This document shows, piece by piece, positions 1 to 64,000 of a DNA stretch of 64,000 nt. Numbering within the stretch: position 1 is the stretch's first letter; each line of letters starts with the position of its first letter. This stretch comes from Muribaculum sp. (GTDB lineage Bacteria > Bacteroidota > Bacteroidia > Bacteroidales > Muribaculaceae). The translations under genes were made by a program, and so were the position numbers. Under the pieces are notes generated by a model. It did no database searches. It was given only the letters and a program-made list of their open reading frames with translations, and was not told the origin of the DNA. The stretch is from contig JAMPAV010000005.1 in NCBI GenBank assembly GCA_023667055.1, positions 1 through 64,000 of the forward strand, written 5' to 3'.

Positions 1-255
1 AAGTCAAACTACTACATTGAGATTCAGCTCAATGTAAAATTGTCATGTACTATGGGTTTAGAGTTTAGAGTTTAACTCAAGTTTTTAACATTCCATCGTC
101 ATTTTTTTGAGTTGGGGCCTAAAAATTATATAATTTTCATACCAAAGCTTAGGATATGTGTGTAATGATGTTGATAAAATTAGAAATTTTTCGTAATTTT
201 GTGAAATTTATAGAAAATTGAAAGGTTTTTTCATATTTACATTAAAAACAACATT
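1..255. other. Intergenic region with inverted repeats and heptamer repeats
   Basis: No gene is visible here. A perfect 8-bp inverted repeat (14-21 with 28-35, 6-nt loop) could be the end of an upstream transcript, but it has no T-run. Positions 55-75 hold three copies of a GTTTAGA-like heptamer, followed by a wider inverted repeat (AACTCAA near 74-80, TTGAGTT at 107-113). Positions 115-255 are AT-rich and should carry the promoter and leader of the next gene, but no TAnnTTTG box with proper spacing stands out. Confidence 0.4.
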
Positions 256-3200
256 ATGATTACATCAACTTTTAAGAATCTCTTGACTCTGACTATGATG
301 GGCGGCATTCTTTGCACATCATCAGTTTCGGCGGAGAAGTTGAGCCAGGCCAACAGTCCTGTCATGCATGGCTTCAACGACACTTCGGGCTACTATGTCT
401 ATACGACACAGCCGTCTGGACTTTATTCATTTCAGGCTTCAGAGAATGGCGATGCAATACGTGTGGCCGGGGATGTAGAGTTTGGGGATCCAAGCATGGC
501 GACATACTCCAACGGCAAGTATTTTCTGTTGTATGAAGAAAGCAACTGGTGGACCGGAACAACGACAGTGACAGTCAAAACCTACGACACCGACACTTGG
601 GAAAAGACCGGGGAGGTGAGTGTGACAGGGATAGTGCCGAGCCGTTCGTTCTGTGTGAACAGCGAAGGAACTAAGGGTTACGCCGAAGCCATGAACGGAA
701 CCGGATATGAGACTTATCTTAACGAGATTGACCTAACCACAGGGGAAAGCAAAATATTATTCGAGATTCCAGGCTACTATTATTACGTAGGGATGACATT
801 TGGCCCCGATAATATGATATATGCTTTGGAGACCACCAATCATATTATCAGGAAAATCAATCTATCCACCGGAGAGATGACAGATCTCGGGTCAGACAGT
901 GTGCCTAATCTTGGAGGCATTGTTTCTTTTTATTACGACAAGCATGACGACTGCTTCTATGCCGTAGGACGCAAAGACTATGGAGATTATAAAATCGCAA
1001 GAATCAATCCCTACAGCGGCGAATGGTCGATTGTGGGTACGGTCCCGGAGAAGATGAATATTCTGGGGGCATACATGCCCGAATATGCCGACGGCGTACC
1101 GGATAATGTGAAAGATGTAGATTTTTCTTACGAAACCCCGGGATCCCAGTCTGCCCATCTTGTATTCACAATGCCTTCCACCACTTATTCCGGTAAGGAA
1201 CTGAAGGAGGAACTGACCGCTGTCATAACCATAGATGGAAACCGCAAGGAATTGACATCCAAGGCGGGAGAAACAGTTAAGTATGACATCCAACTTGAAA
1301 ATGGTAATCACACGATAAGCATAGTGGCATCTAATGCCACAGGTGATTCTCCTGCCAGGCGTTTCCACACTTTCACAGGTCTTGATGCTCCATCAGAAGT
1401 TGAGAACCTGTCGTTTGTAATTGATGACAAGGGCAATGCGCATGTGGAATGGACTGCACCTTCGGGTTCTGTCAACGGTGGGGCAGTGGATGCCGAAAGC
1501 ATAACCTACAAAGTGGTGCGTAATCCCAACAATGTTGTGGTGGCATCTGATCTTAAAGAAACACAATTCGAGGAAGTGCTTAAGAATGCGTTCGGACATT
1601 ACACCTACACCATCACTCCTTACGCTGAAGGAATGGAAGGCATACCTGCCGTCACAGAGACAATCACATGGGGCGAAAACAATGTGCCTCCGTTTGTTGA
1701 GACATTTGATGACTGGCAAGACTTCAACAGATACACCACTTTTAACCCGAATGAAGACAACGGTGGATGGTTTAATGCCTCGGGTTCGGTATATACATAC
1801 GTATCATCCGACCAACAGTCCGATTATTGGCTGTTTACTCCGGGAATAGAATTGACCGGCAGCCAGACATATACCGCGTCTTTTGAAATAAGGGCATCAA
1901 GTTGGGATAACAAGGAATGCGAACTTGAAGTCATGTTGTGCGATGCTCCCACGCTTGAGGCATCAAAGAGTGTACTGGTTCCCAAATTCAGATACAGCGA
2001 CGGCAGCAGCCGCCCATACGTGGCTGAGTATGACGTGCGTGCGGATGGAATCTATTATCTTGCATTCCATTGCACCACCGAGCCGGGTGGCGCACAAATG
2101 TACATCGACAACATATCAGTAGTGCCCAATTCGGAAATGTCCGCTCCGGCAGGAGTTGAGAATCTGACAGTCTCTGCCGGCGAGAAGGGTGCTTTGACCG
2201 CCACTCTTCAGTTCGAAATGCCTTTGAAAAACTATGACGGCACTTCGCTTTCGACCACAAGCAAGGTGGAAATAAGCCGTTTCGGTGAGAATGAGGTGCT
2301 TGCCAGCCTGAATGATGTGGCTGCCGGTGAAAAAGTGACATGGACTGATGAGAACGCCCTTGATGGCTACAGTATCTATGCCGTGACTCCTTACAGCGGC
2401 GAGACCAAGGGACTGACACGTCATGCGTCGGTGACAACCGGATTTGATGTGCCTGCACCCCTGATGTCCTTCACTGCAAAAAAGACAGCGGATGGAAACA
2501 CGATGCTTGAATGGACAGCGCCATCAGAGGTTGGCGTGAACGGTGGATATGTCAATCCAGAAAATGTGAAGTACACAATTAAGAGAGCGGACGACATCGA
2601 TGGATATTACGTACCTGTCATTGCATCCGATATTGAGGGCCTGACATTTACTGATGAAAGTTTCGTCATGCCGGAGGGCGAGGACCAAAGAATCGTGAGA
2701 TATGACATAACTGCCGGCAACGAAAAGGGAACAAGCGGAGCGACATCTGTATATTTCACTCAAGGTGAAGCATATACTGTTCCTTTTACGGAGTCATTTG
2801 CAAACGGTTCTTATCTCAATGACGGTTGGGGACAGATAGCCAATATATCATTGGGAGCCTGGTCGTCTGACAAAGGGGAAACCACAATCATCCAACCTCA
2901 GGATAAGGACAAAGGATTCCTGCGTTTCACCAACAGCGGTGTGGCAGAAGCTTCGGCCACACTTCATTCGCCGAGAATCTCATTGGCCGGCAAGGAAACA
3001 GAACTTTCTCTGATGATGAACCATGGATTCGATGTGGAACCGGAAGATCTCACACTCACTATAAATGTGATTGCGGATGACGGAACACCTGAACCTCTGG
3101 CAGAATTAGCTTATTGTGACGGCACCAACGGTTGGCAACGCCATGCTGTCAGCCTTGCCCAATATGCTGAAGCGGACAATGTCATTATTGAACTCATCGG

Positions 3201-4677
3201 ACGTGCTGCCGACAGCAGCGCCTCTATTTTCCTCGACAACCTCAAGGTAGCTGTCAAATTTGACCAGGACTTGGAACTCACAGGTTTCGACGTGCCTGGC
3301 GTAGTGGAGATCGGCGACGCCAAGGCAAGCATCACCGTCTCCAACATTGGAAAGAAATCTTCTGCCTTCAGTGTGATTCTGTATAAGAATGATGAGGAAG
3401 TGGCAAGAGAGGAAGTGTCGGACCTTGCATCGGGTGAGTCAATGTCGTTGCTGATGGACATGAATGTTCTCCGCACGGAAAGCGCTGCCAATTTGAATTA
3501 TAGGGCTGAAGTGACTGCTGAGGAAGACCAGGACAAAGACAACAACAATAGTCTCACCTTATCTACAATTGTGAAGTATAATCCCTTCCCGGCGGTGGAA
3601 CTTGAATGTGAGAATTCCGGCAATACAGTCTCCCTGAACTGGGACAAGCCGGAGCCGCTGATGACTGGTTCTGTGGCTGATGGTTTTGAAAAATATTCAG
3701 CATACGCCCTTAACAATTTTGGCGACTGGATTACCGTGGATGTTGATGGCAAAAATACTGAGTTTTCCAAATACTGGAGCCAGATAACCAATGCAAAGGC
3801 TCCGATGGCGTGGGAGGTATGGAACATTGAGCAGGTTAGAAACGATAATTTCTTCTCCGGCCTTGCCGATGAAGAGTCGTTCATACCGCATTCAGGTGAT
3901 GCTGCTCTCATCTCGTTCTCAGCAATAGAGACTTCAGGTTGGTTTGGAGAATACTCCACAGCCAACGACAACTGGCTGATCTCACCTGAGGTGATCGGTG
4001 CAACCGAACTTTCATTCTGGATGAAGAGCCATTCTTCATATTATGCGGAAGCCATCGAACTTTATTATACCACTGAGAATATTGATCCTTCAAATCCGGA
4101 TCTGAGCCAGTTTAATCTTCTTGAGTCTTATTCATTAATGGGTTCCGACTGGAGAAAGGTAAGCGAGGTGCTTCCTGTGGATGCAGTGCGTTTTGCCATA
4201 AGACATTGCACTCAGAGCAACGGCCATATCGTGATGCTTGACGACTTCGAATTCACTCCGCTCACTGGTGATTTGACTTCGATCACTCCGGTGGGATATA
4301 ATATCTATCGAAACGATGCTCTTCTTGGTTTCACCGATGAGGAATCTTTCACCGACATATTATCAGAGAAAGGTCTCTATACATATTATGTCAGCACGGT
4401 ATGGAAAGAGGGTGAATCAGCCGCTTCAAATTCAGTCACAGTGGAGTTGCTTCAGTCCGTGTCGGTCGGCTCATTTGACGCTGCCGGCGTTAAGGTGCAA
4501 GTCGGAAGAGGCTATATTGAAATCCAATCTGAGAATAATTCCGAATGCACTGTCAATTCAATTGATGGATCCGTCATATTCAGCGGTAGTGTGTCGGGAA
4601 CAAGGAGAATTGCCTGCAAGCCGGGTGTGCACGTAGTATGCACCAACGGATTGACAAGTAAAATCATAGTAAGGTAA
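256..4677 (+). CDS. Large secreted multidomain protein with FN3-like and choice-of-anchor J-like modules
   Basis: A 1473-residue exported protein. The N-terminus is a signal peptide (hydrophobic residues about 8-24, then SVSA/EK). Residues about 35-290 look like a repeat-rich propeller-type domain (aromatic/Gly repeats, NLSTGEM-type turns). After that come alternating fibronectin-III-like segments and jelly-roll segments of the choice-of-anchor J type (YWLFTPGIEL, NWLISPEV), plus a CARDB-like stretch near residues 1010-1110. The last about 65 residues (NSIDGSVIFSG, ending KIIVR) resemble the C-terminal sorting tail of Bacteroidetes secreted proteins. It lies 7 bp before the next gene, which has the same tail style, so the two are probably co-transcribed. 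A surface adhesin or glycan-binding role is inferred; no catalytic motif was seen. Confidence 0.75.
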   Translation: MITSTFKNLLTLTMMGGILCTSSVSAEKLSQANSPVMHGFNDTSGYYVYTTQPSGLYSFQASENGDAIRVAGDVEFGDPSMATYSNGKYFLLYEESNWWTGTTTVTVKTYDTDTWEKTGEVSVTGIVPSRSFCVNSEGTKGYAEAMNGTGYETYLNEIDLTTGESKILFEIPGYYYYVGMTFGPDNMIYALETTNHIIRKINLSTGEMTDLGSDSVPNLGGIVSFYYDKHDDCFYAVGRKDYGDYKIARINPYSGEWSIVGTVPEKMNILGAYMPEYADGVPDNVKDVDFSYETPGSQSAHLVFTMPSTTYSGKELKEELTAVITIDGNRKELTSKAGETVKYDIQLENGNHTISIVASNATGDSPARRFHTFTGLDAPSEVENLSFVIDDKGNAHVEWTAPSGSVNGGAVDAESITYKVVRNPNNVVVASDLKETQFEEVLKNAFGHYTYTITPYAEGMEGIPAVTETITWGENNVPPFVETFDDWQDFNRYTTFNPNEDNGGWFNASGSVYTYVSSDQQSDYWLFTPGIELTGSQTYTASFEIRASSWDNKECELEVMLCDAPTLEASKSVLVPKFRYSDGSSRPYVAEYDVRADGIYYLAFHCTTEPGGAQMYIDNISVVPNSEMSAPAGVENLTVSAGEKGALTATLQFEMPLKNYDGTSLSTTSKVEISRFGENEVLASLNDVAAGEKVTWTDENALDGYSIYAVTPYSGETKGLTRHASVTTGFDVPAPLMSFTAKKTADGNTMLEWTAPSEVGVNGGYVNPENVKYTIKRADDIDGYYVPVIASDIEGLTFTDESFVMPEGEDQRIVRYDITAGNEKGTSGATSVYFTQGEAYTVPFTESFANGSYLNDGWGQIANISLGAWSSDKGETTIIQPQDKDKGFLRFTNSGVAEASATLHSPRISLAGKETELSLMMNHGFDVEPEDLTLTINVIADDGTPEPLAELAYCDGTNGWQRHAVSLAQYAEADNVIIELIGRAADSSASIFLDNLKVAVKFDQDLELTGFDVPGVVEIGDAKASITVSNIGKKSSAFSVILYKNDEEVAREEVSDLASGESMSLLMDMNVLRTESAANLNYRAEVTAEEDQDKDNNNSLTLSTIVKYNPFPAVELECENSGNTVSLNWDKPEPLMTGSVADGFEKYSAYALNNFGDWITVDVDGKNTEFSKYWSQITNAKAPMAWEVWNIEQVRNDNFFSGLADEESFIPHSGDAALISFSAIETSGWFGEYSTANDNWLISPEVIGATELSFWMKSHSSYYAEAIELYYTTENIDPSNPDLSQFNLLESYSLMGSDWRKVSEVLPVDAVRFAIRHCTQSNGHIVMLDDFEFTPLTGDLTSITPVGYNIYRNDALLGFTDEESFTDILSEKGLYTYYVSTVWKEGESAASNSVTVELLQSVSVGSFDAAGVKVQVGRGYIEIQSENNSECTVNSIDGSVIFSGSVSGTRRIACKPGVHVVCTNGLTSKIIVR

Positions 4678-4684
4678 TGCGGAA

Positions 4685-6433
4685 ATGAACAGATTCATGA
4701 TATTGTGCATGCTGATTGTGTCCGCGTTGGGCGTATGGGGAAACCCATACGTCCTACTCGGATATACAGGCGAAAGCACAGATGGTTTTGGCGATGCCGG
4801 AGCGACGGTCACTCCATGGGTGACTTTTCCCGTTGAGAAAACCTCGTTCTATTCCGGGGCTAAAATCACATCGGTGGCCATCGACATAAATTCCAAGGCG
4901 AGCAATGTGTATATCTACATCCGGCACGACCGCATGGACACGGAGAATCTTTATCGCCAGAAGATTGGCACGCTTGCGTCCGGACACCATGAGATTAAAC
5001 TTGACACTCCTTTTGAGATTTCAGGCGACCAACCTGTCGCAATCGGCTACAAGGCAACATTCACCGGAGCTAAGGGAGCGGCATTCGGTCAGCCGATTAA
5101 TGAGAATGCATGCCACGTCTTCTATAACACCAAAAACACATGGACTGACATCAGAGGGGCATTTTGCATTACCGCATTCGTGGAAGGAGAAACATTGCCT
5201 GCAAATGAACTTGCGGCTGTTTCGCTGACTGACGGCAAGAAAAAACTCAGAGAAAGCTCCACCCCTATTGTGCTTACTGTGGAAAATCTCGGTTGTGAGC
5301 CGGTGACATCGTTTAGTGTCAGATATAGTGTTGATGCCTCGGAAGACGTGCCGCTCGTTTTTGATAAAGACATCAACATCCAGCCCGGAGAATTCGGTGA
5401 AGTTGTGATTGATGTACCTGAGCATGGGGTGGGCTATCACACTGTGAACGTGACCATCGACATGGTGAATGGCGTGGAGGATGCTTTCAATTCGAACAAC
5501 TCCATCAGTGCCACGGTGACGGAGCCTGATCCGTCGTTATTACGCAGGGTAGTGGTGGAGGAAGGCACCGGCGACTGGTGCGGCTGGTGTCCGCGTGGCA
5601 TTGTCGGCCTGGAACTCATGAAGGAGAAATACCCCGATGAGTTTATCGGCATCGCAGTGCATAGCGGCGACAATCTGGCTGTCAGCTCATACGCAAAGGC
5701 TCTTGAGCCTATGACTTCCTTCCCTAACAGCACTGTCAACCGCCATTATCTCGGCGATCCATACGATGACATTGAGAGATTGCTGCTGCAGGCTCTTGAT
5801 GAAGACAGTCAGGTGGGTTACAATATTACTTGTACGCTTGAAGACAATATGCTGAAGGTGCACAACTCAGTGCGCGTTGCATCAGAAATAAATGCATCCA
5901 ATCTTTGTTTTGCATACGCTCTTGTTGAAGACGGACTCCGAGGCAACCAGAAAAATTCATATTCAGGAAGCACCACTCAAATGGGAGGTTGGGAAAATCA
6001 ACCGTCCATTGTGGTCAACTACGAATACAAGGATGTGGCCCGCGGCATTTATCCTTCATACGATGGTGAGCAAATGCTCGAAGGGATTCTTTATCCGAAT
6101 GAGACGTATGAATTTGAATACACCATGAATCTCCCGGAGATTATAAGTCAGATAGAGAATGTCAGAATGGTGGGTCATGTGATAGATCATTCAAATGGAT
6201 TCATATTGAATGCACATGAGGTAGAGATTGACAATCTAACCTATGTGGATACTCTCATCGGGGATAATGGTGAGATTATGGAGTCTCAGATATTTTCGCC
6301 TGAGGGTAGATTGCTGTTGGAATGCAAGGGGCTTCCATCTGCTTCAGATGTTGCCGGTTTGCCTTGTGGCGTGGTGATAATCAGAAGCCGGACAGCATCG
6401 GGATTCAAATCAAGGAAGGTTGTCTGCAGATGA
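4685..6433 (+). CDS. Omp28-related secreted protein with thioredoxin-like CxxC motif
   Basis: A 582-residue exported protein. The signal peptide covers about the first 19 residues. The N-terminal half looks like beta-sandwich domains, including a CARDB-like part (residues about 180-275). Residues about 290-480 match the Omp28/thioredoxin-fold family: EEGTGDWCGWCPRG carries a WCGWCP redox-type motif, followed by a conserved helix and PNSTVNR, which fits the cis-Pro region. The C-terminus (IFSPEGRLLL, then GVVIIRSR) is a sorting-like tail. It follows the adhesin-like gene by 7 bp. A redox or structural role outside the outer membrane is inferred from the family; the substrate is unknown. Confidence 0.8.
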   Translation: MNRFMILCMLIVSALGVWGNPYVLLGYTGESTDGFGDAGATVTPWVTFPVEKTSFYSGAKITSVAIDINSKASNVYIYIRHDRMDTENLYRQKIGTLASGHHEIKLDTPFEISGDQPVAIGYKATFTGAKGAAFGQPINENACHVFYNTKNTWTDIRGAFCITAFVEGETLPANELAAVSLTDGKKKLRESSTPIVLTVENLGCEPVTSFSVRYSVDASEDVPLVFDKDINIQPGEFGEVVIDVPEHGVGYHTVNVTIDMVNGVEDAFNSNNSISATVTEPDPSLLRRVVVEEGTGDWCGWCPRGIVGLELMKEKYPDEFIGIAVHSGDNLAVSSYAKALEPMTSFPNSTVNRHYLGDPYDDIERLLLQALDEDSQVGYNITCTLEDNMLKVHNSVRVASEINASNLCFAYALVEDGLRGNQKNSYSGSTTQMGGWENQPSIVVNYEYKDVARGIYPSYDGEQMLEGILYPNETYEFEYTMNLPEIISQIENVRMVGHVIDHSNGFILNAHEVEIDNLTYVDTLIGDNGEIMESQIFSPEGRLLLECKGLPSASDVAGLPCGVVIIRSRTASGFKSRKVVCR

Positions 6434-6460
6434 CGCCGGACCAGACCTGTGTAATCAAAC

Positions 6461-6493
6461 CGACCCCAGGGGCAAGAGCCCTCGGGGTCGTTT
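6461..6493 (+). terminator. Stem-loop after the secreted protein pair
   Basis: A GC-rich 13-bp stem with one A.C mismatch and one G.U pair, closed by a 4-nt loop (6461-6473 with 6478-6490), followed by only three T. It lies 27 bp after the stop codon and before a convergent gene, so it may end both transcripts. Confidence 0.55.
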
Positions 6494-6535
6494 ATGTCAG
6501 CTGTTCATGTCCGGCGGAGATGCCGGAGGATGTTT

Positions 6536-6766
6536 CTATTTTCCGAAGATGCTGCCGATCTTGCCCTTGATTTCCTCAAAGACACTCTCCTTCACTCCAT
6601 CTCCGTCAAGGTCGCCCAGAAGACCGTCGCCCTTCACTTTCTCGATGATTTCCGTAATGGAAAACTTCCCGTCGCCCATTCCCTTGATGCTCTCTGTCAC
6701 TTTAGAGACATCGAAATTGTTCCCGAACTTGGACTGAAGTTGCGAGATAATGTTCTGAATATCCAT
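6536..6766 (-). CDS. Small acidic protein of unknown function
   Basis: A 76-residue protein without signal peptide or membrane segment. It is Lys/Gly/Asp rich and contains DLDGDGVKES, which looks like a single calcium-binding loop of EF-hand type, between two short amphipathic helices. The start ATG at 6766 is the first in frame. I do not recognise the family from the sequence beyond this. The gene stands alone, convergent to the secreted pair and 69 bp downstream of the PLP-enzyme gene on the same strand. Confidence 0.6.
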   Translation of the reverse strand: MDIQNIISQLQSKFGNNFDVSKVTESIKGMGDGKFSITEIIEKVKGDGLLGDLDGDGVKESVFEEIKGKIGSIFGK

Positions 6767-6835
6767 AGTTTTAATGATTAAGGAATTGATAAAAAATTTT
6801 GGTTGTCATTATAACGTATGGATATTTTGAATGGT

Positions 6836-7990
6836 TCATTTCAAGTATGACAGAAAACGCTCCAGACCATCCCTGAGCAATGAGCGCGGACATGCGAGAT
6901 TCCAGCGTAGATAACCCTCGCCCTCCGGGCCATACATAGTCCCGGCATTCAGTCGGAGGCGCACCTCATCCTCAATCTCCTGCTCCATCAGTTCTGACGT
7001 GAGTCCGGTCTTGCGGCAGTCCATCCATACAAGATAAGTGCCCTCAAGTTTTGCAATCGGGAAATCCGGCAGATTCCGGGCGCAGAAATCCTTCATATAC
7101 TCGTAGTTGCCCCGGATATAGTCCACGAATTGGTCAAGCCATTCCCCTCCTCGTCTATAGGCCTCTATTGTGGCTATCACTCCGAATGGATTCACATCGC
7201 AAACTTCATTGACATTGATGGCCTTGTCGATTCTGCTGCGGATATCATCGTTCGGGGCCACAATGTTGGCAATCTGTAGCCCGGCTATGTTGAAAGCCTT
7301 GCTTGGAGATACACACACCACGCAGTCAGCCCGTAGTTCCTTTGAGATGTTGGCGTATGGAATGTATTCATACCCCTCAAACACAAATTCGCAGTGAATC
7401 TCATCAGAAATCACCATGACATTATGCCGCTTGCAAATCTCCCCGAGGCGAGTCAGTTCCTCGCGGGTCCACACACGTCCTGTGGGGTTATGGGGGTTGC
7501 ATAGGATCAGCAACTTTGCTTTTTCATCCGATGCCTTCGCCTCAAGGTCGTCAAAGTCCATCACGTAAGTGTCACCTTTCTTCTGGAGCGGATTCGGGAG
7601 TATCCCGCAACCATTGTTGCGGATCGACGAAAAGAAGCAATTATAGACCGGAGTCTGGATTATCACCTTGTCGCCCTTTTCAGTAAGGGCCTTTATGATT
7701 GCCGATAGCGCCGGCACCACACCGGAGGTGTATATTATCTTCTCCTTGTCGATATGCCAACCGTGGCGACTTGCGAACCACTCTGTCACCGCAGAATAAT
7801 ACTCATCCGGCACGAGCGTGTATCCGAAGCATCCGTTGTCGATTCTTCGGTGAAGAGCCTCGATGATGCATGGAGCGGTCCGGAAGTCCATGTCTGCCAC
7901 CCACATTGGCAGAACGCCGTCAGCCACTGAGTCCCACTTATAGGATAACGTGCCCCGGCGATTGACTATAGTATCGAAATCGTATTTCAT
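6836..7990 (-). CDS. MalY/PatB-type PLP-dependent aminotransferase / cystathionine beta-lyase
   Basis: A 384-residue fold-type I PLP enzyme of the MalY/PatB subgroup. It starts with the subgroup signature (FDTIVNRRGT, KWD, LPMWVADMDF). CNPHNPTGRVW is the conserved turn before the PLP-binding Asp segment (VISDEIH), and SPSKAFNIAGLQ contains the Schiff-base lysine. RWNLACPRSLL near the C-terminus holds the carboxylate-binding arginine. Length and motifs are complete. Members cleave C-S bonds of cystathionine or cysteine, or act as aminotransferases; which one applies here cannot be read from sequence. It lies downstream of the DUF3737 gene on the same strand, separated by a compound hairpin. 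Confidence 0.9.
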   Translation of the reverse strand: MKYDFDTIVNRRGTLSYKWDSVADGVLPMWVADMDFRTAPCIIEALHRRIDNGCFGYTLVPDEYYSAVTEWFASRHGWHIDKEKIIYTSGVVPALSAIIKALTEKGDKVIIQTPVYNCFFSSIRNNGCGILPNPLQKKGDTYVMDFDDLEAKASDEKAKLLILCNPHNPTGRVWTREELTRLGEICKRHNVMVISDEIHCEFVFEGYEYIPYANISKELRADCVVCVSPSKAFNIAGLQIANIVAPNDDIRSRIDKAINVNEVCDVNPFGVIATIEAYRRGGEWLDQFVDYIRGNYEYMKDFCARNLPDFPIAKLEGTYLVWMDCRKTGLTSELMEQEIEDEVRLRLNAGTMYGPEGEGYLRWNLACPRSLLRDGLERFLSYLK

Positions 7991-8010
7991 AGTAAATTTA
8001 TATCAGCTTT

Positions 8011-8076
8011 GCATGGAAAGGTCGGCTTTAGCCGACCTATAGTATTGGATGGCGGCTAAAGCCGCCCTTTCCATGC
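8011..8076. repeat. Compound inverted repeat made of two small hairpins
   Basis: The left arm (8011-8037) and right arm (8051-8076) are almost perfectly complementary. Each arm also folds alone: GGTCGGC/GCCGACC on the left and GGCGGC/GCCGCC on the right. The bases that differ between arms differ in pairs, so each small stem stays intact. The element touches the DUF3737 stop codon and precedes the MalY-type gene. It looks like a REP/BIME-type element or a transcript-processing or termination hairpin. Confidence 0.6.
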
Positions 8077-8930
8077 TAAGACTTCTTGGATTTGTCGGTG
8101 ATTATGCAGTTTGCGGGCTGCTTGATATTCTCGTCGATTGTGACGCTGCCGATCTCATCTGCAACGATATGACCCGAAGTGGGGTTCTTGATATTGGTGA
8201 TCGCGCCCTTTATTACGGCATTGAGGGTGGAGTATTCAAACGCACGGTCGCAGTCCGGTCCGAATGTGCAGTTTTCAAGCACAAGTTCGTGGGCATAGCA
8301 TAGAGGTTGCTCACCCGTGATGTGGCAGTTGACGAGACGCAGATTCTTCGAATGCCAACCGAGATATTCACCGTTCAGTTCGGAGTCGTAGATGGTGACG
8401 TTCTCCACTTCCCAGAAAGCATCCTTTGTGGTGATCTTGGCATTGCGAATCACCGCATTCTTCACGTATTGGAACACGTATTTACTGTCAGACTCCAGTC
8501 CATCGACCTCAATGTTTTCAGAAAACATGAATGGGTAAGTGCCTTCGTGGAGTTTGAGGTCTTTGATGCGGATATTCTTGCAACGCCAGAAAATCTCATC
8601 GGCATCATTGATTTTCACGTTGTCGATGTCGATGTTCTCCATCTCGCGAAACATCTTCGGGGCATCAATCACGGTGTCTTTCATCTGCAGGTTGTCGCTG
8701 TACCATAGCGCGGACCGGCCTCCCACATCGAAATAACATCTTTCAATCTTAAAATTGTGCACATGCCAGAAGGGATAGTTGCCCTCGAAGCGGCAGTCGA
8801 TGGCCTCGATATTGCTGCATTCCTTTATGGCAGATTCACCTTTGCGGATTGTCACATTCTCGAGTCTTAAATTATGAGACTCGAAGAGAGGGCGCTCGCC
8901 CCCGAATTCTTTGTCTTTAATTATTTCCAT
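8076..8930 (-). CDS. DUF3737 family right-handed beta-helix protein
   Basis: A 284-residue cytosolic protein (no signal peptide). It is built of repeated strands of about 20 residues (patterns like NLRLENVTI, NFKIERCYF, NLQMKDTVI, NIRIKDLKL), the coil pattern of a right-handed parallel beta-helix. The N-terminal KEFGGERPLFES is typical of the DUF3737 family, whose function is not established. The ATG at 8930 is the only sensible start because the signature begins within ten residues. It precedes the PLP enzyme gene by 85 bp. Confidence 0.85.
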   Translation of the reverse strand: MEIIKDKEFGGERPLFESHNLRLENVTIRKGESAIKECSNIEAIDCRFEGNYPFWHVHNFKIERCYFDVGGRSALWYSDNLQMKDTVIDAPKMFREMENIDIDNVKINDADEIFWRCKNIRIKDLKLHEGTYPFMFSENIEVDGLESDSKYVFQYVKNAVIRNAKITTKDAFWEVENVTIYDSELNGEYLGWHSKNLRLVNCHITGEQPLCYAHELVLENCTFGPDCDRAFEYSTLNAVIKGAITNIKNPTSGHIVADEIGSVTIDENIKQPANCIITDKSKKS

Positions 8931-8950
8931 CGTATTTTTCTATCATGGTT

Positions 8951-8995
8951 ATCAGGGTAATCAAAGATATTAGAGTAATCAGATATATCAGGGCA
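8951..8995. repeat. Nonamer tandem repeat, ATCAGAGTA type
   Basis: Five diverged 9-nt units in a row (ATCAGGGTA, ATCAAAGAT, ATTAGAGTA, ATCAGATAT, ATCAGGGCA) between the DUF3737 gene start and the end of the first pectate-lyase-like gene. The same unit family flanks the phoH gene at 40675-40719 and 41687-41722. Confidence 0.7.
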
Positions 8996-9049
8996 TGTGT
9001 GAAGGGAGCGAGCCGAGGCACACCCCCTTCTTATATGCCTCTTGTGGCG

Positions 9050-10885
9050 TTATTTCTTGATAAATTTCTTGCCGCCTTGGATGAGGAGACCTTTGGCATC
9101 CTTGTCGGCTTTCATACCATTAACATTATATATAGGTGTATTGTTGTGAATGGTGGTCTCATTTTCGATGAAATCCACAGCAGCACCAAATTCCTCTTTG
9201 CCGCTCATCAGCACACCTCCTTCAAGTCCGCCTTCCATAATATGAGCCACAAGTCCGTTGAGATAGTTCTCAAGATTGGTGTAGCCGTTTTCTGCAGTGG
9301 CCGGTCCGTCGGTGGCATCGTTGGGGTTGAGTCCGTTGGCAATCTCCCATTCGTCGGGCATTCCGTCGCCATCAGTGTCGGCCGGAGCTTCAAGCGAGTT
9401 TAGCACTGGGAAACCTGTGCTTCCGTCGGCATATACAATTTCATCCTGGCTGTTGATGAAGCCTTTACCTATACCTTTCACTATGCAGGAGGCCTCCCCG
9501 TTGCGGGTGTCGCTGACCATCATCTTGTCGTAGGCATCGCGGTGGAGACTGGCGCCGGCATAGTCGAGCACACGCTCGTATGCCATGTCGGCTGAATGCG
9601 TGGTGACTGCCGCAAACTCCATGGGCACAAATGCCCGGAGTGTCTCCTCAGTGGCATTGTGATAGTCCACCTTCGTACCCTTGTCAACCTGATTGAAGAG
9701 ACCGATGGTCCAGTTGTCGGCTGACACATCATCATATAGGGAGTTGACATTGCCCTCGATATAGTAACTGCCCCATTTATGAAGGCATTTGCCCCAGTCG
9801 TTGGTGGCTACCTTCACCGTCTGTCCATCTACGTATATACAAAGGTTTGGAATGTCTATTTCGTATTTGTTGTCGTCACCATCGAATGTGAGATATCCCT
9901 TGTCGGAGGGGTCAACGGTGAGTTTGCAGGTGGTGAGGGACGTGCCTTTCACCTTGTTGTAGTTCTTTGCAGTGGTTTTAAGTTGGTCGGCCTTGATGCA
10001 ATAATCGAAGGTGCGGATGCCCGGTTTGGCCATGCGTTTCCCTTTGGCTCCGGATTGTGTGGCGGGTCCGGGCTTGTAGTAGTTGTTTACAATGTTTACA
10101 GTCATGGCCTCTCCTCCGTAGCATCCCTCACCGGCCCAGTTATACATCACGTTGTTGCGAAGGTCCATTCGTTCGTCGAGCTGTGTGCCCGGACGCGGGC
10201 CGAGGCGCGGAGTGCGCGAGCCGTGGTGTGCTATCAGATTATGGTGATAAGAGGCTCCTGCACCGCCCCAGTTGCCACCGTAGCCGTGTGCGCCCTTGCT
10301 ATGACCTGAGTTTACAAGGCTTTGGGTAGCCATGCACCATTGTACGGTGATGTTCTTTGAGCCATACACCGACAGACATTCATCAATGCTCCAGCTGACG
10401 GAGCAATGGTCGATCATGATGCGCTGACCATCCATGCCGCCGAGTCCGTCGCCCTCATGAGCTGATGGATTGCTCTTGAGAGCTTCATTGCCGAGGCGGA
10501 ACCGCATGAAACGGATTATGGTGTTGGGAGCCGAAATCACGAAGGGATAGTCGGCTACGCAGATACCGTCACCCGGAGCGGTCTGTCCTGCTATGGTGAC
10601 GTTGCCATTTCTTAGCTTGAGTTGTGATTTCAGGTGGATTGTGCCGGAGACATCAAACACAATGGTTCTGGCACCCGACTTATCGCATGCCCAGCGGAAA
10701 CTGCCTTCGCCGCTGTCGTCAAGGTTGGTGACGTGATATACGGCGCCACCTCGGCCACCGGTGGTTATCGCTCCGAATCCCTCGGCACCGGGGAAGGAGG
10801 GGAGGGGTGTCGCTTCCTCAGCCAAACCGGGAAGCGCGATTGCAGCCGCTATAGCGGCTGCAATCATTGATTTGGATATTTTCAT
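9050..10885 (-). CDS. Secreted pectate-lyase-like protein (parallel beta-helix), first paralogue
   Basis: A 611-residue exported protein. I chose the ATG at 10885 (MKISKSM) because a clear signal peptide with an Ala/Ile core follows; an in-frame open stretch extends upstream without export features. FPGAEGFGAITTGGRGG, VTNLDDSGEGSFR and IDHCSVSWSIDE are hallmarks of the polysaccharide lyase family 1-like group found in Bacteroidetes. TDGDGMPDEWE is a calcium-binding loop of thrombospondin-3 type near residue 545, and the C-terminus ends in a sorting-like tail (IYNVNGM). It follows its paralogue by about 86 bp. Role inferred: breakdown of pectin-like glycans outside the cell; no cognate SusC/D pair lies in the window. 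Confidence 0.85.
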   Translation of the reverse strand: MKISKSMIAAAIAAAIALPGLAEEATPLPSFPGAEGFGAITTGGRGGAVYHVTNLDDSGEGSFRWACDKSGARTIVFDVSGTIHLKSQLKLRNGNVTIAGQTAPGDGICVADYPFVISAPNTIIRFMRFRLGNEALKSNPSAHEGDGLGGMDGQRIMIDHCSVSWSIDECLSVYGSKNITVQWCMATQSLVNSGHSKGAHGYGGNWGGAGASYHHNLIAHHGSRTPRLGPRPGTQLDERMDLRNNVMYNWAGEGCYGGEAMTVNIVNNYYKPGPATQSGAKGKRMAKPGIRTFDYCIKADQLKTTAKNYNKVKGTSLTTCKLTVDPSDKGYLTFDGDDNKYEIDIPNLCIYVDGQTVKVATNDWGKCLHKWGSYYIEGNVNSLYDDVSADNWTIGLFNQVDKGTKVDYHNATEETLRAFVPMEFAAVTTHSADMAYERVLDYAGASLHRDAYDKMMVSDTRNGEASCIVKGIGKGFINSQDEIVYADGSTGFPVLNSLEAPADTDGDGMPDEWEIANGLNPNDATDGPATAENGYTNLENYLNGLVAHIMEGGLEGGVLMSGKEEFGAAVDFIENETTIHNNTPIYNVNGMKADKDAKGLLIQGGKKFIKK

Positions 10886-10905
10886 AAAATTCATTTGGTC
10901 ACGGG

Positions 10906-10964
10906 TTCGATTTTCTGTCATTTTGTCAATCAATATGTCATATTGACAAAATGACAGAATCGAA
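10906..10964 (-). terminator. Long inverted repeat between the two pectate-lyase-like genes
   Basis: Arms 10906-10930 and 10942-10964 are complementary over 23 bp apart from a 2-nt bulge, with an 11-nt loop. It lies 8 bp after the stop codon of the upstream paralogue and 21 bp before the start of the next. It can act as terminator or as a processing or stability hairpin that sets unequal expression of the pair. No clean T-run follows, so strict termination is unsure. Confidence 0.6.
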
Positions 10965-10971
10965 TCATCAA

Positions 10972-12756
10972 TTATTTCTTGATCACCTTGTCGGTTTCGA
11001 CATTGCCGTTGGAGTATATGATGCGGCGGATGCATATTCCTTCGGCGGGAGCGGAAAGACGCACACCATTGAGGTCGTAGTATTCAATGGCTTTAACATT
11101 GCCGATGGCGGAAGATATGGTGTCAACTCCGCTCATCTTCAGGCATTCCGGATAATATTCATCTACCGGGAAGATGGCGTTGGCATTGCCTTCCTTCATG
11201 ACATCCTCAACGAGTTGGTTGAGATAAACCTCAAGGTTGGTGTAAACGCCTTTTGAGTCAACAGTATAAAGATTGGCATCCTCCGGGTCGTTGGGGTTGA
11301 GGCCATTCATAAGTTCCCACTCATCGGCCATGCCGTCGCGGTCTGTGTCGTAATCGTCAGGGCGATAGGTGCTTGTGAGTTCAGGATAACTTGCTGTCTT
11401 TGGATTTTCTTCTCCGTTCGGGTCATTGATGAAGTCGATAATGCCTTTGGTGTTGGATTTGGTGTTGGTCTTAGGATTGGGTACATCACCGAGATAAGTC
11501 ACGGTGCCGGTGGCGCATTCCTCCATGTAGCGGGCATCGACAGCGTCGCGGTAGAGTGAGGCACCGCAAAATGCCATTACCTTTTCGTAAGCAGTTTCGG
11601 CATCCTGAGTGGTTACGATTCCTGCATCAATGGGTTGGTCAAGTTTAACTTTCAGGCAATCGGTGCCGTCTATTTCCACATAGTCGGGAATATCTCCAAA
11701 TTTATGTTTGGAATCGGGAATATATTTTTCTCCATCCACTGTCTTCAGACCGGAGTCGTAAAGCACGCCGTTCCAGTCCCAGTTGGCGGGGGTGGCAGCC
11801 TCAGGCACATAGTTTCCCTCAATGAAATAGCGGGAAGAGAGTCCGCGAAGGGCGTCGTTTGTGGAGTTACTGCTTGTGCCTACCGATACCTCAGTGACGT
11901 GGGTTCTTCTCTTTGTGCCGGGACCGGCCTTGAAGTAATTGTTGACAATGTTGATATATCCCCCGCCGGGGCCACCGTAGCTTCCATTGCCGTTTCCCCA
12001 GTTATAAACGAGGTTGTTGCGGTAATCCACACGTTCTGCATCCACTGTGTTCTGGTATTTTGTCTTGTCCCAGCCGTCCCATTCGTAGCGGGCGCCGTTG
12101 AAACGTGGCGAGCGGTTTTGCACGTGTGAGATATAGTTGTGGTGGAATGAGGCGTCTTTGCCACCCCAGATGCCGCCGTAGCTGTGTGCACCTTTTGAGT
12201 GCCCGGGATTTGCAAGACCTTCTGCGATGGTGCACCACTGCATTGTGAAGTTGCGGTTGTCGTAGAATGAGGCTACTTCATCAATGCTCCAGGAGAATGA
12301 ACAGTGGTCGATGATTATGTCGTGGCGGCGGCGTCCCCATGTGGCGTCGGCACCGTCGTTGACATCCTTCACCTGGCTGCGTCGGCTGCGGATGAAACGG
12401 ACGATGACGTTGTCGCAGTTGCCGAAGTAAAGGGTATAGTAGCGAAGGGTGATTCCGCCGGCCGGGGCAGTCTGTCCGGCGATGGTGGTGTTAGACGAAA
12501 CGTTGAGCTGCGACTTGAGGTCGATGTATCCGCTCACGTCGAAGACAATGGTCTTCGGGCCAACCTGCCCGAGAGCCCAGCGAAGGCTGCCTTCGCCACT
12601 GTCGTTAAGGTTTGTGACGTGGATTACCTTGCCACCGCGGCCACCGGTGGTGTATCGGCCGTGTCCTTCGGCTCCCGGGAATGCCGGAGCGGCATCCTGG
12701 GCAAAAATCGGGGTGCACAGAGCCATTGCACCCGCAAGCAGTAAACTTTTCTTCAT
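10972..12756 (-). CDS. Secreted pectate-lyase-like protein (parallel beta-helix), second paralogue
   Basis: A 594-residue exported protein with signal peptide MKKSLLLAGAMALC and cleavage near FAQ/DAA. It shares with its neighbour FPGAEGHGRYTTGGRGG, VTNLNDSGEGSLR, IAGQTAPAGG and IDHCSFSWSIDE, so both belong to the same PL1-like family. YDTDRDGMADEWE is a calcium-binding loop, and the C-terminal tail has the YYDLNGVRLS type. Its active-site stretch shows the usual DHCS-SWS-DE triplet. Similar length and layout point to an old tandem duplication with marked divergence. Secretion and glycan cleavage are inferred from family. Confidence 0.85.
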   Translation of the reverse strand: MKKSLLLAGAMALCTPIFAQDAAPAFPGAEGHGRYTTGGRGGKVIHVTNLNDSGEGSLRWALGQVGPKTIVFDVSGYIDLKSQLNVSSNTTIAGQTAPAGGITLRYYTLYFGNCDNVIVRFIRSRRSQVKDVNDGADATWGRRRHDIIIDHCSFSWSIDEVASFYDNRNFTMQWCTIAEGLANPGHSKGAHSYGGIWGGKDASFHHNYISHVQNRSPRFNGARYEWDGWDKTKYQNTVDAERVDYRNNLVYNWGNGNGSYGGPGGGYINIVNNYFKAGPGTKRRTHVTEVSVGTSSNSTNDALRGLSSRYFIEGNYVPEAATPANWDWNGVLYDSGLKTVDGEKYIPDSKHKFGDIPDYVEIDGTDCLKVKLDQPIDAGIVTTQDAETAYEKVMAFCGASLYRDAVDARYMEECATGTVTYLGDVPNPKTNTKSNTKGIIDFINDPNGEENPKTASYPELTSTYRPDDYDTDRDGMADEWELMNGLNPNDPEDANLYTVDSKGVYTNLEVYLNQLVEDVMKEGNANAIFPVDEYYPECLKMSGVDTISSAIGNVKAIEYYDLNGVRLSAPAEGICIRRIIYSNGNVETDKVIKK

Positions 12757-12794
12757 GATGTTATTTTGTTATTAAGTTTTCTATATATAGGCAA

Positions 12795-13031
12795 CTAATT
12801 TATCGCAATACCGTTGTCATATAAATAATTAGGCGAGATATCCGCACCATTATCCCAGCATACGGTAAAAGGATCAAGTCCAAATTTAAGAAATTCCGAC
12901 ATATCCTTAAGTTCAGCAAATATCGGAAGATGAAATAAAGAAGACACATCGACAATCTTTTTTATCCCATTGTTGAAGGTACAAATTATATTATATCCCC
13001 CTCCATATTCAGCCTTATTAACTTTCAACAT
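12795..13031 (-). CDS. DUF2442 domain protein
   Basis: A 78-residue protein with the DUF2442 layout: an N-terminal strand pair, FNNGIKKIVDVSSL, a middle LPIFAEL segment and the C-terminal WDNGADISPNYLYD. DUF2442 proteins are often encoded beside DUF4160 partners and are suspected toxin-antitoxin-like pairs, but this is not proven. Here no DUF4160 gene is present; a short open fragment ends 1 nt before the start codon, so the partner may have been lost. Confidence 0.8.
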   Translation of the reverse strand: MLKVNKAEYGGGYNIICTFNNGIKKIVDVSSLFHLPIFAELKDMSEFLKFGLDPFTVCWDNGADISPNYLYDNGIAIN

Positions 13032-13032
13032 T

Positions 13033-13173
13033 TTATTTCAGTCTTATGTTTTTAATTATTGACATGCGTTCTCCCCTGTCACCTTTAGATATCTCTGACA
13101 TTATTGCTTCTAAATTCAAATCAATAATTTTATTTACCAATGAGATGGTTGAAGTGAGTTTCGCAAGCTCAAC
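13033..13173 (-). pseudogene. Open fragment directly upstream of the DUF2442 gene
   Basis: A 46-codon open stretch whose TAA stop lies 1 nt before the DUF2442 ATG. It reads as protein-like (ending SIIKNIRLK) but has an ATG only for the last 22 codons. It is either a small leader protein or the 3' stump of a partner gene. Family not recognised. Confidence 0.3.
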
Positions 13174-13178
13174 TTAAG

Positions 13179-13219
13179 GGTTTAAGGTTTAAACCTCAAC
13201 TTTCGCTTGCGAAAGTTGA
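13179..13219. repeat. Heptamer repeat plus palindrome
   Basis: Two GGTTTAA heptamers (13179-13192) followed by a perfect 11-bp inverted repeat (13196-13206 with 13209-13219, TTTCGC/GCGAAA core). A comparable module, octamer repeat plus TTTTCG/CGAAAA palindrome, is found at 59931-59973. It lies in the leader of the DUF2442 unit. Confidence 0.55.
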
Positions 13220-13234
13220 ATTATTAATTAACTG

Positions 13235-13265
13235 CAAATTTAAGGAGTTTCGGCGAGATTTGCAA
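13235..13265 (-). promoter_or_regulatory. Promoter of the DUF2442 unit
   Basis: On the minus strand a TTG (13263-13265), 20 bp, then TAAATTTG (13235-13242) matches the Bacteroidetes -33/-7 consensus. Transcription would start near 13229 and run through the palindrome and the open fragment into DUF2442. Confidence 0.55.
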
Positions 13266-13320
13266 GTTTTTTTTGATTTTAACTTTTCTTCACGCTTGCC
13301 CCTCGCTAAAAACCATGTTT

Positions 13321-13452
13321 TTATCCCATTTGGAGTTTGCTCCATGCCGCGATGTTTCATTTTTCGAGGAGTGCTATTATGGAATTGTTGGCAATGTCAA
13401 TTTTTGATCGGTCCAGGCTCGCCAGATAAATTTGTGTGGTGCTCTCCGAATC
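13321..13452 (-). repeat. Orphan copy of the integrase 3' end (direct repeat 1)
   Basis: The last 97 bp (13356-13452) are identical to 14518-14614, which is the 3' end of the tyrosine recombinase gene including its stop codon; another about 35 bp are similar. Read on the minus strand it encodes the final residues after the catalytic tyrosine region (ending IIALLEK). The rest of the integrase is absent here. Both copies have the same orientation, and the copies start 1162 bp apart. Confidence 0.9.
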
Positions 13453-13536
13453 TACATAGACCTATGCTATAAGCGTATTCTCTTAGGCGTTCTGATGATT
13501 ATGGTTGAAACTTTTTTAATCATAGTTGCGTTTTAA

Positions 13537-13568
13537 TTTTGCAGGGTGAGAATTTTTTATTACCTTTG
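13537..13568 (+). promoter_or_regulatory. Promoter of the leader RNA and NYN gene
   Basis: TTTTG (13537-13541), exactly 19 bp, then TACCTTTG (13561-13568): a near-perfect Bacteroidetes promoter. The start would be near 13573, about 100 nt before the NYN start codon. Confidence 0.75.
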
Positions 13569-13573
13569 CAAAC

Positions 13574-13658
13574 ATGATTACGCTCATGGCTCAGCGTGGC
13601 CGATAGTGCGAAAGCACTAATACTTGATAATGGTCGCGCCTACCCTTGAGCTTTTTTT
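13574..13658 (+). ncRNA. Structured leader RNA ending in an intrinsic terminator
   Basis: Predicted by eye. GCTCA (13589-13593) pairs with TGAGC (13647-13651). Stacked on it, GCGTGGCC (13594-13601) pairs with GGTCGCGC (13632-13639). Inside is a 6-bp stem (13604-13609 with 13614-13619) capped by a GAAA tetraloop. Seven T follow (13652-13658). An alternative hairpin CGCT/AGCG (13581-13584 with 13593-13596) would compete with the outer stem, as in attenuators. A tiny reading frame (13574-13606, MITLMAQRGR) overlaps it. It could be a cis attenuator of the NYN gene or an independent small RNA. I do not recognise a known RNA family. Confidence 0.55.
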
Positions 13659-13670
13659 ATTTATCATATA

Positions 13671-14363
13671 ATGGCAAAGGAATCAGTTTTACCTCCCGTG
13701 AAGATTGCCGTTCTTATTGACGGCGGCTTCTTCGTTAAGCGTTTTAACGCTCTGTATAATAAAGATAGAAAGATGACAGGCATGGAAGTTGCCGAGCATC
13801 TTTATACGATGGCTCACAAACACGTGGGCAATAGAAATATCCTATATCGTATTTTCTACTATGACTGCGAGCCTCTGTCAAAAAAGGCTCACAATCCAAT
13901 ATCCGGCAAGGCGGTTGATTTCAGCAAGTCTGAAGAATACAAGTTCCGGTCGGAGTTGATCGAGACTTTGAAGAAGAAACGTAAGGTGGCATTGCGTATC
14001 GGGACGTTGAAAGACAACAAGACATGGGCATTACGTCCTCACATTGTCAAGGATTTGTTATCCGGCAAAATCAAGATGGAGGATGTTCGGGAGGAAGATG
14101 TGTTTTTTGAAGTGCGTCAGAAAGGCATTGACATGAAAATCGGAGTTGATATAGCGTCTTTGGCTCTGAAACGATTTGTTGACTGTATTGTACTATTCTC
14201 CGGTGATTCTGATTTTGTCCCTGCTGCCAAACTCGCAAGACGTGAGGGTGTGGATTTCGTACTTGACCCTATGCACGCAAATGTAGAGCCACAACTGTTT
14301 GAGCATATAGATGGAATGAAGAGTGTCAATCCCAATTTACATAAAAACAAGTCCGTTGGGTAA
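13671..14363 (+). CDS. NYN domain protein (PIN-like nuclease fold)
   Basis: A 230-residue soluble protein of the NYN/LabA (DUF88) type. IAVLIDGGFF at residues about 9-18 holds the first conserved Asp, and LFSGDSDFVPAAKLAR at about 182-197 holds the paired Asp residues expected for metal-dependent RNA cleavage; FVLDP follows in the usual place. Between them lies a longer insert with a Lys-rich region. The family acts on RNA, and members occur in RNA processing and in defence or toxin-like loci. The gene follows the structured RNA by 12 bp and is bracketed by the two integrase-end repeats, so it is likely accessory cargo. Biological role unknown. Confidence 0.85.
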   Translation: MAKESVLPPVKIAVLIDGGFFVKRFNALYNKDRKMTGMEVAEHLYTMAHKHVGNRNILYRIFYYDCEPLSKKAHNPISGKAVDFSKSEEYKFRSELIETLKKKRKVALRIGTLKDNKTWALRPHIVKDLLSGKIKMEDVREEDVFFEVRQKGIDMKIGVDIASLALKRFVDCIVLFSGDSDFVPAAKLARREGVDFVLDPMHANVEPQLFEHIDGMKSVNPNLHKNKSVG

Positions 14364-14371
14364 TTGCTATC

Positions 14372-14470
14372 ATGAAACGGACAGCAAAGACTCTTGATGA
14401 AATGTTGGGACCGATTGTAAAAATGGAACCCAATTCCAGTATAAATCTGAATAATGGGTTGTCATTATAA
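14372..14470 (+). CDS. Possible 32-residue protein downstream of the NYN gene
   Basis: A short frame (MKRTAKTLDEMLGPIV, ending LNNGLSL) starting 8 bp after the NYN stop codon and ending before the second integrase-end repeat. Spacing suggests translation from the same mRNA. Composition is protein-like, with a possible amphipathic helix. It may be a small partner or a truncated gene end. No homologue is recognised. Confidence 0.35.
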   Translation: MKRTAKTLDEMLGPIVKMEPNSSINLNNGLSL

Positions 14471-14483
14471 AGCAGATGAGGTC

Positions 14484-14614
14484 TTATCCCATTTTGGGGT
14501 GCTCCATGCCGCGAGGCTTCATTTTTCGAGGAGTGCTATTATGGAATTGTTGGCAATGTCAATTTTTGATCGGTCCAGGCTCGCCAGATAAATTTGTGTG
14601 GTGCTCTCCGAATC
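14484..14614 (-). repeat. Integrase 3' end (direct repeat 2)
   Basis: The copy that is part of the integrase gene; 14518-14614 are identical to 13356-13452. With copy 1 it brackets the promoter, leader RNA, NYN gene and small frame. Recombination between the copies would release a 1162-bp circle. Confidence 0.9.
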
Positions 14615-15717
14615 ATGCCCCATGCCCCTGCTTATTACGGAGACCGGAACTTCATTTTTCTGGGCAATGCTTGCCCAGGTATGTCGCGCCACATACATGG
14701 TGAGCGGTTGCGACAGGCCGATTAGTTTCCCTATTTTTTTCAAATGTCGGTTGAGCAGATGCGAGCTGCTGAGATATTGGCGGTGTTCATAGTCTCCGCA
14801 GGATTTGATGAGCGGAAGAAGGAAATCGGACTCGCTGTCGGAGTATTCATTGACGATTCTCTGCATAGCGGGTTCCCATCTTATCGAAATATTTTGTCCG
14901 GTTTTTTTACGTCTGTAGGTAAGCAGCCCATATTTGAGATTGTTTTTTTAAGATAGGCCATGTCGATGGTTGACATGCCGCGAGTGTAGAAACTGAATAG
15001 AAACATGTCGCGGGCAAGTTTGTCGTAAAAAGAATTACTGAGGTCCAGATCCCGCAGTCGTTTGAGTACATCAAGCGAAGTGGCTCGTTTCTCGGTCTTC
15101 GCCACTCCGGTATAAACGTGTTTGAATGGGTAAATCTGTGTGGTCAGCTTTCGTTCAACAGCTGTGTTGTAGATGACTCGAAGTTTTCTCATATATGATG
15201 AAGTTGTGTTTGGGCAAAGACCATATTGCTTGAGGTGCGCTTCGTATCGGGCCATCAAGTGAGAGTCAAATTTGTCGAAGGGGATGTCATCGACACCCAG
15301 ATTTACTTTCAGGAAGGTCTGGAAATTGTTGGTGACAGTGGTGAAATGTTCGGTGGCACTATGATTGCCAATCTGACGGCAATCCTTTATCATAGAGCGC
15401 GCGAGGGATATTATCCCGGTTATGGACTCTGAATCATGATACATATCCAAGATGTCGCGTGTGGAATATTCAGCATTGCTATTTTCGAGGATGGCAACGA
15501 TATTTTCAAGCCTTGATTTTATCTGATTTATCGTACTCATCAGTAGTGAGGACTGATTGCCCGTTATCGAAGAATCTGATTTGTTCCATTCATGGGGCAA
15601 GATTTTGACCCCGGTGTTGAGTATGGAGATTTTTCGTTTGTGCACGATGCGGAAGTATAGGGAACCGGGAACTTGGGGGATTGTGGATTCCCTGAAAAAC
15701 AGTTTTATGGAAGTCAT
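14519..15717 (-). pseudogene. Tyrosine recombinase, interrupted by a 1-nt frameshift
   Basis: The gene encodes an integrase of the Bacteroidetes type: N-terminal SAM-like/core-binding region (residues about 1-215), then the catalytic domain with FYTRGMS (first Arg), ARHTWAS (Arg-His box) and TTQIYLASL (catalytic Tyr). The reading frame breaks at a run of seven A (plus-strand T7 at 14943-14949). With eight A the frame would continue smoothly (LKYGLLTYRRKKTGQ) into the C-terminal part. The span of 1199 nt fits a 399-codon gene missing one base. It is most likely a decayed integrase; slippage or a sequencing error at the homopolymer could also explain it. The -7 box TATCTTTG lies at 15750-15757. 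Confidence 0.85.
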
Positions 15718-15951
15718 GCTATCAGAAATTATTGATTATACCTTGGTGGCAAAGATAGCATGTTATTCCACTTGTTTCCCCTCATCCATGGCATAACAAT
15801 CTGCAAAAAATAAAGCACCACTCTTCCTAAGAGTGGTACTCTGACGCGCAAAATTACTGGCATCTGATGAAAGATATAACCATTATATCTTAGATATCGG
15901 AAATATAGTCAAGAATAATCTCTCGTAAATAGCTAAGTCTGTGACAATATA
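15718..15951. other. Intergenic region with two perfect hairpins
   Basis: No gene is visible. It contains a 9-bp inverted repeat with 3-nt loop (15817-15825 with 15829-15837, ACCACTCTT/AAGAGTGGT) and an 8-bp inverted repeat with 5-nt loop (15871-15878 with 15884-15891, AAGATATA/TATATCTT). They may be recombinase binding sites or the element end, or transcript ends. The region is AT-rich like the neighbouring accessory genes. Confidence 0.45.
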
Positions 15952-15983
15952 TTTGTGTTTTTCAAAATAAATTGTTAATTTTG
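15952..15983 (+). promoter_or_regulatory. Promoter of the membrane protein pair
   Basis: TTTG (15952-15955), 20 bp, TAATTTTG (15976-15983) matches the Bacteroidetes consensus; the start codon at 16006 lies about 20 nt after the predicted transcription start. Confidence 0.65.
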
Positions 15984-16005
15984 CAAGAGTAAATCGGCAA
16001 ACAAC

Positions 16006-16404
16006 ATGAACATTACGAATATCATATATGTTTTTTTCTGGGGAGCGGTGTCTTTTATAGCATCGTTCATGTTCGTGCTTGACGGTGATTGGCATCAATT
16101 GGTGACTTCCGATTTGCTCAAAGGCATTCTTTGTCCTTTCTTCCTGTGGATTGCAGCATTCTTTGCCGACTACATTTTTGTGATTCTCGGCATGAACAAG
16201 GACACACAAATTATAAACCCTTTTTGGATTAAATTCTCGTATTTTATCATTGAGGCCATCTTTTTAATACTGATAGCTTGTGCATACTGGACTTCCGTTT
16301 GCGGTCGAACCGTTTGTATAGCATTGTTGTTTATATTTTTATTAGGGTTGAAAACAGCATCATTATATGCTGTCTCACCTCGTCAACGCCTTGTCAAGGC
16401 TTAA
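16006..16404 (+). CDS. Small membrane protein of unknown function
   Basis: A 132-residue protein with four hydrophobic segments (about residues 4-24, 41-62, 77-96, 103-122). No known signature. The loop after the second segment has Lys-Asp (NKDTQI), and the C-terminus is basic (RQRLVKA). It is followed after 15 bp by another unknown membrane-anchored protein, with which it shares a promoter. Both lie in the low-GC accessory stretch, so recent acquisition is plausible. Confidence 0.6.
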   Translation: MNITNIIYVFFWGAVSFIASFMFVLDGDWHQLVTSDLLKGILCPFFLWIAAFFADYIFVILGMNKDTQIINPFWIKFSYFIIEAIFLILIACAYWTSVCGRTVCIALLFIFLLGLKTASLYAVSPRQRLVKA

Positions 16405-16419
16405 AAATATTGGAAGGTT

Positions 16420-17091
16420 ATGAAATCAATAATAATTATAGCAATCGTAGCAATCGCGGTGTTTTTCCTGATTAGAATTTTGACCATGAAAATGACCGTT
16501 AAAGTTTGTGTTGCATACGCCGGGGCTGCCAAAGGCAAGCCTGCCGTGATTTGCATACCTTCCTCACGCAACAAAACAATCTATACAGTAGGAGAGGATA
16601 TTGTTGACATGTCTGATTATCATCAATTCCTGATAAAGGGGAACTCTCTTAAGCCGAAAGGGCTGTTGTCTGATACGTATGTATATACAAGTGATGTGAA
16701 TACAAATGACTGTTCTCGCTTGAAGAATAAATTTGTGATATTCGAGTATGACATTAACCGTCAGAAAGCCGAGCATCCTGAGGCTGTCATAGTCCCCGGC
16801 ACTCATAAAGCTCGTTGGATGGTGGACACAATTTCCACACGCTTGAACAATGCAGACTTTATGAAGGTGTTTTCTGCTATTATTGACAATGACAGCGACA
16901 TTGTCAATAATGCTGCATTTCTCAATCATCTTTGGAAAAAATATAAGTTTGCCTCAGATTTTTATGGCAATGACAACACTCTAATAGTGTCACTCACATA
17001 TAAAAATGGGGAAAACAAGTCATATTCTTTCCATTCTCCTGAGTTTCTTCGTGGCGTGGTGGAATACCGTTCAATACCATCTGTCGCATAA
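16420..17091 (+). CDS. Membrane-anchored protein with an S24/S26-like GNSLKP motif
   Basis: A 223-residue protein. One N-terminal membrane segment (residues about 4-22) anchors a soluble domain. FLIKGNSLKPKGLLSDTYV around residue 70-88 resembles the serine-containing motif of LexA/signal-peptidase-type (S24/S26) folds. A matching catalytic lysine is not clear (Lys116 or Lys130 are possible). The rest (about 140-223) is alpha/beta and unrecognised. It follows the small membrane protein by 15 bp and precedes a decayed gene. Function unknown; the peptidase link is a guess from one motif. Confidence 0.55.
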   Translation: MKSIIIIAIVAIAVFFLIRILTMKMTVKVCVAYAGAAKGKPAVICIPSSRNKTIYTVGEDIVDMSDYHQFLIKGNSLKPKGLLSDTYVYTSDVNTNDCSRLKNKFVIFEYDINRQKAEHPEAVIVPGTHKARWMVDTISTRLNNADFMKVFSAIIDNDSDIVNNAAFLNHLWKKYKFASDFYGNDNTLIVSLTYKNGENKSYSFHSPEFLRGVVEYRSIPSVA

Positions 17092-17114
17092 TCATTTTTT
17101 CCATTCTTACTTAG

Positions 17115-17431
17115 TTGCAGCGTATCATATTTAGGGCTGATGGCGGTGGCAGGACTGGGTATGGGCATTTCATCCGGTCGCTCGCATTGGCAAGTTATCT
17201 GAAGGATGACTTCGACTGCCATTTCACCACATACAATTCAGTGGATAAGATTCCCACAGACTATCAATTTGCCGAAATTGATAGTCTGTGATTATATTCC
17301 CATTGGAGGACGTGATATAGACGAAGCCAATTTCGATTTTATCAATGAGTTAAAGCCAGATGATGTGATAGTAGGCGTAGAGAACCGTGACGGCAACGCA
17401 AACGTCAAGTTCCATCAGGCCGACATTGTCG
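17115..17431 (+). pseudogene. Decayed gene, start similar to PseG-type nucleotide-sugar hydrolase
   Basis: Frame one (17115-17291) reads RIIFRADGGGRTGYGHFIRS, which matches the N-terminal glycine-rich loop of PseG-like enzymes of pseudaminic acid synthesis. It lacks an ATG and stops at TGA 17289-17291. A second frame (+1) picks up at about 17272 with LIVCDYIPIGG and runs into the 3' end of miaB. So the gene has lost its start, carries a frameshift and is cut at the 3' end. The second part is not clearly assigned. Confidence 0.6.
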
Positions 17432-18934
17432 TCAGATTTCCTCTCCGCGAAGGGTTGCAGAGGAGGCATCCGTAACTCGTACGCGGATGAATTCACCCGG
17501 TTTGTGGTTGCCTCTTGGGAATACCACCACCTTGTTTTGTGAAGTGCGACCGAAAAGTTCCTCATGGTTACGTTTCGACACCCCTTCCACCAGGACCTCA
17601 AATTCCTTGCCTATGTCTTTCCGGTTTGATTCCAGGCTCAGCTCATTCTGTAGAGCTATCATACGGTTGAGTCGTTCGATCTTTACGTCCTCCGGCACAT
17701 TATCGGGGAGATGTTGCGATGCAAACGTACCCGGACGCTCAGAATATTTAAACATGAAAGCGCTGTCGAACCCGGCTTCCCTCATGAGCGACAGTGTCTG
17801 CTGAAAATCCTCTTCCGACTCGTTGTGAAATCCTGTAAACATGTCGGTGGAAAGACCGGCGTCAGGGAGAATCCTGCGTATGGCCGCAACTCTGTCGAGA
17901 TACCATTCACGGGTATATTTCCGGTTCATGTCTTTCAGGACACTGTTGCTTCCGCTCTGCACCGGCAGGTGTATGTGGCGGGCTATGTTGGGATGCGAAG
18001 CAATCACCTCGAGTGTCTCGTCGCTCATGTCTTTCGGGTGAGAGGTAGTGAAGCGGATGCGCATGTCGGGAGCGGCTTCAGCCACCATGGCGAGGAGGGT
18101 GGGGAAGGTTATGTTGTCGGTGTTGTCGGTGTTGTCGTTGTTGTCGTTGTTGTCGTTGTTGTCGGTGTTGTCGTTGTTGTCGTTGTTGTCAGTGTTGTCG
18201 GCGAGACCATTATTGTGCATTGTGCATTGTGCGTTGTGCATTGCGCATTGTGCATTGTGCATTCCCTCAAACCGGTAGGAGTTGACGTTCTGTCCGAGAA
18301 GGGTCACTTCCTTGAACCCTCTGGCCCGAAGGTCGGCAAGCTCGCGGAGGATGCTCTCCGGCTCTCGGCTTCTCTCGCGTCCCCGCGTGTAGGGCACGAT
18401 GCAGTAGGAGCAGAAATTATTGCATCCGCGCATGATGGAGATGAAGCCGCTCACCCCCGCACTGCCTATACGGCTCGGGATGATGTTGCGGTAGGTTTCC
18501 GTGAGGCTGAGTTCTATGTTCATGGCCTTCTCTCCCGCCTCTGCGGCGGCAAAAAGTTCGGGGAGCTGAAGGTAGCTGTCTGGACCAGCCACTATATCCA
18601 CCCCGTAATCATCTATCAGGACTTTCTTCAGCCGCTCAGCCATGCATCCGATGACCGCAATGATTATCCTGCGACCCTCTTTACGGCTTTTTGCCTTCCA
18701 GTGGCTTATGCGTTGATAGATTTTCTGCTCTGCATTCTCGCGTATGGAGCAGGTGTTGAAAATTATGGCTGATGCCTGGTGCTCGTCGTCGGTAAGTTCG
18801 TATCCGGCCATTCCCAAAACGGAGGCCACGACCTCGGAATCCGCCACATTCATCTGACATCCGTAGGTCTCTATGCACACTTTTTTCAAAAAAGTGCAGT
18901 TTTTATCATTTTCATGTTGAAAAACACTATCCAT
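17432..18934 (-). CDS. miaB: MiaB, tRNA 2-methylthio-N6-isopentenyladenosine synthase
   Basis: A 500-residue radical-SAM methylthiotransferase that modifies A37 of tRNAs reading codons starting with U. The N-terminal cluster cysteines are Cys26 (YGCQMN), Cys62 (NTCSIRENAEQK) and Cys97 (VIGCMAE). The radical-SAM triad is CNNFCSYC at 171-178, and a TRAM domain forms the C-terminus (FEVLVEGVSK onward). Residues about 225-274 are foreign: an NAQC/MHN stretch followed by ten Asp-Asn-(Asn/Thr) triplets, encoded by tandem repeats, inserted in frame in the loop before ITFPTLLAMV. Normal relatives have a short loop there (about 445 residues in all). A good minus-strand promoter precedes it. Confidence 0.93.
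   Translation of the reverse strand: MDSVFQHENDKNCTFLKKVCIETYGCQMNVADSEVVASVLGMAGYELTDDEHQASAIIFNTCSIRENAEQKIYQRISHWKAKSRKEGRRIIIAVIGCMAERLKKVLIDDYGVDIVAGPDSYLQLPELFAAAEAGEKAMNIELSLTETYRNIIPSRIGSAGVSGFISIMRGCNNFCSYCIVPYTRGRERSREPESILRELADLRARGFKEVTLLGQNVNSYRFEGMHNAQCAMHNAQCTMHNNGLADNTDNNDNNDNTDNNDNNDNNDNTDNTDNITFPTLLAMVAEAAPDMRIRFTTSHPKDMSDETLEVIASHPNIARHIHLPVQSGSNSVLKDMNRKYTREWYLDRVAAIRRILPDAGLSTDMFTGFHNESEEDFQQTLSLMREAGFDSAFMFKYSERPGTFASQHLPDNVPEDVKIERLNRMIALQNELSLESNRKDIGKEFEVLVEGVSKRNHEELFGRTSQNKVVVFPRGNHKPGEFIRVRVTDASSATLRGEEI
18113..18260. repeat. Two tandem-repeat tracts inside miaB
   Basis: Plus-strand 18113-18202 consists of ten 9-nt units (GTTGTCGTT or GTTGTCGGT). After a short gap, 18212-18260 consists of seven 7-nt units (ATTGTGC with a few changes). 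Together with flanks they keep the miaB reading frame open. The heptamer is the same one found at 20599-20626. Confidence 0.9.
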
Positions 18935-18965
18935 GCTATTTTATATATGAAATAAATTTCCTAAT

Positions 18966-18995
18966 TTTGTGCAAAATTACGAATAAATAAATTTG
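18966..18995 (+). promoter_or_regulatory. Promoter of the CoA transferase gene
   Basis: TTTG (18966-18969), 18 bp, TAAATTTG (18988-18995). Transcription would start near 19000, giving a leader of about 30 nt. It overlaps the opposite miaB promoter. Confidence 0.6.
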
Positions 18996-19002
18996 TAGCA
19001 AA
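18972..19002 (-). promoter_or_regulatory. Promoter of miaB
   Basis: On the minus strand TTTG (18999-19002), 19 bp, TAATTTTG (18972-18979): a full consensus match. It is interleaved with the divergent CoA-transferase promoter, so the two genes may compete for RNA polymerase. Confidence 0.7.
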
Positions 19003-19030
19003 AAAATACCATATAAAACTAACGTCGCAC

Positions 19031-20533
19031 ATGAGTATTCCATTCATTACAGCAGAAGAAGCTGCCTCCTACATCAAGAACGGTGACAATGTCGGTCTGT
19101 CCGGATTTACGGCCTCCGGAACCCCGAAAGTGGTGACTGTGGCACTGGCCAAGCGTGCCAGGGAATTGCACGACAAAGGACTCCCCTTTAAAATCAACCT
19201 CTTCACAGGCGCATCCACCAACGACCATGTTGATGGTGAGCTGTCAAGGGCTGATGCGATAGCAATGCGCACACCCTATCAGTCGCACAAAGACTCGCGC
19301 AATGGCATAAACAGCCAGACAATCAATTATTTTGACTCACATCTGAGTCATGTGTCGCAGGATATCCGCTATGGATTCTACGGAGACATCGACGTGGCCA
19401 TCATAGAGGTGACTGAGATGAGTCCCAATGGTGATGTGGTGCTTGGGGCTGGTCTCGGCATGACCCCTACGCTTGCAAAAGTGGCAAAAAAAGTCATCCT
19501 TGAGTATTCCAGCTACTACAAGACATCATTCCGCGGTTTCCACGACAACTATGTATGCCTCGACCCTCCTCACCGCCGCGAGATACCCATCTACAAACCC
19601 TCCGACCGAATCGGCTCCACGGTGCTTCACATCGACCCCAAGAAAATCATCGGCGTGGTGCCCTCAAATGCCTCGGAAGGCGTGAAGCCGTTCACTCCGG
19701 CCGATGAAGTGACACATACCATCGGAGAGAATGTATGCAACTTCCTCGTGCAGCAATTGCGCACAGGTCTTATCCCCAAGGAATTCCTACCAATACAGTC
19801 AGGTGTGGGCAATGTGGCCAACGCCGTGCTTTACGGCCTTGGAGAAAATCCCGAAGTGCCTCCATTCGAGATGTACACAGAGGTGATTCAGGATGCCGTG
19901 ATGACACTTATGGAGCAGGGACACTGCAAGTTCGCCTCCACTTGCGCCATGACATTCTCGGATGACGCCATGCTTCACTTCATGGAAAACATAGATTTCT
20001 TCCGCGACAAGATATTGCTCCGTCCGGGTGAAATCTCCAACCATCCGGAAGTAGTACGCCGACTTGGCCTTATCACCATGAACACTGCCCTTGAGGCAGA
20101 CATCTACGGCAATGTGAACTCCACGCATGTGCTCGGCACCAAGATGATGAACGGTATCGGTGGCTCCGCCGACTTCACACGCAACGGGTACCTATCCATC
20201 TTCTCCTGCCCGTCGATCCAGAAGGGTGGCAAGATATCGGCCATTGTGCCCATGTGCTCACACATAGACCACTCAGAGCATTCAGTGAAGGTGCTTATCA
20301 CCGAACAGGGTGTGGCCGACCTTCGCGGCAAGGACCCACGTCAGCGCGCCGAGACCATCATAGAAAACTGTGTGCATCCGATGTATAAGGAAATCATGTG
20401 GGACTACCTCAAACTTGCAAACAAGGGGACAAAGGCCCACACTCCGCATCACCTTCATGCAGCTTTCGCACTCCACGAGACTTTCATCGACTGCGGCGAC
20501 ATGTCGAAGGTGGATTTCGCCAAGTATTACTGA
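19031..20533 (+). CDS. Acetyl-CoA hydrolase/transferase family (acetate or succinate CoA-transferase)
   Basis: A 500-residue class I CoA-transferase. GLSGFTASGTPK near the start and IQSGVGNVANAVL (oxyanion and CoA loop) in the middle are family hallmarks. The glutamate in EMYTEVIQDAV (about residue 283) fits the CoA-thioester-forming active site. IGGSADFTRNGYLS and the C-terminal acetyl-CoA hydrolase part are complete. Relatives move CoA between succinate or propionate and acetate in mixed-acid fermentation, which fits an anaerobic gut Bacteroidales. Substrate preference cannot be read here. Single gene with its own promoter, divergent from miaB. Confidence 0.9.
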   Translation: MSIPFITAEEAASYIKNGDNVGLSGFTASGTPKVVTVALAKRARELHDKGLPFKINLFTGASTNDHVDGELSRADAIAMRTPYQSHKDSRNGINSQTINYFDSHLSHVSQDIRYGFYGDIDVAIIEVTEMSPNGDVVLGAGLGMTPTLAKVAKKVILEYSSYYKTSFRGFHDNYVCLDPPHRREIPIYKPSDRIGSTVLHIDPKKIIGVVPSNASEGVKPFTPADEVTHTIGENVCNFLVQQLRTGLIPKEFLPIQSGVGNVANAVLYGLGENPEVPPFEMYTEVIQDAVMTLMEQGHCKFASTCAMTFSDDAMLHFMENIDFFRDKILLRPGEISNHPEVVRRLGLITMNTALEADIYGNVNSTHVLGTKMMNGIGGSADFTRNGYLSIFSCPSIQKGGKISAIVPMCSHIDHSEHSVKVLITEQGVADLRGKDPRQRAETIIENCVHPMYKEIMWDYLKLANKGTKAHTPHHLHAAFALHETFIDCGDMSKVDFAKYY

Positions 20534-20543
20534 TAACATAAAC

Positions 20544-20633
20544 ATTGCACAGTGCACAAATAACTTCGAGACCCAAATGAACATTTCACGAATCATGTAT
20601 TGTGCATTGTGCATCGCTCAATGTGCATTGATG
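20544..20633. repeat. ATTGTGC heptamer repeats around a gene start
   Basis: Two inverted-sense units (ATTGCAC, AGTGCAC) at 20544-20557, then direct units at 20599-20626 (ATTGTGC, ATTGTGC, ATCGCTC, AATGTGC) and a diverged one to 20633. The second block lies inside the coding region of the DUF4861 gene and encodes its signal-peptide core. Confidence 0.7.
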
Positions 20634-21485
20634 TCGGCGCAGGATTGCGCCGGCAGAATTTACCCGGAACGCAACGAGGATCTCTCTTTCGAGAATAATC
20701 TCGTTGCTTTCCGCATATATGGACCTGAGACGCAGCGCAGAGGTGAGAAATCGTTCGGCTACGACATATTCTGCAAATATCCGGATTCGGGAATGGTGCT
20801 TCCTGCCTTATACGGTGAGCAATGCAGCCGCGAAAACTGGGCAAAGGTTGATTCTCTTAAAAAGACTGAAAATGGCCGGGCAAAGGCCAAGGCTTTTGAG
20901 GATTCCTTCACGTATCATATCGACCATGGGATGGGAGCCGATTTTTATGCAGTGGGCCCCACGCTCGGATGTGGAGTGGCGGCTCTTCTCAATGAGAATG
21001 GGAAGATAGTCTTCCCGTGGTGTCATGAGAAAGCCGAAATTGTAGAGAATGGACCGGATAGATTTGAGGTGGTACTGACTTTCGCTCCGGTTGCAGTTGG
21101 AAATGACATTATCACCGAAAAACGCCGCATCTCACTGGAAAAAGATTCATATCTGTGTGATTGCGAAGTCTCCTTTGAAGGTATGACAAAGCCATATACG
21201 GTTGTGGTCGGAATGCCACGCCGTGATGACGGACAATCCTTCACTTCCGCAAGGATGGGAGTTGTGGCATACGAGGACCCGACGCAAAGAAAGGACAGCG
21301 GTAAAATCCACACAGGAGTGGTGATACCCGGAGGCGCGGAGCGCACTTACGAAGACCAAGGGCATATCCTTGCTGCAAAGACAATTAATGTAGGTGACAA
21401 ATTCAGATATAAATGGGGATATGCGTGGAGCAAGGGGAATCTCCCTCGCTTTTCAGACTGGCTGAATCATTTGACAAGTCTGTGA
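20577..21485 (+). CDS. Secreted DUF4861 family protein
   Basis: A 302-residue exported protein. The start at 20577 gives a signal peptide (MNISRIM, then a Cys/Ala/Leu core, cleavage near MSA/QDC). A longer open stretch upstream overlaps the previous gene and is rejected. The mature part has DUF4861 features: FGYDIFCKYPD, MGADFYAVGPTLGCG, FPWCHEKAEIVENGPDRF and a beta-rich C-terminal half (VVVGMPRR). Family members are found near carbohydrate-active enzymes, but function is unproven. The signal-peptide core is encoded by the ATTGTGC heptamer repeat. The last 19 bp overlap the convergent flippase gene. Confidence 0.8.
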   Translation: MNISRIMYCALCIAQCALMSAQDCAGRIYPERNEDLSFENNLVAFRIYGPETQRRGEKSFGYDIFCKYPDSGMVLPALYGEQCSRENWAKVDSLKKTENGRAKAKAFEDSFTYHIDHGMGADFYAVGPTLGCGVAALLNENGKIVFPWCHEKAEIVENGPDRFEVVLTFAPVAVGNDIITEKRRISLEKDSYLCDCEVSFEGMTKPYTVVVGMPRRDDGQSFTSARMGVVAYEDPTQRKDSGKIHTGVVIPGGAERTYEDQGHILAAKTINVGDKFRYKWGYAWSKGNLPRFSDWLNHLTSL

Positions 21486-22930
21486 ATCTCCGACACTTCG
21501 GGCACACGCAAAAGATACAGTGTGATTACCGCAGCAGTCAAACCAGAGATGGATTGGACACCCAGGGATATTATGGATGTAGCGTTTAGGGGGCTCTGAA
21601 TGTCGCCAGAGGGTACAGGCACAAGCCATATAGCACCCGCAGACACAAGAGCTCCCAATATGAAGGGACACAAATCCATCAGCAAATCGCGTTTGCGGTA
21701 ACCGGTGGATTTGGACACTATTGAGGCTGCTGCAATCCACGTGGCGACAGTGGCTGCCAATTGTCCCCACACCAGAACGTCAAGATTCATTGAGAACACG
21801 GTTGCAATCAGTGCCAATACCGTAGTGGTATCCTTCACTATTTCCACTGTGACAATCTGCCTGCCTTTGCCAAGCGACATAATGCAATTGGAATAGAACG
21901 ATATGAATACCACTCCGATTCCTCGCAGACACAGCACCTGAAACAAGGGTATGGCAACGTCCCACTTTGTGCCGAACAGGGCATGAAACAAACTTTCACC
22001 GCAGCAGGCTACAATTACCAACCCAGGTATGGTCAGCATTGCGGCAAACCTATCCACACGCTTCATGTAGCGATGAAAAGTGACCATGTCGTCCTGCACG
22101 CCGGCCAGCAGCGGCACAAATGAAGATGTGAGAATCTGCGAAAGAGAGGCACTTCCCATTTTACTCCATTTGTCGGCCTGAGAATAGACACCAAGCTGAG
22201 CGAGTGAATACCACTTGCCGATTACAAACTGATAGATGTTTTGAATAATGGTATTGAGCATCTGGGTGCTGAAAACACTCAACCCTAAATGGCGGATGTC
22301 GCGGAGTGTTCTCATTGAGAAAACCGGTATCGGTTTCCAATGCCCTATAATCCAAAGCCAGCCGCTCTTGATGCCGGCAAGTGCCACAGACTGCCATACA
22401 ATGGCCCAGGCTCCATACCCGGCCAAGGCAAGCCAGATGCCTATGGTGGCCGATATGGATAAGGCAATGAGGTCGGCAATGGCTATCTGCTTCACGTCCA
22501 TACGCTTCATCAGCCGATTGGTCTGGACTATCCCAAGTCCGGTAAGCACAAATGTCAGGAACATCACCCGGCTCATCGCCACCAGACGGTTATCGCCGAA
22601 AAAATCGGCAATATATGGTGCACAAGCATAAAGTAAGGCATATACAACCACGCTGACAGCAAGATTAAACCAAAAGACAGTGCTGTAGTCTTCCTCATCC
22701 GGATTTTTTTTCTGGAGCAATGCCGAGCCGAAGCCGGAATCAACAAAAAGAATGGCAAAGGCCTGGAAAATTGCCAATACTCCTACAAGGCCGAAGTCCT
22801 CCTTACTCAATAGAATGGCAAGAAATATCCCGCTGACTCCATAAAGAATCTGAGTGGAAATCCGGTCGATGGAATTCCACTTCAGAGTGCTTGCAGTCTT
22901 TCTTTTGAGTTCACTTTCCCCCATCCCCAC
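21467..22930 (-). CDS. Wzx-like polysaccharide flippase (MOP superfamily)
   Basis: A 487-residue integral membrane protein with about 12-14 hydrophobic segments, in the WzxC-like lipopolysaccharide export branch. The N-terminus KRKTASTLKWNSIDRIS and the following VSGIFLAILLSKEDFGLVG are typical for this family; PDEEDYSTVFW and QADKWSKMGSASLSQ are also conserved. It would flip lipid-linked sugar units across the inner membrane. No glycosyltransferases adjoin it here, so the glycan served is unknown. Its 3' end overlaps the DUF4861 gene (convergent), and it lies 7 bp after the DUF2807 gene on the same strand. Confidence 0.88.
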   Translation of the reverse strand: MGMGESELKRKTASTLKWNSIDRISTQILYGVSGIFLAILLSKEDFGLVGVLAIFQAFAILFVDSGFGSALLQKKNPDEEDYSTVFWFNLAVSVVVYALLYACAPYIADFFGDNRLVAMSRVMFLTFVLTGLGIVQTNRLMKRMDVKQIAIADLIALSISATIGIWLALAGYGAWAIVWQSVALAGIKSGWLWIIGHWKPIPVFSMRTLRDIRHLGLSVFSTQMLNTIIQNIYQFVIGKWYSLAQLGVYSQADKWSKMGSASLSQILTSSFVPLLAGVQDDMVTFHRYMKRVDRFAAMLTIPGLVIVACCGESLFHALFGTKWDVAIPLFQVLCLRGIGVVFISFYSNCIMSLGKGRQIVTVEIVKDTTTVLALIATVFSMNLDVLVWGQLAATVATWIAAASIVSKSTGYRKRDLLMDLCPFILGALVSAGAIWLVPVPSGDIQSPLNATSIISLGVQSISGLTAAVITLYLLRVPEVSEIHRLVK

Positions 22931-22937
22931 TCAATGT

Positions 22938-23651
22938 TTATTGCTTTTTACTTCCCTCTTCATCCCATTCCATCTTGAAGAGTTTGGCACCGCCTTTCTT
23001 GTCTATTTCCGGATCACCCTTGTAATAAATCTTTGTGGTGCCGATTCCTCTGACCTTAAGTTCATTTACCGGCCAGCAACCTATAGAGCCATTGCCAATA
23101 ATGGGATTGCAATCAACCTCTGCGGCCTCCAGTCGGTCGGCCTGTATTGTGCCGCTTCCGTACATCTTGAATTTTGCGATCTGGCAATGTCCTTCAATGC
23201 TGATGGTGCCGTTGCCGGTCTTGATGGCGGCGGATATCTTTGTGGCCTTAAGATTATTGGCCACTATTGTGCCATTGCCCATAAGTGTCAGGCTGATTTC
23301 ACTGCAGGGTGCGGCCTGGTCTATTTTCAACGTTGATTCGGAGGAGATGCTTGCCTGTTTGAGGAAATCCGAATAAACATAGAGCGTTGGCAATTCGGGA
23401 TCGTCAACGTAGGATGTCTCGACCTGTATGCGCAGTTTATCGCCATTGCTATTGATGATGAATGCTTTGGCGTATTTTTGGTCGCCCTCGTATCTCACAC
23501 GGCTTGGAGTGCCATCACCTCCAATATAGATCACATTGACATTGTCATCTACTTGGATTTTGGAAAATTGGCCCACTGGAAGTGTGAATTCTTTGGCACT
23601 GACAGTCAAAGCCACAAGAATAAATGCAATTATTGATGATATCTTTTTCAT
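22938..23651 (-). CDS. Exported DUF2807 (GIN domain) protein
   Basis: A 237-residue protein with signal peptide (MKKISSIIAFILVALTVSA). I chose the ATG at 23651 because 15 residues of further upstream frame lack export character. The mature part is a right-handed beta-helix of short repeats (GNGTISIEGHC, GSGTIQADRLEA, GNGSIGCWPV, GIGTTKIYYKG), the signature of the DUF2807 head-GIN domain. Such proteins are common in Bacteroidetes envelopes; their role is not established. It lies between the dus gene and the flippase gene on one strand. Confidence 0.85.
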   Translation of the reverse strand: MKKISSIIAFILVALTVSAKEFTLPVGQFSKIQVDDNVNVIYIGGDGTPSRVRYEGDQKYAKAFIINSNGDKLRIQVETSYVDDPELPTLYVYSDFLKQASISSESTLKIDQAAPCSEISLTLMGNGTIVANNLKATKISAAIKTGNGTISIEGHCQIAKFKMYGSGTIQADRLEAAEVDCNPIIGNGSIGCWPVNELKVRGIGTTKIYYKGDPEIDKKGGAKLFKMEWDEEGSKKQ

Positions 23652-23692
23652 AATTATTGAAGTTTGAATACTGATATGACAATGTTTATGTG

Positions 23693-24676
23693 TCAAAGTT
23701 TAAAAAAGCGTTCCTCTATATATGATAACAAATCCTCCAGCTCTTTTTCCTTCTCCACCCTCAAAAGTCGTATGCGTGTCTCACGGAAATCCGGGATTCC
23801 CTTGAGTAGGGGAGTGGCTGCGAGATGCCGGCGCACGTGAAGTATCCCGCGGTATTCATCTATCCGGTCGATTGATTCCCTGATTTGCCGACGAAGCAAC
23901 GAAAATTTCTCCGCATCAGTGATTTCAGCAGTCTTGCCTGATTTCAGGAATTCAGTTACCTCGCGGAATATCCATGGAGCCCCGAAACTTGCGCGACCGA
24001 TCATCACACCATCCACCCCGTAAAGGTCGAAGGCATCCTTGGCCTGCTGTGGTGTCTTTATATCTCCGTTGCCGATTATCGGTATCTCCATCCGAGGGTC
24101 GGCCTTGACTTCTCCAATAAGAGTCCAGTCGGCATCGCCGGTGTACATTTGAGAGCGGGTGCGTCCGTGTATGGTGAGGGCCTTAATGCCGCAGTCCTGG
24201 AGTCTTGGTGCCAAATCTGTGATTATTTTGTTTTCACAATCCCAGCCGAGACGAGTCTTGACCGTGACGGGAATGTTGACTGAACTCACCACGGCTTTGG
24301 TGATGGCAAGCAATTTTTCGGGGTCGCGAAGCATACCGGCACCCGCGCCCTTGGCAGCGACCTTCTTGACCGGACATCCGAAATTTATATCCAGTATGTC
24401 GGGCTGTGCGCTCTCCACCATCTTGGCCGCCTCCACCATGGCATCGGCATCGCGGCCATATATCTGTATGGCCACCGGACGCTCCCTGTCGTCGATGGTG
24501 AGTTTGCGGGTCGTAGAGTTTATGTTTCTGACCAGTGCCTCTGCTGATACAAACTCAGTATATACGAGCGAAGCACCTTGTTCGCGGCAGATTAGACGAA
24601 AAGACGGGTCTGTGACATCTTCCATCGGGGCAAGCATCACCGGACGCTCTCCCAATTCTATCTTGTCGATTCTCAT
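23693..24676 (-). CDS. tRNA-dihydrouridine synthase (Dus family, DusB-like)
   Basis: A 327-residue FMN enzyme that reduces uridines in tRNA. APMEDVTDPSFR at the start, VDINFGCPVKKV (CPVKKV with the catalytic Cys), VKTRLGWD and TIHGRTRSQMYTG are diagnostic, and GVDGVMIGRASFGAPWIF binds FMN phosphate. The ATG at 24676 overlaps the stop of the upstream M16 peptidase gene as ATGA, which supports this start over one seven codons upstream. Length and motifs are complete. Confidence 0.92.
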   Translation of the reverse strand: MRIDKIELGERPVMLAPMEDVTDPSFRLICREQGASLVYTEFVSAEALVRNINSTTRKLTIDDRERPVAIQIYGRDADAMVEAAKMVESAQPDILDINFGCPVKKVAAKGAGAGMLRDPEKLLAITKAVVSSVNIPVTVKTRLGWDCENKIITDLAPRLQDCGIKALTIHGRTRSQMYTGDADWTLIGEVKADPRMEIPIIGNGDIKTPQQAKDAFDLYGVDGVMIGRASFGAPWIFREVTEFLKSGKTAEITDAEKFSLLRRQIRESIDRIDEYRGILHVRRHLAATPLLKGIPDFRETRIRLLRVEKEKELEDLLSYIEERFFKL

Positions 24677-25890
24677 AATATGGAAAGGCGGGAACATTGA
24701 TTGCCCGCAAGCAGTTCGGCCACACTCCTCAGTTGATCTCCAGTCACAGTGCGAATGCGCTCTGCTGTGTGGCTTATATCGTGTATCACCCCATAATGAA
24801 GCAGGCTTTTGCCCATCGACATAGCTATATGCTCACGATTGTCGCTGCTCACAAGCAGTTGACCGCAATACTGTGTCTTGATTTTCTCCAGAAGCCTCGG
24901 TGTCATTGTCTTCTGAGCAAGTTTGTCAAGCTCGCGTCTTGCTATCTGAAGGCATTTCTTCACGTTGTCCTTGTCACAGCCAATGTAGATTGACAAAAGT
25001 CCCGTATCACTGAAATTGGAAATGAAACTATCCACAGTATAGACCAATCCTCTTTTCTCGCGCAATTCGCGGTTGAGAATGCTGCTCATGCATGGACCCC
25101 CGAGATAATTGTTGAGCAGATACAGTGCATATCGTCGGTCGTCATGACGGCTGAAGGTGCGTGCTCCATAAATGGTATGTGCCTGGAAACCGTTGTTGTC
25201 GATTACTTCATCAAATTGAGGCACAGCAGAGGGCACGATGCGTTCGCGCCGCTTATCTGCAAAATTGAGGATACCGAAATATCTGTCAACTTTTCGGATA
25301 ATCTTTTCGGGGTCAACAGGTGCAGAAATATATACCACCATATTTCCGGGTGTATAATTCAGGTCGAGAAACTGTCTGCATTCCCTTCCGGTGAGTGCGT
25401 GAACACTTTCGGGCGTACCAAGTATATTGTGGGCAAGTTCATTTCCTGAGAAAATCCTTTCCTCATATTCATCATACACATTTTCAGATGGAGAGTCGAG
25501 ATAGGATTTTATTTCCTCTACCACCACCTCCTGCTCCATGGCCACTTCGTGTTCGGGAAAAAGAGAATTTGCTATAATGTCGGCAAGCAATTCCAATGCT
25601 CTGTCTTCATAGCCGGCGGGCGCTGACGTGTAGATAATGGTATCTTCTTTTGAAGTGCATGCATTCAGGTCGCCACCAATACTTTCCATGCGAGAGGAAA
25701 TGGCAGCGGAAGAACGCTTCCACGTTCCTTTGAAAATCGTGTGTTCCACAAAATGGGCCAGTCCATGGCGGTTTGGACCCTCATCCCGGCTTCCGCTGCC
25801 AACTGCCACGCCTATGTATGAAACCAAGGCATCGCATCTGTTGACCGCTACCCTGAGTCCGTTGTGTAAGGTATGTGTTGTATAATCCAT
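24673..25890 (-). CDS. M16 family zinc metallopeptidase
   Basis: A 405-residue pitrilysin-type peptidase. HFVEHTIFKG carries the inverted zinc motif HxxEH (about residues 46-50), and the downstream EEIKSYLDSP supplies the region of the third ligand. The C-terminal half is the non-catalytic M16C domain (LNRELREKRGLVYTVDSF). Bacterial relatives (PqqL, YmxG-type) degrade peptides; no signal peptide is seen, so a cytosolic or associated location is likely. The stop codon overlaps the dus start, so the two are translationally coupled. Confidence 0.9.
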   Translation of the reverse strand: MDYTTHTLHNGLRVAVNRCDALVSYIGVAVGSGSRDEGPNRHGLAHFVEHTIFKGTWKRSSAAISSRMESIGGDLNACTSKEDTIIYTSAPAGYEDRALELLADIIANSLFPEHEVAMEQEVVVEEIKSYLDSPSENVYDEYEERIFSGNELAHNILGTPESVHALTGRECRQFLDLNYTPGNMVVYISAPVDPEKIIRKVDRYFGILNFADKRRERIVPSAVPQFDEVIDNNGFQAHTIYGARTFSRHDDRRYALYLLNNYLGGPCMSSILNRELREKRGLVYTVDSFISNFSDTGLLSIYIGCDKDNVKKCLQIARRELDKLAQKTMTPRLLEKIKTQYCGQLLVSSDNREHIAMSMGKSLLHYGVIHDISHTAERIRTVTGDQLRSVAELLAGNQCSRLSIL

Positions 25891-25907
25891 GTTTTATTAA
25901 CACATGC

Positions 25908-26804
25908 TTAGACAAGATGAGAGATAATGGTCTCGCGGTCGCCGGGGAGAAGATCTATCACCGGAATCTCAATCATTGTGTAGGCTCCGGGAGCAAGACG
26001 CATGGCAGCGCGTGCCACACATACAAGCAACTGTGCTGTAAGAGCCGGATTATTTATCGACATATTGAATTCAAACCGCTGGTTCTGTGTCTTTCCTGAA
26101 ACTCCCTTGCGCACCATGTGGACTCCATGACCCATGTCCTTTACTTCATCCACACTTTCCACCGCCATGACATGCGTCTCATCAGAAGCAAAATAAGGAT
26201 CCTCCTTCACTGCTTTTGCCACGTCTTCCAGCTTTGCGCCTTCTTCAAGCTCTACATACACCATGCGGCGATGCATTCCGTCGCCTTTGGGCATCGTCAT
26301 TGAGAGGGCATCTTTCACACCCGGCTTTGACTTAACGCATACGGTGTGACCCATGCTCATGCCCGGTCCGAAATTAGTGTAGGTGATACCTTTGGGCGCG
26401 GCCGCCTGCATCAGAGTGCGCACTACAGAGTCGCTGCCAGGATCCCAGCCTGCTGAAATCACCGACACTTTCCCGGCTTTCTTGGCAGCCGCGTCAAGAC
26501 TGCGGCGAAGGTCGAGTATAGAGGTATGAATGTCGAAGCTATCGACCGTATTGATTCCCATGGCAAGGTACTGAAGAGCATATTTCTCCACCTCTCGTGT
26601 GGGAGTGCACAGGATGGCCACATCTACCGGTCCGAGGTCATGGATATCGGCGACTACCTTATATGGTTTCAGTTCATCCGGAATTTCCGACACATTGCGG
26701 CGTACAATTCCGGCAATCTCAAAATCAGGGGCAGCCTCAAGCGCCTGCACTGTGAAGTGGCCTATATTGCCGTAGCCTACTACGGCAGCACGAATCTTAG
26801 TCAT
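25908..26804 (-). CDS. ddh: meso-Diaminopimelate D-dehydrogenase
   Basis: A 298-residue NADPH-dependent enzyme that makes meso-DAP for peptidoglycan and lysine in one step from tetrahydrodipicolinate. The N-terminal Rossmann loop is VVGYGNIGHF. ISAGWDPGSDSVVRTLM, GPGMSMGHTVCVKSKPGV and FEFNMSINNPALTAQ are specific to this family. Length matches (about 300 residues). It lies 17 bp upstream of the M16 peptidase gene on the same strand. Confidence 0.93.
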   Translation of the reverse strand: MTKIRAAVVGYGNIGHFTVQALEAAPDFEIAGIVRRNVSEIPDELKPYKVVADIHDLGPVDVAILCTPTREVEKYALQYLAMGINTVDSFDIHTSILDLRRSLDAAAKKAGKVSVISAGWDPGSDSVVRTLMQAAAPKGITYTNFGPGMSMGHTVCVKSKPGVKDALSMTMPKGDGMHRRMVYVELEEGAKLEDVAKAVKEDPYFASDETHVMAVESVDEVKDMGHGVHMVRKGVSGKTQNQRFEFNMSINNPALTAQLLVCVARAAMRLAPGAYTMIEIPVIDLLPGDRETIISHLV

Positions 26805-26837
26805 ATTAATTGGTCTTTATATTTTCAAATTTCTCTA

Positions 26838-26866
26838 TTCATGATACATCATGGTTCATCATGATT
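26838..26866. repeat. Short degenerate nonamer repeat, TCATGATAC type
   Basis: About three 9-nt units of the type TCATGATAC, ATCATGGTT, CATCATGAT in the gap between the ddh start and the deacetylase stop. The tract is also weakly palindromic (ATCATG/CATGAT). Confidence 0.45.
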
Positions 26867-26876
26867 TTACGTGGTC

Positions 26877-27506
26877 TCAGTGACTGCCTGTGGATGGCAA
26901 CGCCTCTAAGGCATAACCGCGTTCCTTCAGCATTCTAAGGATGGGAGGTAGAGCGACCCGGAGTTTGTCGATCGATTTAAGTGAATCGTGGAAATTTATG
27001 ATACAACCCGGACGAACATACCTGCTGACTATATCAACAATCATGTCTGCCGTTTGGTCGGGGCGATAGTCGAGCGTATTGAGATCAAACATCACCACCT
27101 TGTAGCCTGCATCAGCAAGTGCCTTTTGTTGCGACGGCCACATAAGCCCGTGAGGCGGACGGAAAAGCTGCGAATGCAGATATGTGTCGGCAAGTGCAAC
27201 GTCGGCCATCAGGGTCTCTTTCGAGTCCTTATATGGAGGCCGGTGATGAAATGTATGGTTGCCTACCGCATGGCCGGTATCCTTCACCGCCTTAAGGAGC
27301 GCAGGATACTTCCGGGCGTTGTCGGCTACCATGAAGAAAGTGGCTTTGGCCTCAGACTCTTTTAGCATTGAAAGCAGATGGGGGGTTGATTCCGGAATAG
27401 GACCGTCGTCAAATGTAAGATATACGGAAGGCTTTTCGCTCCAGAGCCGAAATAATACGTCTCGGCGGAATGCGAAAAGCCGTAGTATCTTGGGAATGCG
27501 AATCAT
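26877..27506 (-). CDS. Polysaccharide deacetylase (NodB-like, CE4)
   Basis: A 209-residue NodB-homology protein. TFDDGP (about residues 31-36) carries the catalytic base and metal Asp, GNHTFHHRPP the two metal-binding His, RPPHGLMWPS the third motif, and INFHDS the late His motif. No signal peptide is evident; the basic N-terminus with a hydrophobic patch may associate with the membrane. Members remove N-acetyl groups from peptidoglycan or other glycans. The ATG overlaps the stop of the DUF2723 gene by 4 bp, so the pair is coupled and probably serves envelope glycans. Confidence 0.9.
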   Translation of the reverse strand: MIRIPKILRLFAFRRDVLFRLWSEKPSVYLTFDDGPIPESTPHLLSMLKESEAKATFFMVADNARKYPALLKAVKDTGHAVGNHTFHHRPPYKDSKETLMADVALADTYLHSQLFRPPHGLMWPSQQKALADAGYKVVMFDLNTLDYRPDQTADMIVDIVSRYVRPGCIINFHDSLKSIDKLRVALPPILRMLKERGYALEALPSTGSH

Positions 27507-30500
27507 AGACCCTGATGCGAATCGCTCAGGCGCTTGGCCCTTGCCTTGTCGAGTTTCTGATATTGCTCATACTTCTGGAGATTCTCCTCTTTTCCTCCAC
27601 TCTGAAGATAGTATTCTATCACGGTGTATAGCACAGAGTCGATTTGTCGCTCATCTTCCGACCGGGCTGCATATTCATCAGGTGTCAGCGTTGCCATCTC
27701 ATTGGCTATCTCACAATATTTGGCTATCTCAATCTCGAACTCCTGCCATGTGATACCGTCGGTGCCCGACTGCTGTGCGCTCTTTGCACCGAGATAGCGT
27801 TCGTATTGCTTTCTGAGGTCTTCCTCAGAAAGCCCGTTCTGCTTCAGCACTTCATCCACCTTCTTTGGGTCGCCGCCATATTTTTTGTATAGCTCAATGA
27901 TGTGATAATACTGATATGGAATCAAAGAATTCTCATAGGTCAGGGAAGGACTGTAGCCAAAACTGATGCGGAGCATGTCGTTGTAGTTGACATTTTGACT
28001 ATATTTACTGATAAGACCGAGAAGTTGCTCGCGACCTTTCTCCAGACGCTTCTTATCGCCAAGCACACTTGGGTCGCCAAGCTCGCAATTGAGCTGTGCG
28101 AGGGAAATTGCAGTGGAAAGGGAATATGGAGCCACCTTGTCGCTTACCTTTGCCTCCACGAGGTCGGTCACTTCAGCAGACTGACGGTATTTCTCCTTTG
28201 CCTTCAAGCTGTCGCCCGATTCCATAGCCATGTCGCCCTCGGTCAGCAATTGGGATGCCACATCCACCATTGAAGTGCGGGTGGAGACAAGCATCCGCCG
28301 TGCCGTCTCATCATAATATATCTTGTTGCTGTCGGAAGCCTTGTCCGCTCCGCCCCATAGATAATTCTTCACCACATTGTATGCACGGTCGGTGCGCGGA
28401 GCCATGTCGGCCTGGATTGTAGGCACAAGCTGATGAACCATACCGGTGCTTCTTACGTAGGGTGTGAGTCCGAGATGATAATCCGGGCCAACAGTAGAGC
28501 ACCAATAGATTGGACGAGGCCAACCATTGGCAGCATTGGTGGCAATAATGTCATACATCAGTATTTCGCCAAGTCCTATATATCCTTTACCCATAAACGA
28601 ACCAACCTGAGACAAATCAATCACTATCTCATCTTCTATCAGCAATGAGTCTTCAGGTGCGACAAGTCCGCGCTCCATTACAACTTTCTTATCCACAGGA
28701 ATTGTAAGAGTGGATGCCGACAACATTGGATACCCATACTTGTTGTCGCCTTTGTTCGCATACAGTTGTCTGAGAGCGGTGAGCATGTCGGATTGTCCAC
28801 CGCGTCCCGGAAGTGTCACGTCAAGTTGTCCGTAGGCATAATCCGATGGCTGTGCAGTGAAATCTACCGGGGCTGCCTCGTAACTCTGCATTCTCTGCTG
28901 GTTGGCATACCAGTCGGAGTTTAGATAACTTAAATTGATTATCTTCACATCCGGACGCACACCTTCCACTTCCTGTACATACCACAATGGGAAGGTATCG
29001 TTGTCACCATTGCAGAATACTATAGCGTTAGGTTCAAGACTATTCAGATAGTTGATGGCATAGTCGCGCATTGCGTATCGTCCGGAGCGGTCATGGTCGT
29101 CCCAAGTCTGCGACACCATCTGTAGCGGCACAAGCACAGATACGCCGGCGGCAGTCCATGCAAAAGCAGTCTTTAGATCTTTCTTCTTATTTACAGGCAG
29201 CATACACAGAAGTTTCCACAGACAAGCCACTCCCATGCCAATCCAGATTGCAAACGCATAGAAACTTCCGGCAAACGCATAGTCACGCTCACGCGGCTGG
29301 TTGGGCACCTGATTGAGATAAAGCACGATTGCAATACCTGTCATGAAGAACAGGAAGAATACCACCCAGAACTGCTCGATGCCACGTCGCCCCTCGAACG
29401 ACTGCCAACATAGGCCAAGCAGACCGAGCAAGAGGGGCAGCATATAGAATACGTTGTGTGCCGGATTGTTCTTGCCGAGGTCATCGGGCAACAGACTTTG
29501 GTCGCCTAATCGTGCGTTGTCGATAAACGGTATGCCTGAAATCCAGTTGCCCGCATCCAGTTCGCCAGCCTGATTGTTGATGTCGTTCTGTCGTCCTGCA
29601 AAGTTCCACATAAAGTAACGCATGTACATGTGGTTGAGCTGGTAGTTGAAGAAATATGCGAGGTTCTGGCTAAATGAAGGTTTGAAGGCATATTTAGGCG
29701 GATATGCCACCCGTCCGGTCATCTCGTTATATTGAGGCTCGACATTGATGTCAAGTTCCGGTATCTCGTTTCCGTCACGGTCAATGGCATGAATCTCCAC
29801 AAGGTTGGAACTTGTGGTGTCAAGGTTGACCCATTGCCGATATTGGCCTTCATGCTGGCGGCTGTAGATGCGCGGGAAAAGCATATTGAGTTCCGGATTA
29901 TACACCGGTTCGGACTTGTAGTCTTTCTTCACGTAATAATCCTTGTGTGTTTCAGCAAGACGATTGTTGTCTGCAATCTCATCCGTCGTAAGGAAGCCAT
30001 ATTCCGACTTTACCTTGGCGCCTTTCACACCCTTCACGTAGAGCGGCTTTCCGGGATTCACCACTGAATTATACTGAGGGGTGGTGAGGGTGATTGGATA
30101 CCCGTCCTGTGTGTGCCCGAGAGTGTCAGTATATGCACCGACCTGCTGTTTCTGCACCTGAGAATATAGTGTCTCACCATAAATCAGCGGATTTTCACCA
30201 TATTGCTCGCGGTTAAGATAAGTGGCGAGGTCAAACACATTGTCGGGGGCATTCTGGTTCATCGGAGTGTCGGCTGTGGAGCGGATGAGAATCAGGGCAT
30301 AACTGCTGTAGCCCACGAAAATCATGGCCATACTCCAGGTGACAAGGTTTAGCACCCGCACCGGCACGGCCTTTGCGAAATACCCCCACAACAAAGCTGC
30401 AAGCAATACCAACAAAAAGACACAAAGCCAGATTCCGTTTCCAATCCAAAGCACACCCGATACAACAACCGCAGTCATGAAAGAGATGCGTATCATGTTG

Positions 30501-31372
30501 GCGCTGTTCTGCTTCTTCATCGACCATATTGCCCAGACAAAAACAGCAAGCATCACCACAGCGTAGGCAAGGGCGCCGCTGTTGAAACCCATGCCAAGAG
30601 TATTGACGAAGAATAGTTCAAACTGCTGGGCCACCTTGATGAATCCCGGCACAAGTCCGTAGAGTACAAAGAAGATTATAGCAAACGACACGAGGAGTGC
30701 AGCAAGCGATTTCTTCACGTTCATGTTCTTCCATTTGCGATATGCAAACACAAGCACGATGGCGGGGATACAGAGGAGATTGAGCAAATGGACGGCAACA
30801 CTGACACCGATGATGTATGCGATAAGCACAAGGTATCTGTCGGCATTGGGCTGTCCGTAGCGATTCTCCCACTTCAGAATCAACCAGAACACGAGAGCCG
30901 TACAGAATGAAGAGAATGCATACACCTCACCTTCCACAGCAGAGAACCAGAAAGTGTCGCTCCAGGTGTAGGCGAGCGAACCGACGAGAGCCGAACCCAT
31001 TATCACCACATATTTGGACATCGGCAATTCACCATCATAGTCATCTGCCACTATAAGACGGCGCACGAGATGGGAAATGGTCCAAAAAAGCAGCAGGATG
31101 GTCAGAGCCGACAGAAGCCCGCTCATGGCATTGACCATAAGAGGTATGTAGGTCGGATCGGGAGCGAAATTCACGAAGAAGCGACCCACAAGCATAAAAA
31201 TCGGGTTGCCCGGCGGATGTCCGACCTCGAGTTTGTCAGCCTGGATGATAAACTCCCCGCAGTCCCAGTAGGAGGCGGTAGGCTCAAGCGTGAGCCAATA
31301 GGTGGCAAGTGCAATCAAGAAGACAAACCAGCCACCTATGTTGTTGATTAGATTGTATTTTTTCGTTATCAT
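27503..31372 (-). CDS. DUF2723 membrane protein (glycosyltransferase-like, TPR tail)
   Basis: A 1289-residue protein. The first about 700 residues carry about 12-14 membrane segments. The N-terminal TYWLTLEPTASYWDCGEF and QADKLEVGHPPGNP are diagnostic of DUF2723, a GT-C-like family related to protein O-mannosyltransferases (TMEM260 in animals). The acidic-containing WDCGEF loop is the likely catalytic site. After residue about 750 a soluble part follows (CNGDNDTFPLWYVQEVEGVRPD), then helical repeats of TPR type (GDSLKAKEKYRQSAEV). It probably glycosylates exported proteins, consistent with known protein O-glycosylation in Bacteroidetes, but this is inference. Promoter at 31476-31506. Confidence 0.9.
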   Translation of the reverse strand: MITKKYNLINNIGGWFVFLIALATYWLTLEPTASYWDCGEFIIQADKLEVGHPPGNPIFMLVGRFFVNFAPDPTYIPLMVNAMSGLLSALTILLLFWTISHLVRRLIVADDYDGELPMSKYVVIMGSALVGSLAYTWSDTFWFSAVEGEVYAFSSFCTALVFWLILKWENRYGQPNADRYLVLIAYIIGVSVAVHLLNLLCIPAIVLVFAYRKWKNMNVKKSLAALLVSFAIIFFVLYGLVPGFIKVAQQFELFFVNTLGMGFNSGALAYAVVMLAVFVWAIWSMKKQNSANMIRISFMTAVVVSGVLWIGNGIWLCVFLLVLLAALLWGYFAKAVPVRVLNLVTWSMAMIFVGYSSYALILIRSTADTPMNQNAPDNVFDLATYLNREQYGENPLIYGETLYSQVQKQQVGAYTDTLGHTQDGYPITLTTPQYNSVVNPGKPLYVKGVKGAKVKSEYGFLTTDEIADNNRLAETHKDYYVKKDYKSEPVYNPELNMLFPRIYSRQHEGQYRQWVNLDTTSSNLVEIHAIDRDGNEIPELDINVEPQYNEMTGRVAYPPKYAFKPSFSQNLAYFFNYQLNHMYMRYFMWNFAGRQNDINNQAGELDAGNWISGIPFIDNARLGDQSLLPDDLGKNNPAHNVFYMLPLLLGLLGLCWQSFEGRRGIEQFWVVFFLFFMTGIAIVLYLNQVPNQPRERDYAFAGSFYAFAIWIGMGVACLWKLLCMLPVNKKKDLKTAFAWTAAGVSVLVPLQMVSQTWDDHDRSGRYAMRDYAINYLNSLEPNAIVFCNGDNDTFPLWYVQEVEGVRPDVKIINLSYLNSDWYANQQRMQSYEAAPVDFTAQPSDYAYGQLDVTLPGRGGQSDMLTALRQLYANKGDNKYGYPMLSASTLTIPVDKKVVMERGLVAPEDSLLIEDEIVIDLSQVGSFMGKGYIGLGEILMYDIIATNAANGWPRPIYWCSTVGPDYHLGLTPYVRSTGMVHQLVPTIQADMAPRTDRAYNVVKNYLWGGADKASDSNKIYYDETARRMLVSTRTSMVDVASQLLTEGDMAMESGDSLKAKEKYRQSAEVTDLVEAKVSDKVAPYSLSTAISLAQLNCELGDPSVLGDKKRLEKGREQLLGLISKYSQNVNYNDMLRISFGYSPSLTYENSLIPYQYYHIIELYKKYGGDPKKVDEVLKQNGLSEEDLRKQYERYLGAKSAQQSGTDGITWQEFEIEIAKYCEIANEMATLTPDEYAARSEDERQIDSVLYTVIEYYLQSGGKEENLQKYEQYQKLDKARAKRLSDSHQGL

Positions 31373-31380
31373 AATTTTGA

Positions 31381-31408
31381 GGTTTAAGGTTTAAGGTTTA
31401 GGGTTTAA
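31381..31408. repeat. GGTTTAA heptamer tandem repeat
   Basis: Four exact or near-exact 7-nt units (GGTTTAA, GGTTTAA, GGTTTAG, GGTTTAA) in the 5' leader of the DUF2723 gene, 9 bp before its start codon. The same unit appears at 13179-13192 and in related form at 55-75. Confidence 0.8.
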
Positions 31409-31475
31409 TTTGTTGACTGGAAAACCGGACTGCCTTAAACATCATACCTGAAATCAAGTTTGTGATATTATCTTG

Positions 31476-31506
31476 CAAATTTAATATTTTTTTGTCATAC
31501 GGCAAA
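31476..31506 (-). promoter_or_regulatory. Promoter of the DUF2723 gene
   Basis: Minus-strand TTTG (31503-31506), 19 bp, TAAATTTG (31476-31483). The leader of about 95 nt includes the heptamer repeat. Confidence 0.7.
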
Positions 31507-31509
31507 AAA

Positions 31510-31545
31510 GTTTTCATCGTTTCCGCCGTTTTCATCGTTTCCAGC
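31510..31545. repeat. Nonamer repeat, GTTTTCATC type
   Basis: Four 9-nt units (GTTTTCATC, GTTTCCGCC, GTTTTCATC, GTTTCCAGC) between rnhB and the DUF2723 promoter. A related pair is at 40643-40660. Confidence 0.65.
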
Positions 31546-31591
31546 GATTCTTTGCAGCCTTCGCATTGTCACAGATTATTCACTCACGGTA

Positions 31592-32182
31592 TCAGAAAAG
31601 GCGAGGCTGGCAGGGTCCGTATGACCTGCGGTGGTGAGGGGTAAGACCCAGAGTGTCGAGGGCTTCAAGATGCTCTTTTGTGGGATAACCCATGTTTCTT
31701 TCCCAACCGTAGCCCGGACATTCTTTGGCAAGTCTCTGCATCAGTTCGTCGCGATGGGTCTTTGCAAGTACGGATGCCGCAGCAATACTCATGTAGGTGG
31801 CGTCTCCTTTCACCACTGTATCACAAGCCACGTTGCGCCATGGCTTGAACCTATTGCCATCCACTATAACATGCTCCGGCACAATGCCAAGGGCATCAAG
31901 CGCACGCTGCATTCCAATGATAGAAGCATTGAGAATGTTTATGCGGTCTATTTCTTCAGGGCTTACCATTACAACTGCCCATGATATAGCCTCTTTTTCA
32001 ATAATAGGGCGCAACTGTTCCCTTTGTTTTGCCGTCAGTTGTTTGGAATCATTCAGTAATTCGTTGTTGAAATCAGGAGGCAGGACAACCGCAGCGCAAC
32101 TCACAGGGCCGGCAAGACATCCGCGCCCCGCCTCGTCGCACCCGGCCTCCACCACACCCTCGGTCATATATTTTTTCAGCAT
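31592..32182 (-). CDS. rnhB: Ribonuclease HII
   Basis: A 196-residue enzyme that cuts RNA in RNA-DNA hybrids and removes misincorporated ribonucleotides. GCDEAGRGCLAGP near residue 13 holds the catalytic Asp-Glu pair, VDGNRF the third acidic residue and the late conserved region (KGDATYMSIAAASVLAKTHRD) the fourth. The C-terminal YPTKEHLEAL and HRRSYGP complete the family pattern. It follows the REC/PPDK gene by 29 bp on the same strand and likely shares its transcript. Confidence 0.95.
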   Translation of the reverse strand: MLKKYMTEGVVEAGCDEAGRGCLAGPVSCAAVVLPPDFNNELLNDSKQLTAKQREQLRPIIEKEAISWAVVMVSPEEIDRINILNASIIGMQRALDALGIVPEHVIVDGNRFKPWRNVACDTVVKGDATYMSIAAASVLAKTHRDELMQRLAKECPGYGWERNMGYPTKEHLEALDTLGLTPHHRRSYGPCQPRLF

Positions 32183-32211
32183 GTTTTTATTCAGGACTAT
32201 AGGGTACTCTT

Positions 32212-35200
32212 TTAACCCTCAACATTGGTAAGCGAATGTAGAATTGTTGGTTTGGCGACTATGCCTTTCCCTTTGCGGCCATTGATGGCTATGGGAAGGG
32301 GATCCCGGAATTCGACCACCCTTAGTTGACCTTTCTCGTAAATGGCGGGTTGTTCGTTCAGGTATGCCTCGTCGAAGAAACCATTGTCTGCAGCGGGGTC
32401 CACCGTGAAGTATCCCACTCCGAAGGAGGTGAGATTCTGGAAGAAATGGGTGCCTTGCGATGGCTCAATGCGATAGCCGCGCATAGCATACTCCACAATT
32501 ACCCGCGCTCCGGCTATCTGTGGCCAGCGTACTGGAATGCCAAGTGCAGAGTCGCTTGATCCCCAGCGTCCGGGCCCTATCAGTACGTATGGGCGGTTTT
32601 GCTCAAGCATCATGCGGTTTACAGCCTCCACATCCTGAGCCAATTCCACATTATGTGCCGGGTCAAAACCTTCGCTTCGCACATATACCACAGTCTTGAC
32701 ATTGTCCATCATGCCATGGCCAAGCGCTGACTCGCTCTTCACAATCAGTTTGGAGTCAGGCACATCGAGCATAGAGTCGTCAAGCATTTCTTTCCTATCA
32801 ACAATCGGACGCATCTGAAGCCAATAAAGAGTGCCCTTGAAGTCGCTTTTGTTGGCATCGGGGGCGATAAGTCCGGCAAACTCGATTTCCACGGGGCGTC
32901 CCATTTCATATTGACCGGTGGCAAGCATCAGTTCGGTGGCTTTAGCGAGCGGATACACGTTTTGTTTCAATACATTTGCGAATGTAAGTAATTTTCGTCC
33001 TGCTCCAAACTCGCTGTCGCGTATCATGTAGTCGTTGAGGTCAAATGTGGATACAAGGAATTTTAGTGCGCCGGTCTTGAATGCCTCAGCCACAGTGATT
33101 CTCTTGAGGTTGAAGGCATCGTTGGTGCTGAAATCAGTGGCTTCGGAGTGCTGAAGCGCATAGATGTGCTTCTGAGTGTCGCGCAGGGCAAGTTGCACGG
33201 TCGAGGTCTGCAGGGCTTTGCCCGGATGCTTTGGCGAGAAGCGGAGTGCCAGTCCTCCATCGACTATATATTTTCCAAGTCCGGCCGCAACCTCCACCAC
33301 TCCTTCCTCGGCTTGCTCGTCTCCGACGGGATAATAGTTGAGCGACCGCCCGACTCCGGAAAAAGATGGGAAATACAGTTCACCATGTTCTTCTCCTATC
33401 ACTTCCTGAAGAATCACAGCCATCTTTTCCTGGTCGATGACATTGCTTGTGGCGTTCATATACGACTTCGAGTCAGCGAAGAATACGGATGCATACACAC
33501 CTTTCACGGCATTGCACAGTTGCCTCATCATCTTCTCCCGATTGTCGAGATGCGGAATCATGTAGGTGGAATATATACCGGCAAATGGCTGATAATGCGA
33601 ATCTTCAAGCAAAGAGCTGCTGCGCACGGCAAGTGGTCTATCTACTACATCGAAGAGATATTCGAAATCATCTTTAAGGCTCTTGGGGAGTTTTGCGTTG
33701 AGGAATGTACGGAGTATCTCATCGTCGGATGTATCGCTTAGGGCTATGGGGTAGAGATTGTTGGACTCCATGAACTCATCGAATATATCCGTGCATATCA
33801 CCACGGTGCGAGGTATGCGGATGCTTATTCCGTCGAGATTGTCAAATTCAGGATGACGCTTTATTATCTGGTCGATGAATGCGAGTCCGCGTCCTTTCCC
33901 GCCGAGTGAGCCTTGGCCTATGCGGGCAAAACTGCTATAGCGGTCAAAGCGTCCCTTTCGGAAAATTGCCACCACACCTCTGTTTTTCATTCGCCTGTAT
34001 TCCACGATGCAGTCGAAAATCATCTGCCTCACGAGGGGTGCTTGCTCCATGCTCTCAAACCGAAAACTGTTGAGCGCTTCCGCAATAGGGAAAATGGCAC
34101 GGCTGTAGAGCCATCGTGAGAAGTCATTGTTGGCACAATGTCGAAACAGAGCTTCAGAGGGTATGTTGTTGACCTGCATCTGTAGGTCTTTCAGTTCGTG
34201 GAAGCGCATAAGTTCATTACCGGTCAGAGGGTCTTTCACGATGAAGTCTCCGAAACCGAAGAGGAAATCTACAGCCTTGCCAAGATCCTGGGGCAGAGTC
34301 TTGCTGCTTTTGTCAAGGAATGTCAGTCTCATGGCCTGGGCAATGTGGCGGTTGGCTGTTTCCTGACTCTCAAGAATGATAGGTATGAAAGGGTTTCGCT
34401 CATGCACGTATGCGGCAAAACGCATACCGGCATGAGGATCCTTCACGCCGCCGCGTGGAAACCGAACGTCGCTAATGATTCCAAGCAGGTGCTTCCCATA
34501 TCGGTCAAAAAGTTGCTGAGCCTCTTCATAGTCTCGGGCAAGAAGCACTTTCGGTCGCCCACGCATGCGAAGCATGCGTTCGTGGTCGTTGAGCGCTTCA
34601 GTGGAGAATTCCATAGATTGCTTAAGGAGGTGCTTGAAAAGATGTGGCAGAATCGAACTGTAGAAACGGATGGAGTCCTCCACAAGCAGTATGCATTGCA
34701 CCCCAACATCGAGAATGTCGATTTCGGCATTCATACGGTCTTCCATCAGCTTGATGATAGCAAGTATGAGGTCCACGTTCCCAAGCCAGGAAAACACATA
34801 ATCTACACCGGAGAGGTCTTCGTTGGCAATTCTCCGCCTTACTTCTTTGGAGAAAGGAGTTAATACCACGAATGGGATGTCGGGATATAGCTGCTTGATT
34901 TTTTTAGCTTGTGTGAATGTGTCGGTGACATCCACGCCAGGCATTGCCATTATGAGGTCGAAACTCTTTGTGTCCAGCCGATCGAACGCTTCCTCGTAAT
35001 TCGCCACCATGGTGAATCGTGGCGGTGAGCTTAGGTTAAGCGCCACGTATTCGTAATATACCTGTTCCTCCACGCGTCCGTCTTCTTCCATCATGAAGGC
35101 ATCGTAGGGGGTGGCAATAAGCAAAACAGAAAAGACACGCTTTTGCATCAGGTCTGCAAAAGCCGTGTCTCTAAGATGTATATTCCGCGGTGTGCGGTCG

Positions 35201-35214
35201 TTATATGCGTTCAC
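32212..35214 (-). CDS. Two receiver-like domains fused to a PEP/pyruvate-binding (PPDK_N) ATP-grasp domain
   Basis: A 1000-residue cytosolic fusion. Residues about 28-150 look like a receiver domain whose phospho-Asp position is not conserved (DLIMAMPG). Residues about 170-320 form a second receiver with VEDS, ISDV and the LDKSS lysine, so it may be phosphorylated. From about 430 on follows a PPDK_N nucleotide-binding domain (GQGSLGGKGRGLAFID, RSSSLLEDS, FAGIYSTY, GLGKYIVDGG). The histidine swivel motif and the C-terminal barrel of PEP synthases are absent; instead a C-terminal part with GPGRWGSSD is present. Often named PEP synthase, but that reaction is doubtful. A signal-controlled phosphotransfer role is inferred. 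Confidence 0.8.
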   Translation of the reverse strand: MNAYNDRTPRNIHLRDTAFADLMQKRVFSVLLIATPYDAFMMEEDGRVEEQVYYEYVALNLSSPPRFTMVANYEEAFDRLDTKSFDLIMAMPGVDVTDTFTQAKKIKQLYPDIPFVVLTPFSKEVRRRIANEDLSGVDYVFSWLGNVDLILAIIKLMEDRMNAEIDILDVGVQCILLVEDSIRFYSSILPHLFKHLLKQSMEFSTEALNDHERMLRMRGRPKVLLARDYEEAQQLFDRYGKHLLGIISDVRFPRGGVKDPHAGMRFAAYVHERNPFIPIILESQETANRHIAQAMRLTFLDKSSKTLPQDLGKAVDFLFGFGDFIVKDPLTGNELMRFHELKDLQMQVNNIPSEALFRHCANNDFSRWLYSRAIFPIAEALNSFRFESMEQAPLVRQMIFDCIVEYRRMKNRGVVAIFRKGRFDRYSSFARIGQGSLGGKGRGLAFIDQIIKRHPEFDNLDGISIRIPRTVVICTDIFDEFMESNNLYPIALSDTSDDEILRTFLNAKLPKSLKDDFEYLFDVVDRPLAVRSSSLLEDSHYQPFAGIYSTYMIPHLDNREKMMRQLCNAVKGVYASVFFADSKSYMNATSNVIDQEKMAVILQEVIGEEHGELYFPSFSGVGRSLNYYPVGDEQAEEGVVEVAAGLGKYIVDGGLALRFSPKHPGKALQTSTVQLALRDTQKHIYALQHSEATDFSTNDAFNLKRITVAEAFKTGALKFLVSTFDLNDYMIRDSEFGAGRKLLTFANVLKQNVYPLAKATELMLATGQYEMGRPVEIEFAGLIAPDANKSDFKGTLYWLQMRPIVDRKEMLDDSMLDVPDSKLIVKSESALGHGMMDNVKTVVYVRSEGFDPAHNVELAQDVEAVNRMMLEQNRPYVLIGPGRWGSSDSALGIPVRWPQIAGARVIVEYAMRGYRIEPSQGTHFFQNLTSFGVGYFTVDPAADNGFFDEAYLNEQPAIYEKGQLRVVEFRDPLPIAINGRKGKGIVAKPTILHSLTNVEG

Positions 35215-35220
35215 TTCTTG

Positions 35221-35976
35221 TCATTGTTTCATTTGCGACTCGAGAAATTTCTCAAGGGCTGCTGTCATGGAGGGAGTTTCCGGGGTCGGTGCGCTGAAGT
35301 CAAGGCGGAATCCGGCTTCCTCTACGGCTTTTGCAGTTGTGGGGCCGAAAGTGCCGATGAATTTGCCATTCTTGGCCTGGTCGAAGTCGGGAAAGTTCTT
35401 TTCAAGCGACTTGATACCTGACGGGGAGAAGAACAGAAGCACGTCATAATCAAACGGTTCATCAGGTGTGAAGTCGTTGGTAAGTGTGCGAAACATAACG
35501 GCCTTTGTCAGGTCAATGCCGAGTTTCTCAAGGCTTGTACTGTCTTCATGATTCTGGTCGCTGACAGGCATAAGGAATTTCTCCTTCTTTATTTTATTTA
35601 CAGCTGCAAGGAATTGTGGGTCGGTGAGTTTCCCAGTGGTGCCAAAAGCTATCTTGCGCTTGCGATATACGATATATTTCTGAAGATATAGGGCTATCTG
35701 TTCGGTGGTGCACACGTATCGCATGTCATCGGGGACGTTAACCCTTGATTCCTCGCACATACGGAAATAGTGGTCCACTGCTGTGCGCGATGTGAAAATA
35801 ATCGCAGTGTAGTCGGCAAGATTGATTCTCTGCGGACGGAATTCCTTGACAGTCAGTCCTTCTACTTTTATCATTGAGCGGAATACCACTTCCACTCCAT
35901 ATTTTTGCGCTATGTCATAGTATGGGCTTTTGCCAGATGCAGGTTGTGGTTGAGACACCAAAATCTTCTTTATCAT
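35221..35976 (-). CDS. hemD: Uroporphyrinogen-III synthase family protein
   Basis: A 251-residue HemD-family protein with the two alpha/beta lobes expected. KILVSQPQP starts lobe one, and IIFTSRTAVDHYF, FFSPSGIKSL and IGTFGPTTAKAVEEAGF are the conserved turns. The family closes hydroxymethylbilane to uroporphyrinogen III in tetrapyrrole synthesis. Many gut Bacteroidales have incomplete haem pathways, so the actual role may differ. It lies 6 bp before the REC/PPDK gene and 47 bp after the DUF4271 gene, an arrangement also seen in other Bacteroidetes for DUF4271-hemD. Confidence 0.88.
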   Translation of the reverse strand: MIKKILVSQPQPASGKSPYYDIAQKYGVEVVFRSMIKVEGLTVKEFRPQRINLADYTAIIFTSRTAVDHYFRMCEESRVNVPDDMRYVCTTEQIALYLQKYIVYRKRKIAFGTTGKLTDPQFLAAVNKIKKEKFLMPVSDQNHEDSTSLEKLGIDLTKAVMFRTLTNDFTPDEPFDYDVLLFFSPSGIKSLEKNFPDFDQAKNGKFIGTFGPTTAKAVEEAGFRLDFSAPTPETPSMTAALEKFLESQMKQ

Positions 35977-36023
35977 CTTTTCAATTTTTCACTTAGCCTA
36001 ATTTTGCTTTGTTTTATAATAGA

Positions 36024-36737
36024 TTAACCCAGCAATGAACTTGCCAGGCCAAAGGTTATGGTCATTGGTATTATTTCCAGACTGCAAAGATAATATAAAA
36101 AAACGACCCACAACGAACTTTCTGTAAAAAAAATGCGAAATCCTTTAACAATAAATACGATTTTCACTAAAATTAACATAAAGAGGCCAACAATGGTGAT
36201 TGTGGGTGAATATTCAGGGTAGGCAAGGGCAATCAAGGCGAGAGGAAGAAATACTGCACCTCCAAGGGCTATGGAAGACGTGAATCCGCGCACCCACATC
36301 TTAGTGTGAAGGTTGTCGCTGAAGACATGGCCAACGGAATAATATGTCAGCCACATCAGCCCTGTGTATGCACAGGCCAGGCCCATGCATATACCCATTG
36401 GAATCAGGATTCCTTCGTAGCTTATTGTGATGTCAGGTATGTCTGCCGGCGACCACACAAGGTTGCCATAATGTAAGACTCCTTTGCATAGCAGAACTCC
36501 GAGACTGCATGATGACAGCAAGACGGCAAAGAGCATAAAAGATGTCTCTCTCACTGTGACATCAAACATATTCTCGCGTTCCCGAACGCCTATTACATCG
36601 CGCAGGAATGCACCTGCAAACTTGAAGTTTCCTTTCACGCGTGTGCAAGTAAGGAAGAAAATCACAAATAGCAGTAAATAGATCCAGCTCACATCGTTTT
36701 GGTCTATGGTAAAATGCAGTCCGTTCATTTCATCCAA
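36024..36737 (-). CDS. DUF4271 membrane protein
   Basis: A 237-residue protein with about six to seven membrane segments after a short soluble N-terminus (DVSWIYLLLFVIFF). It has the features of the Bacteroidetes-only DUF4271 family, including its position directly upstream of hemD. Function unknown. The start overlaps the end of the epimerase gene by 13 bp, indicating translational coupling. Confidence 0.8.
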   Translation of the reverse strand: MDEMNGLHFTIDQNDVSWIYLLLFVIFFLTCTRVKGNFKFAGAFLRDVIGVRERENMFDVTVRETSFMLFAVLLSSCSLGVLLCKGVLHYGNLVWSPADIPDITISYEGILIPMGICMGLACAYTGLMWLTYYSVGHVFSDNLHTKMWVRGFTSSIALGGAVFLPLALIALAYPEYSPTITIVGLFMLILVKIVFIVKGFRIFFTESSLWVVFLYYLCSLEIIPMTITFGLASSLLG

Positions 36738-37735
36738 CCTTCTTTTCTATACCAGTCAATACTTTCCGACACTCCGTCGTTGAGAGATGTTGGTGCTGTA
36801 AATCCAAAAGACTCTTTTGCTTTGCTGACATCAGCACTCCAGTTGCGTTGCTTCATGATGTTGTATTTGTCTGTGTTGAGTGTGGATGGTTTGCCCCTTA
36901 CAATTCCGATTTTTTCCGACACCCAGCTGACTGCCTTCGTACCCCATAGAGGCACTTTCACCGGAATGATGAGTTTCTTGCCGAGTTTATGCGCCACAAG
37001 CGAACGAAACTCCGCCTGGGAATAAGCGCGCGGTTCTGCAATATTGTAAATCTCCCTTACGGGTGCCTTCTCCAAAGCCTCATACACCGCAAGAGCAAGA
37101 TCCGGTGCATATATGAAGGTCAGAAGTTGCTTACGGAATCCTACGGAGAAATCAAAACCCTTGCGCATAGCGTCAAACATCAGGAAATAATCCCTGTCGC
37201 GCGGACCATATATGCCGGTGCATCGGAATATGATGTAAGGCACAGAATGCATCTGAAGCAGCATTTCCGCCTTCAGTTTCGAAGCCCCATATCGTGTGTT
37301 GGGTTGCGGTATCATCTTTTCATTGAAAGGGGTATATTCTCCTTCGTTGCCCGGTCCCATGGCAGATAGCGAACTTATGTAGAGAAATTTCTCCGGCATC
37401 ATCCCTGTTCGTTCGAGAGTCTCCACAAATGTGCGGAGAAGGTCATGGTTGATATGGTCGAACTCCTTATAGCGCAAACATTTCGTAGCACCGAGGTTAT
37501 ATACAATCCAGTCCCATTTCTCACCAGCCGGAAGAGTTTCCGTAAGGGCACGTTCCACTTCGGCCGGACTCTCGAAATCGAAGACCACCTTCTTCACACC
37601 ATCCTTGGGAAACCATCGGGTGGATGTGGATTCCCTCACTCCGGCATATATTTCGAAATCGGGATGCTTCACCCCTTCCGCAAGAAGGTGGGAGCCGAGA
37701 AAACCTCCGGCTCCCACTATCAGTACTTTCTTCAT
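36725..37735 (-). CDS. NAD-dependent epimerase/dehydratase family protein
   Basis: A 336-residue extended SDR. LIVGAGGFLGSHLL is the NAD(P) loop (GxxGxxG), and YGASKLKAE is the YxxxK catalytic pair (about residues 149-153), preceded by the serine of LYISSLSAMGP. It acts on a sugar nucleotide or related compound; the substrate is not evident. Its start overlaps the stop of the GH13 gene by 4 bp, and its end overlaps the DUF4271 gene, forming a compact operon to hemD. Confidence 0.88.
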   Translation of the reverse strand: MKKVLIVGAGGFLGSHLLAEGVKHPDFEIYAGVRESTSTRWFPKDGVKKVVFDFESPAEVERALTETLPAGEKWDWIVYNLGATKCLRYKEFDHINHDLLRTFVETLERTGMMPEKFLYISSLSAMGPGNEGEYTPFNEKMIPQPNTRYGASKLKAEMLLQMHSVPYIIFRCTGIYGPRDRDYFLMFDAMRKGFDFSVGFRKQLLTFIYAPDLALAVYEALEKAPVREIYNIAEPRAYSQAEFRSLVAHKLGKKLIIPVKVPLWGTKAVSWVSEKIGIVRGKPSTLNTDKYNIMKQRNWSADVSKAKESFGFTAPTSLNDGVSESIDWYRKEGWMK

Positions 37736-40173
37736 TCAGCAATCGCTTTGTATGTTTTGTTTCCTTTCTTCACTATATGTATTTCTCCCTGCACAGGATT
37801 CTTTATCCTGATGCCCTGGAGATTGAAATATTCAGCGGGGGAGTTTTCATCGTAATTGCCGATGGTCTCGACTTCGTTCACTGCGGCTGTGCCTATCACA
37901 ATGTAGCAGTTGGCCGGAACAGTGACCTTACCTACCGATGCATCAAATGTGCTTTCGTTGCCGTATGATGTGGATAGAACCTTGTAGTCGGCATTGTCTT
38001 TTGTTGGGAAATCGAAACTGAAGGTGATGGCCTTATCCACATTGGGGTTTATGAATGTAAACACGCTTCCTGTTCCTGCCACAGACTTCATTGTGCGTCC
38101 GTTTGCCCAATTGGAAGCTTTGCACGCTGATGTGAAAGAGGCATCCTTTGCAAATATTTCGGGATTGCCGTTGCGGATTGCCGCGAGTTCACTGTAGCTT
38201 TGCACAAGACCCGCGCGATATGGGTTGCTGAGCATGTTCCAGTTCACAGTCTTGGGGTCTGTGTTGTTGCCACCATCCTCGTTCTTTGTGTTTTCCTCAT
38301 TGCCCATTTCAGAGAATTGCCATATCATATGTGCCCCCGGAGCCATAAACATCTGGGCTGCTGTGCTTCCGAGGCGTATCATAGCGGTTTTGGTCTGCTG
38401 CACCTGGCTCACGCCAAAAGCCCGCTGCTTGTAGGCAAGCCTTTGTTCGTCATGGCTCTCAAGATAGCTTACGGTAGAACCCCATGTCCTTCCCCAGTTG
38501 GGAGCATAGAAACCTTCAAGTCCGGAATTGTCCTGATATCCCATGGCAAACTGGCATCCTTGCTCATTGAGATTACTCCAGTTGAGCTGACCGAATTCTG
38601 CCATCGCATTCTCCTCTCTCGCCTCTGCAAGGTTCTCATTAATGAAGTAGGCGTTGGGGTTGACCTCATCCATTGCAAGCTGAATGGCACGCATATTGTC
38701 AATGCGGCTTTGGTTGAAGGCGTTGGTGGCCGCATCTCCGCTGTTGGCGTAGGAATCGTTAAGGCCGAGACCCTTCACAAGGTCAAATCTGAAACCATCC
38801 ACCTTATATTCTTCCAGCCAATATTTCACACAGTCATACCATTGCTGCCTTACAAGCGGATGTCCCTGATTGAAATCATTGAGTACGCTGTAGGCATGGG
38901 GGGCAGTGGCATTGTACATGGGATTGCTGCCAACAGGATACATCCTATACCATGGATGTTGCCAGTCACTTTGGTTAAACACCATGTCGAGAATCACCGC
39001 TATTCCCTGGCGGTGGCATTCATCGATGAATGCCTTGTAGTCGTCGGGAGTGCCGTAAGCCTTGTCGGGAGCAAAATAGAAGTTGGGATTATAGCCCCAG
39101 GATATGTTGCCGTTGAACTCGGTGATGGGAAGGAGTTCCACCGCATTGATGCCCAAAGATTTCAGATATGATATCTTTTCCATGGCAAGACGCACCGTGC
39201 CGTTGCCTCTGGCCTGGCCTTCAGTACCCGTGAAATCGCGGATAAGAAGTTCATAGATAATGAGATTGTCTTTATCCACACCCTTGAAATCCTTCACCTT
39301 CCAGTCATAGTCGTTTATGTCTGATTTATATACCGCCAGACACACATTGGGCACTTTGCCTGCAGGGTATGCCGGAAGATTCGGGAATACAGATGCCGGA
39401 ATGTACTTGTCATTGTCCGGATCAAGCACAAGACGTGCATACGGGTCGCCCACGCTTATGGTGCCATCTACAAGATAATAATAGAGATATGTCTCCCCAT
39501 CCTTAATGCCCGAAATGGTCTGCCAGAAATATTGGATACCATCTACCGTATCCACATACATTGCGCCCGACTCAGTTTCGGCATAGTCGTTCCAGCTGCC
39601 GATAATGCTGATACTACTTTTGCCTGGGGCGGCAAGACAGAATGTAACACTACCGTCGGAATTGCGCACGCCCCCCATCACAGGTTTGCCACCCGGATAT
39701 GGTTTCGATTCTGCCTGCGTGGGTGTATCCTGGCCTTGCGACATCACATCAAGGAATATGTCGCCACCTCCTACGGCACGTCCGCTTTTCGTCCCATCAG
39801 CATTGCGGAACACAAACGCGAGCCGGCGTACAGTCTCAGTTGCACTCGTAACACCATAAAAATCACGGATATTACCTATAAACAAACGCCATACATTGGG
39901 CGATACGTATTCAAGTTTATATTTGGCGGCATTGTCAAGCCATGTGCTTGGCGCATGTTGCCAATCTCCCTTGTTTGTGCATACTCCGGTATATGCATAG
40001 AGAGCTGTGCTTTCAGATGTGTCGGCAAGGCCCTTGTCACCTTGGTCTGCATAAAAGTATATCCATACGTTTTCGGAGTCTTCATAAAGAGGACTCGGCT
40101 CGGAAGAAACCTGCGCCTGCGATGCCGCTATTCCACCGAGAAGGATTGAAATGAGTAGTAGAAGTTTTTTCAT
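37732..40173 (-). CDS. Secreted GH13 alpha-amylase family enzyme
   Basis: An 813-residue exported glycosidase. Signal peptide of about 20 residues (MKKLLLLISILLGGIAASQA). Residues about 25-310 are accessory beta domains, including a CBM48-like part (GVRNSDGSVTFCLAAPG). The barrel follows: NAVELLPITEF, VDGFRFDLVKG with the nucleophile Asp, YFINENLAEA with the acid/base Glu and SYLESHDEQRL with the third Asp. A beta C-terminal domain and a sorting-like tail (YFNLQGIRIK) end the protein. It likely debranches or cuts starch or glycogen outside the cell. No SusC/D genes adjoin; instead it heads an operon with an epimerase, DUF4271 and hemD. Confidence 0.9.
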   Translation of the reverse strand: MKKLLLLISILLGGIAASQAQVSSEPSPLYEDSENVWIYFYADQGDKGLADTSESTALYAYTGVCTNKGDWQHAPSTWLDNAAKYKLEYVSPNVWRLFIGNIRDFYGVTSATETVRRLAFVFRNADGTKSGRAVGGGDIFLDVMSQGQDTPTQAESKPYPGGKPVMGGVRNSDGSVTFCLAAPGKSSISIIGSWNDYAETESGAMYVDTVDGIQYFWQTISGIKDGETYLYYYLVDGTISVGDPYARLVLDPDNDKYIPASVFPNLPAYPAGKVPNVCLAVYKSDINDYDWKVKDFKGVDKDNLIIYELLIRDFTGTEGQARGNGTVRLAMEKISYLKSLGINAVELLPITEFNGNISWGYNPNFYFAPDKAYGTPDDYKAFIDECHRQGIAVILDMVFNQSDWQHPWYRMYPVGSNPMYNATAPHAYSVLNDFNQGHPLVRQQWYDCVKYWLEEYKVDGFRFDLVKGLGLNDSYANSGDAATNAFNQSRIDNMRAIQLAMDEVNPNAYFINENLAEAREENAMAEFGQLNWSNLNEQGCQFAMGYQDNSGLEGFYAPNWGRTWGSTVSYLESHDEQRLAYKQRAFGVSQVQQTKTAMIRLGSTAAQMFMAPGAHMIWQFSEMGNEENTKNEDGGNNTDPKTVNWNMLSNPYRAGLVQSYSELAAIRNGNPEIFAKDASFTSACKASNWANGRTMKSVAGTGSVFTFINPNVDKAITFSFDFPTKDNADYKVLSTSYGNESTFDASVGKVTVPANCYIVIGTAAVNEVETIGNYDENSPAEYFNLQGIRIKNPVQGEIHIVKKGNKTYKAIAE

Positions 40174-40204
40174 AGCTATTTAGACTTTATAAATTACTGA
40201 TTGT

Positions 40205-40642
40205 TTACTCTTCATCCGGGACGTATGTGGCTTCGCGCATCTCACGATATTCCTCCCAGTCGGGATCATCAGAGGCATCAAATTTGAGCGGCATGGGCGG
40301 CACATCGGCAAGCGCCCGGTTGAAGACCTTGCTGAAGATGTTGAGGCTGTGGGTATAGAACACCCAGTCTCTTCGACCGTCGCCGGTATATATGCCGGTC
40401 ATTACGGCCGATTTGTCCTTCCCGAATTCATCAAGCAGGGCGGTTGTGGCCAAATCCATGAGTTCGGAATCCTTGTCCGACGGCATCCCGTCCGGTAGAG
40501 GTTCATAGTCCCAGCTCACAGTGACACGCACCGGGAATTTGCCCGGCTTCTGCCATTTCTCTATGTTGTCGCGGCCGGTGACTATTATCGTCTTGCCATC
40601 TTCTCCCTCAGCGGGATAACTCCACCATTTGTCAGTTTTCAT
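40205..40642 (-). CDS. DUF695 domain protein
   Basis: A 145-residue soluble protein. The N-terminal WWSYPAEGEDGK and VSWDYEPLPDGMPS are the DUF695 pattern, and MTGIYTGDGRRDWVFYT is the second half. The C-terminal acidic tail (DDPDWEEYREM) is also typical. Function unknown. It lies 23 bp downstream of phoH on the same strand, with short nonamer repeats between. Confidence 0.8.
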   Translation of the reverse strand: MKTDKWWSYPAEGEDGKTIIVTGRDNIEKWQKPGKFPVRVTVSWDYEPLPDGMPSDKDSELMDLATTALLDEFGKDKSAVMTGIYTGDGRRDWVFYTHSLNIFSKVFNRALADVPPMPLKFDASDDPDWEEYREMREATYVPDEE

Positions 40643-40660
40643 TGTTTTCGGTGTTTTCAG
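40643..40660. repeat. Nonamer pair, GTTTTCGGT type
   Basis: Two 9-nt units (GTTTTCGGT, GTTTTCAGT) in the gap between phoH and the DUF695 gene. They resemble the tract at 31510-31545. Confidence 0.5.
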
Positions 40661-40665
40661 TGGTT

Positions 40666-41673
40666 CTACAGCCGATCAGAGTTTTCAGAGATATCAGAGT
40701 TCTCATATATATCAGGGGTCTCACCCGGTTCATCAACTTCCTTCTCGCGTTTCTCGTAGGCATCCACGATGCGCTGCACAAGCGGGTGCCTTACGATGTC
40801 TTTCTTCTCATATTCGATTATGCCAATTCCCTTCACGCCACGTAGAATGCGCAATGCCTGGATCAGGCCGCTCTGCACGGTGCGCGGCAGGTCTATCTGC
40901 GTTGTATCGCCGGTCACTATCATCTTGGCGTTGTGACCGAGACGGGTAAGGAACATCTTCATCTGATGTTTTGTAGTGTTCTGAGCCTCGTCAAGAATTA
41001 TTATGGCATCATTGAGCGTGCGCCCGCGCATAAATGCAAGAGGTGCAATCTGAATGGCATCGGTCTCCATATATTCCTTAAGTTTCACCTGCGGAATCAT
41101 ATCTTCAAGCGCGTCATAGAGCGGACGGAGATAGGGGTCTATCTTGTCTTTCATGTCGCCGGGGAGGAAACCGAGTTTCTCGCCGGCTTCGACTGCGGGT
41201 CTCGACAGAATCAGACGGCGGCACTGACGGTTTTTCAATGCTGCCACGGCAAGCGCAATCGCTATGTATGTTTTGCCAGTTCCTGCCGGACCGAGCGCAA
41301 ATGTCAGGTCGTTTTCAGCGAAAGACTTCACCATCTTGGCCTGGTTCGGATTGCGTGGGGAGATGGGTCGCCCGTTCTGACCGAAAATGATGACACCCTC
41401 AGCATCAATTGCCTTGGGGGCATCACCTTTTATTATGTCGATTATTACATCTTCCGTGAGTTTGTTATATTTCACGGCGTAATTCTCGATTTCATGAATC
41501 TTGGTCTCAAAATCAAGAGTCTCGTTTTCTTCTCCTATCACCTTTATCACGTTGCCGCGTGCGGCAATGCGCAGTTTCGGGAAGAGATTGCGGATAAGAT
41601 TTATATTGTTGTTGTTGACCCCATAGAATGTGTGCGGGTCAATCTGGTCTATGATTACAGTTCTTTCGTTCAA
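40666..41673 (-). CDS. PhoH family ATPase
   Basis: A 335-residue PhoH-like protein. An N-terminal region (residues 1-110, FYGVNNNNINLIRNLFPKL) precedes the ATPase domain with Walker A LGPAGTGKTY (about 127-136), ILDEAQNTT (Walker B) and VTGDTTQIDLP (sensor). Relatives couple ATP to RNA unwinding or nuclease partners, and a ybeY-like nuclease often adjoins elsewhere but not here. The last about 25 residues (EDPYE-type acidic tail with repeated ENSD) are encoded by a nonamer DNA repeat and are probably not part of the fold. Confidence 0.92.
   Translation of the reverse strand: MNERTVIIDQIDPHTFYGVNNNNINLIRNLFPKLRIAARGNVIKVIGEENETLDFETKIHEIENYAVKYNKLTEDVIIDIIKGDAPKAIDAEGVIIFGQNGRPISPRNPNQAKMVKSFAENDLTFALGPAGTGKTYIAIALAVAALKNRQCRRLILSRPAVEAGEKLGFLPGDMKDKIDPYLRPLYDALEDMIPQVKLKEYMETDAIQIAPLAFMRGRTLNDAIIILDEAQNTTKHQMKMFLTRLGHNAKMIVTGDTTQIDLPRTVQSGLIQALRILRGVKGIGIIEYEKKDIVRHPLVQRIVDAYEKREKEVDEPGETPDIYENSDISENSDRL
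40675..40719. repeat. ATCAGAGTT nonamer repeat inside the 3' end of phoH
   Basis: Five 9-nt units (ATCAGAGTT, TTCAGAGAT, ATCAGAGTT, CTCATATAT, ATCAGGGGT). On the minus strand they encode the last residues of PhoH (YENSDISENSD). The same units occur just upstream of phoH. Confidence 0.8.
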
Positions 41674-41686
41674 TTTTTAATTTTTT

Positions 41687-41722
41687 ATCAGAGTTATTAG
41701 AGATATCAGAGTTTTCGGATTA
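41687..41722. repeat. ATCAGAGTT nonamer repeat upstream of phoH
   Basis: Four 9-nt units (ATCAGAGTT, ATTAGAGAT, ATCAGAGTT, TTCGGATTA), starting 13 bp before the phoH start codon. Together with 40675-40719 the family flanks the gene on both sides. Confidence 0.75.
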
Positions 41723-41760
41723 CTCAGCCAAATCGCATCTCTTAATTATGAATTATAAAA

Positions 41761-43209
41761 TTATCCTACGGAGCCTTCGAGTGTGATTTGCAGCAGTTTC
41801 TGAGCCTCCACGGCAAACTCCATCGGGAGTTTGTTCATCACATCCTTGGCATATCCGTTCACAATCAACGCCACGGCTTCCTCCATCGGAATGCCGCGTT
41901 GCTCACAGTAGAAGAGTTGCGCCTCATTGATTTTCGATGTGGTAGCCTCATGTTCCACTGTGCTTCCATTGTTGGCGACATCAATATATGGGAATGTGTG
42001 TGCACCACATTTGTCTCCGAGCAAGAGCGAGTCGCATTGGGTGAAGTTTCGGCATCCGGTGGCTGCCGGGAGCACCTTCACACCTCCCCTGTAGCTGTTT
42101 TGCGACATCCCGGCAGATATGCCTTTGCTGACGATTGTGGATTTCGAGTTCTTACCGATATGAATCATCTTTGTGCCGGTGTCGGCCTGCTGATGATTGT
42201 TGGTCACAGCTACGGAATAAAACTCGCCCACGCTTTCATCTCCCTTCAATATGCACGACGGATACTTCCAGGTGATTGCCGAACCGGTCTCTACCTGGGT
42301 CCAGCTCACTTTCGAGCGATGCCCACGGCATAATGCTCTTTTTGTGACAAAATTGTAGATTCCTCCGCGACCCTCCTTGTCTCCGGCATACCAGTTCTGA
42401 ACCGTAGAGTATTTCACCTCGGCTCGTTCCTCCACTATTATTTCCACTATGGCGGCATGAAGCTGGTTTTCGTCGCGCATTGGAGCTGTGCAACCTTCGA
42501 GATATGAAACGTATGCATCATCATCGGCCACAATAAGCGTCCTCTCAAACTGACCTGTGCCTGCCGCATTGATGCGGAAATAGGTGGAAAGTTCCATCGG
42601 GCATCTCACCCCCTTGGGAATATATACAAACGATCCGTCGGAAAACACGGCCGAATTGAGGGCGGCAAAGAAGTTGTCGCGATAGCTCACCACGCTTCCG
42701 AGATATTTCCTCACCAAATCGGGGTAATCCTTCACAGCCTCGGAGAAACTGCAGAAAATCACACCGAGTTCCGCAAGTTTTTCCCTGTGGGTTGTCTTCA
42801 CACTGACCGAATCCATGACTGCATCCACAGCCACTCCGGCAAGATGCTTCTGCTCCTCCAGCGATATGCCCAACTTATCGAAAGTCTTAATCAGTTCGGG
42901 ATCAACCTCATCCATGCTTTTCTTCAGTTCCTTCTTTTTAGGAGCCGCATAATAGCTTATGGCCTGATAATCTATCTCCGGAATATCGAGATGTGCCCAG
43001 GTTGGCATCTTGAGCGTAAGCCAATGGCGGTAAGCCTTCAGGCGGAAATCAAGAAGCCATTCGGGCTCCTCTTTCTTGGCTGATATATAGCGTATCACGT
43101 CTTCCGACAGTCCCGGCGGGACAATGTCGGTGTCGATGTCGGAAGTGAATCCGTATTTGTATTCGGAGTTGGTCGTATTGTTTATGACTTCAGTGCTGTT
43201 GTTCTCCAT
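41761..43209 (-). CDS. sufB: SufB, Fe-S cluster assembly scaffold
   Basis: A 482-residue SufB. I chose the ATG at 43209 ([10 protein letters not shown]) because upstream frame is not conserved in style. [32 protein letters not shown] and [15 protein letters not shown] are family motifs; [19 protein letters not shown] contains the conserved Cys. SufB works with SufC and SufD as a complex that builds Fe-S clusters on SufB. Neither sufC nor sufD lies beside it, which is unusual because most genomes keep sufBCD together. A -7 box TAAATTTG lies at 43216-43223, very close to the start codon. Confidence 0.93.
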
Positions 43210-43329
43210 ATTGCGCAAATTTAAAACCGTGAGGGAAACCTCCATAATGATACAACAAAAATCGCGCCAAAACAACCGACTCCACCCTCATTTTTCTAAA
43301 TTATATTCTTTCATGTGTATTGGAAAGTT

Positions 43330-43869
43330 CTAAACACGCTCCAGCAAGCCCGTCTCTGAGTCCATGATATAGCCGGCTGTGCGCACATCGTGGGGCATGA
43401 GAGGATGATTACGGATAAGATCCACGGTCTCGGCAACAGCTTCTGCAGTGTCGGAGAAGCCGTGAAGCCACTTGTCGAGGTCTATGCCGCAATGCCGCAT
43501 CAATGATATATGCTCATCGTCGATGCCTCTTTCACGCATAAGATGAAGCATTTCGTCGGCATTCATGCCCTGCACTCCGCAACCGGTATGGCCAATTACC
43601 ATTATCTCATTCACTCCTAATTCATATACCGCCACAAGTATCGAACGCATTGTGGAGTCGAAAGGATTTGTTATAGTTCCGCCGGCATTTTTGATGATCT
43701 TGACATCACCGTTTTTGATGCCAAGTGCTGCCGGAAGCAATTGTACAAGGCGAGTGTCCATACAGGTGACTATGGCGATTTTCTTATCAGGATATTTGGA
43801 GGTGACAAACGGCTCATAGCCTTTATTTTTTACAAACTCTCTGTTGTATTTCAAAATTTCTTCAATCAT
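43330..43869 (-). CDS. Beta-class carbonic anhydrase
   Basis: A 179-residue enzyme that interconverts CO2 and bicarbonate. IVTCMDTRLVQLLP gives the first zinc Cys and the Asp/Arg dyad, and VIGHTGCGVQGM gives the zinc His and second Cys. KNAGGTITN is also conserved. The small size is that of type II or minimal beta-CAs. The start at 43869 is fixed by the promoter, whose -7 box lies 21 bp upstream; an in-frame ATG further upstream is outside the transcript. Confidence 0.92.
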   Translation of the reverse strand: MIEEILKYNREFVKNKGYEPFVTSKYPDKKIAIVTCMDTRLVQLLPAALGIKNGDVKIIKNAGGTITNPFDSTMRSILVAVYELGVNEIMVIGHTGCGVQGMNADEMLHLMRERGIDDEHISLMRHCGIDLDKWLHGFSDTAEAVAETVDLIRNHPLMPHDVRTAGYIMDSETGLLERV

Positions 43870-43889
43870 GGTCTTTTTGATTTTTGCGT

Positions 43890-43920
43890 CAAAGTTAATA
43901 AAATTTTTGATACCCTCCAA
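43890..43920 (-). promoter_or_regulatory. Promoter of the carbonic anhydrase gene
   Basis: Minus-strand TTGG (43917-43920), 19 bp, TAACTTTG (43890-43897): consensus spacing. It decides the start codon of the gene. Confidence 0.75.
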
Positions 43921-43950
43921 CTAAAAACCAAAAACCAACAAAAAACCAAC

Positions 43951-44040
43951 AAAAAAGCCCGTCCGTCGTCTCGACGTCCGGGGCCTTCCCGCCTCCATGT
44001 GCTCGACATGCAGGCTGCGATAGAAATAACTAATGTATAT
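43951..44040 (-). ncRNA. Candidate small RNA with strong intrinsic terminator
   Basis: On the minus strand a first hairpin (43991-44015: GCCT/AGGC plus CATGT/ACATG stems) is followed by a GC-rich hairpin (43957-43983) with a 5-bp top stem, a tandem G.A mismatch and a lower 4-bp stem, then six T (43951-43956) and further T-rich sequence. It lies 240 bp after the ClC gene end, with no gene between. A weak -7-like box (TAAATTTTG, 44045-44053) precedes it. It is either an independent small RNA or the far terminator of the ClC transcript. The 300-bp gap 43921-44220 holds nothing else I recognise. Confidence 0.45.
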
Positions 44041-44220
44041 AACCCAAAATTTAGACAATTCTTTTTTCAAGGCAGATTGATGACAATCCAATTATCTTAA
44101 ACTTCATATATGAAACGTGAACTACCTTGCTAATATTAGTATAAATAAGTTAAGTGTCAGTTAAAAAGAGTTCCGAAATCCTAATAACGCTTTAAATTCC
44201 TTAAAAGTGAAACATTCAAA

Positions 44221-45588
44221 TCATTTCCTAAACAGCGACGCAAGGTCGTCATAGCGGGTCTCGATGTAGCGACTTGCCGGAAACAATGTCTTTACAGTGA
44301 TATATGATGCTGCAGCACACACTGTGATGGGAAGTATATAGTTGAATGCCCCTGTCACCTCCGTGGTCAGGAATATTGCCATGACGGGTGCGTGTACAAT
44401 TCCGGCAAAAGCACCCGACATTGCAAACATTGCGCATAGCGATACCGGCAGTTGTATGCCAAACAGGGTTTGAATTGACATGGAAAAAACCGTACCCGCC
44501 AATGTACCGACAAACAATGTCGGTGCGAAATCACCCGCAACGCCTCCGGCACTGTTGCTACACACGGTGGCAAGCGACTTAAGAAGCAGCATGACTGAAA
44601 GAATAATTATGTATTTCGTCATGTCCCCATCGCTTGTGGCAAGCAGACCCTCAGAGAGAACTCCGCTGTGGTTGCCGTTGATCAGCTGGGTCATCACCGG
44701 ATATCCTTCTCCATACATTGCAGGGAAAAGGAAAAGTATTATTCCGGCAATCATTCCGCCGCTTAGCCATGTCACCCACTTATGCCGGCGTGTTTCAAAA
44801 AAATGCCTCATTTTTTCTGTGACCCAATTATATAATATGGAATACAGACCACAAAACACTCCTAAGAGAATCACCCAATGCGCTGGGACATTTGGAGCTG
44901 CTGTCTCTACGTAGGGCATATACACTTCAGTTCCGGTGAATGCATAGCATGCCACGGAAGCGCATACACACGACATGATTAGGCCAATAACGGGTCCGGC
45001 TGCCATATCCATCCTCAGCACCTCAAGGGTGAAAAGTACTCCCGCAATCGGGGATTTGAAAATACCGGCTATACCGGCGCCGGCTCCTATTCCCAACATC
45101 ACGCGCATCATGTCGCTGTCAAGACCCAACAGTCTTCCCACCTTGCTGCCGGCTGCGGCTCCGGCGAATGCAATAGGACCTTCGGCTCCGGCAGAGCAAC
45201 CGAAACCAAGCGTTAAACCACATGCAATGATGGGGTTATACATGAATTTTCCCGGTATCGAATAGTTCTTGGCATTCAGATATGCCACTATTTTTGAGGT
45301 GCAATGCACCATATCGGCGTGAGCCACCAGTCGTTGCCAAGCCACAGCAAGCAGTATGCCTGCCAAAGGAAGTAGAATCAGCCACCAATCGGCTCCGTGC
45401 CAATGCAAGCTATCGCTCGTTAGAGCCTGGATATGGTTAGCTATAAACCTGATAATCCATTTCAAAAGAAATGCACCAAAACCCGCCGTACATCCCACGA
45501 TGCACGAGAAAATGACTATGAAAGCGTTTCTGTTTTCGTTTTTGACGCTCCATGCCTTGAAGTTCTCGTATATTTTTTTTGCTGGCAT
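44221..45588 (-). CDS. ClC family chloride channel / H+:Cl- antiporter
   Basis: A 455-residue membrane protein with the ClC layout. GCSAGAEGPIAFAGAAAGSKVGR matches the GxEGP pore motif with the gating Glu kept but Arg replaced by Ala. GIAGIFKSPIAGVLFTLE and GAFAGIVHAPVMAIFLTTEVTGA are the repeated helix ends lining the selectivity filter. No CBS domains follow. It may be a transporter for chloride or fluoride-like anions in acid or ion stress. A perfect 15-bp hairpin abuts the start codon, leaving no room for a free ribosome site. Confidence 0.9.
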   Translation of the reverse strand: MPAKKIYENFKAWSVKNENRNAFIVIFSCIVGCTAGFGAFLLKWIIRFIANHIQALTSDSLHWHGADWWLILLPLAGILLAVAWQRLVAHADMVHCTSKIVAYLNAKNYSIPGKFMYNPIIACGLTLGFGCSAGAEGPIAFAGAAAGSKVGRLLGLDSDMMRVMLGIGAGAGIAGIFKSPIAGVLFTLEVLRMDMAAGPVIGLIMSCVCASVACYAFTGTEVYMPYVETAAPNVPAHWVILLGVFCGLYSILYNWVTEKMRHFFETRRHKWVTWLSGGMIAGIILFLFPAMYGEGYPVMTQLINGNHSGVLSEGLLATSDGDMTKYIIILSVMLLLKSLATVCSNSAGGVAGDFAPTLFVGTLAGTVFSMSIQTLFGIQLPVSLCAMFAMSGAFAGIVHAPVMAIFLTTEVTGAFNYILPITVCAAASYITVKTLFPASRYIETRYDDLASLFRK

Positions 45589-45589
45589 A

Positions 45590-45622
45590 AAAATGGTTTT
45601 GTATCAAATACAAAACCATTTT
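45590..45622. terminator. Perfect 15-bp inverted repeat between pnuT-like gene and ClC gene
   Basis: Arms 45590-45604 and 45608-45622 are perfectly complementary with a 3-nt loop; the outer bases are A4/T4. On the minus strand it ends the thiamine uptake transcript 43 bp after its last stop codon, but the ClC ATG begins 1 nt later. It may be a terminator that must be read through, or an operator. Confidence 0.65.
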
Positions 45623-45665
45623 CCACCCCTTTAGGTTTGATTCAAGACTAATTTCCTGTATGGTT

Positions 45666-46283
45666 TTATGTATTGTGCATCAAGCGCAGCCATTTTTGGT
45701 AGCCGAAGAAAGCGATGACAGTGTATATTAGGTAAAGAGCGGCATAGAAATATATGCCTTTGTATATGTAGAGACCCACGCAGACTGCATCGACAGCAAT
45801 CCACACAAACCACTGCTCGATATATTTGCGGGCCAACATCCACATGCCCACAATGCTCATGGCAGTGGTGAAAGCATCTGCGACAGGCACTGTGCTGTCG
45901 GTCAGATATTTCAATACAAGATATAGCAATACCCACAGGGTAATTGCAGCAATCACACATACGCCAATCATCTTTGCCGGCGTGTGCGTGATGGGAATAC
46001 TCCGGTGCTCTGATTTCAGTCTTGCGTCCTCTTGTACCTTCGAATCACTTCCGCCGACTTTTTTACGGCGGGTCCATAAGATGTAGCCATACACTGCAAT
46101 CACGAGGTAATAAATGTTTATTCCGAAGTCTGCATAAAGTCCCTTGTTGAAATATATCCACATGGAAATAAATGGCATAACCATAGAGGCAAACCACAGC
46201 CTGTTGTCGGCGTGATATTCCCACCACAGATAGAGCAGCCCCACCGAGAAGCCCAATATTTCAATTATCAAATCAGTGTTCAT
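45666..46283 (-). CDS. PnuC-family transporter, probably thiamine (PnuT-like)
   Basis: A 205-residue membrane protein with about seven membrane segments, of the PnuC family of vitamin facilitators. LYLWWEYHADNRLWFASM and WMLARKYIEQWFVWIAVD are the conserved Trp-rich stretches lining the substrate path. PnuC homologues take up nicotinamide riboside or thiamine. Here the gene follows a TonB-dependent receptor under a TPP riboswitch, so thiamine is the likely substrate. It lies 28 bp downstream of the receptor gene. No thiamine pyrophosphokinase gene follows, unlike in many relatives. Confidence 0.88.
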   Translation of the reverse strand: MNTDLIIEILGFSVGLLYLWWEYHADNRLWFASMVMPFISMWIYFNKGLYADFGINIYYLVIAVYGYILWTRRKKVGGSDSKVQEDARLKSEHRSIPITHTPAKMIGVCVIAAITLWVLLYLVLKYLTDSTVPVADAFTTAMSIVGMWMLARKYIEQWFVWIAVDAVCVGLYIYKGIYFYAALYLIYTVIAFFGYQKWLRLMHNT

Positions 46284-46311
46284 TAGTCTTAATAATCTTG
46301 GTTATGATTCT

Positions 46312-48558
46312 TCAGAATGTCATCGTCACAGTGCCGAGCACATTGGTAGTGGCCTGGGCTGCAAAACCGGCATATCGGTATATCACCGGTTTGCCATCCT
46401 CCATATAGTATCCGGCGCCGGCATAACCGTTGTTGCAGTATTTCTCATTGAAGATATTGTAAATGGTAAATCCGATACGCAGGTCTTTGATGCCGTAAAG
46501 ATGCTTGAATGTGTAGCCTAATGCAAGATCGCTTACGAAGTAAGAGTCGAGTTTGGCTTCCTCGCTTCTGGCATTATTCATGTATTGGCTTGACACATAG
46601 CGACTCATGAGCGAGGCATCAAAACCGGCAACGTTGAAGTTGAAGGAATTGTGCAAGATAAAGTCCGGGGAAAATGCTATAGGGGTATCACCAAGATCGA
46701 ACGATATCGGATTGGTCCATTCATCTTCATATATATACTCGGTGAAATTCTTGATTCGATTTCGTGAAAGAGTGGCGTTGACCGACCAGTCAAACCATCT
46801 TAGCGGCTTGAGGACTCCCTGAAGTTCGATACCCATGCGGTAGGAGTCAGGAACATTTACACTCACGGCATTTCCTGTGTCGGAAAGTTGGCCAGTCACG
46901 ACAAGCTGGTCCTTATAGTCCATATAATAAAGGTTGGCTCCGACAGAGAAAAGGCCACTGCTGTAGGAATAACCTGCCTCATAGTCCATCATACGCTCGG
47001 CAGTAGGATACATATTGGGATCGCTGTCGGTGAAATTGTCGCGGGTGGGTTCCTTATGGGCCACACTCCATGATGCGTATGCCCGGTGTCCGTTGCGGTT
47101 CCATGTCAGCCCCACTTTGGGATTGAAGAAATTCCAGTGGCGTATCACATCAAGACGGGCCATTCCCCCGGTATTCCAGTCGTAATTGTCGCTGACTCCG
47201 CGTATTGTGTAGTCAATATGTCGGTATTGGAGGTCAGCGTAAGCCGAAAATCCCGAACCGAAATCATAATCGCCACGTATGAATACATTGCTGTCAAACT
47301 TTCGGCCGGTGTTGTGGTAATATTCCTGTAGAGGATCTATGGCACCGATGAAATTCCTCACCCATTTTATCCGGCCAAAATGATTGCCCCTGAACCAATT
47401 GATGGCTCCGCCACCTACAATGGCAAGTGCGTCTTTCTGATAACGCACATTTATCATTCCTCCTCCAAAGTCATTGTCGTTGAATTTAAGGCGTATTAAG
47501 TCGGACTTCCTGATTTCGGTGCCCTCGGAGTCAAAATATGGTGAGAGTCCATATTCTTCCAGCGTGCGGTTGGTCTTGTATTGGTCGTAGTAGCCGTCGC
47601 CTTTGGTGAAGTGAAGTGCAGCATTAAGGGTGACACATTGTCCGATATACTGATTAAGCAGTAGCTGAACGTGATGCTGTGTGAAATTGTCGCATTGGTC
47701 TTTGTAATAGGCTGTCTTCCCGTCGGAAGCGGTGTATTCGCCACAAGGATTGTATCTTCGCCCATACTTCTCCATGTCTTCTTTTGAAGCGTAGTCCCAG
47801 GCCATGTATGTGCGTTCCTTACCTCCGAATGCAAGAAGACGGAGTGTGGTGTTTTCACTGCGATACGCGAGCTGCCCCATGTAGCTCCATAGCTGAGAGA
47901 AAGCGCGGTCGATATATCCGTCAGAACCTATATGGCTGAATCGGGCATCGACGCTCCAGTGGTCGCCGAAAAGGCCGGATGAGACTTTTATGGTCTCACG
48001 GTTGGTGTTGAAACTTCCGTAGGAAGCCGCCACCATTGCACCGCGCTCGGAAGAGGGGTAATCGGTCAGCATGTTTATTGAGGCTCCGAAAGCTCCGGCT
48101 CCGTTGGTGGAAGTCCCGGCACCCCGCTGAATCTGGATGTCGTTTAGAGATGAGGCAATGTCCGGCATATTCACCCAATACACGTTGTGGCTCTCGCTGT
48201 CGTTGATGGGCACTCCATTGGCGGTGATATTGATGCGGCTTGCATCGGTGCCGCGCACTCGGAGACTGCCGTAGCCGATTCCTGCACCGGCATCGCCGGT
48301 GGTCACGATTGAGGGTGTCATTTCAAGCAAACTCGGTATGTCTCGTCCATCATTGGTTTTGGCAAGTTCCTTTTTGCTTACGTTGGTGTAGGCCACCGGG
48401 GTCTTCACACCGGCACGGTTGGCTGTCACCTCGATGGCGGCAAGCCGGGTTACGATACTGTCGAGTTCAGAATCGTCGGTAATTACCACGGCTGCATTGG
48501 CCGCAAAAGGAATAGCAATGCCCGCTATGAGCAATGCGCGGAAGATGTCTTTTTTCAT
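46312..48558 (-). CDS. TonB-dependent receptor for thiamine or precursor
   Basis: A 748-residue outer-membrane receptor. Signal peptide (MKKDIFRALLIAGIAIPFAANA). A plug domain follows (IPSLLEMTPSIVTTGDAG, YGSLRVRGTDASRINI, IQRGAGTSTNGAGAFGA), then a 22-strand-type barrel rich in aromatic residues, ending VLGTVTMTF with a terminal Phe as needed for BamA insertion. No carboxypeptidase-like domain precedes the plug, so it is not SusC-like. The TPP riboswitch in the leader and the PnuC-type gene behind it indicate thiamine uptake. Confidence 0.9.
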   Translation of the reverse strand: MKKDIFRALLIAGIAIPFAANAAVVITDDSELDSIVTRLAAIEVTANRAGVKTPVAYTNVSKKELAKTNDGRDIPSLLEMTPSIVTTGDAGAGIGYGSLRVRGTDASRINITANGVPINDSESHNVYWVNMPDIASSLNDIQIQRGAGTSTNGAGAFGASINMLTDYPSSERGAMVAASYGSFNTNRETIKVSSGLFGDHWSVDARFSHIGSDGYIDRAFSQLWSYMGQLAYRSENTTLRLLAFGGKERTYMAWDYASKEDMEKYGRRYNPCGEYTASDGKTAYYKDQCDNFTQHHVQLLLNQYIGQCVTLNAALHFTKGDGYYDQYKTNRTLEEYGLSPYFDSEGTEIRKSDLIRLKFNDNDFGGGMINVRYQKDALAIVGGGAINWFRGNHFGRIKWVRNFIGAIDPLQEYYHNTGRKFDSNVFIRGDYDFGSGFSAYADLQYRHIDYTIRGVSDNYDWNTGGMARLDVIRHWNFFNPKVGLTWNRNGHRAYASWSVAHKEPTRDNFTDSDPNMYPTAERMMDYEAGYSYSSGLFSVGANLYYMDYKDQLVVTGQLSDTGNAVSVNVPDSYRMGIELQGVLKPLRWFDWSVNATLSRNRIKNFTEYIYEDEWTNPISFDLGDTPIAFSPDFILHNSFNFNVAGFDASLMSRYVSSQYMNNARSEEAKLDSYFVSDLALGYTFKHLYGIKDLRIGFTIYNIFNEKYCNNGYAGAGYYMEDGKPVIYRYAGFAAQATTNVLGTVTMTF

Positions 48559-48570
48559 CAGTCGAATTGT

Positions 48571-48656
48571 TTCTTACGCCGGTACTAACCGGATCAAGTT
48601 AGAAGGGTTTGATCTCAGCCCCACCTCCGATATGGCACGGATGGTGATGCACCCCT
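48571..48656 (-). promoter_or_regulatory. TPP riboswitch (THI element)
   Basis: On the minus strand the leader contains AGGGGTGC, GGGGCTGAGATCAAACCC and GATCCGGTTAGTACCGGCGTA, the conserved thi-box parts in order. It ends 12 nt before the receptor start codon, so TPP binding would most likely block ribosome access. It should switch off the receptor and transporter when thiamine is plentiful. Confidence 0.95.
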
Positions 48657-48720
48657 AAATGTCGAGAAAGGAAATGGAGGACGTTCCGCTCCCGGAATCG
48701 TCATCGGCCGTTTCCATTTG

Positions 48721-48750
48721 CAAAATTACAAAAAAATCTTCAAAAAGCAA
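48721..48750 (-). promoter_or_regulatory. Promoter of the thiamine uptake operon
   Basis: Minus-strand TTG (48748-48750), 19 bp, TAATTTTG (48721-48728). Transcription from about 48716 gives a leader of about 155 nt with the riboswitch. It lies just after the rpoN stop codon. Confidence 0.7.
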
Positions 48751-48763
48751 TTATTACCTTACG

Positions 48764-50167
48764 TCAGATGCCTTTTCTGAGACGTGCGGGGGGTATATTG
48801 AGGCGGTCGCGATATTTTGCCACGGTCCTGCGGCTGATGTTGATTCCTGCCTCTTGAAGAGTACGGGTTATTTTTTCATCGCTGAGTGGACGTTTCTTGT
48901 CTTCAGCATCCACAATGCGGCGAATCTCAGCCTCAACCTTGCGATTGGTCAGGGCATCGGAGTCGTCTTCGGCAGAATTGTCGCCCACAGTATCACTGAA
49001 AAAGAAACGCAGAGGGAGTATTCCCCATGGTAGAGCTACGTATTTATTTGTCGTGCACCGTGATATGACAGAGGCATCTTGTCCTGTCATGGCTTCGATA
49101 TCCTTTATCATCATGGGTCGCAGCCGATATATGTCTTCGGTGTCGAAATATTCTCTCTGGATCTTAACAATAGCTGTGACTACCGACAATATGGCCTCTT
49201 GGCGCATTCGTAGTGATTTCAGAAATTCTTTTGCATCATTGTGCCGGTTCAGGATAAATTCGCGGTCTGGGTTTTCCTTGTTGCGCTTGGCACGTCGGTC
49301 CATCTCACGCTCCGCATTGGAAAAAGAATCACTTATCCTAAGTTCGGGAATATGATTGTTGAGTGTGATCAACGGTTCTTTGCCAGACGTGTCAATAATT
49401 ACGTCGGGTATTATAGTGTTGGTTCCTATGGGCGTGGACTCAACGGAGGCCCCGGGTTTGGGATTGAGTCCCTTTATCAATTCCATAGCTGCAGCCACCC
49501 TTGCTTGAGATATTTTAAGTCTCGACACCAGAAGGTGAGTGTGAAGCATTGAGAAAGCCTCATATTGCTCGTTAAGAATGCGTATGGCGTCGTCACGTTG
49601 CTGTGAGGCGGGTAGATATTTAAGCTGCAGGGTAAGGCAATCGGCAAGAGATATCGCCCCTATGCCATGAGGCTCAAGTGTACGCACGGTTTCAAAAGCC
49701 TTGTCCATGACAGATTGTGGCAAGTCGATACCTTCTGAAAATGCCAAATCATTGACTAAGTATGCAGGGTCACGCTGGAGACGACCGTTTGGATCCAGGT
49801 TTCCCACAATGAATTTTGCAGCCGTGAGCACTTCCGGTGTCAGATTCATTTCCCCCAACTGTGTGAGCAAGGAATCGTAGAGCGAAGGTGAGGAATCGGC
49901 CATGGGAAGTTCGGAGTAATCTTCTGAAGATGATCGGTTTCCATGAATAATCCATCTTGATTCCGAGGGAGTCAGGGTATCTCCGCCGACGGAATATGTG
50001 TCAGGATCGATGGCTTCCAGGGCCGGATTCGCCTCCATCTCGCGTTGCACCTCTTCGTCAAGTTCCGGTGCCGACATATCGAGCATCCTCACAAAGCGTA
50101 GCTGTTGCTGAGTGAGGCGTTGGGTGATTCGTTGCTCTGTGGCCAGATGTTGCGTGTTTTTATCCAT
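48764..50167 (-). CDS. rpoN: RNA polymerase sigma-54 factor
   Basis: A 467-residue sigma-54. The N-terminal Gln/Leu-rich region (RITQRLTQQQLRFVRMLDM) contacts activators, the middle binds core polymerase (LEPHGIGAISLADCLTLQL), and the C-terminal helix-turn-helix (DASVISRCTTNKYVALPWG) and RpoN box (SRRTVAKYRDRL, near residue 450) recognise -12/-24 promoters. All regions are present. A TAATTTTG box (50172-50179) sits so close to the ATG that the mRNA may have almost no leader. Divergent from the MATE gene. Confidence 0.95.
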   Translation of the reverse strand: MDKNTQHLATEQRITQRLTQQQLRFVRMLDMSAPELDEEVQREMEANPALEAIDPDTYSVGGDTLTPSESRWIIHGNRSSSEDYSELPMADSSPSLYDSLLTQLGEMNLTPEVLTAAKFIVGNLDPNGRLQRDPAYLVNDLAFSEGIDLPQSVMDKAFETVRTLEPHGIGAISLADCLTLQLKYLPASQQRDDAIRILNEQYEAFSMLHTHLLVSRLKISQARVAAAMELIKGLNPKPGASVESTPIGTNTIIPDVIIDTSGKEPLITLNNHIPELRISDSFSNAEREMDRRAKRNKENPDREFILNRHNDAKEFLKSLRMRQEAILSVVTAIVKIQREYFDTEDIYRLRPMMIKDIEAMTGQDASVISRCTTNKYVALPWGILPLRFFFSDTVGDNSAEDDSDALTNRKVEAEIRRIVDAEDKKRPLSDEKITRTLQEAGINISRRTVAKYRDRLNIPPARLRKGI

Positions 50168-50235
50168 ATTGCAAAATTACAAAATAACCACCATAAATAA
50201 AAACATTCGTTGGAAAATCCTTGTTACATCAATGT

Positions 50236-51612
50236 ATGAAATTTCAAAATCCCAAATCATCTATCCAAGACTCCATGGGGGAGTACAGAATATTGATAAG
50301 ACTCGGTCTTCCAGTGATGGCCACTCAAATCGGTATAATACTTGTGGCATTTGCCGACACGGCCATGGTGGGTGCATACGGTGTGGACCAGCTTGCAGCG
50401 GCAGCGTTTGTCAATTCCCTCTTCATGATTCCCACAGTGATGCAGATTGGTTTCGCTTCAGGAATCACGCCCCTCACAGGGGCACTCTTCGGTAGAAAAG
50501 ATTCAGGAGGAGTGGGTAAAACTTTTCGCGCCGGGCTCGAGACCAACAGTATGCTGTCTGTTGGCCTTATTTTAATTATGGGTTTGCTTTATTTTTTTCT
50601 TGACAAGTTTGGCCAACCTGAGGATTTACTTCCTTTAATACGGGAATACTATCTGATTATATTGGCGTCATTATTTCCAATGGCAGTGTTCAATTGTTCC
50701 CAACAGACAGCAAATGCACTGACTGATACGGCATCGCCAATGTGGATAATACTTATTTCAAATTTGGTTAATATAATTGGCAATTATTTGTTGATTTTCG
50801 GTAAATTCGGATGTCCCGAACTTGGGCTGAATGGTGCCGGACTTTCGACTCTCTCGGCAAGATGGCTGTCTGCGGTGGGAATTTTGTTCGTGTTCGGACT
50901 CACAAAGCGTTATGCCCCATATATGAAGGGAACTTTAGGCATAGGTCAAGTGGGGAAAATACGTCGGCAGGTTTGGTCCATATCCTGGCCGATGATGGTG
51001 CAGTCGGGTTTTGAGGTGGCTCTTTGGTCGCTCGGAGCCGTAGTGTGTGGATGGTTTGGCAAGATTCAGCTTGCAGCCTATCAGGTGATAAATACAATTT
51101 CGCAACTTGGATTCATGATATTCCTGAGTTTCGGTGTGGCTGTCTGCATTCGTTCCGCCAACTGTACAGGCAGAGGGGATTCTGTAGGTGTGAGACGTGC
51201 CACTATGGCAGGGATTCATCTGAATTTAGTGTTGGCGACAATTGCTTCTCTTGTGTTTTTCTTTTTAGGACCGGAACTCGTGGCGTTTTTCACTCCGGAC
51301 CGCAATGTGATTGAATCAGCACGTCTGTTGATACTCCCATTGGTGCTATATCAATATGGAGACGCGTCACAGTTGACTTTCGCCAACAGTGTGAGGGGAA
51401 TGGGTAATGCCAGACCGTTCCTTTGGGTAGCACTAATTGCCTATCTATTGATTGGCGTTCCTGCATTGTTCGGGCTTGCCAAAGGATTTGAACTTGGCAA
51501 TGTCGGAGTTTATTACAGTTTCTCCTTTGCCTTATTCTCAGCTGCGTTCATTCTCTATCTGGCCTATAAAAAGACACTGGGCAATCTTCAAGAAAAATCT
51601 CATAACAATTGA
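50236..51612 (+). CDS. MATE family efflux transporter
   Basis: A 458-residue protein with about 12 membrane segments. IRLGLPVMATQIGIILVAF and ADTAMVGAYGVDQLAAAAF match the N-terminal MATE repeat; MMVQSGFEVALWSLGAV and the QVINTISQLGFM stretch start the second repeat. It likely exports drugs or metabolites in exchange for Na+ or H+. The ATG at 50236 is preferred over an in-frame TTG five codons upstream; another ATG at 50275 is also possible. It is divergent from rpoN. Confidence 0.92.
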   Translation: MKFQNPKSSIQDSMGEYRILIRLGLPVMATQIGIILVAFADTAMVGAYGVDQLAAAAFVNSLFMIPTVMQIGFASGITPLTGALFGRKDSGGVGKTFRAGLETNSMLSVGLILIMGLLYFFLDKFGQPEDLLPLIREYYLIILASLFPMAVFNCSQQTANALTDTASPMWIILISNLVNIIGNYLLIFGKFGCPELGLNGAGLSTLSARWLSAVGILFVFGLTKRYAPYMKGTLGIGQVGKIRRQVWSISWPMMVQSGFEVALWSLGAVVCGWFGKIQLAAYQVINTISQLGFMIFLSFGVAVCIRSANCTGRGDSVGVRRATMAGIHLNLVLATIASLVFFFLGPELVAFFTPDRNVIESARLLILPLVLYQYGDASQLTFANSVRGMGNARPFLWVALIAYLLIGVPALFGLAKGFELGNVGVYYSFSFALFSAAFILYLAYKKTLGNLQEKSHNN

Positions 51613-51640
51613 TATTTGCAAGTCGAAACTTGGTTTTTTA

Positions 51641-51672
51641 TTTGCATTTAAGATTTTTTTTTCCTAACTTTG
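51641..51672 (+). promoter_or_regulatory. Promoter of the PpiD-like gene
   Basis: TTTG (51641-51644), 20 bp, TAACTTTG (51665-51672). It sets transcription about 90 nt before the start codon at 51772 and shows that the upstream in-frame ATG at 51670 is not used. Confidence 0.7.
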
Positions 51673-51771
51673 CAAGATAAAAGCCCTCCTTTGGGTAGGC
51701 CTGCTCCGGATTTTTATGAGTTCGGAAATTTGTTTTGTATAATAATCAATTACTTACAGTATAATTTAATA

Positions 51772-53913
51772 ATGGCAACTTTAGAGAAAATCAGAAGCAA
51801 ATCTGTCCTGCTGATTGTAATTATCGGCGTGGCGCTTCTCGCTTTCATCATCGGCGATGCGCTGACCAACAGCCGTAACCTTTTTGGTGACCACAATACA
51901 GTCGCTAAAATCGGCAACAAAAAAATCGAATATACAGAATACCAGCGTAAACGCGAGGAGCTAAACCAGCAATTGGAACAGCTGCGTCAGGCAAATCCCC
52001 AGCAATATGCCAACTTCGACACCCAAATTCTTGGCCAAATGGCAGTGGAGCAACTCGTAAGTGAAAGACTTCTCGATGATGCTGTCAAGAATCTTGGTAT
52101 TGAATCAAGTCCCGAACAATTACGTTTTTATGTTCTTGATAATCCTATCAATCGTGAGGGTATGACAAATATCATTCAAGGACTTAACAGTGCCGGATTT
52201 AGCGTGCAGACCCCCGCGCAGGCATACGAAATAATATTCAACCCCAAACGCAATGGAATGTCGGAAGAACAAGCGAAACCATTTCAGAATGCTTGGGTTG
52301 CAATGGAAGAAGAGACAAAGCAGCTTATCAAGCGTCAGAAATACCAGCAGCTTCTTTCCGGGACAGTTAAAGCCAATGATTTAGACAAGAAGGCACTTTA
52401 TAATGATTATGTTGCCACCAACGATATATCTCTCGTGTTCCGTCCGTACGGAACCCTCGATGAGAAAAAATATCCTGTCAGCGATGCGGAGATTAATGAG
52501 GCATATACAGAAGAAAAGGCCATGTATGAGATTTACGAACCCACAAAAGAGGTTTCTTTCATCGCCATACCAGTTGCTGCTTCAGATGCTGACAAAGCCG
52601 CTGCAAAGAAGCTTGCACAAGACGTGCTTGCTGCTCTGAATGATTCACTTGGAGGTTCCCTTCCCCAGAATCTTAAAAAGGAGGGAGTGGTGTCTTCCCG
52701 CAGCACATTGCGTGCAGCTGATCTTCGTGCGGGATCTGTTAAGGATTTCGTAACATCAGCCGTAGCCGGTGAGGTAAAACTCGTGACAGAGAATCTCCGT
52801 GGATTTGATATCGTAAAGATGGGGAAACGCACCTTCGAAGTCGATTCAATTCAACTCAATATAGTGCAGGTGGCAGGCGACAAACTGCCGTCCAAGGTTG
52901 CCGCAAGCCTTAATGCGGGTCTGCCTATCGACAGTCTCGGCAAATCTTTCTCCACCGACAGTGTGTTTGCTCAGAAAGAACAGTGGATTCCGCTATACTC
53001 AGCTGCCGGTGCCACCAATGCTCTCTCAGCCTCACAACTCGATACGCTTCGTGCATCCAACGGCAAGTATGTGGCAGTCATGACATCTCCTCAGGCATCT
53101 GTCCTTGCAAAGGTAGTAAAACAAAACTCTCCGGTAGAGGTTGTAGAGTTTGAGGAATTCAATTATCAGCTCAATCCTTCTGTCAAGACGGTAAATGATG
53201 AAGTGGCGAAACTTGAAGCTTATATAGAAAAGAACAACACATCTGAACTCTTCAACAAGAATGCCGCTGCAAATGGATATAATGTACAGAATTTTCAGTT
53301 TACTCAATCCACACCGGCTGTTCCACGTATGGCAGGATACAATCAGTACTTCCCGGATTCACGCCAAGTTGTGGCTTGGGTGATGATGAATGGTAAACCC
53401 GGACAGGTGAGCCGTATATATGAATCCAAGGACGCTGCCAATCCAATGCTTTATGTGGCTGCCGTGGATGCCGCATACGAGGATTACGTGCCGGTGGGCA
53501 ATGCCGATGTGAAAACCTACCTTACAAACAAGGTACGCCGTCAGAAAGCAGGCAAGGAACTCGTGGAGCAATATAAGAAGGCCGGTAACGACATAGAGTC
53601 AGTAGCCAAGGCTATGGGTGTGTCAACCCGCTCTCTTCCTGAGTTCAGAATGGGCAGAGGTATGGGCGTAAATGATGCCAAGGTTCTTGGCCAGATCGCC
53701 GGTGCGAAGGCTGATAAGAAACTCGTGGTGGTATCCGGCGATGACGGTGTGTATGCATACGTTGTGAATGCTTCGGGAAAGTCAGACATGCCGTATAACG
53801 AGGCCAACTATCAGCAACAATACTTTCAGCTCATCAATCCGAACTTCGACCAGATGCTCAGAGGTTCTGACAAACTTCAGAACAGCAGTTACAAGTTTGA
53901 ACAGAACGATTAA
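51772..53913 (+). CDS. PpiD/SurA-like peptidylprolyl isomerase, membrane-anchored foldase
   Basis: A 713-residue protein. One N-terminal membrane anchor (residues about 10-30, VLLIVIIGVALLAFIIGDAL) leads to a SurA_N-like chaperone domain (KIGNKKIEYTEYQRKREEL, about 45-200). Parvulin-like segments follow in diverged form (VSFIAIPVAASDADKAAAKKL). The family helps fold outer-membrane and exported proteins at the periplasmic face. I chose the start at 51772 because the anchor begins there and the promoter lies upstream of the next possible ATG. It is a single gene with a strong terminator behind it. Confidence 0.88.
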   Translation: MATLEKIRSKSVLLIVIIGVALLAFIIGDALTNSRNLFGDHNTVAKIGNKKIEYTEYQRKREELNQQLEQLRQANPQQYANFDTQILGQMAVEQLVSERLLDDAVKNLGIESSPEQLRFYVLDNPINREGMTNIIQGLNSAGFSVQTPAQAYEIIFNPKRNGMSEEQAKPFQNAWVAMEEETKQLIKRQKYQQLLSGTVKANDLDKKALYNDYVATNDISLVFRPYGTLDEKKYPVSDAEINEAYTEEKAMYEIYEPTKEVSFIAIPVAASDADKAAAKKLAQDVLAALNDSLGGSLPQNLKKEGVVSSRSTLRAADLRAGSVKDFVTSAVAGEVKLVTENLRGFDIVKMGKRTFEVDSIQLNIVQVAGDKLPSKVAASLNAGLPIDSLGKSFSTDSVFAQKEQWIPLYSAAGATNALSASQLDTLRASNGKYVAVMTSPQASVLAKVVKQNSPVEVVEFEEFNYQLNPSVKTVNDEVAKLEAYIEKNNTSELFNKNAAANGYNVQNFQFTQSTPAVPRMAGYNQYFPDSRQVVAWVMMNGKPGQVSRIYESKDAANPMLYVAAVDAAYEDYVPVGNADVKTYLTNKVRRQKAGKELVEQYKKAGNDIESVAKAMGVSTRSLPEFRMGRGMGVNDAKVLGQIAGAKADKKLVVVSGDDGVYAYVVNASGKSDMPYNEANYQQQYFQLINPNFDQMLRGSDKLQNSSYKFEQND

Positions 53914-53936
53914 ATCATAAGTATTATACCATCCCT

Positions 53937-53968
53937 CGAGGGTCATCTCCGCATGGCGATGACCCTCG
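53937..53968 (+). terminator. Stem-loop after the PpiD-like gene
   Basis: Perfect 11-bp stem (53937-53947 with 53958-53968, CGAGGGTCATC/GATGACCCTCG) with a 10-nt loop, 24 bp after the stop codon. Only a short T tail follows. Confidence 0.7.
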
Positions 53969-54007
53969 TTGTAGTTATGCAAAATCTAAATTAGAACAAC
54001 GATACAG

Positions 54008-55042
54008 ATGGAATCCTTAATAGGTATGACACTCCAAGAATTGGAGGGTGTAGTTAAGTCAGGTGGAATGCCTCGTTTTGTTGCGAAGCAGATTGCGGAT
54101 TGGATATATTCAAAACGTGTGACATCCTTTGATGAGATGATAAACATATCCAAAAAGAATCAGACATGGCTCGCCGAAAATTATGTAATAGGACGATTCA
54201 AGCCTGTGAAGTCATCAAAGTCGCAAGATGGGACTATAAAGTATCTTTTCGACGTTGGTGGCGGAAACCGCGTGGAATCGGTTATGATTCCGGATAAGGA
54301 CCGGGCAACTCTTTGTGTGAGTTCGCAGGTCGGATGCAAGATGAACTGCTATTTTTGCGCTACCGGTAAACTTGGGTTCAAGGCGAATCTTACGTCGGCG
54401 CAAATAATGAACCAGATATTGTCAATGCCTATAAGGCAAAACAATTCATCTGTAGCGGAGAAAGGCGACCTAACAAATATAGTGTTTATGGGTATGGGAG
54501 AGCCTCTTGACAATGCTTCGGAAGTGTTGAAAGTGATAGAAATTCTTACATCACCATGGGGGCTTGCCTGGAGTCCGAAACGTATTACTGTCTCTACGGT
54601 CGGTAAGTTGCCTCAGTTGAAGGAGCTTCTTGACAAAACCAGTGTGCATATAGCCATAAGTGTTCATACGGCAGACATGGCACAGCGCGAATCCATGATG
54701 CCGGCACAAAAAGCGTTCCCCCTCCAGACTGTGATGAAGATACTCAAGCCGTATGATTTTTCCGGACAGAGACGGTTGTCATTGGAATATATAATGTGGC
54801 GTGGTGTCAATGATGATGTGGCGCATGCCAACATGCTCGTAAGACTTATAGACGGAATGGATTGTAGGGTTAACCTGATTCGTTTTCATAAGGTGCCGGG
54901 CGTGGATCTTTATCCGGCAAGCGACGAGAGAATGCAAATGTTCAGAAACATTCTCAATGAGCATGGTGTGACGGCAACGATCAGAGCATCCCGAGGTGAG
55001 GACATTGATGCTGCTTGCGGTATGCTTGCGGCTAAAAAATAG
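54008..55042 (+). CDS. rlmN: RlmN, dual-specificity rRNA/tRNA A2-methyltransferase
   Basis: A 344-residue radical-SAM enzyme that methylates C2 of A2503 in 23S rRNA and A37 in some tRNAs. VGCKMNCYFCATGKLGF holds the CxxxCxxC cluster motif (about residues 112-119). FMGMGEPLDN is the GEPL motif, and the late ATIRASRGEDIDAACGML carries the second methyl-carrying Cys near residue 338. The N-terminal helical domain (FVAKQIADWIYSKRV) is intact. Single gene ended by a strong terminator. Confidence 0.95.
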   Translation: MESLIGMTLQELEGVVKSGGMPRFVAKQIADWIYSKRVTSFDEMINISKKNQTWLAENYVIGRFKPVKSSKSQDGTIKYLFDVGGGNRVESVMIPDKDRATLCVSSQVGCKMNCYFCATGKLGFKANLTSAQIMNQILSMPIRQNNSSVAEKGDLTNIVFMGMGEPLDNASEVLKVIEILTSPWGLAWSPKRITVSTVGKLPQLKELLDKTSVHIAISVHTADMAQRESMMPAQKAFPLQTVMKILKPYDFSGQRRLSLEYIMWRGVNDDVAHANMLVRLIDGMDCRVNLIRFHKVPGVDLYPASDERMQMFRNILNEHGVTATIRASRGEDIDAACGMLAAKK

Positions 55043-55096
55043 GAGTTTTTGACCAAATTATTCTGCAATCGGAAGACCTTTGTCATGAATCCAATC

Positions 55097-55124
55097 AAAA
55101 AGTTTGCTCATGCAAACTTTTTTT
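55097..55124 (+). terminator. Intrinsic terminator after rlmN
   Basis: AAAAAGTTTG/CAAACTTTTT stem (55097-55106 with 55113-55122), 6-nt loop, T-run to 55124. Its 5' arm carries the -33 element of the pdxA promoter. Confidence 0.8.
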
Positions 55125-55134
55125 ATTAATTTTG
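55103..55134 (+). promoter_or_regulatory. Promoter of pdxA
   Basis: TTTG (55103-55106), 20 bp, TAATTTTG (55127-55134). The -33 box lies inside the rlmN terminator stem. The leader to the pdxA ATG is about 44 nt. Confidence 0.7.
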
Positions 55135-55182
55135 AAGGCTATTATGTTTGCAAGAATCAATGGTTGACTAAATTAAGATACG

Positions 55183-56253
55183 ATGCGCAATGATATAAGA
55201 GTGGGTATCACCCACGGAGATTTCAACGGAATAGGCTACGAGGTGATTGTAAAGGCACTGAGTGATGAGGAAATAGCCGGAATATGCACTCCGGTGATTT
55301 TCGGAAGTCCCGAACTGCTTAATCAGACACGCAAGGATCTGCATCTGGATAATTTCAGATTCAGTCCGGTGCGTTCGGCTGCTGATGCCTTCACAGGGAA
55401 AATAAACATAGTGAATGTGTGCCGAAGCGGACTGGAAATGACTCCCGGCTATCCATCGCAGGAGGCAGGTGAGGCTGCTGTGGCAGCTCTTGATGCAGCA
55501 TGTGAAGCACTTGTGAACGGTGATATAGACTTTCTTGTGACGGCTCCGATAAACAAGAAAACCGCGTATAGCGATAAATTCCCATTTCCCGGGCACACAG
55601 AGTATCTTGAAAATAAAATCGGAGGGGAAAACTCCCGGGCAACTATGATACTCTTTGATGACTACATCAGAGTTGCTCTTGTGTCAACCCACAAGGCACT
55701 CAAGGATGTTCCGGTTGCAATAACAAAGGAATCGGTAAAGGAGAAAATCATGAGCCTTGACGCGGCCCTTCGTCAGGATTTCAGATTGGATAAGCCCCGT
55801 ATCGCAGTGCTTTCTCTAAATCCTCATAACGGAGACAACGGACTTCTCGGTGATGAGGAATCTCGGGAGATAATTCCTGCTATTGAGGAAAGTATCAAAG
55901 AAGGAATATTGGCTTTCGGTCCATTTGCTGCGGATGGTTTCTTCGGTACCTCTGACTATCTGAAATATGATGGTATTGTGGCTATGTATCATGATCAGGG
56001 CCTTGCTCCTTTTAAGGCACTTGCCAAAGAATATGGAGTGAATTATACAGCAGGACTCCCGTATGTGCGTACAAGCCCAGACCATGGCACAGGGTATAAT
56101 ATAGCGGGTAAAAACATGGCGGATCCCACATCAATGCGTCAGGCTATCTACCATGGTATAGACTTGACCAGAAACAGAAGGATGCATGCAGAAGCGGTCT
56201 CCAACCCTCTTCCGAAAGTAAAAGCAGAGAGGAGACCTAAGGTTGAAGAATAA
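55183..56253 (+). CDS. pdxA: 4-Hydroxythreonine-4-phosphate dehydrogenase
   Basis: A 356-residue PdxA that oxidises 4-hydroxythreonine-4-phosphate in vitamin B6 synthesis. VGITHGDFNGIGYEV starts it, TAPINKKTAY and FPGHTEYLE are substrate-site motifs, LSLNPHNGDNGLLG and MYHDQGLAPFKAL supply metal His and loop residues, and RTSPDHGTGYNIAGK is the last signature. The C-terminal 20 residues are basic and Pro-rich. No pdxJ partner adjoins; the next gene 36 bp downstream belongs to a lipid cluster. Confidence 0.93.
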   Translation: MRNDIRVGITHGDFNGIGYEVIVKALSDEEIAGICTPVIFGSPELLNQTRKDLHLDNFRFSPVRSAADAFTGKINIVNVCRSGLEMTPGYPSQEAGEAAVAALDAACEALVNGDIDFLVTAPINKKTAYSDKFPFPGHTEYLENKIGGENSRATMILFDDYIRVALVSTHKALKDVPVAITKESVKEKIMSLDAALRQDFRLDKPRIAVLSLNPHNGDNGLLGDEESREIIPAIEESIKEGILAFGPFAADGFFGTSDYLKYDGIVAMYHDQGLAPFKALAKEYGVNYTAGLPYVRTSPDHGTGYNIAGKNMADPTSMRQAIYHGIDLTRNRRMHAEAVSNPLPKVKAERRPKVEE

Positions 56254-56289
56254 GATTCGCATTCACTTTTATAGAACATAGACCTGAAT

Positions 56290-57147
56290 ATGGCGGATAT
56301 AAAAATAGCGGCAATTTTGAGAGATGGCATATTCTCGCCCAACCACATCGCAAGCGATGCGGCTATTCTTCATGAAGTTGTGGCAGAAATCCGTAAAAAA
56401 GGGTTTCAGGTAAAGGTTTATAATGAAAGAGAGTTTGTGGGTACAGAAATTAAAGAGGAAATTATTCTTGCAATGTGCCGTGGACAGCGGACAGTGGAAA
56501 AACTGCAGGCTCTTGAGGATGCTGGAAAAATTGTGGTCAATTCCGGATATGGAATAGAAAACTGCATAAGGATGTTCATGGTCAGGCTGCTTAAGGATGC
56601 AGGGGTGTTGCTGCCTGAAACTTTGGTAGTTGAGACTGATGTGGATGTACGTAAGAAACTAAATGAGGAAGGATTTGATTCTTCCTGGGTGAAGATAGCC
56701 GACGACCATCTGCACCATCTGGAGGATGTGTGTCGATGCCGTCATGCTGATGAGGTGCAGGAAATCTTGCATGAGTTTTTCTTCCGAAAAATCAGGAAAG
56801 CGGCAATAAGCAAAAACGTAGTTGGAGAAATGATGAGATTCTATGGAGTCGCATCGGTGGGATGGTTTCATTGCTTTATGCCTTATGGCAATAGTGAAAA
56901 CGAAGATGAAGAGTATCGTAAAAGTCTTATCGAGAAGGCAAGAAGTGTCAGTCTGAAAGCGGCGGAAGCACTTGGGGTTGATGTCTATGGGGGAGATATG
57001 GCTATTACTCCGGAGGGGGAGTGTGTGGTCGTAAATTTTGATGATTGGCCAAGCTTTGCCCCTATACGCAAGGAAGCATCTAAAATGATAGCAAAATCAG
57101 TGCTGTCTCGTGCAAGAAAACTTTTATCAATCAGAAAAAGATCATGA
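56290..57147 (+). CDS. ATP-grasp-like protein heading the inositol-lipid cluster
   Basis: A 285-residue soluble protein. The N-terminal part (KIAAILRDGIFSPNHIASDA) is Rossmann-like. The middle (LVVETDVDVRKKL, WVKIADDH) and the late VDVYGGDMAITPEGECVVVN followed by FDDWPSFAPIR fit an ATP-grasp fold, with acidic and Asn residues placed as metal ligands. It does not carry the GATG-type signature of inositol-phosphate synthase. Its stop overlaps the PgpA-like start as ATGA, so it is part of the lipid operon. It may ligate or phosphorylate a small molecule or lipid head group; this is inference. Confidence 0.65.
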   Translation: MADIKIAAILRDGIFSPNHIASDAAILHEVVAEIRKKGFQVKVYNEREFVGTEIKEEIILAMCRGQRTVEKLQALEDAGKIVVNSGYGIENCIRMFMVRLLKDAGVLLPETLVVETDVDVRKKLNEEGFDSSWVKIADDHLHHLEDVCRCRHADEVQEILHEFFFRKIRKAAISKNVVGEMMRFYGVASVGWFHCFMPYGNSENEDEEYRKSLIEKARSVSLKAAEALGVDVYGGDMAITPEGECVVVNFDDWPSFAPIRKEASKMIAKSVLSRARKLLSIRKRS

Positions 57148-57656
57148 AATCAAGAAGACCAATACCTATTACAGATGAGAAGTTTCCATTCTTCCCAAAG
57201 ATGATAGCCACGTCCTTTGGTGCCGGTTTTCTGCCGGTGGCACCTGGTACATGGGGGGCAATTGTAGCGGTGTTGCTTTGGCTTCCGTTATATATATGGT
57301 GTCCGGGCACTCCTGCCCTGATTGCTACAGTCGTCGGCATCCTTTTCTTTGCGTTAGCCGGAACCTGGGCGAGCAGTGTCTCTGAAAAATACTGGGGAAA
57401 GGACCCGGTAGTGGCATGTGTGGATGAGACAGTGGGCCAGTTGATATCAATGCTGCCTCTTTGTGGCGGACCTGAGGTTGCGCCTTGGTGGCTTGTGGTC
57501 CTCTCATTGGCTCTTTTCAGATTTTTTGATATTTTCAAGCCACTTGGAATAAGAAAACTGGAAAAACTACCCGGGGGCATCGGTATGATGGCCGATGATG
57601 TGTTAGCCGCAATTTATGCAGCTGTAATAGTAACGCTTGTGCTCCGGATGATATAA
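57144..57656 (+). CDS. PgpA-like phosphatidylglycerophosphatase / phosphoinositol-lipid phosphatase
   Basis: A 170-residue membrane phosphatase of the PgpA family. ATSFGAGFLPVAPGTWGA and the late DDVLAAIYAAV with the DD pair are the two conserved ends; VACVDETVGQLIS gives the VDExxG motif. About four membrane segments. The family removes phosphate from phosphatidylglycerophosphate. In Bacteroides thetaiotaomicron a PgpA homologue in an inositol-lipid cluster was reported to dephosphorylate phosphatidylinositol phosphate, and the gene order here is similar. Coupled by ATGA to the ATP-grasp gene. Confidence 0.88.
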   Translation: MKSRRPIPITDEKFPFFPKMIATSFGAGFLPVAPGTWGAIVAVLLWLPLYIWCPGTPALIATVVGILFFALAGTWASSVSEKYWGKDPVVACVDETVGQLISMLPLCGGPEVAPWWLVVLSLALFRFFDIFKPLGIRKLEKLPGGIGMMADDVLAAIYAAVIVTLVLRMI

Positions 57657-57679
57657 ATAATTTCGAAACTAACTGAACC

Positions 57680-58249
57680 ATGAATGCACAAAATATTGAT
57701 ACTAACGATTCTGCCGACAATAAAGCCAAAGCATTGGGCAATACATTGCTCAAGAGCAAGTCGCTTGTACCCACCTTCCTTCGCTCGGCCCTTTCAAGCC
57801 AAGCCTCCGGATGGGTAGATTTTGCAGTTGGTTTTGTCATGTTCAATTGGGTGTTCAACCATAAATTTTCCTGGCTCGCAACGGCAATAGGTGTTGTGGC
57901 CGGAGGTATTGTCAACTGCATATTGTGCTATAAATTCACTTTCCGCGCTGAAAATGTGCCTTGGAAAGCAGTTGTGGTGAAATATGCTTTGGTATGGTTT
58001 GGCAATCTTATACTCAATTCGGGTGGCACCGAACTTGTATATTTCCTTCTTAAAAAATTACAGTTCCTTGAAAATTTAGGGTTTAAGCCTGCAGGTTATT
58101 ATTCGGCTGCGAGGTTGTTTATGTCGCTGATGGTGTCCTGGTTCTGGAATTTTGTTTTGCAGCGCAACTGGGTGTATCGTCCCACAAAATTCGACCCTTA
58201 CGCAGTGCGTTTCATGAACAAGATACTTTCCAAGCAATCTGACACATGA
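57680..58249 (+). CDS. GtrA family membrane protein
   Basis: A 189-residue protein with four membrane segments, of the GtrA/DPMS-like family that carries or flips lipid-linked sugars. FLRSALSSQASGWVDFAVG, the central CYKFTFRAEN and the late SWFWNFVLQRNWVY match the family pattern. Position between a PgpA-like phosphatase and a CDP-alcohol transferase suggests a role in inositol-lipid or glycolipid transport; its N-terminus of about 25 residues is soluble. Substrate unknown. Confidence 0.8.
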   Translation: MNAQNIDTNDSADNKAKALGNTLLKSKSLVPTFLRSALSSQASGWVDFAVGFVMFNWVFNHKFSWLATAIGVVAGGIVNCILCYKFTFRAENVPWKAVVVKYALVWFGNLILNSGGTELVYFLLKKLQFLENLGFKPAGYYSAARLFMSLMVSWFWNFVLQRNWVYRPTKFDPYAVRFMNKILSKQSDT

Positions 58250-58304
58250 TATTTACTGAACCCCTCAAAATCAAAAACACTGACAAATAGAAAACTCTTA
58301 AAAA

Positions 58305-58988
58305 ATGACTTCGATAAAAGAAACAGCCAAAGGCATTCGCAATTCTCTTCAGCAAGGCATCTATTTTGTTATCAATCCTTTTGTAAGGATGCTTATTAAA
58401 ATGGGTGTCACCCCGAATATGGTCACAACTATCGGATTTCTTGGTAATTTGGCGGCTGCAGTAGTGGTGGGCTATGCTGCCTACTGTTCTCTTCATGCGC
58501 CTATGCATTGGGGGCTCCTTACATTGGGAGGGGCTTTGATCATTGGTTTTTCTCTCTTCGACATGCTTGATGGTCAGGTGGCCAGACTCGGCAACATGAG
58601 CAGCAAATTCGGAGCTTTTTTTGATTCGGTGCTTGACCGATATTGTGAGTTCGTCACAGTTGGAGCCGTGGCATATCTGATGCTTTGTCGTGGATGGGAC
58701 GTGGCTGCACTACTGACATTTCTTGCTCTTATGGGGTCTCTGCTTGTGAGCTATACAAGGGCCCGTGGCGAGGGGCTCGGGGTGGTCTGCAAGATAGGAT
58801 TCATGCAGCGTCCCGAACGTGTGGTGCTGACAGCTCTTTCACTGATATCCACCGGAATCTGCGGCCAGATTGGAAAAAGCTGTTTCGATCCCCTCTGGAT
58901 TGTGGCAATAGTGATGGGTGTGATGGCATTTTTCACCAACATGACAGCTATAGCTCGAATTAATTATCTGCGTAAGTATCTGAAATGA
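58305..58988 (+). CDS. CDP-alcohol phosphatidyltransferase, probable phosphatidylinositol-phosphate synthase
   Basis: A 227-residue membrane enzyme. DMLDGQVARLGNMSSKFG followed by FFDSVLDR is the complete CDP-alcohol motif (DxxDGxxAR...GxxxDxxxD). An amphipathic N-terminus (FVINPFVRMLIKMGVTPN) precedes about six membrane segments. Similar proteins next to PgpA- and AUR1-like genes act as phosphatidylinositol-phosphate synthases in Bacteroides. The stop overlaps the start of the AUR1-like gene (ATGA), so both are made together. Confidence 0.88.
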   Translation: MTSIKETAKGIRNSLQQGIYFVINPFVRMLIKMGVTPNMVTTIGFLGNLAAAVVVGYAAYCSLHAPMHWGLLTLGGALIIGFSLFDMLDGQVARLGNMSSKFGAFFDSVLDRYCEFVTVGAVAYLMLCRGWDVAALLTFLALMGSLLVSYTRARGEGLGVVCKIGFMQRPERVVLTALSLISTGICGQIGKSCFDPLWIVAIVMGVMAFFTNMTAIARINYLRKYLK

Positions 58989-59929
58989 AATTTCCAACTC
59001 TCAAAGAATCTCTCTATTGTCTATGCGCATTGCTTATATGGCTTGCGGTGACTATACTCTTCATAGGATTCAGACCGGAACATATCTTCCTTGCTGTCCT
59101 AATAGGAGGATTGTTTTATGCAGCAGTGCCAACAAGAAAACTTATTGTGGCGTTGCTGCCTTTCATCGCATTCGGTATCAGCTATGACTGGATGAATTTA
59201 CTTCCCAACTATGAGGTGAATCCGGTGGATGTAAAAGGACTGTATGACACTGAAAAGTCGCTTTTTGGAATTGCTACCGTCATCGGCACTTTGACTCCCA
59301 ATGAATATTTTGCCATACACCATGTTAAACTTCTGGATTTCATGGCCGGGATATTCTATCTGTGCTGGGTGCCACTGCCGATTTTCTATGGTCTGTGGCT
59401 ATATTTCACAGGAAAGAATTATGACTATCTGAGATTCGCATTGGTATTTCTGCTTGTGAATCTTATAGGGTTTGCGCTCTATTATGTGCATCCCGCAGCT
59501 CCGCCATGGTATGTGGCTTATCATGGTTTCGATCCGATATTGGGCACCCCCGGCGAAGTGGCCGGACTTGGATATTTCGATGATATGACCGGACTCGGTA
59601 TTTTTCATGGCCTTTATGCCCGGAATGCCAATGTGTTTGCCGCAATGCCGTCGCTGCACTCTGCATATACTTTTGTGGCCTTCATCTATGCGTGCATCAT
59701 AGGTAGCAGTCGTGTCTGGAAGTGTGTACTCGGATTTGTCACCCTCGGCATTTGGTTCACAGCCGTATATACTTCCCATCATTATATACTTGATGTGTGC
59801 GGCGGCATTGTATGTTCGATAGCGGCAGTGCTTCTCTTCGAGCAAGTGTTGCTCCGGATTCCGGCATTCAAGGATTGGCTCCGCCGCTATGCCTCATATA
59901 TAGCGCAAAGACCCTTGCCTTCAAAATAA
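58985..59929 (+). CDS. PAP2/AUR1-like enzyme, probable inositol-phosphoryl ceramide synthase
   Basis: A 314-residue membrane protein with about seven to eight membrane segments. YYVHPAAPPWYV, AMPSLHSAYTFVAF and YTSHHYILDVCGG are the three motifs of AUR1-type PAP2 enzymes; the two His (in SLHS and SHHY) and Asp form the catalytic set. Such enzymes move phosphoinositol from phosphatidylinositol to ceramide. The cluster context (PI-phosphate synthase and phosphatase) supports this. Sphingolipid bases are known in Bacteroidetes; the serine palmitoyltransferase gene is not in this window. Confidence 0.87.
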   Translation: MKFPTLKESLYCLCALLIWLAVTILFIGFRPEHIFLAVLIGGLFYAAVPTRKLIVALLPFIAFGISYDWMNLLPNYEVNPVDVKGLYDTEKSLFGIATVIGTLTPNEYFAIHHVKLLDFMAGIFYLCWVPLPIFYGLWLYFTGKNYDYLRFALVFLLVNLIGFALYYVHPAAPPWYVAYHGFDPILGTPGEVAGLGYFDDMTGLGIFHGLYARNANVFAAMPSLHSAYTFVAFIYACIIGSSRVWKCVLGFVTLGIWFTAVYTSHHYILDVCGGIVCSIAAVLLFEQVLLRIPAFKDWLRRYASYIAQRPLPSK

Positions 59930-59930
59930 T

Positions 59931-59973
59931 CCCATAACCCCATAACCCTTAATTTTCGACTCGCGAAAATTAA
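59931..59973. repeat. CCCATAAC repeat plus palindrome
   Basis: Two 8-nt units (CCCATAAC) at 59931-59946 followed by a perfect 10-bp inverted repeat (59949-59958 with 59964-59973, TTTTCG/CGAAAA core). It ends 6 bp before the acyltransferase ATG. On the minus strand it would look like a terminator; on the coding strand it may hide the ribosome site or process the mRNA. Confidence 0.6.
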
Positions 59974-59979
59974 AAAAAC

Positions 59980-60864
59980 ATGACACAAGAAGAATTAGAC
60001 AGATACCACGCCGAGATGCGTGAGAAATACGATGTTCATCCAGATGTCCTTAATTATGACGACATCCGCAAGATGATACCCAAACTTGACGGACACAAAA
60101 AGCTGGTCAACTGGCTGCTTCATTTTCTGCAGGTAGATGAAGTGAATGCTGTGCATGGCAGATGGTATAAGACACCGGGGCCGGAGTTTGTGCAGCACAT
60201 GGTGGAGGATGACTTCAAACTAAAACTGCGTGTAGATCACCGAGAGATACTTGACAACATGCCCGATGGCCGATTCATAACCGTCTCCAATCATCCCTTC
60301 GGTGCTTTGGATGGCATTACACTCATTTATCTTGTCACCCGTCGTTTCCGCGATTTCAAGGTGATGGTCAATATGATTCTCAACAAGATTTCAGCCATGC
60401 GTCCCAACTTCATTGCGGTGGATGCGTGGAGCAGTAATGACCCTGAAAAGAAAAAAGTTTCAGTGCAAGGCATACGAGAGGCTATCCGACAGGTAAGAGA
60501 GGGCAAGCCTCTTGGATTTTTTCCGGCCGGTGCCATGAGCAAGATAGATATTCATGGTCATCAGATAGATCGGCCGTGGCAAAAATCGGTGCTTCAGATA
60601 ATAGAGAAGGCAAAGGTACCGGTGATTCCCATTTATTTCCATGGAGGCAACAGCTGGTGGTGTAATTTCCTTGGCCATGCGTGCTGGCCGGCAAGATCAT
60701 TGCGGTTGCCTGCGGAAGTGTTCCGCAAGAGAGGCAAGGAAATACATATCAGCATAGGTGAGCCTATCACTGTGGAAGAGCAGCAAGCACACAGCGGGTC
60801 GGTCGAGGAACTCGGCAAATTTCTCCGTGAACGAACATACGCCTTACGTGATCAGTATAAATAA
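59980..60864 (+). CDS. 1-Acyl-glycerol-3-phosphate acyltransferase-like lipid acyltransferase
   Basis: A 294-residue acyltransferase of the PlsC-like/hemolysin-type family. VSNHPFGALDGITL is the catalytic His/Asp block, and LGFFPAGAMSKID and VPVIPIYFHGGNSWWC are the next two blocks. The N-terminal part (residues 1-90) is helical without a membrane anchor. It likely adds an acyl chain to a lipid or amino-lipid. Neighbours suggest a sphingolipid or inositol-lipid; related ornithine-lipid acyltransferases are an alternative. Confidence 0.85.
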   Translation: MTQEELDRYHAEMREKYDVHPDVLNYDDIRKMIPKLDGHKKLVNWLLHFLQVDEVNAVHGRWYKTPGPEFVQHMVEDDFKLKLRVDHREILDNMPDGRFITVSNHPFGALDGITLIYLVTRRFRDFKVMVNMILNKISAMRPNFIAVDAWSSNDPEKKKVSVQGIREAIRQVREGKPLGFFPAGAMSKIDIHGHQIDRPWQKSVLQIIEKAKVPVIPIYFHGGNSWWCNFLGHACWPARSLRLPAEVFRKRGKEIHISIGEPITVEEQQAHSGSVEELGKFLRERTYALRDQYK

Positions 60865-60884
60865 TAAACGAAATAAATCAATTT

Positions 60885-61814
60885 GTGTCCAAATTCAGCA
60901 AAATAAGGGAAGAATATCGGGGAAGCCTGAAGTCGGGCGATACGGAAGAATGGTTCGACCTTATATTCTATCGTCCCATAGGTTTCGCTTGGGCTGTGCT
61001 TGCACGCAGTCTGGGCATACATCCCAATGTCATCACAGTGGCATCCATTTTCATCGGTATCGGTGCCGGAGTGGCCTTCTATTTCGATAATTTCTGGATC
61101 AATCTTGTTGGGATGGTTCTGTTGATATGGGCAAACTCATACGACAGTGCCGATGGCCAGCTTGCCAGAATGACAAAACAATACTCGCGGTTGGGAAGAA
61201 TTCTCGACGGCGTAAGCAGCGATCTGTGGTTTGTGGCCATATATATTGCCATCTGTCTTCGTGAAAATTCCACATCTCCATATTTCATGGCTCATCCATG
61301 GCTGATATGGTTGCTTGGAGCCATAGCCGGTGCATGCCATGCACAACAGGCGGCCATGGCCGACATCTACCGTCAGTTTCATCTGTTTTTCCTGAAAGGC
61401 AAATCGGGGTCTGAACTTGAGGATGCACAGGCTCTGTGGCGGCAATATCACTCAATGACTTGGGGCAAGCAATTTTTTCCAAAACTCGTCATGCTTTTCT
61501 ACGCTAACTATACGAGGACGCAAGAGCGGTTCACACCTCAGATGCAGAGTCTGCGGAGGACTCTATATCAGAAATATCATTCCCATATTCCACAGAAATT
61601 TGCAGATAGATTCCGCGCCGGGAGCCGTCCGCTGATGAAATATACCAACATTTTGAGTTTCAATGTGCGTAGCTGGGCCCTTTTTATCTCCATTTTGCTT
61701 CTGCATCAGCCCTGGCTATACTTCGCTTTTGAAATCACAGTGATGAACATTATCCTTCTATATATGATACTTCGTCATGAGCATCTTTGTACCCGTCTTA
61801 AAAGTTCACTTTGA
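60885..61814 (+). CDS. Second CDP-alcohol phosphatidyltransferase
   Basis: A 309-residue membrane protein starting at GTG (60885). YDSADGQLARMTKQYSRLG followed by ILDGVSSD is the CDP-alcohol motif in the variant seen in larger, uncharacterised members. The N-terminal FSKIREEYRG and a cytosolic insert (residues about 150-230, HAQQAAMADIYRQFH) set it apart from the first transferase. It could attach a different head group or make a second lipid in the same cluster. It lies 20 bp after the acyltransferase and 26 bp before GH89. Confidence 0.82.
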   Translation: MSKFSKIREEYRGSLKSGDTEEWFDLIFYRPIGFAWAVLARSLGIHPNVITVASIFIGIGAGVAFYFDNFWINLVGMVLLIWANSYDSADGQLARMTKQYSRLGRILDGVSSDLWFVAIYIAICLRENSTSPYFMAHPWLIWLLGAIAGACHAQQAAMADIYRQFHLFFLKGKSGSELEDAQALWRQYHSMTWGKQFFPKLVMLFYANYTRTQERFTPQMQSLRRTLYQKYHSHIPQKFADRFRAGSRPLMKYTNILSFNVRSWALFISILLLHQPWLYFAFEITVMNIILLYMILRHEHLCTRLKSSL

Positions 61815-61840
61815 ACCTGCCAAAAGTAATTCGTGCGATT

Positions 61841-64000
61841 ATGGAATTTATTAAAAAGATTGGAGTCATAATAGTAGCTTTTATGTGTTTTGCTCTTACA
61901 GCGATTGCAAAACCGGACAAAGCATCAGAGAATCTTCTCGACAGGGTATGTCCCGGTGGAAAAGGGATGATTACGTTTGAAATCAGGTCTGACAAGGGAG
62001 GCATTGATTATTTCGAGATAGGATCCAAATCCGGTAGGCCTCACATTGTGGGCAGCAACAGTGTAAGCATAGCCACCGGACTCAACTGGTATCTCAAGCA
62101 TTTTTGTGGGATTAATCTGACTTGGAACAATATGCAGGCGACTTTGCCGGCTTGCTTGCCTATTCCTGAAGAAAAGGTAAGAAAAGAGACGTCGCTCACC
62201 ATGCGTTATGATTTCAATTACTGCACTTTCTCCTATAGTATGGCCTTTTGGGATTGGTCTCGCTGGGAGAAGGAGATAGACTGGATGGCACTCCATGGCA
62301 TAAACATGCCTCTTGCAATAGTCGGCATGGAATCAGCATGGCGCAACATGCTTAAACGGCTTGGATATTCTGAGGAGGAAGTGGGTGATTTCATTGCGGG
62401 TCCCGGATTTCTTGCGTGGTGGGCCATGAACAACCTTGAAGGATGGGGAGGACCATTGCCTTCTTCATGGTATGCCAACAGGGAAAAACTTCAGAAGAAT
62501 ATACTCAGCAGAATGAAGGAATACGGCATGACCCCGGTGCTTCCAGGTTATTGCGGGATGATGCCCCACGATGCAGATAAGAGGCTTGGACTAAATCTTG
62601 TAAAAGGTGGCCCATGGAATGGCTATGTGCGTCCAGGGAATCTTCTTCCTACTGATCCGAGATTTGATGAAATAGCCGACATATATTATGAAGAGTTGAC
62701 CCGGCTTTACGGTAAGTCTGAGTTTTATTCGATGGATCCATTCCATGAGATGGGCGATGTGGATGTGGATTATGCCAAGGCTGGTCTTAAACTTTTAGAT
62801 GCCATGAAGCGTTGCAACCGAGATGCAAAATGGGTGATACAAGGTTGGACCGAAAATCCGCGTCAGCAGATGCTTGATGTCCTTCCGGTCGGACAGCTGG
62901 TAATACTCGATTTGTTTTCCGAATGCCGTCCGATGTGGGGAATCCCCTCAGTATGGAAAAGAGAGGAAGGATATGGCCATCATCAGTGGCTTTTTTGCAT
63001 GCTCGAAAATTTCGGTGCCAACGTTGGCCTTCATGGTAGAATGGACCAGCTCATCGACAATTTCCGACAGACAAAGACTAATCCGCTCGCCTCAAGTCTT
63101 AAGGGAATCGGTCTCACTATGGAAGGATCGGGGAATAATCCGGTCATGTTTGAACTTATGTGCGAGTTGCCGTGGATGGGTGATGATATTCCATCAAAAG
63201 AGCAGTGGATTGAAGATTACGTAAAATGCCGATATGGTTGCGCAGACACCGACATGCTTGCCGCATGGAATATACTTATTGCCGGAATCTACAACTGTCC
63301 GGCCGGCAACAATCAGCAGGGTCCTCATGAGAGTATCTTTTGTGGCAGACCTTCCACAGATAACTTTCAGGTCAAGTCGTGGTCAAAGATGAGAAACTAT
63401 TATGACCCCGCAACTACTCTCAGGGCGGCCATGCTTATGGCCGATGCATCCGACCGACTGCGTGGCAACAACAACTATGAATATGACCTTGTCGATGTCA
63501 CCCGTCAGGCATTGGCTGACCAGGGAAGACGGCAATATCAACGTGCGATGTCGGATTACAGGACATTCTCGCGTGAGGACTTCAAGAGCAGTTCGCGCAG
63601 ATTTCTCGACATGATAATCTTGCAAGACAAACTTCTGGCCACTCGGCGGGAATTCCGTCTTGGCTCATGGCTTGAAGCTGCAAGAAGCCTGGGCACAACA
63701 AATGATGAAAAGGATCTTTATGAATGGAATGCCAGGGTGCAGATCACTACCTGGGGCAACAGGGAGTGTGCAGATGTGGGCGGGCTGCGCGATTATGCAC
63801 ACAAGGAATGGCAAGGTTTGCTGAAAGACTTCTATTATCCGAGATGGCAAAAATGGATGGAGGCTCTTTCCAACCAAATGGATGTCGATGCCGGACCTCG
63901 TCCGGATGCCTTGGGTGGAGGTCCAAATGCCAACAAGACTTCATCTGAACTTTTTGCCATGGCTCTTCCGTCGGCTCCGGTAATCGATTGGTATGCCCTT
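61841..64000 (+). CDS. GH89 alpha-N-acetylglucosaminidase, cut by window end
   Basis: The first 720 residues of an exported glycosidase. Signal peptide from residue 1 to about 26 (IGVIIVAFMCFALTAIAK). The family features are clear: MRYDFNYCTFSYSMAFWDW, WMALHGINMPLAIVGMES, YSMDPFHEMGDVD with a conserved Glu at residue 303, and VMFELMCELPWMGDDI with the second Glu. It removes terminal alpha-GlcNAc, for example from mucin or heparan-type chains, typical of mucus-feeding gut bacteria. It follows the lipid cluster by 26 bp, but a link in function is doubtful. The C-terminus lies outside the window. Confidence 0.92.
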   Translation, partial: MEFIKKIGVIIVAFMCFALTAIAKPDKASENLLDRVCPGGKGMITFEIRSDKGGIDYFEIGSKSGRPHIVGSNSVSIATGLNWYLKHFCGINLTWNNMQATLPACLPIPEEKVRKETSLTMRYDFNYCTFSYSMAFWDWSRWEKEIDWMALHGINMPLAIVGMESAWRNMLKRLGYSEEEVGDFIAGPGFLAWWAMNNLEGWGGPLPSSWYANREKLQKNILSRMKEYGMTPVLPGYCGMMPHDADKRLGLNLVKGGPWNGYVRPGNLLPTDPRFDEIADIYYEELTRLYGKSEFYSMDPFHEMGDVDVDYAKAGLKLLDAMKRCNRDAKWVIQGWTENPRQQMLDVLPVGQLVILDLFSECRPMWGIPSVWKREEGYGHHQWLFCMLENFGANVGLHGRMDQLIDNFRQTKTNPLASSLKGIGLTMEGSGNNPVMFELMCELPWMGDDIPSKEQWIEDYVKCRYGCADTDMLAAWNILIAGIYNCPAGNNQQGPHESIFCGRPSTDNFQVKSWSKMRNYYDPATTLRAAMLMADASDRLRGNNNYEYDLVDVTRQALADQGRRQYQRAMSDYRTFSREDFKSSSRRFLDMIILQDKLLATRREFRLGSWLEAARSLGTTNDEKDLYEWNARVQITTWGNRECADVGGLRDYAHKEWQGLLKDFYYPRWQKWMEALSNQMDVDAGPRPDALGGGPNANKTSSELFAMALPSAPVIDWYAL

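Follow-up and report, generated by a model that had tools for sequence, protein, structure and literature searches.

The sequences of signal peptides diverge much more quickly than those of the proteins they precede, and the origin of new hydrophobic cores is rarely visible. Rickettsia palindromic elements, palindromes of about 100-150 bp, are dispersed in frame in unrelated genes and are tolerated there by being open. In Yersinia, the enterobacterial repeat unit RU-2 lies in the predicted signal peptide of YPO1552 (PMC2759123), one published precedent in which a mobile repeat is part of a signal peptide. Heptamer direct repeats of the TAACTGA type occur in Beggiatoaceae, Cyanobacteria and five Bacteroidetes, and most arrays lie just upstream of start codons and some over stop codons or in ORFs near their ends (PMC4679880); the term 'signal peptide' has 0 occurrences in the sections consulted. 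Heptanucleotides are also the commonest class of long simple sequence repeats, which are dispersed and usually explained by slippage (Mrazek 2007, as cited in PMC4679880). Heptamer arrays before starts or in gene ends, as well as repeats in signal peptides, are already precedented. The comparisons presented here point to a dispersed array of 31 bp, with ATTGTGC as its heptamer unit, that has probably been captured repeatedly as the core of putative signal peptides, with the source of the new cores readable from one repeat, six genes, two families and array-free orthologues for four of the genes.

The window, a stretch of 64,000 nucleotides, is part of contig C55 of the 3.04-Mb draft genome of a Muribaculum sp. 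(G000), and the coordinates of its relevant features are collected in Table 1. At the start of the DUF4861 gene, TRF detected a period-7 array of ATTGTGC at 20599-20630, with 4.6 copies and 68% matches. Read from ATG 20577, the array is in frame as M-Y-C-A-L-C-I-A-Q-C-A-L-M and encodes the hydrophobic stretch of an N-terminus of the form MNISRI-MYCALCIAQCALM-SAQ (translation from this ATG, MNISRIMYCALCIAQCALMSAQDCAGRIYPERN). The first-pass annotation had proposed that the repeat supplies a Cys/Ala/Leu core and shares its unit with miaB, and both points are confirmed by the TRF arrays and, for the core, by the frame from ATG 20577. Within the range that it had marked, 20544-20633, the array itself is at 20599-20629, and 20544-20559 belongs to a degenerate copy that runs the other way. 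A hairpin function for this inverted pair was rejected, as the fold is no better than that of shuffled sequences (z -1.10; 31 of 200 shuffles as good).

Table 1. Features of the window, with positions counted from its first nucleotide.
Feature	Position	Strand	Remarks
Acetyl-CoA hydrolase/transferase gene, upstream of DUF4861	19031..20533	+	also the gene end next upstream of DUF4861 in G075 and G079
Degenerate inverted copy of the array, ACATTGCACAGTGCACAA	20542..20559	-	8 bp past the stop of the upstream gene
DUF4861 gene	20577..21485	+	PF16153, E 9.6e-56, profile positions 118-367 of 380
Proposed signal peptide MNISRIMYCALCIAQCALMSA	20577..20639	+	translation; predicted cleavage before QDC
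31-bp heptamer array ATT(GTGCATT)4 with four substitutions	20599..20629	+	encodes hydrophobic core YCALCIAQCAL
Alternative in-frame ATG, one base past the array	20631..20633	+	product from there would lack a signal peptide
52-bp ATTGTGC array within miaB	18212..18263	+	antisense to the gene; encodes MHNAQCAMHNAQCTMHN; found by TRF

The array in the DUF4861 gene is one of many. The 3.04-Mb genome has 51 exact copies of (ATTGTGC)2, and a search for (ATTGTGC)3 that allowed up to three mismatches gave 110 hits; the reversed-pattern control gave 0 in both searches, indicating that the array is not due to chance. A catalogue compiled from the surroundings of the first 100 of these 110 places, together with an unselected 400 kb of contig C11, comprises at least 48 arrays, one of which (C11:635080) is of a TTGAGA type caught by likeness. 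Exactly 31 bp is the length of 20 of the 48, while nine are 32 bp and three are 33 bp. The genome is also rich in other heptamer arrays, with 39 arrays of period 7, 8 of period 8 and none of period 2-6 in the 400-kb sample, so that tandem repeats of 7-nt units are dispersed over many of its loci. It was also considered whether every heptamer family has arrays of exactly 31 bp; this was rejected, since the period-7 arrays of this sample measure 22-40 bp, apart from one of 89 bp. Beyond this genome the unit is sparse: among 111 genomes of the genus, three contain exact (ATTGTGC)3, as do four of 393 genomes sampled from the order, G000 included in both counts. Two period-7 arrays were found in 117 kb of G075 (a sample chosen to include two ATTGTGC sites) and five in 40 kb of G081 (likewise chosen to include ATTGTGC sites), and none in 100 kb of G030 or 60 kb of G004. 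In G185, a member of another family, a related unit, ATAGTGC/ATTGTGC, makes up arrays of 145-352 bp (L174, L178, L246 and L247), and long arrays therefore do exist elsewhere.

The unit itself has unusual coding properties. ATTGTGC is open in all six frames, giving the hydrophobic IVHCALC in sense and the hydrophilic AQCTMHN in antisense, and because seven is coprime to three the same heptapeptide, IVHCALC, is read in all three sense frames. Each of seven other units tried has stops on at least one strand, and by hydropathy IVHCALC ranks 48 among 1612 open heptamers.

With gene ends taken from a purpose-made codon-usage gene caller, whose starts are crude, 35 of the 48 arrays begin or end no more than 25 nt from a gene end. 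Stop-proximal arrays are antisense to the gene in 19 of 20 cases (one-sided binomial 2e-5) and start-proximal arrays are sense in 14 of 17 (one-sided binomial 0.006), so that, as with TAACTGA-type repeats, one orientation prevails just upstream of starts; one of the three antisense exceptions is the TTGAGA-type array at C11:635080, not ATTGTGC. The DUF4861 array is counted among the start-proximal arrays because the gene caller chose ATG 20631. Of the 39 intergenic arrays, 28 are no further than 12 nt from the start or stop of a gene, compared to a mean of 12.4 and a maximum of 24 in 5000 trials of random placement in the same gaps. Some gaps hold an inverted pair, one array past the stop and another before the next start, and one complete pair elsewhere in the genome folds into a long stem (z -7.24). 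The possibility that paired arrays are the ends of a mobile element was rejected, as the sequence between them varies by place and no common interior was seen among the pairs compared. An assembly artefact arising from a 31-base word is likewise thought unlikely, because the arrays carry substitutions of their own and obey the strand rule. In G341, from another family, arrays also lie against stops and starts, many of them 31 bp or 7n+3 long. At one locus of G000 (L047, C33:13700-26000), consecutive genes that we take to be purine biosynthesis genes have gaps bracketed from stop to start by inverted ATTGTGC arrays or by arrays of the octamer GTTTATAG.

Four genes of G000 carry a sense array as their N-terminal core, namely those for DUF4861, a histidine phosphatase (His_Phos_2, PF00328; MKRLRSFLTLCIVHCALCIPLPCISQT), a DsbD-like protein (PF02683 and others; MKRFILSLLCIVHCALCIVAADAVQWD) and a BatC-like TPR protein (MKRILIYILCIVSCALCFNTAYASGNR). 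In each, as in Sec signal peptides, a hydrophobic core follows a basic n-region, which is MNISRI in DUF4861 and a typical MKR in the DsbD-like, His_Phos_2 and TPR proteins, and the hydropathy maxima range from 2.13 to 2.97 on the crude Kyte-Doolittle measure. Two arrays of G500, a member of another family, also form putative signal-peptide cores, MRTNLFNRTLCIVHCALCIVLCTSVHA (466 aa, with no Pfam match in the 409-aa piece scanned) and MIQKIVTLCIVHCALCIGLFAQQ, and all seven arrays inspected in that genome lie within long open frames. Five of these seven are antisense (L229-L233), one of them in a protein that we assume from a motif to be dihydrodipicolinate reductase. Antisense arrays of G000 form C-terminal tails, e.g., ...CNKCTMHNAQCTIKKS in a SufB/D-family protein, and the unit is thus present in frame in unrelated coding genes, including miaB. 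Alignments of miaB to six of six relatives skip residues ~230-273, a stretch of which the antisense array is part. Adjoining the array there (window 18112-18263) is an array of the nonamer TGTTGTCGG, which encodes DNT/DNN, and nonamer arrays resembling it are found at other loci of the genome (L044, L045, L052 and L054). In G075, G081, G341 and G185, none of the arrays inspected was captured at an N-terminus, which counts against the capture reading.

Array-free orthologues were compared for the four G000 genes. For the His_Phos_2 and DUF4861 loci, the automatic array scan covered only the 30 nt after the start of the match, and where the match began at residue 1 (e.g., L133, L135, L012 and L014) the translation was read to establish that no array is present. 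The array is absent from the DUF4861 start at all 16 loci from other genomes (L010-L025), from nine of nine His_Phos_2 orthologues, from nine of nine DsbD-like orthologues, that of G075 at 90% identity among them, and from seven of seven TPR orthologues. The first-pass annotation had called for a comparison of orthologous signal peptides, and the nearest DUF4861 orthologues do have ordinary ones without the repeat. The closest, in G075 (73% identical, same upstream gene), reads MARMALLAAIASGIALLCTDASAQTAYGRIYPERN, also given as MARMALLAAIASGIALLCTDASAQ, and the signal peptide of orthologue L010 ends ASAQ-TAYGRIYPERN. In G079 (67%, same upstream gene) the DUF4861 gene lacks a clear ATG, and the same intergenic site (L011) holds an array of a different heptamer, ATTTTGA (AATTTTGAATTTTGAATT), overlapping the upstream stop codon. 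The clearest comparison is provided by the DsbD-like protein, which reads MKRLTLSLL-TSLYATILAIAGF-AADAVKWD in G079 compared to MKRFILSLL-CIVHCALCIV-AADAVQWD in G000, so that the n-region and cleavage region are kept while the core has thirteen residues in the former and ten in the latter. The TPR gene shares one open frame of ~600 aa with its upstream neighbour in G090, G014, G079 and G104 (L160-L163), and in G000 it is separate, with the array at its start; given the shared frame in four relatives, its ancestral state appears ambiguous, which counts against capture in this gene. The array sequences, their dispersal and their absence from the orthologues compared are direct observations.

The main doubt in the reading of the DUF4861 gene concerns its start codon. 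The gene caller placed the start at ATG 20631, one base past the array, a distance also seen between other arrays and the starts that follow them, and the orientation is that of 14 of 17 start-proximal arrays. The array could accordingly be an ordinary untranslated leader in a lineage that has lost the DUF4861 signal peptide, which is a point against capture. Two properties of the longer product also count against a signal peptide: its hydropathy maximum of 2.13 reaches only the 80th percentile among the genes of the sample, and at -3 of the proposed cleavage site it has a Met, an unusual residue there by the signal-peptide rule. ATG 20577 is nonetheless preferred, because the SAQ that follows ATG 20631 matches the signal-peptide end of G075, because the maximum hydropathy drops from 2.13 to 0.46 (Kyte-Doolittle means, a crude measure) when the start is moved to ATG 20631, and because the other three G000 genes share the design with clear n-regions, MKR preceding the array in each. 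The four substitutions, moreover, leave no stop codon between ATG 20577 and the end of the array. We therefore regard an untranslated leader as rather unlikely. The first-pass annotation had itself named a start downstream of the repeat as the case against its reading; such a start, which we judge improbable, would leave DUF4861 without any signal peptide.

It had also been suggested that gain or loss of units switches the frame and thereby export, for which slippage would be the mechanism. The predicted truncation stands, as one unit fewer or more would yield a product of 15 or 42 aa while three more would keep the frame. The switching is not supported, since the DUF4861 array has two perfect units followed by four substitutions in its second half, in contrast with the long uninterrupted slippage-prone tract of a phase-variable contingency locus, and the confinement of 32 of 48 arrays to 31-33 bp argues against free slippage; a phase-variable export switch is thus very unlikely. 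Slippage could instead have given birth to the array locally and independently in each signal peptide from a chance TTGTGC-like stretch, for which a seed is plausible given that signal-peptide cores are probably rich in Leu, Ile, Val and Cys codons. However, the same unit, with the same ATT...ATT ends and length, is found at dozens of other places in G000, and independent births would not pick one common unit, making this origin highly improbable.

The preferred reading is therefore the capture of a dispersed array. In our proposal, a heptamer array of the kind mostly found just before starts, or reversed just after stops, came to lie within the DUF4861 gene at its 5' end, taking the place of the hydrophobic core in the gene's ancestral signal peptide, whose c-region (SAQ) would have been inherited. 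Arrays would be copied by some process and fixed where usable as a core, and the same capture has probably taken place in the DsbD-like, histidine-phosphatase and BatC-like genes of G000 and in two genes of G500. From these sequences we infer the insertion or replacement as an event, the signal-peptide function and the export. Capture would be workable because the unit has no stop in six frames and seven is coprime to three, and 31 bp corresponds to about ten residues, a usual length for a signal-peptide core. A length of 31 bp is not divisible by three, so that simple insertion would put the following codons out of frame, and replacement of coding sequence or a compensating indel must be assumed, which counts against the capture reading. 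The earlier idea of a mobile or expanding intergenic repeat taken into a protein is upheld as regards a dispersed repeat, mainly at gene boundaries, that forms the core in four G000 and two G500 genes; expansion is at odds with the lengths of the arrays.

This reading implies a rule for repeats entering proteins, in which a unit open in all frames and of a length coprime to three would always yield the same peptide. The strand of entry alone would then set the product, a signal-peptide core in sense and a polar tail or loop in antisense, suggesting how export tags may be rebuilt from repetitive DNA. A broader claim, that ATTGTGC arrays are a dispersing 31-bp Bacteroidales element that settles at gene boundaries by the strand rule and, since every frame of its sense strand gives one hydrophobic peptide, repeatedly rebuilds signal-peptide cores, providing a general route for signal-peptide turnover faster than that of the exported proteins, is put forward only tentatively, and we consider it doubtful.

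Compared to the systems described above, the ATTGTGC arrays share with Rickettsia palindromic elements their dispersal, their in-frame presence in unrelated genes and their openness, but the latter are longer palindromes, whereas a 31-bp tandem heptamer has no palindrome of its own. RU-2 is a 168-bp MITE-like element in one signal-peptide gene, whereas the heptamer array described here has 31 bp and occurs in six genes from two families. The TAACTGA repeats are likewise heptamer arrays before starts and at gene ends, but their unit has stops in all three forward frames, and the ATTGTGC arrays, unlike them, also have a reversed partner after stop codons. With long simple sequence repeats, as summarized in PMC4679880, the arrays have in common a heptanucleotide unit and dispersal, while their near-constant length argues for copying as a cassette instead of slippage. 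A literature search, with most subscription journals outside its coverage, returned no paper on ATTGTGC arrays or heptamer-derived signal peptides. As far as these searches reach, the recurrence in six genes and two families, the all-frames explanation, the in-frame core difference in the DsbD-like protein and the paired strand rule at stops and starts appear to be new.

Other repeat families were also observed in G000. A 66-bp TAACTGA-type array lies 9 bp ahead of a called start codon (L049:9099-9164), and at several places in the C11 sample (L096, L097, L108 and L109) a palindromic MITE-like sequence, AATGTCGCTAAATTAG...TTAATTTAGTGACATT, has TTAAGAG arrays on its flanks.
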